Below are positions 1 through 26,227 of a stretch of DNA of 26,227 nt, piece after piece. Below the pieces are notes generated by a model, which saw only the letters and a list, made by a program, of their open reading frames with translations, searched no databases and had not been told where the DNA came from. Each line of letters starts with the position of its first letter. Within the stretch, counting starts at the first letter, position 1. Origin of the DNA: a virus. The stretch is taken from positions 1 to 26,227 of IMG/VR virus record IMGVR_UViG_3300025669_001289; one strand, 5' to 3'. Both the position numbers and the translations under genes were made by a program.

Positions 1-117
1 GTATAGTTCTTCATTCTGCAGTCTGAATGGGGGTTCAGTTTTTGGGATTGGGTTCCCCGGCCTAATTGGTACGCTAACGCTGACCCGATTGACTTCTAGA
101 GGTCTAAAAAATTCCAT
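1..117 (-). CDS. possible N-terminal part of a minus-strand gene (partial)
   Basis: Reading the minus strand from an ATG at 117-115 gives 39 codons with no stop up to the left edge. The peptide begins MEFFRPLEVNRVSV and is rich in proline and charged residues. I do not recognise it. No Shine-Dalgarno lies close to the ATG. The first 110 bases are about 46% GC by hand count, against about 30% in the sequence that follows. The plus strand also reads as a protein-like peptide ending at 111, but it carries TAG at 4-6. If the minus reading is right, this gene diverges from all others and 118-816 is a bidirectional control region. Confidence 0.35.
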   Translation of the reverse strand, partial: MEFFRPLEVNRVSVSVPIRPGNPIPKTEPPFRLQNEELY

Positions 118-197
118 ATAAAAATCAGTATGTTATATGCATAATCAAAATATCCTATTTAGTTATAAAATCCTCCCACAGCACAAAAACATTCCAC

Positions 198-287
198 CAA
201 AAAATTATTTTTAAAATTTTAAAGAAAAGACTTGACAAATCATTAAATATATGTTATAATATATACATATTAAAAAATAGTAAAGGA
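198..287 (+). repeat. 90-bp direct repeat, copy 1 (promoter cassette)
   Basis: Base-by-base comparison shows that 198-287 is identical to 721-810. The unit runs from an A/T-rich UP-element-like tract through the -35 and -10 boxes to the AAAGGA Shine-Dalgarno, and the two copies diverge right after it. Copy 2 drives the gene at 817. Copy 1 leads to an ATG at 300 followed by only eight codons and a stop at 324-326, inside the first short direct repeat. Confidence 0.95.
232..260 (+). promoter_or_regulatory. consensus sigma70-type promoter (copy 1)
   Basis: TTGACA at 232-237 and TATAAT at 255-260 with a 17-bp spacer are a perfect consensus for a housekeeping sigma factor. An A/T-rich tract lies just upstream. 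Transcription would start near 267 and run through the short direct repeats at 305-441. Confidence 0.85.
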
Positions 288-304
288 GAAACTATAATAA
301 TGAA

Positions 305-441
305 AAAAAAATCCCACAAAAATTGAAAACCCTTCCTAAATAAATATAAAATCAGCCATGCTCTGAAAAAATCCCACAAAAATTGAAACTACTCCTGAAA
401 CAAAATAACTTATTCCCCAGTCTCTGAAAAAATCCCACAAA
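305..441 (+). repeat. three short direct repeats at about 60-bp period
   Basis: The core ATCCCACAAAAATTGAAA occurs at 311-328 and 371-388. A diverged third copy keeps CTCTGAAAAAATCCCACAAA at 422-441 but loses the 3' half. The period is 60 then 61 bp, and the sequence between copies differs. They lie directly downstream of promoter copy 1. The ATTGAAA end and degenerate last unit recall a tiny CRISPR array, but the unit is short, A-rich, without dyad symmetry and without cas genes. Iterons or a protein-binding series are equally possible. Confidence 0.6.
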
Positions 442-544
442 CTTAAATTCAGTCATATTCCGAAAAGCTACCCGGAGAAAACTTGTAATATCAGTTTCTC
501 TAAAAATATAACTTATTGACTTTATAATATATATTTTTTCTTAC

Positions 545-675
545 TACGTAATGCGTAAAAAACAGTGCTATAAAATACGTTATGCGTAGTAGTTTTCTCT
601 GTTTTTAAAAAGTGTACTGGGGAGAATTTTTTCGCTATGAATAAAAACAGGTAGTTACAGACTACGCATATCGTA
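545..675. promoter_or_regulatory. three candidate operator dyads, TACG-N5-CGTA
   Basis: The 13-bp dyads TACGTAATGCGTA (545-557), TACGTTATGCGTA (576-588) and TACGCATATCGTA (663-675) share inverted TACG/CGTA half-sites. Sites 1 and 2 are 31 bp apart, about three helical turns, and site 3 is 87 bp further on. They lie upstream of promoter copy 2. They look like binding sites of a dimeric repressor or replication protein. No matching regulator is identified in the window. Confidence 0.5.
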
Positions 676-720
676 GTGTAAAGCTAGAAATGAGGCTGTC
701 ATATATAAAAAACCTTTATT

Positions 721-810
721 CAAAAAATTATTTTTAAAATTTTAAAGAAAAGACTTGACAAATCATTAAATATATGTTATAATATATACATATTAAAAAA
801 TAGTAAAGGA
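721..810 (+). repeat. 90-bp direct repeat, copy 2 (promoter cassette)
   Basis: Identical to 198-287 over all 90 bases. It supplies the promoter and Shine-Dalgarno for the gene starting at 817. A perfect duplication in noncoding, low-complexity DNA suggests recent duplication, gene conversion or strong selection on both copies. Confidence 0.95.
755..783 (+). promoter_or_regulatory. consensus sigma70-type promoter (copy 2)
   Basis: TTGACA at 755-760 and TATAAT at 778-783 with a 17-bp spacer. This copy sits 34 bases before the ATG at 817 and probably drives the 817-2809 operon, which ends at the terminator at 2863-2889. Confidence 0.88.
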
Positions 811-816
811 TAAATT

Positions 817-1161
817 ATGAAAAAAAGAATTAAGGAAATCAAGTCTGGAATACCAGAGAATTATGATGCTATGACAGCAGGAATTGTAAAGGTTGGTGAA
901 ATTCATACAAATCATAATTATTATTTTGATTGTCAGCCGGACACTATCATGTATCACACAATGTATAAAACAAGTATATATGAAGATCCTTCTGAGGCTG
1001 AAGATGAACTAATAGAAATAGTGAAAGACAAAGTTAAAAATGCACAAATAGTTTTTTGGCGCACGGAGCCAATTATACTTACTGTATATGATTATCCTTA
1101 TTGTGTTGGTTTTCAAGGTTTTGTTCGACTTTCAGTTTTGGATAAAAAGGATGGACCATGA
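817..1161 (+). CDS. hypothetical phage protein (114 aa)
   Basis: First gene of the left operon. Its ATG follows AAAGGA at 805-810 and the perfect promoter at 755-783, so strong expression soon after infection is plausible. The product is a soluble 114-residue protein with an acidic middle segment (PSEAEDELIEIVKDKV) that should form a helix, followed by a beta-like, aromatic-rich second half. There is no signal peptide, membrane segment or known motif, and I do not recognise the family. The stop overlaps the next start by four bases (ATGA), indicating translational coupling to the DUF4177-like gene. Confidence 0.75.
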   Translation: MKKRIKEIKSGIPENYDAMTAGIVKVGEIHTNHNYYFDCQPDTIMYHTMYKTSIYEDPSEAEDELIEIVKDKVKNAQIVFWRTEPIILTVYDYPYCVGFQGFVRLSVLDKKDGP

Positions 1162-1358
1162 AATATAAATACAAATGTACGCAACCAGAATTACCGCCAA
1201 ACGCTGAATCTGCGGTTATGGACCACCACCAGATGACATTATGGTTAAATCAAATGGATATCGATGGGTGGGAATTTGTTGGTTATGCTCAAAAACATTG
1301 GTATGGTAGCCAACCATTTATTCAAGATTGGTGGATTTTCAGACGAATCAACACATAA
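1158..1358 (+). CDS. DUF4177-like small protein (66 aa)
   Basis: The product is a 66-residue protein with the pattern of DUF4177-type small proteins: an N-terminal YKYK strand, a helix containing LNQMDIDGWEFVGYAQ and a final WWIFRR strand. In that family the LN..(G)WE.V core and a terminal I-F-R/K-R strand are typical and the function is unknown. It starts inside the stop of the preceding gene (ATGA overlap at 1158-1161). The match rests on this short pattern only, so the family assignment is tentative while the gene itself is likely real. Confidence 0.65.
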   Translation: MKYKYKCTQPELPPNAESAVMDHHQMTLWLNQMDIDGWEFVGYAQKHWYGSQPFIQDWWIFRRINT

Positions 1359-1412
1359 AGGTAGTGTTTCAGATTTAATAAATACAGTAAATGAACTTAA
1401 CGGAGGTGTTTA

Positions 1413-2006
1413 ATGAGACTTAAAATTGGTGGTCATAATGTTAAAGTTAAGATATATAATCAGTTTGATTCTTGTGTCAATAATGTCGGTACTTGTGCTC
1501 CAGCTAAGGGTATAATAAATGTAGTTAAGAATTATGATGGTGATAAAATGTGTAAGCAGGGTTTTGCAGAAGCTTTATTACATGAGGTTTGTCATTTCAT
1601 TGATTACGTTTATTGTGGTTATATATTTGAAGAAGAAGTTATAGAATCTGCCAGTAAATATTTACTTTATGTGTTTAATAAGAATGACTTATTCAATTTT
1701 CCTGAATCTGTCGATGTAATGGGATTTGATTATTGGATTAGGTATAATTATAAATTCAAAGGTGATACAGGTAAAATACATATAGATGTAAATTATGTTA
1801 CACATGATATATCAATGAGTGACAATAATGATATGTGTGATAATTATACTAAACTTGGGGTAATAGTCAGTGTGTTAAAGATTTTGAACAATGAATATAT
1901 TAAATCAGATATTTTTGAGGATAATATTCCAACTTTTGCTCAGGGGATTTTTCAGGTTATGATTGATAATAAAAAGTTTAGGAAACTGTTTAAATGGGGT
2001 GAGTAA
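1413..2006 (+). CDS. zinc metallopeptidase-like protein with a degenerate second domain
   Basis: ATG with a good GGAGGTG site at 1402-1408. The first ~95 residues look like the small phage metallopeptidases related to ImmA/IrrE and SprT-like proteins. They have a short beta start (MRLKIGGHNVKVKIY), the zinc motif HEVCH at 57-61 and a following acidic helix (EEEVIESASK) that could give the third ligand, E75 or E78. Such proteins usually stop soon after a phrase like LLYVFNKNDLFNF. Here about 100 more residues follow and appear to repeat the domain: IFE...FAQGIFQVMIDNKKFRKLF lines up with IFE...SASKYLLYVFNKNDLFNF, but the HExxH position reads LKILN. Substrate unknown. Confidence 0.7.
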   Translation: MRLKIGGHNVKVKIYNQFDSCVNNVGTCAPAKGIINVVKNYDGDKMCKQGFAEALLHEVCHFIDYVYCGYIFEEEVIESASKYLLYVFNKNDLFNFPESVDVMGFDYWIRYNYKFKGDTGKIHIDVNYVTHDISMSDNNDMCDNYTKLGVIVSVLKILNNEYIKSDIFEDNIPTFAQGIFQVMIDNKKFRKLFKWGE

Positions 2007-2007
2007 T

Positions 2008-2304
2008 ATGGAATTTTGCAAAGACTGTGATAAAAAAGAGGAGTGTGTAAAATTATGCAAGAAAGCTGAAAGGTATGTTAATCAGGATGAAGTATGTTTG
2101 GAAGAATCTTTAGTGGTATCTGTTGATTCTTTCAGTGAACCAATTGATTACTGTGTACGTGATAGTATGTATGATAAAAAAATGATTATACGACTGTTTA
2201 AGGATGGCAGAAGTGTTAAAGATATAATGTACCATGTACCTTTTTGCCAGAGGTATATTTATAAAGTTATAAAGAGGTACAAAGAGGAGAGTATGAATGA
2301 ATGA
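2008..2304 (+). CDS. Cys-rich small protein with a putative helix-turn-helix
   Basis: An upstream in-frame ATG exists at 1963, but the ATG at 2008 follows GGGGTGAG (about 1996-2003) and avoids a 44-base overlap with the metallopeptidase gene, so I use it. The 98-residue product opens with a cysteine cluster (CKDCDKKEECVKLC) that could bind metal. Its C-terminal part (MIIRLFKDGRSVKDIMYHVPF and the following YIYKVIKRY) has the spacing of a helix-turn-helix. A DNA-binding or regulatory role is an inference from this. The end overlaps the next gene by eight bases. Confidence 0.65.
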   Translation: MEFCKDCDKKEECVKLCKKAERYVNQDEVCLEESLVVSVDSFSEPIDYCVRDSMYDKKMIIRLFKDGRSVKDIMYHVPFCQRYIYKVIKRYKEESMNE

Positions 2305-2809
2305 TTATTTAAAATATAGAAAAGAAATGAAGACTGCCGATATATTTGAGTTTGCGTCTGATAGCATTCTAGGCAAACTTATAAGAATGAAAACCGGATA
2401 TGATGTTAATCATACAAGTTTGTTGCTGAAATTAAATGAGTTTGATAGTTTGAAGAGTAGAGTATTTACTCTTGAATCATTAAGTAGTGGAATTGAATTA
2501 CATTTGTTGAGTGAGAGAGTTGATAAATTTAAAGGTTCAATTTATTGGTATCAGTTAAAATCCCAACATGATGAACATAGATCTAACATTGCATCATGGG
2601 CATTAGAGCAGATTGATAAAAAATATGATTATTGGAGTATACTTGCTAATTTATTTGGTAAAGTAAATATAGATAGTAAGTTGTATTTTTGCTCAGAATA
2701 TGTTCATGCTGCATATAAAAAAGAAGGTCTTATAAACGATATCAAAGCGTGTGTTCCTGGTGATTTTGGTAAGTACAATCTGCACTATAATAGAGTAAAA
2801 ATAAAATAA
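2297..2809 (+). CDS. permuted papain-like cysteine peptidase/amidase (YiiX/C92-like)
   Basis: The 170-residue protein shows the circularly permuted NlpC/P60 layout of YiiX/YebB-type enzymes, where the catalytic histidine precedes the cysteine. H39 lies in VNHTSLLLKL, an acidic residue is at FTLES (E60), and C132 lies in FCSEYVHAAY. Members of this fold hydrolyse amide or thioester bonds, and some act on peptidoglycan or lipidated substrates. The substrate here is unknown. There is no signal peptide, so it acts in the cytoplasm or from within the particle. It is the last gene before the terminator at 2863-2889 and overlaps the HTH gene. Confidence 0.72.
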   Translation: MNDYLKYRKEMKTADIFEFASDSILGKLIRMKTGYDVNHTSLLLKLNEFDSLKSRVFTLESLSSGIELHLLSERVDKFKGSIYWYQLKSQHDEHRSNIASWALEQIDKKYDYWSILANLFGKVNIDSKLYFCSEYVHAAYKKEGLINDIKACVPGDFGKYNLHYNRVKIK

Positions 2810-2839
2810 ATTGCCCTATTTCGAGATTTATCCCCAATT

Positions 2840-2857
2840 AATATAAGTACTTATATT
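2840..2857. promoter_or_regulatory. perfect 18-bp palindrome
   Basis: AATATAAGTACTTATATT is its own reverse complement over 18 bases and lies in the gap between the left operon and the terminase genes, just before the terminator hairpin. It could be an operator for a dimeric regulator or an extra hairpin in the transcript. Confidence 0.5.
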
Positions 2858-2862
2858 GTATT

Positions 2863-2889
2863 CATCCCTATTATAGAGGGGTGTTTTTT
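2863..2889 (+). terminator. intrinsic terminator
   Basis: CATCCCT (2863-2869) pairs with AGGGGTG (2877-2883) through seven pairs, one of them a T-G wobble, around a seven-base loop, and TTTTTT follows at 2884-2889. It separates the early-looking left operon from the packaging and head module. Confidence 0.75.
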
Positions 2890-2914
2890 CTTATAGCTAT
2901 TTTAAGGGGTTAGT

Positions 2915-3526
2915 ATGCCAGCAGGAAATATTTCAAATATTGAGAGACTCCAGAAAATGTGTCAGGTAAGGGATCTTGTTGAGTCAGGATTAACTGATAC
3001 AGCTATAGCCAAGAAAATTGGGGTTGAGCCTAAGTCTGTTCAACGAATGAAAAAATATCTTGATGAGTTGGCAAGAACCGATCTGACTTCAAAGGAAATA
3101 TCTAAAAAAAGAGCTGAGTTATATTTAGAAATAACTGAGGCTGCTGTTGAGGCTAAAAAGTTATTTGATAGATTAAAAGCGTGGGTTCCCTGTAAGATGT
3201 GTAAAGGTACTGGTGAATTAACTTCTAAAAAAGATGATTCAGTAAAACCTTGTTATCATTGTAAAGGTCTTGGTGGATTTATAAGATCTGGAGATGCTAA
3301 GAAATTCTTTGATGCTTGGATGGATTCTATAGACAGAAGAATGAGATTGTATGGCCTTGACCAAATGAAAGGTGGAGATATGATCTTTAATCAACAGGTA
3401 AATACGAATCAGTATATAGCACCAGATCGTGTTGATGGCAGAACCGCAGCTAGAATTACTGATGCATTAAAAAGTAGTCATGAATCAAGTATTCAGGAAA
3501 AATATGAAAACAGCAGAGACTATTAA
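2915..3526 (+). CDS. terS: terminase small subunit-like protein with DnaJ-type zinc knuckles
   Basis: Lies immediately upstream of and overlapping the large terminase, the usual place of the small subunit that recognises viral DNA. The first ~50 residues contain a helix-turn-helix (LTDTAIAKKIGVEPKSVQRM). A long helix follows. Two knuckles, CKMCKGTG (93-100) and CYHCKGLG (113-120), match the CxxCxGxG repeats of DnaJ zinc domains and could together bind one zinc. The C-terminal part holds a Gln/Asn-rich stretch and a tail (GRTAARITDAL) that may contact TerL. The start has AAGGGG about five bases upstream. Small-subunit function is inferred from position plus HTH. Confidence 0.7.
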   Translation: MPAGNISNIERLQKMCQVRDLVESGLTDTAIAKKIGVEPKSVQRMKKYLDELARTDLTSKEISKKRAELYLEITEAAVEAKKLFDRLKAWVPCKMCKGTGELTSKKDDSVKPCYHCKGLGGFIRSGDAKKFFDAWMDSIDRRMRLYGLDQMKGGDMIFNQQVNTNQYIAPDRVDGRTAARITDALKSSHESSIQEKYENSRDY

Positions 3527-5327
3527 TGGACTTAGAGAAAACTTAGAAAAAGATTATGACTCAACCTTGCCAGAATACCTTGAGCAGTATCTCGATGGTG
3601 AAATAAAAAATAAGCCAGAGGTTAAAGATAGGGGTTATACACAATTTTGGAAAGAGGAAGAATTTGAGTTAACTAAGAAATATTTATGGAATAAAAACAC
3701 AAAGTTTAAAGAAACTTCAAGAAACTCTGATCGGGTAGAACAAGAAAGAAATTTAACTAAAGAAGAAGTTGATATTTTAATAAGTATATGTGAGCATGAT
3801 TTATACTTATTTGCTATAAGATACTGTGCACATTATCTAAAAAAACCAAGTAATGAATTGCATAGATATTTATATGAATATATAAGTACAAATCTTGGAA
3901 AGCAGAATAGAAAGAAAGGTTTCAAACACGCACTGGCAGCCCCACGTGCATATGCAAAATCCACCCTAATATCAGCTATACTTCCTTTATGGTGTATAGC
4001 ATACAACAAGAAACGCTTTATAATAATATGTTCAGATACAGCTAGTCAGGCTGAGGATTTTCTTTCAGATATAAAACGTGAACTTGAATTTAATGACCTT
4101 CTTAAAAGAGACTTTCCCCACCTAGCCACAAAAGGCCCAGTCTGGAGAACAGACGAGATAATAACTAAGAATGATATAAAGGTTAAAGTTCTTGGTACTG
4201 GTTCTAAAATACGTGGTAGACGCTTTGGTATATATAGACCTGACCTTGTTATTAATGATGATCTTGAATCATCAGATATGGTTCGTTCAAGATCTATGAG
4301 AGAATTTGTCAGGTATGAATGGTTTAATAAAGACCTTCTGTATGTTGGTGGTGAAGAAGATTCTCCATGTGATATACTAGTAGTAGGAACTATACTTGGT
4401 AAAGATAGTTTACTTAATGCTTTATTAAATCCAAATGAGTACCCAGATTGGACAAGTAGAAAATTTAAAGCTGTTTTAAAGTTCTCAACCTCTGATTTAT
4501 GGGATGAGTGGGGGGATTTATATAAAAACAGATTTGATCCAGATAGAATAGAAACAGCTAGAAAGTTTTTTCTTGATAATGTAAAAGAGATGCTTGCTGG
4601 AACTGAAGTATTGTGGCCTGAAGGTGAACCTTATTATGACTTAATGGTTTTTAAGTTATCAAATCCGTCAGGTTTTAATTCTGAAAAACAAAACAGTGTT
4701 ATTGATGAAAGTAAAATACTTGTACATTTTAAACAACTTCACTTTGAAGACTTCAGTACTAATGAAACTATACAAAAAATACTTCTATCTCCGAAAAATT
4801 CTTGGTATGGGTTTTTAGATCCATCACTAGGAAGACACGCAAATCGTGGTGACTTCAGTTGCATAACAACTATATGTAGAGATTCAAAAAGTGGTTATTT
4901 ATATGTTGTTGACTTTAATATAAAGAGAAGAAAAGTTGATGATCAGATAGATGCTATCTTAGATGACTATGAAAAATTTAAATATAAAATATTTGGTGTT
5001 GAAACAAATGCGTTTCAATTAGTAGTTGCTGATAATCTCAGAAAGAAATCTAGGAAACTAGGGTATTATGTACCTATTAAAGATGTAGTTCAGAGTAAAG
5101 ATAAAAAAATGAGGGTTGAGGGCATTGTACCATTAATAATAGATGGAACAATTGTGTTTGATACTCATTTATATAATAGTAGTCAACAGTATAATTTAGC
5201 TATAGAGCAAACTACTACTTTTACTGGAGAGAATGATGCACATGATGATGCTCCTGATAGTTTGGCTTCATGTGTTAGTATGGCTAAGAAAAAGATATTC
5301 AGATTAATTACAAAACAGACTAGGTGA
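3504..5327 (+). CDS. terL: terminase large subunit
   Basis: DNA-packaging motor: ATPase plus nuclease that cuts concatemers and pumps DNA into the prohead. With the start at 3504 (607 aa) the Walker A-like motif APRAYAKST is at 146-154. Walker B with the catalytic acid is LVINDDLE (about 248-255). The RNase H-like nuclease has acidic residues at D439 (FLDPSLG), E500 (GVETN) and D581/D582/D585 (AHDDAPDS). The ORF also has an ATG at 3480, but only the ATG at 3504 has a fitting AGGA site (about 3494-3497). It overlaps the small-subunit gene by 23 bases. The length and motif order are typical, and the call is secure. Confidence 0.95.
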   Translation: MKTAETINGLRENLEKDYDSTLPEYLEQYLDGEIKNKPEVKDRGYTQFWKEEEFELTKKYLWNKNTKFKETSRNSDRVEQERNLTKEEVDILISICEHDLYLFAIRYCAHYLKKPSNELHRYLYEYISTNLGKQNRKKGFKHALAAPRAYAKSTLISAILPLWCIAYNKKRFIIICSDTASQAEDFLSDIKRELEFNDLLKRDFPHLATKGPVWRTDEIITKNDIKVKVLGTGSKIRGRRFGIYRPDLVINDDLESSDMVRSRSMREFVRYEWFNKDLLYVGGEEDSPCDILVVGTILGKDSLLNALLNPNEYPDWTSRKFKAVLKFSTSDLWDEWGDLYKNRFDPDRIETARKFFLDNVKEMLAGTEVLWPEGEPYYDLMVFKLSNPSGFNSEKQNSVIDESKILVHFKQLHFEDFSTNETIQKILLSPKNSWYGFLDPSLGRHANRGDFSCITTICRDSKSGYLYVVDFNIKRRKVDDQIDAILDDYEKFKYKIFGVETNAFQLVVADNLRKKSRKLGYYVPIKDVVQSKDKKMRVEGIVPLIIDGTIVFDTHLYNSSQQYNLAIEQTTTFTGENDAHDDAPDSLASCVSMAKKKIFRLITKQTR

Positions 5328-5331
5328 TATA

Positions 5332-6873
5332 GTGGCTGAAAAGGTAAAGATTGTTAAATTAGTAGATCGTGAGCATGACCTTTATAAAAATAACTACCTA
5401 AATTGGGAGCTTTATAGAGATGCTGCTAAAGGATCTGAAGAGTTCATGGTAGCTAATTTAAAAAGTCATAGGCTTGAAGACTCTACAGATTTCGGTCAGA
5501 GGCAGGATAGATTATATTACCTTAATTTTTGTGACACCATACCTAAGATATTTAACAGTTATATATTTAGGCATAGAATTGAAAGAACTGCAGATAGTGA
5601 TTTAGAATTATTTAGGAAAAGTATTGACGGTAAAAACACAGCAGTTGGCAATTTTGTAAAACGGTGTGGTTATCTTGCGTCAGTCTACGGTGTTATACAT
5701 GTTATTGTTGATATAACAGAATCAAGTAAACAGAATCCAACGAAAGCTGATGTAAAGTCAGAGGGTACACAACCGTTTACTAAAATAGTCCTACCTACGC
5801 AATTGAAAGACTGGAGTGTTGATGATAAGGGTAATTATAATTGGATACTGATAGAATTTGATTATAATGATGATTCAGATCCTACGATAGAAAGAACAAC
5901 GTCTACCTATTATAAACTGATATCAAGAGAGGCATGGTGGATTGAAGATGAAGATGGTGAAAAAGTACCATCTTTTCCAGATGGGACACCAGCATCAGGC
6001 ACAAATGCTCTTGGTATTGTACCAATAGCAACAATGTATCATACAGAAATTGATGATGATAAAATCGGAGAGTCAATTCTTAAAGATATAGTTTTTATAA
6101 ATATAACAATAATGAATTGGTGCTCATGCATAGATGAGATGATAGAAAGACAAACCTTTTCTCAACTTGTTATGCCTGATGATGGCAGTTTGTCCGAAAG
6201 TGAGGAAGATGGACAAGATCCATTAAATGTAGTTAGTACTTCAACTGTAATGACTTTTCCGGCTGATGCATCAAATCCACCCGCATTTATATCACCAAAT
6301 ACAGATAGTATTACTACAATTTGGAACTTGACTCTTGATCATGTAAAAGAAATATATAGACTTGCAGGATTGCAGGGTGGAACTTCAGATTTATATACAT
6401 CTAGATCGGGAAGACAATCACAGATGAGTTTCTTAGGTGTTAACTCAACATTGAAAGAAAAAGCAGCATCTTACGAAAAGTTTGAAAATGATGTATCTAG
6501 ACTTGCTTATTTACAATTAGGTAAAACAATAGATGATTATACGGATGTAGTATATCCTAATAGTTTTGATATAGTTGCTTTAGAAGAGGAACTTGATTCA
6601 ATTATTAAGATAATGGAAAAGAATTTTTCTACCGTGTTAAATAAAGAGTTACAGAAGAATGTAGCAAGGAAGTCTATAACACTTCCTAATAACTTAATGG
6701 TAGAGATAGAGGCTGAAATAGATAGTTCTTCTGGAATAGTTGAAGCTGCTAAATCAAATCAGTTTGAACAAGAACTTAATGGTCAAGGAAACCCAAATAC
6801 AAACCAGACTGATTCGCTGAAATCTTCTGGAACTCAGAAGAAGGAAGATACGAGTCATAGAAGAAAGGATTAA
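5332..6873 (+). CDS. portal protein
   Basis: GTG start four bases after the terminase stop, with AGGTGAT as ribosome site. The 513-residue protein sits between terminase and scaffold, where phage portals lie. The N-terminal half describes a mixed alpha/beta body (DRLYYLNFCDTIPKIFNSYI, then GNFVKRCGYLASVYGVIHVI). The region at about 340-390 has the stem-like helix and the polar loop TSRSGRQSQMSFLGVN common in portals. A long helical crown follows, and the C-terminal ~40 residues are Gln/Asn/Ser-rich and probably disordered. The portal forms the dodecameric channel at one capsid vertex. Identification is by position, size and overall pattern. Confidence 0.85.
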   Translation: MAEKVKIVKLVDREHDLYKNNYLNWELYRDAAKGSEEFMVANLKSHRLEDSTDFGQRQDRLYYLNFCDTIPKIFNSYIFRHRIERTADSDLELFRKSIDGKNTAVGNFVKRCGYLASVYGVIHVIVDITESSKQNPTKADVKSEGTQPFTKIVLPTQLKDWSVDDKGNYNWILIEFDYNDDSDPTIERTTSTYYKLISREAWWIEDEDGEKVPSFPDGTPASGTNALGIVPIATMYHTEIDDDKIGESILKDIVFINITIMNWCSCIDEMIERQTFSQLVMPDDGSLSESEEDGQDPLNVVSTSTVMTFPADASNPPAFISPNTDSITTIWNLTLDHVKEIYRLAGLQGGTSDLYTSRSGRQSQMSFLGVNSTLKEKAASYEKFENDVSRLAYLQLGKTIDDYTDVVYPNSFDIVALEEELDSIIKIMEKNFSTVLNKELQKNVARKSITLPNNLMVEIEAEIDSSSGIVEAAKSNQFEQELNGQGNPNTNQTDSLKSSGTQKKEDTSHRRKD

Positions 6874-6876
6874 AAT

Positions 6877-7134
6877 ATGGTAGCACCAAAAATGACAACA
6901 GATGAAAAACGTTGGCAAGCAGAAGGCGATGCTTATACTTTGATGCAAGCTGAGGAAGTTAAACTTGACAGAATTAGATTAAATGCAGCAAAGAGAGAAG
7001 TTAAAAAATTAGTTTCTAAGAAAGAAAAGGAATTGAATAGTGCTAAAAAAATTGCAGGTACAATAAAAAAGAAACCTGTAGTTAAGCGAAAACCTATAGT
7101 TAAGAAGAGAGTTACAAGAAAAACTAAAAAATAA
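6877..7134 (+). CDS. small basic head-module protein (85 aa)
   Basis: ATG preceded by AAAGGA at about 6863-6868. The first ~45 residues (TTDEKRWQAEGDAYTLMQAEEVK) form a helix-rich segment of a type that recurs in small proteins next to portal genes of gut and environmental phages. The second half is dominated by lysine and arginine (KKKPVVKRKPIVKKRV) and could bind DNA or the negatively charged scaffold. The precise function is unknown. It lies between portal and scaffold and is probably cotranscribed with them. Confidence 0.75.
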   Translation: MVAPKMTTDEKRWQAEGDAYTLMQAEEVKLDRIRLNAAKREVKKLVSKKEKELNSAKKIAGTIKKKPVVKRKPIVKKRVTRKTKK

Positions 7135-7187
7135 CAAAGGTAACGGACGTTATCTTAACCCTTATGGATGTGAGGAGAAAACAGAAT

Positions 7188-8108
7188 ATGGATACAAAAT
7201 TAAAAGAAAGACTTGATGAACTTGAAATTAAAATTGATGACGAGGATATGAGTGATGATGAGGTTAATGATTTAATAAAAGCTAAAGAAGCTGAACTTGA
7301 TAAGAATAAGAAAGATGACAAGACTTATTCAGAAGATGAATTTAAGAAAGCGGTAGCTGCAAGAGACAAAGCTAAGAAAGAAATGAGGAAATTCAGAGAT
7401 CAAGTTTCTGATCTAGAAAAAAAGATAGATGACGCTGTTGACCCGGATGAGGTTAAAAAGCAGAAGAAAGAACTTAAAGACTTGCAAGATTTTAAGAAAG
7501 AGAAAGAAGAGGAAGAAGAAGAAGAAAAATTAAAAAATCTTGATGATAAAGACAGGATGAAAATTCGTTTTGATAAACAAATGAAAAAAATGCAGGATGA
7601 AATTGATAATATCAAGAGTAGTAAAAAAGAAGTTGAAAATAAAATAGAGGAAAATAATAAAGTTGCTGAGACTCGTATTGAGAAACTTCGTATGAAAACT
7701 CTCAGGGCTGATATTGTTGAAGAAGCTTCAAAATATGAGGTGTATAATACATCTCAGATATTCAGGCAAGTAAAAGATGATTTTGAGTATGACAAAGAAA
7801 TGGATGAGTTTGTTCATATTGTCAGAGATAAAAAAGGCAAAATCGTTGATGAGATAAGTGTGGATGCATATATCAAAGAATTTCTGAAAGATGAAGCTAA
7901 TGAAAATCTTTTAAGGAGTAAGGTAAACAAGAATTCTATGCACTCTAATAAGCAGAATGCTAATAAGGATAAAGATAAGACTGGTGGATTTAATCCCAAA
8001 GATCCTGAAATAGTTAAAAGTGCTAGATATACTAATATGACACCTGAACAATATATTAAAAGGGTGCTTATTCCTAAAGATAAAATTAAAAATAAAAAGA
8101 AAGAATAG
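7188..8108 (+). CDS. capsid scaffolding protein
   Basis: An in-frame ATG at 7164 exists, but GAGGAG at 7172-7177 is placed for the ATG at 7188, giving 306 residues. The protein is extremely rich in Lys, Glu and Asp and is almost continuously helical over the first ~190 residues, with long heptad-like stretches, as in phage scaffolds that guide capsid assembly and then leave the head. A more structured C-terminal segment (MTPEQYIKRVLIPKDKIK) with a basic tail would be the capsid-binding end. It lies between portal and capsid genes, as expected. No protease domain is visible, so scaffold removal probably relies on exit or another enzyme. Confidence 0.82.
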   Translation: MDTKLKERLDELEIKIDDEDMSDDEVNDLIKAKEAELDKNKKDDKTYSEDEFKKAVAARDKAKKEMRKFRDQVSDLEKKIDDAVDPDEVKKQKKELKDLQDFKKEKEEEEEEEKLKNLDDKDRMKIRFDKQMKKMQDEIDNIKSSKKEVENKIEENNKVAETRIEKLRMKTLRADIVEEASKYEVYNTSQIFRQVKDDFEYDKEMDEFVHIVRDKKGKIVDEISVDAYIKEFLKDEANENLLRSKVNKNSMHSNKQNANKDKDKTGGFNPKDPEIVKSARYTNMTPEQYIKRVLIPKDKIKNKKKE

Positions 8109-8122
8109 GAAGGTGAATATTC

Positions 8123-8602
8123 ATGGCGGAGATTAAGTACGGAAGAGTTGAAGGTGAGGGTAGTGGCAGGGAATATCCTGTTGCGGCTAATCAATACTTT
8201 CATAGATTGGGGGGTAAGTTTGTCTATTTGAGTGCAGGAAATGTCACATTGTGTGCATCTGATGCAACTGAGGTTGCTGGTTGGGCTAATGTACCTAAGT
8301 GTACTGCTGGTTATAATTCTTGGAAATCATCTAGTACTGCTGGAGCAGATAGTGTATTTGTAACTTACGGGATGGATGATGTATATGAGATACCGTTTGA
8401 TAATACAACCAATGCATCTTTGGCAGCTTCTCTGATAGGATTAAGTTGTGATACTTTGGATACTAGTACAACTTATACGCAGATTCAGAAAGCTAGATAC
8501 ATAGCAACTGCTGCATCTTGTTTGTTAGATATTGTTGATGTTGATACTGATAATACGACAGTTCGTGTTAAAATTAGACCTACGAAGAAACAAAACATCT
8601 AA
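8123..8602 (+). CDS. capsid decoration or stabilisation-like protein
   Basis: A 159-residue beta-rich protein with little charge and many Thr, Ser, Ala and Gly residues, encoded between scaffold and major capsid, where decoration proteins are usually found. GGAAGGTG precedes the ATG. The N-terminus (GRVEGEGSGREYPVAAN) recalls the flexible arm of capsid-binding trimeric decoration proteins. Four cysteines are present without a metal-site pattern. The decoration role is an inference from position, size and composition. Confidence 0.65.
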   Translation: MAEIKYGRVEGEGSGREYPVAANQYFHRLGGKFVYLSAGNVTLCASDATEVAGWANVPKCTAGYNSWKSSSTAGADSVFVTYGMDDVYEIPFDNTTNASLAASLIGLSCDTLDTSTTYTQIQKARYIATAASCLLDIVDVDTDNTTVRVKIRPTKKQNI

Positions 8603-8617
8603 GGGAGGTGTTAGATA

Positions 8618-9577
8618 ATGGCAGTTATGAGAAATGAATTCACAGAAAGTATGCGTGATGATTTATATGATGTATTTTGGGAAAATTACCCAGAGGTAGC
8701 TCCAGTTTATGAGCAGTTGTTTGATGTAGTTGACAGTTCATCTGCATTTGAACAATTTACTAGTGCAGTTGGTCTTGGTGATTTGTTAGAGAAACCTGAA
8801 GGCGAGGATATCGAGTCTGACAGTCCTCTGGAATCTTATACTATTGTGTGTAAAAATAGGACTTTTGCACGTAAGGTATCTTTTTCTATGGAGTCTGTTG
8901 ACGATGCCAAAAAGGGTAGCCTTATGGCTAATTCGGTTGCTACTTGGTCCAAAGCAGTTGTAAGGACTAAGGAGAAATTTTATGCAAAATTCTTTAATAA
9001 TGGGGCATTAACGGCTGGTCATGATGTATTTAAAAATACTATTTCCGGCGGGGTAGTTACCGATACTGCTGGTAATATGATATATGATGGTAAAGCATTT
9101 TTTGATACGGACCATCCTGATTTGGTAGGTAATACTTATAGTAATTTTGATGGTACTAATACACTTACTCACACTAATTTGAAATCTACTTATCTTATAT
9201 ATACTACTGATAATAATAGGACTGAACGTGGTGAAGTGTTTGATCTTACACCTGATGTTTTACTTCTGCCTCCGGGATTGAGGTTTACTGCACAGGAAAT
9301 TCTGAATAGTACGTTGATTCCTAGTTCTATGGATAATACTACTAATGTGTTGTCTACTATAGTAGCTCCGTTAGAATGGGCATTTTTGGGTGATTCCGAT
9401 TCCTGGTTTCTTGGGAAGAAGAAAATGGGGCTTATGGCTACTGATCGTGAAGATGTCTCAATTGACGTATGGTTGGATGATGTAAATCTTGACTATTACA
9501 CTCGTATATTTATGAGGTTTGGTGGAGCAGTCACTCAGTGGCGAGGCTGGTACGGTAGTAATTTGAGCACATCATAA
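8618..9577 (+). CDS. major capsid protein, Mu gpT-like
   Basis: This gene has one of the strongest ribosome sites in the window (AAGGGAGGTG at 8601-8610). The 319-residue product resembles the Mu-like major head subunit gpT family, an HK97-fold capsid protein. It has an N-terminal helical arm, then a central region with YDGKAFFDTDHPD and a glycine/asparagine-rich loop, the LTPDVLLLPPGL strand and the C-terminal DVWLDDVNLDYYTRIFMRFG segment. Order scaffold, decoration, capsid supports the call. The stop codon lies in the left arm of a 10-bp hairpin that probably ends the transcript. GC content looks higher than in the flanking genes, as in many highly expressed capsid genes. Confidence 0.88.
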   Translation: MAVMRNEFTESMRDDLYDVFWENYPEVAPVYEQLFDVVDSSSAFEQFTSAVGLGDLLEKPEGEDIESDSPLESYTIVCKNRTFARKVSFSMESVDDAKKGSLMANSVATWSKAVVRTKEKFYAKFFNNGALTAGHDVFKNTISGGVVTDTAGNMIYDGKAFFDTDHPDLVGNTYSNFDGTNTLTHTNLKSTYLIYTTDNNRTERGEVFDLTPDVLLLPPGLRFTAQEILNSTLIPSSMDNTTNVLSTIVAPLEWAFLGDSDSWFLGKKKMGLMATDREDVSIDVWLDDVNLDYYTRIFMRFGGAVTQWRGWYGSNLSTS

Positions 9578-9605
9578 AATTATTTTCATATAATTTTATT
9601 TTTTA
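9574..9605 (+). terminator. A/T-stem terminator after the capsid gene
   Basis: ATAAAATTAT (9574-9583) pairs perfectly with ATAATTTTAT (9590-9599) around a six-base loop, and the right arm runs into a T-rich tract. It includes the capsid stop codon. The stem has no G-C pairs, so termination may be partial. Confidence 0.55.
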
Positions 9606-9606
9606 C

Positions 9607-9635
9607 TTGACAAACTGGTAAAAATGTGTTATAAT
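9607..9635 (+). promoter_or_regulatory. consensus sigma70-type promoter for the endonuclease island
   Basis: TTGACA (9607-9612), 17-bp spacer, TATAAT (9630-9635). Transcription would begin near 9642, a few bases before the first pairing arm of the structured leader at 9649. Boxes and spacer match the duplicated promoters at 232-260 and 755-783, although the surrounding sequence differs. Confidence 0.85.
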
Positions 9636-9648
9636 ATAAATATTAAAA

Positions 9649-9742
9649 AGTGGGAATAGGGATGTACACCTGATAAGATGAGTTTTCCTGAACTTGTCTT
9701 TCCCACTAATTTTTAAATCAGGATTAAATCTACAGGAGGATT
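9649..9742 (+). promoter_or_regulatory. structured RNA leader of homing endonuclease 1
   Basis: AGTGGGAA (9649-9656) pairs with TTCCCACT (9700-9707) as a closing stem. Inside it are a short AGG..CCT hairpin, a TGATAAG linker and a longer stem, AAGATGAGTT/AACTTGTCTT, with loop TTCCTG. After the closing stem, AATC (9727-9730) pairs with GATT (9739-9742) and leaves the Shine-Dalgarno AGGAG in the loop. Leaders before 11827 and 13292 have the same plan. Confidence 0.65.
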
Positions 9743-9746
9743 GCAT

Positions 9747-11270
9747 ATGTTTGATATAAATAAAATAAGTAAAAGAAATAGGTATGATTTAAAAAAGTCT
9801 TTAAAGACTTATGTTGGTATTGAGGGTATTGATTATGTAGAATGCAAGATTTGCAAGAAGAGGAGTCTAAGTATAGATAAGAGACACCTCAAATCTTGGC
9901 ATAGTTTAACACTTGAAGAATACAAAATAGAGTTTCCTAATGCATGTATAGTTTCGGATAAAAAGAAAGAAATTCAAACTAAGTCAGCTATTGGAAATAA
10001 GTCTTGGCTAGGTAAAAAACTTTCTGATGAACATAAAGCTAAGTTGTCAGAATCTAAGAAAGGTAGTAAGAATCCATTTTATGGCAAGACACATAATAAA
10101 GAAACTACAGATAAAGCTTTAGTTACAAGAGTAAATACTGTATTAAAGAAATATGGTGTGAGTAATGTAATTCATATGCAGGAAGTTAAAGACAAGCTTT
10201 ATAAGATTAGAGCATATGATATAACATATATAAGAAATAAAATTGAATCAGTAAAAGGTTATAAACTTTTATCTAAAAATTATAAGAATATATATGGTAA
10301 ATTAAAAATAGAATGTCCTAACGGACACAAATTTAAAATGAGATATAATAATTTTCAATCGGGTCAAAGATGCCCAATGTGCTCAAATCATCACTCAAAG
10401 CCGGAATTAGAAATTTACAAAATTGTTAAATCCTATTTTAAAGATACAATCTCAGGTGACAGAAAAATACTGAGTGGTTTGGAACTTGATATATATGTAC
10501 CATCAAAGAAAGTGGCTTTTGAGTACTGTGGGTTATATTGGCATTCTGAGCAACAAGGTAAAGATAGAAATTATCATGTAAACAAACTCAATGAATGTAA
10601 AGAACAGGGTATTGATTTAATTACTATTTTTGAAGATGAGTATATAAATAGACAGGATGTAGTAATTTCGAGAATAAAAAACAAACTTGGTGTATCAGAT
10701 GCTGAAAGAGTATTTGCAAGAAAGTGTAAAATAAAAGAAATAGATCCTAAAACTAAAAATGTATTTTTAAATAAGTTCCATCTTCAAGGTGGGGATAGAT
10801 CAAGTATAAAACTTGGTGCATTTTATAATGACAAATTAGTATCAGTTATGACATTTTCAAAACCATCAATTGCTAAAGGGTTGAAGAATACTAAAGATAC
10901 TTATGAATTAAACAGATTTTGCTCAGACTCTAATTATATAGTTGTAGGTATTGCTTCTAAGTTGTTTAAGCATTTTGTCAGAAACTATGAATTTAATACT
11001 TGTTTTTCGTTTGGGGATAAACGGTGGAGTAATGGTGATGTATATAAAAAGTTAGGGTTTGAATTTGGGTATTGTACTAAACCTAATTATTGGTATATAA
11101 TTGATGGATGCAGAAAGCATAGATATAATTACAGAAAATCAGAGTTAAGTAAAAAGCTCGGCGTGTTTGATTCTAATCTTACTGAATATCAGAATATGTT
11201 AAATAATGGATTAGATCGAATATGGGATTGTGGATCTATAAAATGGGAATATAAGAAAGGAAGTTATTAA
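9747..11270 (+). CDS. EDxHD/Vsr-like homing endonuclease
   Basis: ATG at 9747 lies seven bases after AGGAGG (9734-9739); a TTG at 9741 would be too close. The 507-residue protein is modular. It has a MucR-like zinc finger (C33, C36, H47, H52, then LTLEEYKIEFP). A NUMOD3-type DNA-binding segment (GKKLSDEHKAKLSESKKG) follows. Next is a zinc ribbon (CPNGH...GQRCPMC), then a nuclease core with LELDIYVPSKKVAFEYCGLYWHSE and a following histidine, as in I-Bth0305I-type EDxHD enzymes. The C-terminal domain (YELNRFCSD..., GDKRWSNGDVYKKLGF, YNYRKSELSKKLG, RIWDCGSIKW) is common in such phage proteins. It would cut uninserted relatives of this locus. The zinc ribbon also occurs in the HNH proteins downstream. 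Confidence 0.85.
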   Translation: MFDINKISKRNRYDLKKSLKTYVGIEGIDYVECKICKKRSLSIDKRHLKSWHSLTLEEYKIEFPNACIVSDKKKEIQTKSAIGNKSWLGKKLSDEHKAKLSESKKGSKNPFYGKTHNKETTDKALVTRVNTVLKKYGVSNVIHMQEVKDKLYKIRAYDITYIRNKIESVKGYKLLSKNYKNIYGKLKIECPNGHKFKMRYNNFQSGQRCPMCSNHHSKPELEIYKIVKSYFKDTISGDRKILSGLELDIYVPSKKVAFEYCGLYWHSEQQGKDRNYHVNKLNECKEQGIDLITIFEDEYINRQDVVISRIKNKLGVSDAERVFARKCKIKEIDPKTKNVFLNKFHLQGGDRSSIKLGAFYNDKLVSVMTFSKPSIAKGLKNTKDTYELNRFCSDSNYIVVGIASKLFKHFVRNYEFNTCFSFGDKRWSNGDVYKKLGFEFGYCTKPNYWYIIDGCRKHRYNYRKSELSKKLGVFDSNLTEYQNMLNNGLDRIWDCGSIKWEYKKGSY

Positions 11271-11271
11271 T

Positions 11272-11382
11272 ATGCCAAACAGGGATGGTAAAGGCCCGAG
11301 AGATAGAAGTCGAAGGAAAGTGGGCAGAGGTTTAGGGAATTGCAAGAAAGCCAAAGTAAATAAAAATAAAAAGAAAAAATAA
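11272..11382 (+). CDS. DUF5320-like mini protein (36 aa)
   Basis: A 36-codon gene starting two bases after the endonuclease stop, with AAAGGAAG upstream. The product begins MPNRDGKGPRDRSRRKVGRG and continues LGNC, which follows the MPxxDGxGPxxxxxxTGRGxGxC pattern of DUF5320 proteins found in many anaerobes and phages. A lysine-rich tail follows. The function of that family is not known. The glycine/arginine content suggests a flexible nucleic-acid or particle-associated peptide. Given how well the N-terminal pattern fits, I consider it a real gene despite its size. Confidence 0.6.
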   Translation: MPNRDGKGPRDRSRRKVGRGLGNCKKAKVNKNKKKK

Positions 11383-11430
11383 AAGTGTACCTCGTGGGCA
11401 GTACAGGTTAAGCCCTTACCCGACATAGAG

Positions 11431-11448
11431 GGGGTAGTTTTCTACCCC
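11431..11448 (+). other. perfect hairpin before the 11476 gene
   Basis: GGGGTAG, loop TTTT, CTACCCC: seven perfect pairs, mostly G-C at the base. Only a weak TTCT follows, so it is either an inefficient terminator or a structural element in the leader (11383-11475) of the next gene. It is not the same design as the endonuclease leaders. Confidence 0.5.
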
Positions 11449-11475
11449 TTCTAACTTCAAGGATGTGATCTAAAA

Positions 11476-11715
11476 TTGTTATCCAATAAAACCAAAGATG
11501 GAAGTCTTGTATGGCCCAACACAACCGATGATATGGAAGACCTTGAGGAATGGAAACATGGTCAAACAGTGTATGGATCTTTTGCCAAACTCCATTCTGG
11601 GTTTAAGAATTATAGAGATGATATAAATAGAGCTTGGGGAAAAGAAAACGATTACAAGAAAAATACTTTATATGTAGATACGTTAAAATTAGTATCTGAG
11701 CAATTGAAACGATAA
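11476..11715 (+). CDS. hypothetical phage protein (79 aa, TTG start)
   Basis: The only available start is TTG at 11476, twelve bases after AAGGA (11459-11463); the frame is closed by TAA at 11452-11454. The product is acidic at the N-terminus (NTTDDMEDLEEW) and has an aromatic middle (HGQTVYGSFAKLHSGFKNY) and a helical end (YVDTLKLVSEQLKR). I do not recognise it. Its last residues (SEQLKR) resemble the very end of the HNH protein downstream (ISEQLK), which may be chance. It sits between two homing endonucleases and may be a native head-module gene flanked by insertions. Confidence 0.55.
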   Translation: MLSNKTKDGSLVWPNTTDDMEDLEEWKHGQTVYGSFAKLHSGFKNYRDDINRAWGKENDYKKNTLYVDTLKLVSEQLKR

Positions 11716-11734
11716 AAGCTAAAAGTGTAAATTC

Positions 11735-11822
11735 ATGTGGATAGAGTAGCTCTCGAAAAGAAGATTTCCTCATCTTCCTGCCACATTTTAAAAATTGAGG
11801 GCTAAATCATTGAGGAGTGATT
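11735..11822 (+). promoter_or_regulatory. structured RNA leader of homing endonuclease 2
   Basis: ATGTGG (11735-11740) pairs with CCACAT (11781-11786). Inside are the hairpin AGAG-TAG-CTCT, a CGAAAAG linker and GAAGAT-TTCCTC-ATCTTC. Downstream, AATCA (11805-11809) pairs with TGATT (11818-11822), placing GAGGAG in the loop just before the ATG at 11827. Confidence 0.65.
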
Positions 11823-11826
11823 ATAT

Positions 11827-12729
11827 ATGAGTAGGAAGAAATTACCATACAAAGATATAAAATATAGAATTGAATCTGTTGATGGTTATAAGTTATTAAG
11901 TACTGAATATACAGGTGCTCTTTCAAAACTTAAATTTATGTGTCCTGAAGGCCATATATTTTGGATGACTTGGAATAATTTTCAACGAGGGCAAAGATGT
12001 GCTGAATGTTATAGATTATCATTATGTTTAGATATTAATTATATAAAAGAACAAACGTCAATACTCGCCTTAGGTTATAAACTTATAAGTACTAAATATA
12101 TAAATAATAATGTTAAAATGAAATTTATATGCAATAAAGATCATACATTTAAAATGAGGTGGGCACATTTTCAACAAGGACGAAGATGTCCTGAATGTTA
12201 TAGATTATCACAATGTTTAGGTATTAAAGATTTACAAGAGCAAATCACAATAATTGCTTCAAGTTATAAATTATTGAGTACTAAATATGTAAATAATAAT
12301 ACTAAAATGGAATTTATGTGTGATAAAGGGCATACATTTTGGATGCGTTGGGGTGATTTTCAATTTGGTCAGAGATGCCCTGAATGCTATTATGAGTCTA
12401 AATGGAGAAGTTATACACCAGAAGAATTAGCTGAGTTACATAATTATAGAGCAGTAATAATTAAACTATCAGAGCAAAAATATAAAGGATACTATTATAA
12501 AATAAACCCAAATAGATTAAAACGTAGTAGATATGATTATCATCTTGATCATATTTATTCAATAACTGATGGGTTTAAAAATAGTATCCCCATGAAAGTA
12601 ATATCCAATCCTTACAATTTACAGATGCTCTGGTGGTCAGATAATATTTCTAAGTATGGTAATTCATGGCAAAGTAAAGAAGATTTATATAAAGGATATA
12701 TAAGATATATCAGTGAACAATTAAAATAA
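11827..12729 (+). CDS. HNH homing endonuclease with three zinc ribbons
   Basis: A 300-residue protein built from three tandem ~60-residue repeats and a C-terminal nuclease. Each repeat has the phrase GYKLLSTEY (or close), then C-x3-H-x14-C-x2-C. In the first the ligands are C39, H43, C58 and C61; the others follow at about 102-124 and 165-187. The HNH domain has YHLDHIYSITDGF (H239, D241, H242), SNPYNLQ and a final asparagine/lysine segment (DNISK). The ribbons would recognise DNA and the HNH would nick or cut it. It is closely similar to the protein at 13292 and shares one ribbon type with the nuclease at 9747. A free-standing homing endonuclease is the best reading. Confidence 0.87.
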   Translation: MSRKKLPYKDIKYRIESVDGYKLLSTEYTGALSKLKFMCPEGHIFWMTWNNFQRGQRCAECYRLSLCLDINYIKEQTSILALGYKLISTKYINNNVKMKFICNKDHTFKMRWAHFQQGRRCPECYRLSQCLGIKDLQEQITIIASSYKLLSTKYVNNNTKMEFMCDKGHTFWMRWGDFQFGQRCPECYYESKWRSYTPEELAELHNYRAVIIKLSEQKYKGYYYKINPNRLKRSRYDYHLDHIYSITDGFKNSIPMKVISNPYNLQMLWWSDNISKYGNSWQSKEDLYKGYIRYISEQLK

Positions 12730-12741
12730 AAGGAATAAAAA

Positions 12742-13191
12742 ATGGAAATATGTAAAATATGTGGCAAGGAATATACTAAAGTTAATGTACAGCATTTAAA
12801 AACTCACGACACAGATCAAGAAACTTATGACAAACTACCGGAATTTGTCCCAAAAAGAGTTACAATAACAGAAAAAGAAAAGAAAGAGGAAATTTTTGGG
12901 AAACCATTAGAGTCTATTGAAAAGCCATTAGAAGTATTCTTACATGAGTTTGGAATAACTGAAAAAGAATTACGGGAATTGGTTCGGTCTTATAAAACCG
13001 GAAATGCAATTGACGTAGTGCAGGATATAGAAAGAAAACAAAAAGCTGGGGAAAGACATGCAGAGCAACTGAAAGATGATGATATAGTTGAAACATCAAA
13101 ACTTTCAATTGCCGAAGTATTGGTAAAGAAATATGGGTTTACAGTGACTGCTGTTACTAAAAACCCTAAAATTTGGAAGTTAAAAAAATAA
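12742..13191 (+). CDS. C2H2/MucR-like zinc-finger phage protein (149 aa)
   Basis: AAAGGAAT precedes the ATG. The N-terminus carries a C2H2 finger: C4, C7, H18, H22 (CKICGKEYTKVNVQHLKTH), similar to MucR/Ros-type fingers and to the first domain of the nuclease at 9747. A charged helical middle (EKKEEIFGKPLESIEKPL...FGITEKELRELVRSY) and a small C-terminal alpha/beta end (VLVKKYGFTVTAVTKNPKIWKLK) follow. No nuclease motif is present, and it lacks the structured leader of the endonucleases, so it is probably a resident phage gene rather than part of a mobile unit. The function is unknown; DNA binding is likely. Confidence 0.65.
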   Translation: MEICKICGKEYTKVNVQHLKTHDTDQETYDKLPEFVPKRVTITEKEKKEEIFGKPLESIEKPLEVFLHEFGITEKELRELVRSYKTGNAIDVVQDIERKQKAGERHAEQLKDDDIVETSKLSIAEVLVKKYGFTVTAVTKNPKIWKLKK

Positions 13192-13199
13192 TTAAGTTT

Positions 13200-13289
13200 A
13201 TGTGGATAGGTTGGCCGCCGAAAAGAGGGACTCTCTTACTCTCCTTCCACATTTTAAATAACAAGAGTTAAATCATTAAGAGGTGATTT
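13200..13289 (+). promoter_or_regulatory. structured RNA leader of homing endonuclease 3
   Basis: ATGTGGA (13200-13206) pairs with TCCACAT (13246-13252). The interior has a short GG..CC hairpin, the same CGAAAAG linker as leader 2 and a less perfect second stem. Then AAATCA (13270-13275) pairs with TGATTT (13284-13289), with AAGAGG in the loop, right before the ATG at 13292. Confidence 0.65.
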
Positions 13290-13291
13290 GT

Positions 13292-14236
13292 ATGAGAAAA
13301 TTGTTATATGATGATGTAAAGAAACAGATTGAATCTGTTAATGGCTATAAATTGATAAGTACTGAGTATAAAAATTCACATGCTAAATTAAAAATTAAAT
13401 GTCCAAATAATCATGAGTATAAAGTAAATTTAGCAAATTTTAAATCAGGCAAAAGATGTCCTATATGTGCTTATAAAAATAAAGGTCGTTCACAAAGATT
13501 ATCTTTAGATTATATAAAAGGTAGGATTAAGATAATAGCATCTGGATATAAATTATTGTCTGTTAGTTATATAAATGCTAAAATTAAACTTAAATTTATG
13601 TGTCCCAAAGGTCATATATTTTGGATGACTTGGGATAATTTTAATAATGGAAGTAGATGCTCAGTATGTCATCGTTTAATATCTGTAAAGCGTCTTAAAG
13701 ATACAACATTAACTATAAAATACATTAGAGATAATGTTAAAATAATAGCTCCTACGTATAAGTTATTATCCACTAAATATGTTAATAATAATACTAAGTT
13801 GAAATTTATATGTCCTAAAGGTCATATATTTTATATGACTTGGGCTAATTTTCAAAGTGGTCAGAGATGTCCTTTATGTGGTGTAGAGAGTAGATCAGGA
13901 ATTAATCATTACAAGTGGAAAGATTATACAAATAAGGAATTACAAAGTTTTAAATATTATAAAGAATTTATAATGAGTGAATCTAATAGAAACTTTGGAA
14001 AGTATTATTATAAAATAAATAAAAATAGTTTAATAAGAAGTAAATATGAATATCATCTTGATCATATATACTCAATAATGGAAGGGTTTAGAAATAATAT
14101 ACCTCCTGAAGTATTATATAATCCCAATAACTTACAAATGATGTGGTGGAAAGATAATATAATAAAACAAGCTAAGTCAGGATGTACAAAAATAAAATTA
14201 TATTTAGGATATTATAAATATAAATTAGAAAATTAA
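13292..14236 (+). CDS. HNH homing endonuclease with three zinc ribbons (paralogue)
   Basis: The ORF extends to 13283, but ATG 13292 is correctly placed after AGAGG and matches the start context of its paralogue. The 314-residue protein has three ribbons: KCPNNH...GKRCPIC, MCPKGH...SRCSVC and ICPKGH...QRCPLC. The HNH domain follows (YHLDHIYSIMEGF, YNPNNLQMMWW, KDNI). Similarity to the 11827 gene is visible in DNA too, for example around the repeated phrase encoding GHIFWMTW, so the two arose by duplication or exchange recombination. It also shares the leader design. The following gene starts 16 bases after its stop with its own SD. Confidence 0.87.
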   Translation: MRKLLYDDVKKQIESVNGYKLISTEYKNSHAKLKIKCPNNHEYKVNLANFKSGKRCPICAYKNKGRSQRLSLDYIKGRIKIIASGYKLLSVSYINAKIKLKFMCPKGHIFWMTWDNFNNGSRCSVCHRLISVKRLKDTTLTIKYIRDNVKIIAPTYKLLSTKYVNNNTKLKFICPKGHIFYMTWANFQSGQRCPLCGVESRSGINHYKWKDYTNKELQSFKYYKEFIMSESNRNFGKYYYKINKNSLIRSKYEYHLDHIYSIMEGFRNNIPPEVLYNPNNLQMMWWKDNIIKQAKSGCTKIKLYLGYYKYKLEN

Positions 14237-14251
14237 GGGAGTTGTTTAATA

Positions 14252-14593
14252 ATGGGTGATTCAAATTTAAGAAGTAACATGGTTGGAACAGGTGTTGAAA
14301 CAATTACAGAAATAGCTACTATTGAAGCTGCCACTTTAACAGGTTCAGGTACTGTATCTGGGGATAATGTAACAGCCGTTGATGTTGTATCTGGAGCAAC
14401 TGTACAAGCAACAAATTATTTAAGGGTTGGTACAGAGAAATATATTTTTATTAGTGATTATGTAACTGAAGCTAGTATTGTAGCTGCAGCTACTGCAATT
14501 AATGCAACTAACATAGGTAGTATAACACTTGGCGCTGGCTTACTGTGGGTACATGATAGTAATACTACAGCTTCAACAGTTACTTTAGTATAA
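14252..14593 (+). CDS. Ala/Thr-rich structural protein (113 aa)
   Basis: AAGGGAG lies before the ATG. The product has low charge and is rich in Ala, Thr, Val, Gly and Ser, with short beta-repeat-like phrases (ATLTGSGTVSGDNVTAVDVV) similar to the shafts of phage fibres or head-fibre proteins. The C-terminal third (YLRVGTEKYIFISDYV, then TNIGSITLGAGLLWV) looks globular. Position after the capsid region and composition suggest a virion surface protein, possibly a trimeric fibre or decoration. The exact family was not recognised. Confidence 0.6.
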   Translation: MGDSNLRSNMVGTGVETITEIATIEAATLTGSGTVSGDNVTAVDVVSGATVQATNYLRVGTEKYIFISDYVTEASIVAAATAINATNIGSITLGAGLLWVHDSNTTASTVTLV

Positions 14594-14701
14594 AAATTCA
14601 AAAAAACAAATAATCTCTCTCTACTTCTGTCTTTGATCTGGTGTTTCTGCTTCTGATTCTACTGCTAATTCTGATAAACAATAATATAAGGAGTGATACG
14701 A

Positions 14702-15082
14702 ATGATTCTTTCCAATTCTGGGAGAATTCTGTTTAGTGCCTACAATGTCACTGCAACTACAAATTACGTATATGATTCTGACGGAGCGACAGGCTCTGAT
14801 GCTGGTTGGACTTCTGCCAAGTCAGATAATAATGCTATAGGTATAGGTCTTACTGCTCTCGGTGCAACTTCACTTACTTATAGAATTGAGGGGCGTTTTG
14901 ATACCTATAATAGAGCCTGTGAAATTTACAATGCATCACTTACAGCAATAACTACAATTGATACAATAATAAATATAGCAGAGCACGTTAAAGAATTACG
15001 TGTTGGTGTTAAGGTTAATAATTCGGCTACACCTACAGATAACACGATTTATATTGGTCTGTGTAATAGTGAGGTGAAGTAA
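14702..15082 (+). CDS. hypothetical structural protein (126 aa)
   Basis: AAGGAG at 14688-14693 is spaced for the ATG at 14702, not for the upstream in-frame GTG at 14693 that overlaps it. The 126-residue product is beta-rich (NYVYDSDGATGSDAGWTSAK; LTYRIEGRFDTYNR), neutral and ends with a strand-rich tail (NTIYIGLCNSEVK). It resembles small virion proteins in composition only. It lies between two other structural-looking genes and 1 base before the next start, so the group 14252-15625 is probably one set of virion proteins. Confidence 0.6.
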   Translation: MILSNSGRILFSAYNVTATTNYVYDSDGATGSDAGWTSAKSDNNAIGIGLTALGATSLTYRIEGRFDTYNRACEIYNASLTAITTIDTIINIAEHVKELRVGVKVNNSATPTDNTIYIGLCNSEVK

Positions 15083-15083
15083 G

Positions 15084-15278
15084 ATGAAAAAAAGCTATAT
15101 CATAACATTGACTATATTAATATCTTTATTATTTATAGGTATAGTTGGTAGTACATCCTATTTAAATTCTACTAAAGTTCAACAGGCTTTAAGTAAGTTG
15201 TTTGGTCCAGTCTTTGTTGCTACTGGTGATTTGCATTTTACTGGTATACTGCCACAGCTACAACCAAGGGTATCGTAA
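15084..15278 (+). CDS. N-terminal part of a frameshifted membrane-anchored structural protein
   Basis: GAGGTGA at 15071-15077 precedes the ATG. The 64-residue ORF opens with a strong hydrophobic helix (SYIITLTILISLLFIGIVGS) that may be a signal or anchor, then a short polar region (GPVFVATGDLHFTG). It ends at a TAA at 15276-15278 after residues that look out of frame (ILPQLQPRVS). The -1 frame, open from 15230, continues with protein-like sequence (YTATATTKGIVIATLPAK) to 15625. One missing base near 15246 (GGT-ATACT where GGTTATACT would read GYT) or a -1 slip on TTTT at 15236-15239 would join them. Confidence 0.55.
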   Translation: MKKSYIITLTILISLLFIGIVGSTSYLNSTKVQQALSKLFGPVFVATGDLHFTGILPQLQPRVS

Positions 15279-15625
15279 TTGCAACACTCCCAGCTAAGAC
15301 TAAGATTATCAGTGTATATGCAGATACCACGGTAGCTTATACTGGTGGGGCAGTATCAGCAGCCACGCTTAAATTGGGTGTCACAGCGGAAGATGCAGCG
15401 GAAATTCTGGATGCTCACGATGTTTTATCTGGTGCGGTTACACATGGTTTGGCTGATGCGGATTTGGGCGGCTCAATAGATAGGGCCGGAGCTATTCAGG
15501 GCGGGTATATGCCAAGCTGGACAGGCACAACGGCTATATACGCAACAATAAATACGACAACTGCGGATACGGACAAATTGACAGCAGGATCAACGACTTT
15601 TTATATTCAGACTGAACGGTATTAA
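15230..15625 (+). pseudogene. C-terminal part of the frameshifted structural protein
   Basis: This frame is open from 15230 to TAA at 15623-15625. It has no start with a ribosome site; a TTG at 15374 lies in the middle of the reading and lacks an SD, so it depends on the 15084 gene. The sequence is beta-rich with Ala, Thr and Gly (KIISVYADTTVAYTGGAVSA; GVTAEDAAEILDAHDVLSG; STTFYIQTERY), resembling small virion proteins. Together with the 15084 part it would make a protein of about 180 residues. Whether this is a true mutation, a programmed frameshift or a sequencing error cannot be told here. Confidence 0.55.
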
Positions 15626-15665
15626 CTTACAACGATAGAGATTGTAATATAGGAGTTGATTAAAT

Positions 15666-15971
15666 TTGAAAAAAATGTTTGAATTAAAACCAATAAGTAT
15701 AAATAATGCTATAGTTTTTGTCATTACGTTGTCAACTCTATTGTGGGGCATAGCTGTAGTAAGGGCTAACGTAAACCTTAATACTGATTTTAGAATACAA
15801 AATAAAAACATACCGGCTTGTATTGAACGGGTTGAACGTTGGATTGAGACTAATAGAGGAATGCCTAATGATGTATTAACTATAAAATTAAAGTTGGAAT
15901 ATCTATCAGAAGATATACAAGATTTGATAGATCAGTTAAAAACAACTGATAAAAATAAAGTTAAACAATGA
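15666..15971 (+). CDS. small membrane protein of the lysis cassette
   Basis: AGGAG at 15651-15655 is ten bases before the TTG at 15666; the ATG at 15675 is farther away, so TTG is preferred. The 101-residue protein has one membrane helix (NAIVFVITLSTLLWGIAVV) near the N-terminus and a long amphipathic helix toward the C-terminus (LKLEYLSEDIQDLIDQLKT), the shape of small inner-membrane proteins next to endolysins (i-spanin or holin-accessory type). It overlaps the M15 peptidase gene by four bases, supporting a joint role in lysis. Family not recognised. Confidence 0.6.
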   Translation: MKKMFELKPISINNAIVFVITLSTLLWGIAVVRANVNLNTDFRIQNKNIPACIERVERWIETNRGMPNDVLTIKLKLEYLSEDIQDLIDQLKTTDKNKVKQ

Positions 15972-16315
15972 AATATTTTAAACTAAAAGATTTTAATTGT
16001 CCCTGTTGTGGTAAAAATAATATGAATAAGGATGTGTTATCACGTTTAGATATTGCTAGATATATAGCTGGAGTTAAATTTATTATATCTTCAGGTTATA
16101 GGTGTGTAAAACATAATAAAGAAGTTGGTGGGAGTAAAGACTCATCACATTTAATTGGTGTCGCTGTTGATATCAAATGTAAAAAAAGTTATAATAGATT
16201 TAGAATTATTTATGGGTTAATACTGGCTGGGTTTACAAGAATAGGTATAGGTAAAAACTTTATTCATGCTGATTATAATGAAAATAAAGTTCAAGAAGTG
16301 ACATGGTTATATTAA
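15968..16315 (+). CDS. M15 (M15_3) zinc peptidase, probable endolysin
   Basis: A 115-residue protein with all features of the Peptidase_M15_3 family: a CxCC-GKNNM opening (FNCPCCGKNNM), the phrase IISSGYRCVKHNKEVGG (R45 and H49), zinc ligands H61 (SSHLIG) and D68 (VDIK), and H100 in FIHAD. The family cleaves D-Ala-containing or other peptide crosslinks in peptidoglycan. No wall-binding domain or signal peptide is present, so release would need the holin. It is coupled to the membrane protein by an ATGA overlap and is followed at 16332 by a holin-like gene, making a compact lysis cassette. Confidence 0.88.
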   Translation: MKYFKLKDFNCPCCGKNNMNKDVLSRLDIARYIAGVKFIISSGYRCVKHNKEVGGSKDSSHLIGVAVDIKCKKSYNRFRIIYGLILAGFTRIGIGKNFIHADYNENKVQEVTWLY

Positions 16316-16331
16316 AAAATAGGAGGTATTT

Positions 16332-16568
16332 ATGGTTGGCTTAGATCACATTATTATTACCTTTATAGGGCAGTATCTGCCATATATACAAGGTAGCATA
16401 ATATCTATTGGTGTAGTTTTTGCTATATTAAAAAAACTATCAAAATTAACTAAAACTAAGTGGGATGATGTTATTATAGCTAAAGCTGAAGCTGTAAAAG
16501 ATGATATATTATCTGGAAAGTCTGTAGAAGATATAATTGAAGAAGTTAAAGTAGAAGAAACTAAATAA
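16332..16568 (+). CDS. holin-like small membrane protein (78 aa)
   Basis: AGGAGG lies about eight bases upstream of the ATG. A single hydrophobic segment (about residues 7-33, YLPYIQGSIISIGVVFAILK) is followed by a basic turn (KKLSKLTKTKWDD) and an amphipathic helix (VIIAKAEAVKDDILSG), ending in an acidic tail. This layout is common in small phage holin families encoded beside endolysins. One membrane helix plus an amphipathic helix would suit a pinholin or class III holin. Identification is from topology and neighbourhood. Confidence 0.65.
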   Translation: MVGLDHIIITFIGQYLPYIQGSIISIGVVFAILKKLSKLTKTKWDDVIIAKAEAVKDDILSGKSVEDIIEEVKVEETK

Positions 16569-16593
16569 TAAAATTATTTAAAGGATAATTAAT

Positions 16594-18084
16594 ATGGATG
16601 AGAAATTCTATTTGGACGAAGAATGTGTAGTTAGTGCAAGTTTCGGAGAAATTGGTTGGTTTTTGCAGCACTATCAAAGTCGTATGAGATTTTTTGCAAA
16701 AGAAGTTTTTAAAGATAGAAAGATGATTATATTTACTGATATACAGAATTCAGTATTTCTTGATGATTTTGTATACGCTACTATAACATTACCAAAATGG
16801 TTCTATGATTTAAATCTCGATAGAGATTGTTATGAAGCAGTTGAAGTAGGATCTCATGGGGGTTCTTTAACACCACCAAAAGTGTATGCCGGGTTAATAG
16901 AATATATGAAACAATTCTATAATTCTGAAAAGGCTATAGAAATATTTCCACCTAGAGGTTATAATAAAGCTTGGGAGCATCAACCACAAATATTCTGTCA
17001 ATTTGAAACTGATAAACTTGAATTAAATAGACCTGTCATAGTTGTATTTCCTAGAGCAAAAGATAGAACTATTAATAGAAATGTACCAGAGTTTGTATGG
17101 TATGAGTTAGTTGAAAAATTAAAACAAAAAGTTGATGTAGTATTGGCCGGTATTCCAAATGGGGCTTGTTTGCAGGATTATGAAAGTGAAGGAGTTATAA
17201 ATTTAATAAAATATGATAAGCCAGATAAGACTAATAGAGTTATAACTTATTTAAACAATTGCTTATGTTCAATCTCAAGTCAGAGTGGTGGAACACATAT
17301 AAGTTTATTGTCAGGTGCAAATTCTTATATAATAGGGCATGAAAAAGAAAGACACACAGTAACTGAAAACAGATTAAATGTACCAACAAGTTTTAGGTTT
17401 GTATCAGACTATCGGGCCATAGATTCAGATACTATACTTTTAGATGTAGAAGAATTTTTAAATAGGTTAGAGGGTGCTGGTTATTTTCAAGTAGAGGTTG
17501 TAGATAGAAATAGACCGTCTTTAGGCGCATTAAGAGATAAAAAAGATTTGATTGGTGCTGAAATTGGTGTTTTTGAAGGACTTAATGCTTTAAGGATGCT
17601 GGAATCTTTAGATATTAAAAAGTTGTATTTAATTGATCCTTATAGTGACGCAGATTCTTTTGTAATAGAGAGAGATGTAGACAATGTAGAGAAATCTTGT
17701 AAGGATAGATTAAAAGACTTTGATAGTAAGATTGTTTGGATTAGAAAGAAAGCCGAAGATGCAATAGAGGATATAGTAGATGAGTTAGATTTTATAAATG
17801 TTGATGGTGATCATAGGTATGAAACAGTTAAGAAAGAAACAGCATTATATTATCCAAAATTAAAAGATAATGGATTAATGTCATTCCATGATTTTGATGC
17901 CCCTGATGAGAAAAATGGGGTTGTACAAGCAGTAACAGAATATTTTCAGAAATTAAATATTCCAATCTATAGTCAGATTTGTCCAGATGATCCAAGGACA
18001 AGAGAAGGTTGGATTTTTAAAATATCAAATAAAACTTATGATGGTATAATTAATAATTCTATAAATACTCTAAAGACTTTATAA
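16594..18084 (+). CDS. GT9-like glycosyltransferase fused to a SAM methyltransferase
   Basis: Two domains in 496 residues. The first ~300 have a GT-B/GT9-like look: PVIVVFPRAKDRTINRNV as the start of the donor-binding half, VDVVLAGIPN, and ISSQSGGTHISLLSGAN, which corresponds to the donor-site loop DSGxxHLAxxxG of heptosyltransferases. The last ~180 residues are a class I methyltransferase of the Methyltransf_24 type. Motif I is GAEIGVFEGLNA, followed by LYLIDPY and FINVDGDHRYETV. Methylation of a transferred sugar is a plausible combined role. It opens the glycan operon, and its TAA overlaps the ATG of hddC. A heptose acceptor or donor is only an inference from the neighbouring genes. Confidence 0.75.
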   Translation: MDEKFYLDEECVVSASFGEIGWFLQHYQSRMRFFAKEVFKDRKMIIFTDIQNSVFLDDFVYATITLPKWFYDLNLDRDCYEAVEVGSHGGSLTPPKVYAGLIEYMKQFYNSEKAIEIFPPRGYNKAWEHQPQIFCQFETDKLELNRPVIVVFPRAKDRTINRNVPEFVWYELVEKLKQKVDVVLAGIPNGACLQDYESEGVINLIKYDKPDKTNRVITYLNNCLCSISSQSGGTHISLLSGANSYIIGHEKERHTVTENRLNVPTSFRFVSDYRAIDSDTILLDVEEFLNRLEGAGYFQVEVVDRNRPSLGALRDKKDLIGAEIGVFEGLNALRMLESLDIKKLYLIDPYSDADSFVIERDVDNVEKSCKDRLKDFDSKIVWIRKKAEDAIEDIVDELDFINVDGDHRYETVKKETALYYPKLKDNGLMSFHDFDAPDEKNGVVQAVTEYFQKLNIPIYSQICPDDPRTREGWIFKISNKTYDGIINNSINTLKTL

Positions 18085-18785
18085 TGCAAGTAGTTATATT
18101 AGCTGGTGGTTTAAGTACACGATTAGGAAATATAACAAAAACTATTCCTAAATCTATGGTATTATTTAATAATAAGCCTTTTATAGAATATCAAATAGAA
18201 GAATTAATTTTAAATGGTGTAACTGATATAATTATATGTGTTGGATTTCTCAGTAAAAAAATAATTAATTATTTTGAAAATTCTAAATATAAAAAATTCA
18301 TAAAATTTAGTTATGATGGGAAACAGCAGCTAGGAACTTTTGGGGCAATTACAAATGCTAAATCTATACTTAATGATTTCTTTTTTGTAATGTATGGAGA
18401 TTCTTTTTTAAGAATTAACTATAAAAAAATGTATTTACAATTTATACATTCTCCTACAACATTAATGTTATCTGTATATAGAAATAATAATAAGATAGAT
18501 AAAAGTAATATTGATTATAAAGATGGTAGAATTTTTGATTATAACAAAAATAATAATAATTTTCAATATATAGATTACGGTGCTTTCTTAATAGATAAAT
18601 CTTTAATAGATAAATATTGTTTATTTAGAAATCATGAAGATGTTTTTAGAGAAAATGTATATAATAAAGATATATTAGGGTACGAAGTATTTGATAGATT
18701 TTATCAAATTGGATCTATTGACGGTATCAATGAATTTAAAAAATATATAGGTAAACACTATGATAGTAACACAAACACCCTTTAG
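18084..18785 (+). CDS. hddC: sugar-1-phosphate nucleotidyltransferase, probable heptose-1-P guanylyltransferase
   Basis: The 233-residue protein has the nucleotidyltransferase signature LAGGLSTRL (6-14), PKSM (22-25), the LGTFGAI strand-loop (83-89) and the metal-binding YGDSF (104-108). Sequence alone fits several sugar nucleotidyltransferases (mannose-1-P, glucose-1-P and heptose-1-P types). Directly downstream genes encode heptose 7-phosphate kinase, heptose bisphosphatase and sedoheptulose 7-phosphate isomerase. In Aneurinibacillus, Campylobacter and Yersinia the HddC/HddA/GmhB/GmhA set makes GDP-D-glycero-alpha-D-manno-heptose, so HddC is the natural call. GGLSTRL departs slightly from the usual GGxGTRL. 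It overlaps the upstream stop (TAATG) and the next gene by 26 bases. Confidence 0.78.
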   Translation: MQVVILAGGLSTRLGNITKTIPKSMVLFNNKPFIEYQIEELILNGVTDIIICVGFLSKKIINYFENSKYKKFIKFSYDGKQQLGTFGAITNAKSILNDFFFVMYGDSFLRINYKKMYLQFIHSPTTLMLSVYRNNNKIDKSNIDYKDGRIFDYNKNNNNFQYIDYGAFLIDKSLIDKYCLFRNHEDVFRENVYNKDILGYEVFDRFYQIGSIDGINEFKKYIGKHYDSNTNTL

Positions 18786-19737
18786 AATTACTCTTGGGGG
18801 AGGTGGAACTGATTTAAGACCTTATTATTCTAAACATGGTGGTATTATTGTATCAGTAGCTATTAATAAATTTATGTATATTTTTCTTAATACACCTTTT
18901 GATAAAAAAATAAGAATAAAGTATTCAAAATCAGAAGTAGTAGATAAAGTTGAAGAGTTAGAACACAAATATGCCGGTGCACTATTAAACTATGTTGGTA
19001 TAAAAGAGTCTATTGATGTTGTTTCTCTTGCAGATATTCCGGCAGGTACTGGATTAGGTTCTTCTAGTTGTTATGCAGTCGGTATGCTAAATGGTTTATA
19101 TACTTTAAAGAATAATGTTATCAATTTAAAAGAGTTAGCAGAGAAAGTCTGTAATTTAGAAATGAATATAATGAATTTGCCTGTTGGTAAACAAGATCAG
19201 TATATGGCAACTTTTGGGGGATTAACACATTTAGATATAAATAATAATGGTGAGGTTATAATAAATAAACTTAATATTTCAGAAGATAATAAGAAAACTT
19301 TAAACAGGAATTTAATATTATTATATACTAATACTGTTAGGGATTCTAATATTATTCTAAAAGAACAATCTGAAAATATAGAGAGTAATAATAAAATAGT
19401 TAATATGCATTGTATAAAAGATATTGGGTATAAGATTTTGGATGCAATAAATACTAGTAATTTTGATGATATAGGTATACTTTTTGATGAACACTGGAAT
19501 TTTAAAAAGAAAATGTCTACTAAAATGACTAATCCCTTATTTGATAAACTGTATAATATAGCTACTAAGAATGGGGCATTGGGTGGTAAAATATCTGGTG
19601 CTGGTGGTGGTGGCTTCTTTCTTTTTTATGTACCAACAAAACATGAAGAGTTTATAAATCATATGACTAATTTAGGATTAAGGCATATAGATTATAAATT
19701 TGAATCATTTGGTACAAAGGTGATAACTAATGCATAA
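18760..19737 (+). CDS. hddA: D-glycero-alpha-D-manno-heptose 7-phosphate kinase
   Basis: GHMP-family kinase of 325 residues. It has the N-terminal RITLGGGGTDL typical of HddA-like kinases (GGGGTDL at 13-19), the ATP loop PAGTGLGSSS (94-103), GKQDQY (143-148) and the C-terminal GHMP motif GGKISGAGGGGFF near residue 275. HddA phosphorylates D-glycero-D-manno-heptose 7-phosphate at C1 to the 1,7-bisphosphate. Fucokinase-like relatives share the fold, but the run of heptose genes fixes the assignment. Overlaps of 26 bases upstream and 8 bases downstream indicate tight translational coupling. Confidence 0.85.
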   Translation: MIVTQTPFRITLGGGGTDLRPYYSKHGGIIVSVAINKFMYIFLNTPFDKKIRIKYSKSEVVDKVEELEHKYAGALLNYVGIKESIDVVSLADIPAGTGLGSSSCYAVGMLNGLYTLKNNVINLKELAEKVCNLEMNIMNLPVGKQDQYMATFGGLTHLDINNNGEVIINKLNISEDNKKTLNRNLILLYTNTVRDSNIILKEQSENIESNNKIVNMHCIKDIGYKILDAINTSNFDDIGILFDEHWNFKKKMSTKMTNPLFDKLYNIATKNGALGGKISGAGGGGFFLFYVPTKHEEFINHMTNLGLRHIDYKFESFGTKVITNA

Positions 19738-20227
19738 AGTTATATTTTTTGATAGAGATGGAATTATAAATAAGTTTCGTACAGATACTCCTGTAATTAA
19801 TGATAAGTTTGATTTTATGGATGGTATCAAATCTTTATTTCAAATTTCTAAAACTCTTAATTATTTAAGAATCGTAATTACTAATCAACCAGACATCTCT
19901 CGTCATTTAATATCTCAAAAGGAACTATATAGAGTAAACTATAATTTTTTAAAATATATTGATGATATCTACATTTGCCCACATTCTGATAAAGAAAATT
20001 GTTATTGTAGAAAACCTAAACCCGGCTTATTAGAAATAGCAGCTATAAAGTGGAATATAGATAAAGATAAATCTTATTTTATTGGTGATTCTTGGAAAGA
20101 TATAAAAGCTGGTGAATTATTTGGATGTAAAACTATTTTACTTAATACAGATTATAATAGAAATGAGGAAACAACTCCTGATTATAACATTAACTCATTA
20201 TTTGAAATGAAGGATATTATAGGTTAA
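19730..20227 (+). CDS. gmhB: D-glycero-D-manno-heptose 1,7-bisphosphate 7-phosphatase
   Basis: HAD phosphatase of 165 residues, close to GmhB/histidinol-phosphatase size. Motif I is FFDRDGIIN with nucleophile D8 and acid/base D10. Motif II is ITNQ (50-53), and motif III/IV are K95 (CRKPKPG) and GDSWKD (119-124). The GmhB zinc loop is complete: C83, H85, C91 and C93. It removes the 7-phosphate of the heptose bisphosphate made by HddA, giving the 1-phosphate for HddC. The start overlaps hddA by 8 bases and the gmhA start follows by 3. Confidence 0.9.
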   Translation: MHKVIFFDRDGIINKFRTDTPVINDKFDFMDGIKSLFQISKTLNYLRIVITNQPDISRHLISQKELYRVNYNFLKYIDDIYICPHSDKENCYCRKPKPGLLEIAAIKWNIDKDKSYFIGDSWKDIKAGELFGCKTILLNTDYNRNEETTPDYNINSLFEMKDIIG

Positions 20228-20230
20228 ATT

Positions 20231-20812
20231 ATGTCTTATATGAATGAATATTTTAAAGAAGTAGTAAAAGCATGTAATAATTTAATTGAATCTGAATTAG
20301 ATAATATGATAGATATTATCTATACTATCAAAAAAAATAAAGGTAGATTATTTTTTATTGGTGTTGGTGGTGGAGCTGGAAATTCTTCTCATGCAGTTTG
20401 TGATTTTAGAAAGTTAGTTGGTATAGAATCTTACTCAGTAACTGAGAATATTCCAGAATTAACTGCACGTATAAATGATGAAGGCTGGAATACAGCATTT
20501 TCAGAATCTTTAAAGAGTAGCAATTTGTGTGATAAAGATGGTATATTTGTTTTCTCTGTTGGTGGTGGCTCTATAGAACAAAATGTTAGTGTAAATATTA
20601 TTGAGGCTGCAAAATACGCTAAAAGCGTTAATGCTAAGATACTTGGTATCGTTGGTAGAAGTAAAGGATACATAGCACAAAATTCTGATTCCTGTATAAT
20701 AATAAATTGTGATAATAAATTTATTACACCTATGACAGAATCGTTTCAAACTTTAATATGGCATATGCTTGTTACAAGTCCGAAATTACAATCCTTCAGT
20801 ACAAAATGGTAA
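20231..20812 (+). CDS. gmhA: sedoheptulose 7-phosphate isomerase-like SIS protein
   Basis: SIS-domain protein of 193 residues. It has the sugar-phosphate loop GVGGGAGNSSHA (44-55), the second serine-rich loop SVGGGSIEQN (109-118) and TESFQTLIWH (169-178), with a glutamate and histidine where GmhA places catalytic residues. GmhA converts sedoheptulose 7-phosphate to D-glycero-D-manno-heptose 7-phosphate. The FRKLVGIESY and ELTARINDEGW segments occur in SIS isomerases of surface-glycan clusters and differ from E. coli GmhA, so the exact substrate is set by context. The downstream transaldolase supplies the expected substrate. Confidence 0.8.
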   Translation: MSYMNEYFKEVVKACNNLIESELDNMIDIIYTIKKNKGRLFFIGVGGGAGNSSHAVCDFRKLVGIESYSVTENIPELTARINDEGWNTAFSESLKSSNLCDKDGIFVFSVGGGSIEQNVSVNIIEAAKYAKSVNAKILGIVGRSKGYIAQNSDSCIIINCDNKFITPMTESFQTLIWHMLVTSPKLQSFSTKW

Positions 20813-20823
20813 AGGATAATACT

Positions 20824-21516
20824 ATGACTATTTTTATAGATTCCAGCAATTTAGGAGAAATTAAGAAATATCACAAACTTGGTATTATAAGAGGAGTTAC
20901 AACAAATCCAACAATTCTATTAAAAGAAGGTATAGAAAAACATAAAATTAAAGATCATATCAAGTCTATAGCAGATACAGTTAATCCATATCCTGTTTCT
21001 GCAGAAGTTACTTCAAATGTTTTTGACGATATGATAAAAGAAGCGATAGCAATTTCTAAAATTGCTTCAAATATAAATATTAAAATTCCAATACATGGCC
21101 CAAATGGTGAATTAGAGAATTTAGAAGTAGTAAAGTTATTAACTAAAGAAGGTATATCTATTAATGTAACTGCTATGATGAGTGCACAACAGTGTCTGTT
21201 AGCAGCTCTTAGTGGAGCAGATTATGTATCATTATTTGGCGGCAGAGTAAATAATATGGGATATAATTGTATAGATGAAATTAAAAAAATTAGAGTATTG
21301 CTTGACTCAATACCAGAATTAAATAATACAAAAATAATTATGGGTTCATCAAGAGAAGTTTTAAATATTATCGAGTGGTTGGTGGTTGGTGCAGATATTA
21401 TAACTGTATCACCATCTTTAATTGAAGGTATGCTAGTTCATCCATATAGTAAAGAAACTGTACAAATGTTTATGGAAGATGCTAAAACAATGGGGGGTGC
21501 ATGGATAAATATATAG
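20824..21516 (+). CDS. tal: transaldolase (TalC/FSA-type)
   Basis: The open frame extends back to 20758 inside gmhA, but ATG 20824 follows AAAGGA (20812-20817), which overlaps the gmhA stop, and gives a clean N-terminus (MTIFIDSSNL). The 230-residue product is a small-subunit transaldolase: D6, TTNPT (26-30), Schiff-base lysine K87 in INIKIP, and ADYVSLFGGRVNNMG. It moves a dihydroxyacetone unit between sugar phosphates and can form sedoheptulose 7-phosphate. Cyanophages carry TalC for host carbon flow; here the location among gmhA, gmhB, hddA and hddC suggests precursor supply for heptose instead. The stop overlaps the next gene by 16 bases. Confidence 0.88.
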   Translation: MTIFIDSSNLGEIKKYHKLGIIRGVTTNPTILLKEGIEKHKIKDHIKSIADTVNPYPVSAEVTSNVFDDMIKEAIAISKIASNINIKIPIHGPNGELENLEVVKLLTKEGISINVTAMMSAQQCLLAALSGADYVSLFGGRVNNMGYNCIDEIKKIRVLLDSIPELNNTKIIMGSSREVLNIIEWLVVGADIITVSPSLIEGMLVHPYSKETVQMFMEDAKTMGGAWINI

Positions 21517-22424
21517 TTATAGTTGGGGTACTGGATACTATTAGTTCTTCAAATGTTTGGCTTGCTAATAGTTTTAAAAGAAATAATATAAAAGTAATAC
21601 CAATAAATTATAGAGATATAGTAAAAACTAAAGGTAATGAATTTTTAAGTTCTTTATTAGTTTATACTTTGAAAAAATATAAACCAATGTTAACTATATT
21701 TTGTAAATGTAATGGTATAGATCCAAAAATAATCCTTAATTGTAATAATTACTCCAAAACCTTTTTATGGTATATGGATTCACATCATATATTAGAGTCA
21801 AATAAAGAAATAATAGAAATTGCTAAAAATTGTAATTTTACATCTTGTACATCACCTACAACAGTTACTTATTTAAAAGACAAAGGTGTTAAAAATTGTA
21901 TTCATATTTTTGAAGGATCAGATCCAGATGTTCATTATCCTGTGGAAAAAAATGATAAGTATAAATCATATATTTCATTTATAGGATCTCAAACACAAGA
22001 ACGTAATGATATTTATAAACAACTGATTAATTATAATTTTACTACTAAATACTATGGGAATGGTTACTCTGGAAGAATTTCTATAGATGCGTGGCGAATT
22101 ATCTGCTCAAGTTCTAAAATAATGCTTTCATTGAATACATTTAACGATATACCACATTACTTTAGTGGTAGAGTTTTTGAATATATGGCATGTGGTGCAT
22201 GTGTAGCACATTATGATAAGACAAATACTATGAAAGCCTATTTTAATGATATGGAAGAAATAATTTTATTCAAAACAGTAGATGAATTATATAATAAGTT
22301 AAAAGATTTATCTGATGAAGATTTAGGAAAAATAGCTTTGAGGGGAAGAGATACTGTATTAAATAATTTTACTTTTGATCATGCTACTGCTTATATTTTA
22401 AATAGTCTTGGAGTTACTAAATGA
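21501..22424 (+). CDS. GT-B glycosyltransferase (CgeB/Glyco_trans_1-like)
   Basis: A 307-residue protein with a GT-B arrangement. The N-terminal half ends in FLWYMDSHHILESNKEI and ATTVTYLKDKGV-like segments that resemble acceptor-side domains of CgeB-like proteins. The C-terminal half has SFIGSQTQERNDIY and the diagnostic RVFEYMACGACVAHYD, the donor-phosphate glutamate region, followed by an ILFKTVDELYNKLKDL closing helix. The start overlaps the transaldolase gene by 16 bases, the end overlaps the next by 4. Sugar donor and acceptor are not determined; GDP-heptose from the adjacent genes is a candidate donor. Confidence 0.82.
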   Translation: MDKYIVIVGVLDTISSSNVWLANSFKRNNIKVIPINYRDIVKTKGNEFLSSLLVYTLKKYKPMLTIFCKCNGIDPKIILNCNNYSKTFLWYMDSHHILESNKEIIEIAKNCNFTSCTSPTTVTYLKDKGVKNCIHIFEGSDPDVHYPVEKNDKYKSYISFIGSQTQERNDIYKQLINYNFTTKYYGNGYSGRISIDAWRIICSSSKIMLSLNTFNDIPHYFSGRVFEYMACGACVAHYDKTNTMKAYFNDMEEIILFKTVDELYNKLKDLSDEDLGKIALRGRDTVLNNFTFDHATAYILNSLGVTK

Positions 22425-23110
22425 AAAAATTATTAATAGCTACTCGTGCAAATTCAAATATTAAAGAGATGACTGATATAACACATCCAGTTTTAAAGAT
22501 GTATGCTGAAAAATGTAATGCTGACTTTAAAGTTATAGATAAAGATATTGAGGGACTACATCATCATTGGAGAATATTAAATTTTTATAATTTATTTGAT
22601 ACATATGATAGAATTTTAAGTTTAGATAGTGATGTATTAGTATTAAAGAAGTGTCCAGATTTATTTAAGTTAGTACCAGATAATATGATTGGATCTATTT
22701 TTGAAGATGTAGGTAGTAGAAAAGACCATAGGAGAAAAACTATAAATGATATACAAAAAGAAAGAGGTAATGTTGGTTGGGAATCAGGATATATTAATAC
22801 TGGTGTAGCTTTATTTTCTAAAGAACATAAAGAAGTATTTAATGCTGATAGGAATAATCTTTGGGAAGAGCCTGGATTTGACGATGTAGAATTAAGATAT
22901 AGAAGTATTCAGTTGGGATTTAAAGTATATGAACTTCCTTATCAATTTAATCATATGGTAATGTTTACTGAAAAATGGAATGGAATGGCAAATAGGGCTA
23001 ATAGTAATATAATACACTATGCAGGGCAAGGAAAATTTTCTAGACATAAAAATAGAACAGAACAGATTAAATATGATCATTTAATACTAAAAAGGTATAA
23101 TTTAATATGA
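22421..23110 (+). CDS. GT-A glycosyltransferase (GT8-like)
   Basis: 229 residues with a GT-A nucleotide-sugar fold: an N-terminal LLIATRANSN strand-loop, the metal-binding DxD at D69-S-D71 (LSLDSDVLVL), GYINTGVALFSKEH and the C-terminal NIIHYAGQGK histidine motif. The order DxD, NTGV, HY..G is that of GT8-type retaining transferases, although the protein is short. It has an ATGA overlap with both neighbours, so the four glycosyltransferase genes are one translational unit. The donor is unknown. Confidence 0.8.
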   Translation: MKKLLIATRANSNIKEMTDITHPVLKMYAEKCNADFKVIDKDIEGLHHHWRILNFYNLFDTYDRILSLDSDVLVLKKCPDLFKLVPDNMIGSIFEDVGSRKDHRRKTINDIQKERGNVGWESGYINTGVALFSKEHKEVFNADRNNLWEEPGFDDVELRYRSIQLGFKVYELPYQFNHMVMFTEKWNGMANRANSNIIHYAGQGKFSRHKNRTEQIKYDHLILKRYNLI

Positions 23111-24042
23111 ACATACTTTTTCTATTTGATGGTTATAGGCGTAGAGATGATAGAACTAGAGTTAATTTAATAAAGAAATTAACTAAATTTTGTAATTTTA
23201 TTATTTATGGCCCCAATGAAACTGATAAAACTTTTTCACCATATAAATATAATGATAAAAGTAATATATTAAAATTGTTTAAACCTGATGTTATACTTTG
23301 TTCTTTATACAATGAAAACTGTTTAAGTTGGATTCCTAATTATATATATGAATCTGACATACCTGTGGCTGTTATAGAAGAAGACCATTATACAGAAGAT
23401 GAAGTTTTTGGGTTTGAAAAAAGTATTTTAAGAGGTTATAATAAATTTGATTTAATTGTAAGAAGGCATTATTATAGTGAAGAACAAAATTTAAACTCAG
23501 TTTGGTGGCCTTTTGCAGCGAATACAGATGAATTTTTTGATGATCAAACTATTAAACGTAAAAATTTAATTTTCTTTTCTGGAAGTATACACTCACCCTA
23601 TTATAGCATAAGAGAAAAAGCTATTGAGACATTGTTAACTGCTAAATTAATAGAACCATATAATCAAATTGATAATTACCCACTACGTCTAAGGGATTTT
23701 GTTGGTGCTTTATCATGTGCTGGTGGTACAATTCATACACCGATGGCCAAAGCGTTTGAAACTATATTAAGTGGTACTGCATTGCTTACAAATTATATGT
23801 ATAATGATAAAATATTATTTGGTGATAAACAGTGTTACTTTGAATACAAAGATGATTGTTCAGATATTGTAGAACAGGCAGACATAATATTAAATGATAA
23901 AGATTATGTTGCTGAAGTAACAAAGAATGCTATGGAAGTTGTTAAAAAAAGACATACTGATGAATGTAGAATAGAAGAATTATTTGACATATTAAAAGCC
24001 TTAGTATATGGAGAAGACATACCTAAAATATGGGGGCAATAG
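23107..24042 (+). CDS. GT-B glycosyltransferase (CgeB-like)
   Basis: A 311-residue protein with an N-terminal Rossmann-like start (MNILFLFDGYRRRDD), a middle containing AVIEEDHYTEDE and VWWPFAANTDEFF, which is the linker pattern of CgeB-like transferases, and a C-terminal donor domain with LIFFSGSIHSPYYSIRE and TPMAKAFETILSGTALLTN. The last phrase takes the place of the E-x7-E donor motif. It is similar in layout to the 21501 protein and probably adds a sugar to the same glycan. The stop is TAG. Confidence 0.75.
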   Translation: MNILFLFDGYRRRDDRTRVNLIKKLTKFCNFIIYGPNETDKTFSPYKYNDKSNILKLFKPDVILCSLYNENCLSWIPNYIYESDIPVAVIEEDHYTEDEVFGFEKSILRGYNKFDLIVRRHYYSEEQNLNSVWWPFAANTDEFFDDQTIKRKNLIFFSGSIHSPYYSIREKAIETLLTAKLIEPYNQIDNYPLRLRDFVGALSCAGGTIHTPMAKAFETILSGTALLTNYMYNDKILFGDKQCYFEYKDDCSDIVEQADIILNDKDYVAEVTKNAMEVVKKRHTDECRIEELFDILKALVYGEDIPKIWGQ

Positions 24043-24044
24043 TA

Positions 24045-24770
24045 ATGATAAAAAATAGATTTGTTATTTATTCTGCAGGATATAATTGTAGTAAGTATGT
24101 AAAACGTTGTATGAATAGTATACAATCACAGAAATACACTGATTATATACATATAATAGTTGATGATGCATCAATAGATGAAACATATAATACCATAGTA
24201 CAAAATAGAGATCCTAACACTGTTGTATTTAAGGCATCAGAAAATGTTGGATGGCTTGCCAACTCAATGAAGTACCTTTGTTATAACTTAAATGATATAA
24301 TTATGCTTGTTGATCTAGATGATTTTTTGCCACACAACAATGTTTTAAATATGATAAATAAAGTGTATAATATATACAATTGCTGGTTAACATATGGTAG
24401 TTTTTTATGGTTAGGTAAAAATATAAATGAAGGTACTGCTTATCCAGATAGTGTTATTAAAAACAAAACATTTAGAGAGTATGATTGGAGAGGAGTTCAT
24501 CCACAGACTTTTAAAGGTTTTCTTTGGAGTAATATTAAAAAAGAAGACTTACAGGATAATGATGGTAATTATTTAATGTCAGCATATGATGTAGCTATTA
24601 TGCATCCAATGTTAGAGATGTCACCACCAGATAAAATAAAATTCATAGGAGAGACTTTATATGTTTATGATAATACTAATCCATTAAATATTGGAAAAAT
24701 GAGAAAACATGAACAAATAAATAATGAAAAGTTAATTAGAAGTAAACAGAAATATGAGGAACTAATATGA
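24045..24770 (+). CDS. family 2 glycosyltransferase
   Basis: An ATG at 24030 lies inside the preceding gene; ATG 24045 is ten bases after a GGGGG run and begins MIKNRFVIYSAGYNCSKYV, the standard GT2 opening. The 241-residue protein has the nucleotide-binding VDDASIDET (39-47) and the metal-binding DLDDF (90-94). The rest (WRGVHPQTFKGFLWSNIKKEDL, then SAYDVAIMHPMLEM) matches the acceptor half of GT2 enzymes, where an ED-like acidic pair acts as base. It is a cytoplasmic inverting transferase with no membrane segments. The ATGA overlap couples it to the radical SAM gene. Confidence 0.85.
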   Translation: MIKNRFVIYSAGYNCSKYVKRCMNSIQSQKYTDYIHIIVDDASIDETYNTIVQNRDPNTVVFKASENVGWLANSMKYLCYNLNDIIMLVDLDDFLPHNNVLNMINKVYNIYNCWLTYGSFLWLGKNINEGTAYPDSVIKNKTFREYDWRGVHPQTFKGFLWSNIKKEDLQDNDGNYLMSAYDVAIMHPMLEMSPPDKIKFIGETLYVYDNTNPLNIGKMRKHEQINNEKLIRSKQKYEELI

Positions 24771-25831
24771 AAATAGCTTTGTTAACCGCTAAACCAAATG
24801 CAGACAGTCTGATGTATAACCATAAAATGAGCACTGATGAACGTAGGTATCCAACGGGTATTGGGTATTTATATGAAATTTTAAGACAGAGTGGAATAGA
24901 GGCAGAAATCTATGATAGATATAGTGGTAATACTACTTTTGATTTTTCAGTCAGATATGATTTTGTAGGAATTTACTGTGCTTCTGTATGTACAAATGAT
25001 ATTAAATTTATTATAGATAACGTAAAAGCTGATAAAATAGTAGTCGGTGGACCACACGCTTATTTATTTCCGGAGTGGTTTAGTCCAAAAGTAGATTATA
25101 TAGTACAAGGCGAAGCAGAAGAAATAATTGTTGATCTTGTAAATGGTGAGTATGGGGAAAGAATAATAAAAATTGATAGACTTGATAATGCTTCTTTAAA
25201 TAAACTACCAAGATTTCCATATAAATATTTTTGGGATAACCAAGAGGGGTATGTTTGGGATTTTCCATTTTCTAATACTAATCCTGTATTTATGTTAAAT
25301 ACCTCAAGGGGTTGTCCTTATTCATGTTCATTTTGTAGTGTTAAAAATATATGGGGGCATAAACTAACATCATTTTCTGCTGAAAGAGTATTTAGTGATA
25401 TAGAATATGTTAAGTCTCTTGGGGCAAAAGGTATATATTTTAGAGAAGATAATTTTACAGTTAATAAAAAAAGATTACTCAAGATATGCAACTATATGAC
25501 AGGGGCTGGATTAGAATGGGCTTGTGAAGCTAGAGCAGATTCTATTAACGAAGAGACAGCTAAAGTAATGAGTAAGTCAGGATGTATCGGACTTTTTATA
25601 GGTGTAGAAAGTTTGTCACAACATATGTTAGATGTATTTAATAAAGATTTAACTGTGGGTCAGATAGTTAAATGTTTTGATCTAACACATAAATATGGAA
25701 TTAAAACGGCAGCATCAATGATAAAAAACCACCCAGAAGAAACTCAAGAGGATAAACAACAAACTGCTGCACTAATGGGAAGAATAAATCCTACACTGAA
25801 GTGGGTTAATCAATATAGGTCTGAGGGATAA
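24767..25831 (+). CDS. B12-binding-type radical SAM protein, short C-terminus
   Basis: The N-terminal ~150 residues have the Rossmann layout of a cobalamin-binding domain (YPTGIGYLYEILRQSG, IVVGGPHA, VDYIVQGEAEE) but no DxHxxG, so B12 may be bound base-on or not at all. The radical SAM core starts with TSRGCPYSCSFCSV: C183, C187, C190 in the CxxxCxxC pattern binding the 4Fe-4S cluster. It continues with GIYFREDNFTV and FIGVESLSQ. It stops at 354 residues just after NPTLKWVNQYRSEG, earlier than the related enzymes I know, and may be truncated. Candidate jobs are methylation or sugar rearrangement of the glycan. Confidence 0.82.
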   Translation: MKIALLTAKPNADSLMYNHKMSTDERRYPTGIGYLYEILRQSGIEAEIYDRYSGNTTFDFSVRYDFVGIYCASVCTNDIKFIIDNVKADKIVVGGPHAYLFPEWFSPKVDYIVQGEAEEIIVDLVNGEYGERIIKIDRLDNASLNKLPRFPYKYFWDNQEGYVWDFPFSNTNPVFMLNTSRGCPYSCSFCSVKNIWGHKLTSFSAERVFSDIEYVKSLGAKGIYFREDNFTVNKKRLLKICNYMTGAGLEWACEARADSINEETAKVMSKSGCIGLFIGVESLSQHMLDVFNKDLTVGQIVKCFDLTHKYGIKTAASMIKNHPEETQEDKQQTAALMGRINPTLKWVNQYRSEG

Positions 25832-25832
25832 T

Positions 25833-26156
25833 ATGCGACCATTCATAAAATACTTAAAAGAAAATACTACTAATGGATTAGTTGGCGCAGAGATCGGTGT
25901 CAAGCGTGGTGAAAATGCAGAAGATATATTAAACAATTTAAACATTGAAGCTTTATATTTAATTGATCCTTGGGAAGTTTATGATATAGAAAATGCTACT
26001 AATGAGGAAGTTAAAGTAGGATATACAAAGTTTATTACATTTAGTAATTGGCGTAGAGAAGTTTTTAATAAATTTAGAAATAATCATAAAGTATTTATAC
26101 ATCCACATACATCAAAAATGATGGCAAACAACATTCATTGGTACTTGGTAATTTAG
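25833..26156 (+). CDS. truncated SAM methyltransferase (Methyltransf_24-like)
   Basis: The first ~95 residues are a clear class I methyltransferase start: GLVGAEIGVKRGENA (motif I) and EALYLIDPW, close to the C-terminal domain of the 16594 protein (GAEIGVFEGLNA, LYLIDPY). The expected acidic motif (like FINVDGDHRY in the 16594 protein) never appears. Instead the frame runs through KMMANNIHWYLVI into a TAG at 26154-26156. Over the same bases another frame encodes a GDP-mannose dehydratase-like segment. The gene has therefore lost its 3' half by a deletion-type junction near 26110-26140, or the assembly is chimeric there. Confidence 0.65.
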   Translation: MRPFIKYLKENTTNGLVGAEIGVKRGENAEDILNNLNIEALYLIDPWEVYDIENATNEEVKVGYTKFITFSNWRREVFNKFRNNHKVFIHPHTSKMMANNIHWYLVI

Positions 26157-26227
26157 ATGCTAAACGAGACTGGGGACATAGTAAGGATTATTGTCAGGCA
26201 ATTTATGCAATCATGCAGCACAATGAA
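26102..26227 (+). pseudogene. GDP-mannose 4,6-dehydratase-like fragment, runs off the window
   Basis: In the frame starting at 26102 the translation includes SLVLGNLDAKRDWGHSKDY, an almost diagnostic phrase of GDP-mannose 4,6-dehydratases and of the related GDP-heptose 4,6-dehydratases (DmhA/WcbK type). It is open to the right edge. The frame opens only at 26090, and no N-terminal half with the Rossmann GxxGxxG or the catalytic YxxxK lies upstream, so only a central piece is present. It overlaps the methyltransferase in another frame. In a GDP-heptose cluster such an enzyme would make the 6-deoxyheptose branch, which makes the fragment relevant. Confidence 0.7.

Follow-up and report, generated by a model that had tools for sequence, protein, structure and literature searches.

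The window, by which we mean the whole 26,227-base stretch of the virus record that we analyzed, carries terminase, portal and capsid genes and then three plus-strand nuclease genes. The first (9747–11270) encodes a homing endonuclease with NUMOD3 and an EDxHD-type nuclease (3r3p, E = 3.7e-4; phrog_3339 homing endonuclease, E = 5e-114), the second (11827–12729) an HNH-type homing endonuclease with repeated CapR-like zinc domains (phrog_559 HNH endonuclease, E = 2e-37), and the third (13292–14236) an HNH-type paralogue of the second (51% identity, alignment A1). A preliminary description of this DNA had proposed that RNA leaders of one design precede nucleases of different classes, and the classes are indeed different, with one EDxHD-like gene and two HNH-like paralogues.

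Upstream of each gene, that description had placed a closing stem (P1) of 8, 6 or 7 pairs, a short inner hairpin (P2), a GATAAG or GAAAAG linker and a second inner stem (P3), followed by a separate hairpin (P4) with the Shine-Dalgarno sequence (SD) in its loop. We found all of these elements on the plus strand at 9649–9747, 11734–11827 and 13199–13292, and P4 was conserved among relatives of the leaders. In the first leader (La, 9649–9707), P1 is formed by 9649–9656 and 9700–9707, P2 by 9659–9661 and 9669–9671, and P3 by 9677–9684 and 9691–9698, with the linker GATAAG at 9672–9677 and the pairing bases of the P3 loop at 9686–9691; a perfect sigma70-type promoter at 9607–9635 on the same strand (TTGACA-N17-TATAAT, 12 of 12 matches) would start a transcript just 5′ of this leader. 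The second leader (Lb, 11735–11786) has P1 at 11735–11740 and 11781–11786, the linker GAAAAG at 11755–11760 and the P3 loop CCUCA at 11768–11772, and the third (Lc, 13200–13252) has P1 at 13200–13206 and 13246–13252, GAAAAG at 13220–13225 and the P3 loop CUCUU at 13233–13237.

A descriptor of this architecture (P1, UAG, P2, GAAAAG or GATAAG, P3, P1′) found exactly these three places on both strands of the 26-kb window and a mean of 0.013 places in 150 dinucleotide-preserving shuffles of it, a comparison that is descriptive because the descriptor was composed after the leaders had been seen. Single-sequence folding energy was unusual for La (z = −3.5) and not for the other two (−1.3 and −0.9), so the case for these RNAs rests on comparison and not on stability.

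Relatives of the leaders and their common junction

Lb and Lc matched the Rfam family int-alpA (RF02996) across its full 71 positions, with 43.9 and 44.3 bits, respectively (gathering cut-off 35.8), and the RF02996 consensus has the same UA / GAAAA / CU junction as the leaders, together with a loop CCuU and a conserved AgGG tail. The comparison with Rfam that the preliminary description had called for therefore showed that the RNA is not new for two of the three leaders; La is unlisted, with no match to RF02996 even at E up to 5. Our own covariance model, built from 38 relatives, all from outside the window, gave Lb 47.9 bits and Lc 41.2 bits and ranked La third (12.2 bits, E = 0.29), with ends exactly as claimed. 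(This model, R2, was used in place of R1, which came from a loosely aligned set and gave 4 pairs.)

The architecture of La, GGAAUAG…GAUAAG…UUUCC, recurred in other viral contigs (L438; L451 with L467 and L525; L468 with L534 and L537; L523; and L067). That in L067 precedes a relative of the EDxHD gene, most of whose relatives had no such leader; for the 11827 HNH gene, a wider search yielded just a single locus. Because La has the same architecture and the same loop pairings (see below) yet no match to RF02996, we assign it to a GAUAAG subclass by architecture, not to the Rfam family.

Pattern scans of viral contigs and GTDB genomes gave 297 parsed relatives, or 207 once those more than 72% alike were removed. 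These relatives were picked by a regular expression on UAG and GAAAAG, so no claim of conservation for those letters can come from this set; among 40 hits chosen by the Rfam model alone, 38 retained the UA and most had a GAAAA-like strand. When we aligned 38 members across the junction P1-UA-P2-GAAAA-P3-CU, 96% of the cells were paired, changes on both sides had occurred in 13 of the 15 pairs, and the covariation score was 0.907, compared with 0.192 for the shuffled control and no more than 0.19 when the partners were slid. The preliminary description had suggested selection on structure because pairing was kept as the sequence varied, and had offered a lack of covariation in a wider alignment as grounds for giving this up; the covariation in the 38 members bears the suggestion out and supports one shared RNA architecture that is probably under structural selection. 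We also considered P1 plus a U-run as an intrinsic terminator or attenuator and rejected this candidate, as at least six T within 9 nt after P1 were found in only 14% of leaders.

Two predicted partners for the P3 loop

The preliminary description, confirmed as it is, was an understatement, for it overlooked that the P3 loop is complementary to two places: an element T just 3′ of the junction and an element S that overlaps the SD. In La, T (UCAGGA, 9718–9723) forms a 6-nt match to the P3 loop UCCUGA, and P4 (9727–9742) holds in its loop both S (CAGGA, 9733–9737) and the SD (AGGAGG, 9734–9739). In Lb, T (UGAGG, 11796–11800) is complementary to the P3 loop UCCUCA, and P4 (11805–11822) presents S/SD in its loop (S, UGAGGA, 11811–11816); in Lc, T (AAGAG, 13263–13267) is complementary to the loop CUCUUA, and P4 (13270–13289) likewise presents S/SD (S, UAAGAG, 13277–13282). 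Foreign loops rarely matched T and S as well as did the leader's own loop (10 of 205 for La, 4 of 205 for Lb and 0 of 205 for Lc).

The same complementarity was found among the 207 non-redundant relatives, for which loops swapped among leaders, which preserves SD-like composition, served as the control. A stretch of 5 nt or more with complementarity to the P3 loop occurred in 90% of the leaders (21% with swapped loops), and 59% had two distinct stretches of that minimum length (3.4% with swapped loops; maximum over 300 swaps, 7%). By position, matches of at least 5 nt occurred at T in 81% versus 8% and at S in 67% versus 14%, counted in anchored windows, as splitting the leader into fixed halves under-counts T. 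The corresponding values for the Pseudomonadota genomes, in an independent set chosen by the Rfam model only, were 87% versus 29% for T and 72% versus 30% for S. SD-like composition itself helps S matches, with swapped loops already reaching 14–30%.

Both T and S were present in 149 of the 207 relatives, T only in 37, S only in 14 and neither in 7. In 94% of the 149 leaders that had both, T and S were complementary to overlapping loop bases, so the two pairings would exclude each other, and the comparison as a whole supports mutually exclusive T and S pairings as the predicted behavior of the P3 loop. The spacing was also regular: T started a median of 7 nt past P1, and S lay 8 nt beyond T, its end a median of 7 nt short of the start codon, flanked by a P4 of at least 5 pairs in 78% of leaders (31% in the control). 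Phage records found by BLAST that had altered linkers kept both T and S; in Aeromonas phage 4_4512 the partner, CTACG, is not SD-like and still matches the loop, and a Klebsiella phage retains S, with its copy of T degraded.

Might the P3 loop be simply an anti-SD that keeps the gene constitutively low, with T a by-product, either a leftover duplication or a ribosome standby site? T4-like phage homing endonuclease genes are held down by hairpins that sequester the ribosome-binding site (RBS) (PMC2988022, PMC3014915), and S is the more SD-like of the two elements, with at least 4 nt complementary to 16S in 87% of cases compared with 55% for T. However, T is the better conserved at 5 nt and the stronger partner (mean duplex energies of −8.8 kcal/mol for loop:T and −7.8 kcal/mol for loop:S), and it changes along with the loop from leader to leader, which a standby site or leftover would not do. 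We regard simple constitutive repression as improbable.

Rfam files RF02996 under the type 'Gene; sRNA', and strong promoters stand just 5′ of P1 in a subset of leaders (23 of 28 strong promoter matches lay within ~20 nt upstream of P1, where about 2 were expected), as would suit the gene of a trans-acting small RNA that lies before these genes by chance. Such a gene would nonetheless leave the 3′ side of the element unexplained: the loop's downstream partner extends over the next gene's ribosome site at a fixed distance from the start codon, P4 wraps that partner at the ribosome site, and an ORF starts a median of 32 nt after P1 in 293 of the 297 instances. A small-RNA gene thus seems to us very unlikely, and the int-alpA RNA is best read as a putative cis-acting translational switch, not an sRNA.

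Genomic context and gene exchange

The RNA family was present in 47 of 299 sampled Pseudomonadota genomes and also in contigs labelled Firmicutes, Spirochaetes, Planctomycetes, Bacteroidetes and Streptomyces. In 61 cases P1 followed the stop codon of an upstream gene, at a median of 7 nt, and two of the five upstream genes tested encoded a phage integrase, which fits the family name. The genes downstream were diverse: 195 proteins fell into 121 clusters. Of 29 sampled at random, 13 were HNH, GIY-YIG or other homing-type nucleases and 2 were replication proteins, the rest being unnamed. Hence the leader, which in the window precedes a homing endonuclease all three times, as originally noticed, does not mark these genes alone: the RNA is not specific to homing endonucleases, which make up ~45% of the sampled downstream genes, and the others are phage or island genes.

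This repertoire also bears on whether the RNA is a guide for the adjacent nuclease, like the omega RNAs for IscB, an idea that would account for a conserved RNA adjoining HNH genes. The same RNA is found before replication proteins, Rha, DUF551 and many unknown proteins; moreover, no variable guide segment lies outside its structure, and it overlaps the ribosome site. We rejected the guide-RNA reading, to which we give next to no credence, because many of the downstream genes are not nucleases.

Comparisons between loci indicated how leader and gene have been combined. In 42 locus pairs, ~160–400 nt of upstream DNA and the leader were in common and the genes were not alignable as DNA, and in nine pairs the leader and gene were in common and the upstream DNA differed. 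Among lambdoid phages, six relatives were homologous to BIS08P22 only up to ~10–17 nt before its leader, and in a seventh, an E. coli prophage, homology ran through the leader to the start codon, after which a different gene followed; because leaders are alike across the family, the actual exchange point could be at any position within the leader. Judged from these alignments, some leaders have moved together with their genes, and others have stayed in place as the gene was replaced. The preliminary description had the RNA traveling with the mobile genes, which fits some cases, but gene exchange beneath a conserved leader is the commoner pattern.

Such exchange raises the prospect that the leader is a recombination seam, a conserved boundary for gene exchange by mobile elements, with structure kept since the sequence is shared. 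Homology ended at most 12 nt from the start codon in 261 of 306 leader-covering alignments between loci, and, in addition to the 42 pairs that share upstream DNA and leader without an alignable gene, E. coli prophage L543 and Salmonella phage L431 have a common leader and different ORFs. Yet the stems, T and S vary from leader to leader and still keep their pairing, which a shared-sequence seam would not need, and we consider it quite unlikely that a seam explains the element. The leader does appear to mark slots where mobile elements exchange accessory genes and so could guide searches for unknown homing nucleases and further cargo.

A proposed translational switch and its relation to known systems

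Taking the comparative evidence together, we propose, at a probability of roughly 70%, that the leaders belong to one family of RNAs (RF02996 plus the GAUAAG subclass) that control translation in cis and in which the P3 loop alternates between T and S. P1, P2 and P3 would form a three-way junction connected by UA, GAAAA or GAUAA, and CU, and the P3 loop would serve as an anti-ribosome-site strand that can pair with either T or its near-copy S but not with both. Pairing with S would be a loop-loop kiss that covers the ribosome site and turns the gene OFF, and pairing with T a pseudoknot, formed via the ~7-nt linker, that frees the ribosome site and turns the gene ON. This direction is the one expected if T, the decoy copy, is made first and pairs slightly better than S. 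The mean duplex energies of the two pairings lie just 1 kcal/mol apart, as would suit a nearly balanced switch, which the conserved junction could tip by binding something or through folding kinetics; candidate tipping agents would be a ligand or protein at the junction, folding kinetics, and ribosomes ending on the upstream gene. Covariation shows the three junction stems, P4, the two pairings of the loop and the placement of S over the ribosome site as predicted features of the family; we infer that the two pairings occur in the cell, which of them turns the gene ON and what shifts the balance. More tentatively, and with the odds against it, the junction may be the receptor of an unrecognized riboswitch or protein sensor, carried by phages and islands across several bacterial phyla, that sets when mobile-element genes (for homing nucleases, replication proteins and regulators) are translated, by moving the loop between decoy and ribosome site. 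The earlier suggestion that the RNA controls mobile genes is thus retained, with the regulatory feature relocated to the competition of T and S for the P3 loop, which had gone unseen.

If this proposal is right, int-alpA, an orphan and widespread RNA family, gains a function and a testable mechanism. In the literature that we searched, we found no account of the int-alpA mechanism; the family was reportedly first described in a 2017 paper, which lay outside this search, and part of the proposed mechanism may already stand in that description. The cis-regulatory reading, the competition between T and S, P4, the GAUAAG subclass and the wide gene repertoire appear to be new. Rfam models the tail of RF02996 as unpaired, whereas the leaders have the predicted loop:T pseudoknot, the predicted loop:S alternative, P4 and a putative cis-regulatory position, all of which are absent from the model.

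The precedent to which the preliminary description had appealed, a plain RBS-sequestering hairpin in T4, works differently from these leaders. The homing endonuclease genes of T4 and Aeh1 (I-TevI, II, III, segB and mobE) each have one hairpin in which the RBS is directly paired and which an internal late promoter bypasses (PMC2988022, PMC3014915). The likeness is that RNA structure acts at the same step, at the ribosome site of phage homing endonuclease genes; we saw no common sequence or junction. Unlike those hairpins, in which the SD is paired in one local stem, the leaders of the window hold the SD core in the P4 loop, where it would be contested by a distant loop with a decoy copy. In a scan that excludes phage-specific promoters, promoter matches lay upstream of P1 and not inside P4.

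The preQ1 and SAM-II translational riboswitches have a loop-to-3′-tail pseudoknot that involves the ribosome site and an A-rich conserved strand. The leaders resemble them in this anatomy, with a predicted loop-to-3′-tail pseudoknot at the ribosome site and a conserved A-rich strand, and differ from them in having no known ligand, a different junction, and one loop with two alternative partners. As proposed here, the leaders would represent a compact switch design, in which one loop has two competing target copies, one of them on the ribosome site.

Leaders on other viral contigs and in a Klebsiella phage

Clustering of leaders was also seen on another viral contig, L009, which carries at least two of them near each other, at 10951 and 12298, together with a gene related to the HNH genes of the window. 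In the Klebsiella phage ST11-VIM1phi8.2 (L435, 2501-2640), the leader has lost the match of T, the tail just 3' of the junction, to the P3 loop (3 nt) and has retained S, the near-copy of T that overlaps the Shine-Dalgarno, making this leader a natural test case for the function of T.

Gene exchange beneath a conserved leader

In two groups of loci (L208, L229, L230, L236, L278 and L289; L314, L363, L372, L382, L383 and L414), the upstream DNA and the leader are conserved and the next gene is unalignable from its first codons onward. Both groups are candidates for accessory-gene slots and would repay a search for unknown functions.

Other features of the window

A short basic ORF of 36 amino acids (11272-11382, starting MPNRDGKGPRDRSRRK) by eye resembles DUF5320-type small proteins and had no match in a PHROG comparison. 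A GC-rich hairpin (11428-11452, AGGGGGTAGTTTTCTACCCCT), which separates the first nuclease module from the second, looks terminator-like by eye and was absent from the output of a terminator scan.

Farther along, at 18084-21516, a run of genes named by eye (nucleotidyltransferase, GHMP kinase, HAD phosphatase, SIS isomerase and transaldolase-like) resembles a sugar-nucleotide (heptose-type) pathway, and is adjoined by glycosyltransferase-like genes, as far as 24770, and a radical SAM gene, likewise assigned by eye. As phage cargo, such a run is uncommon.
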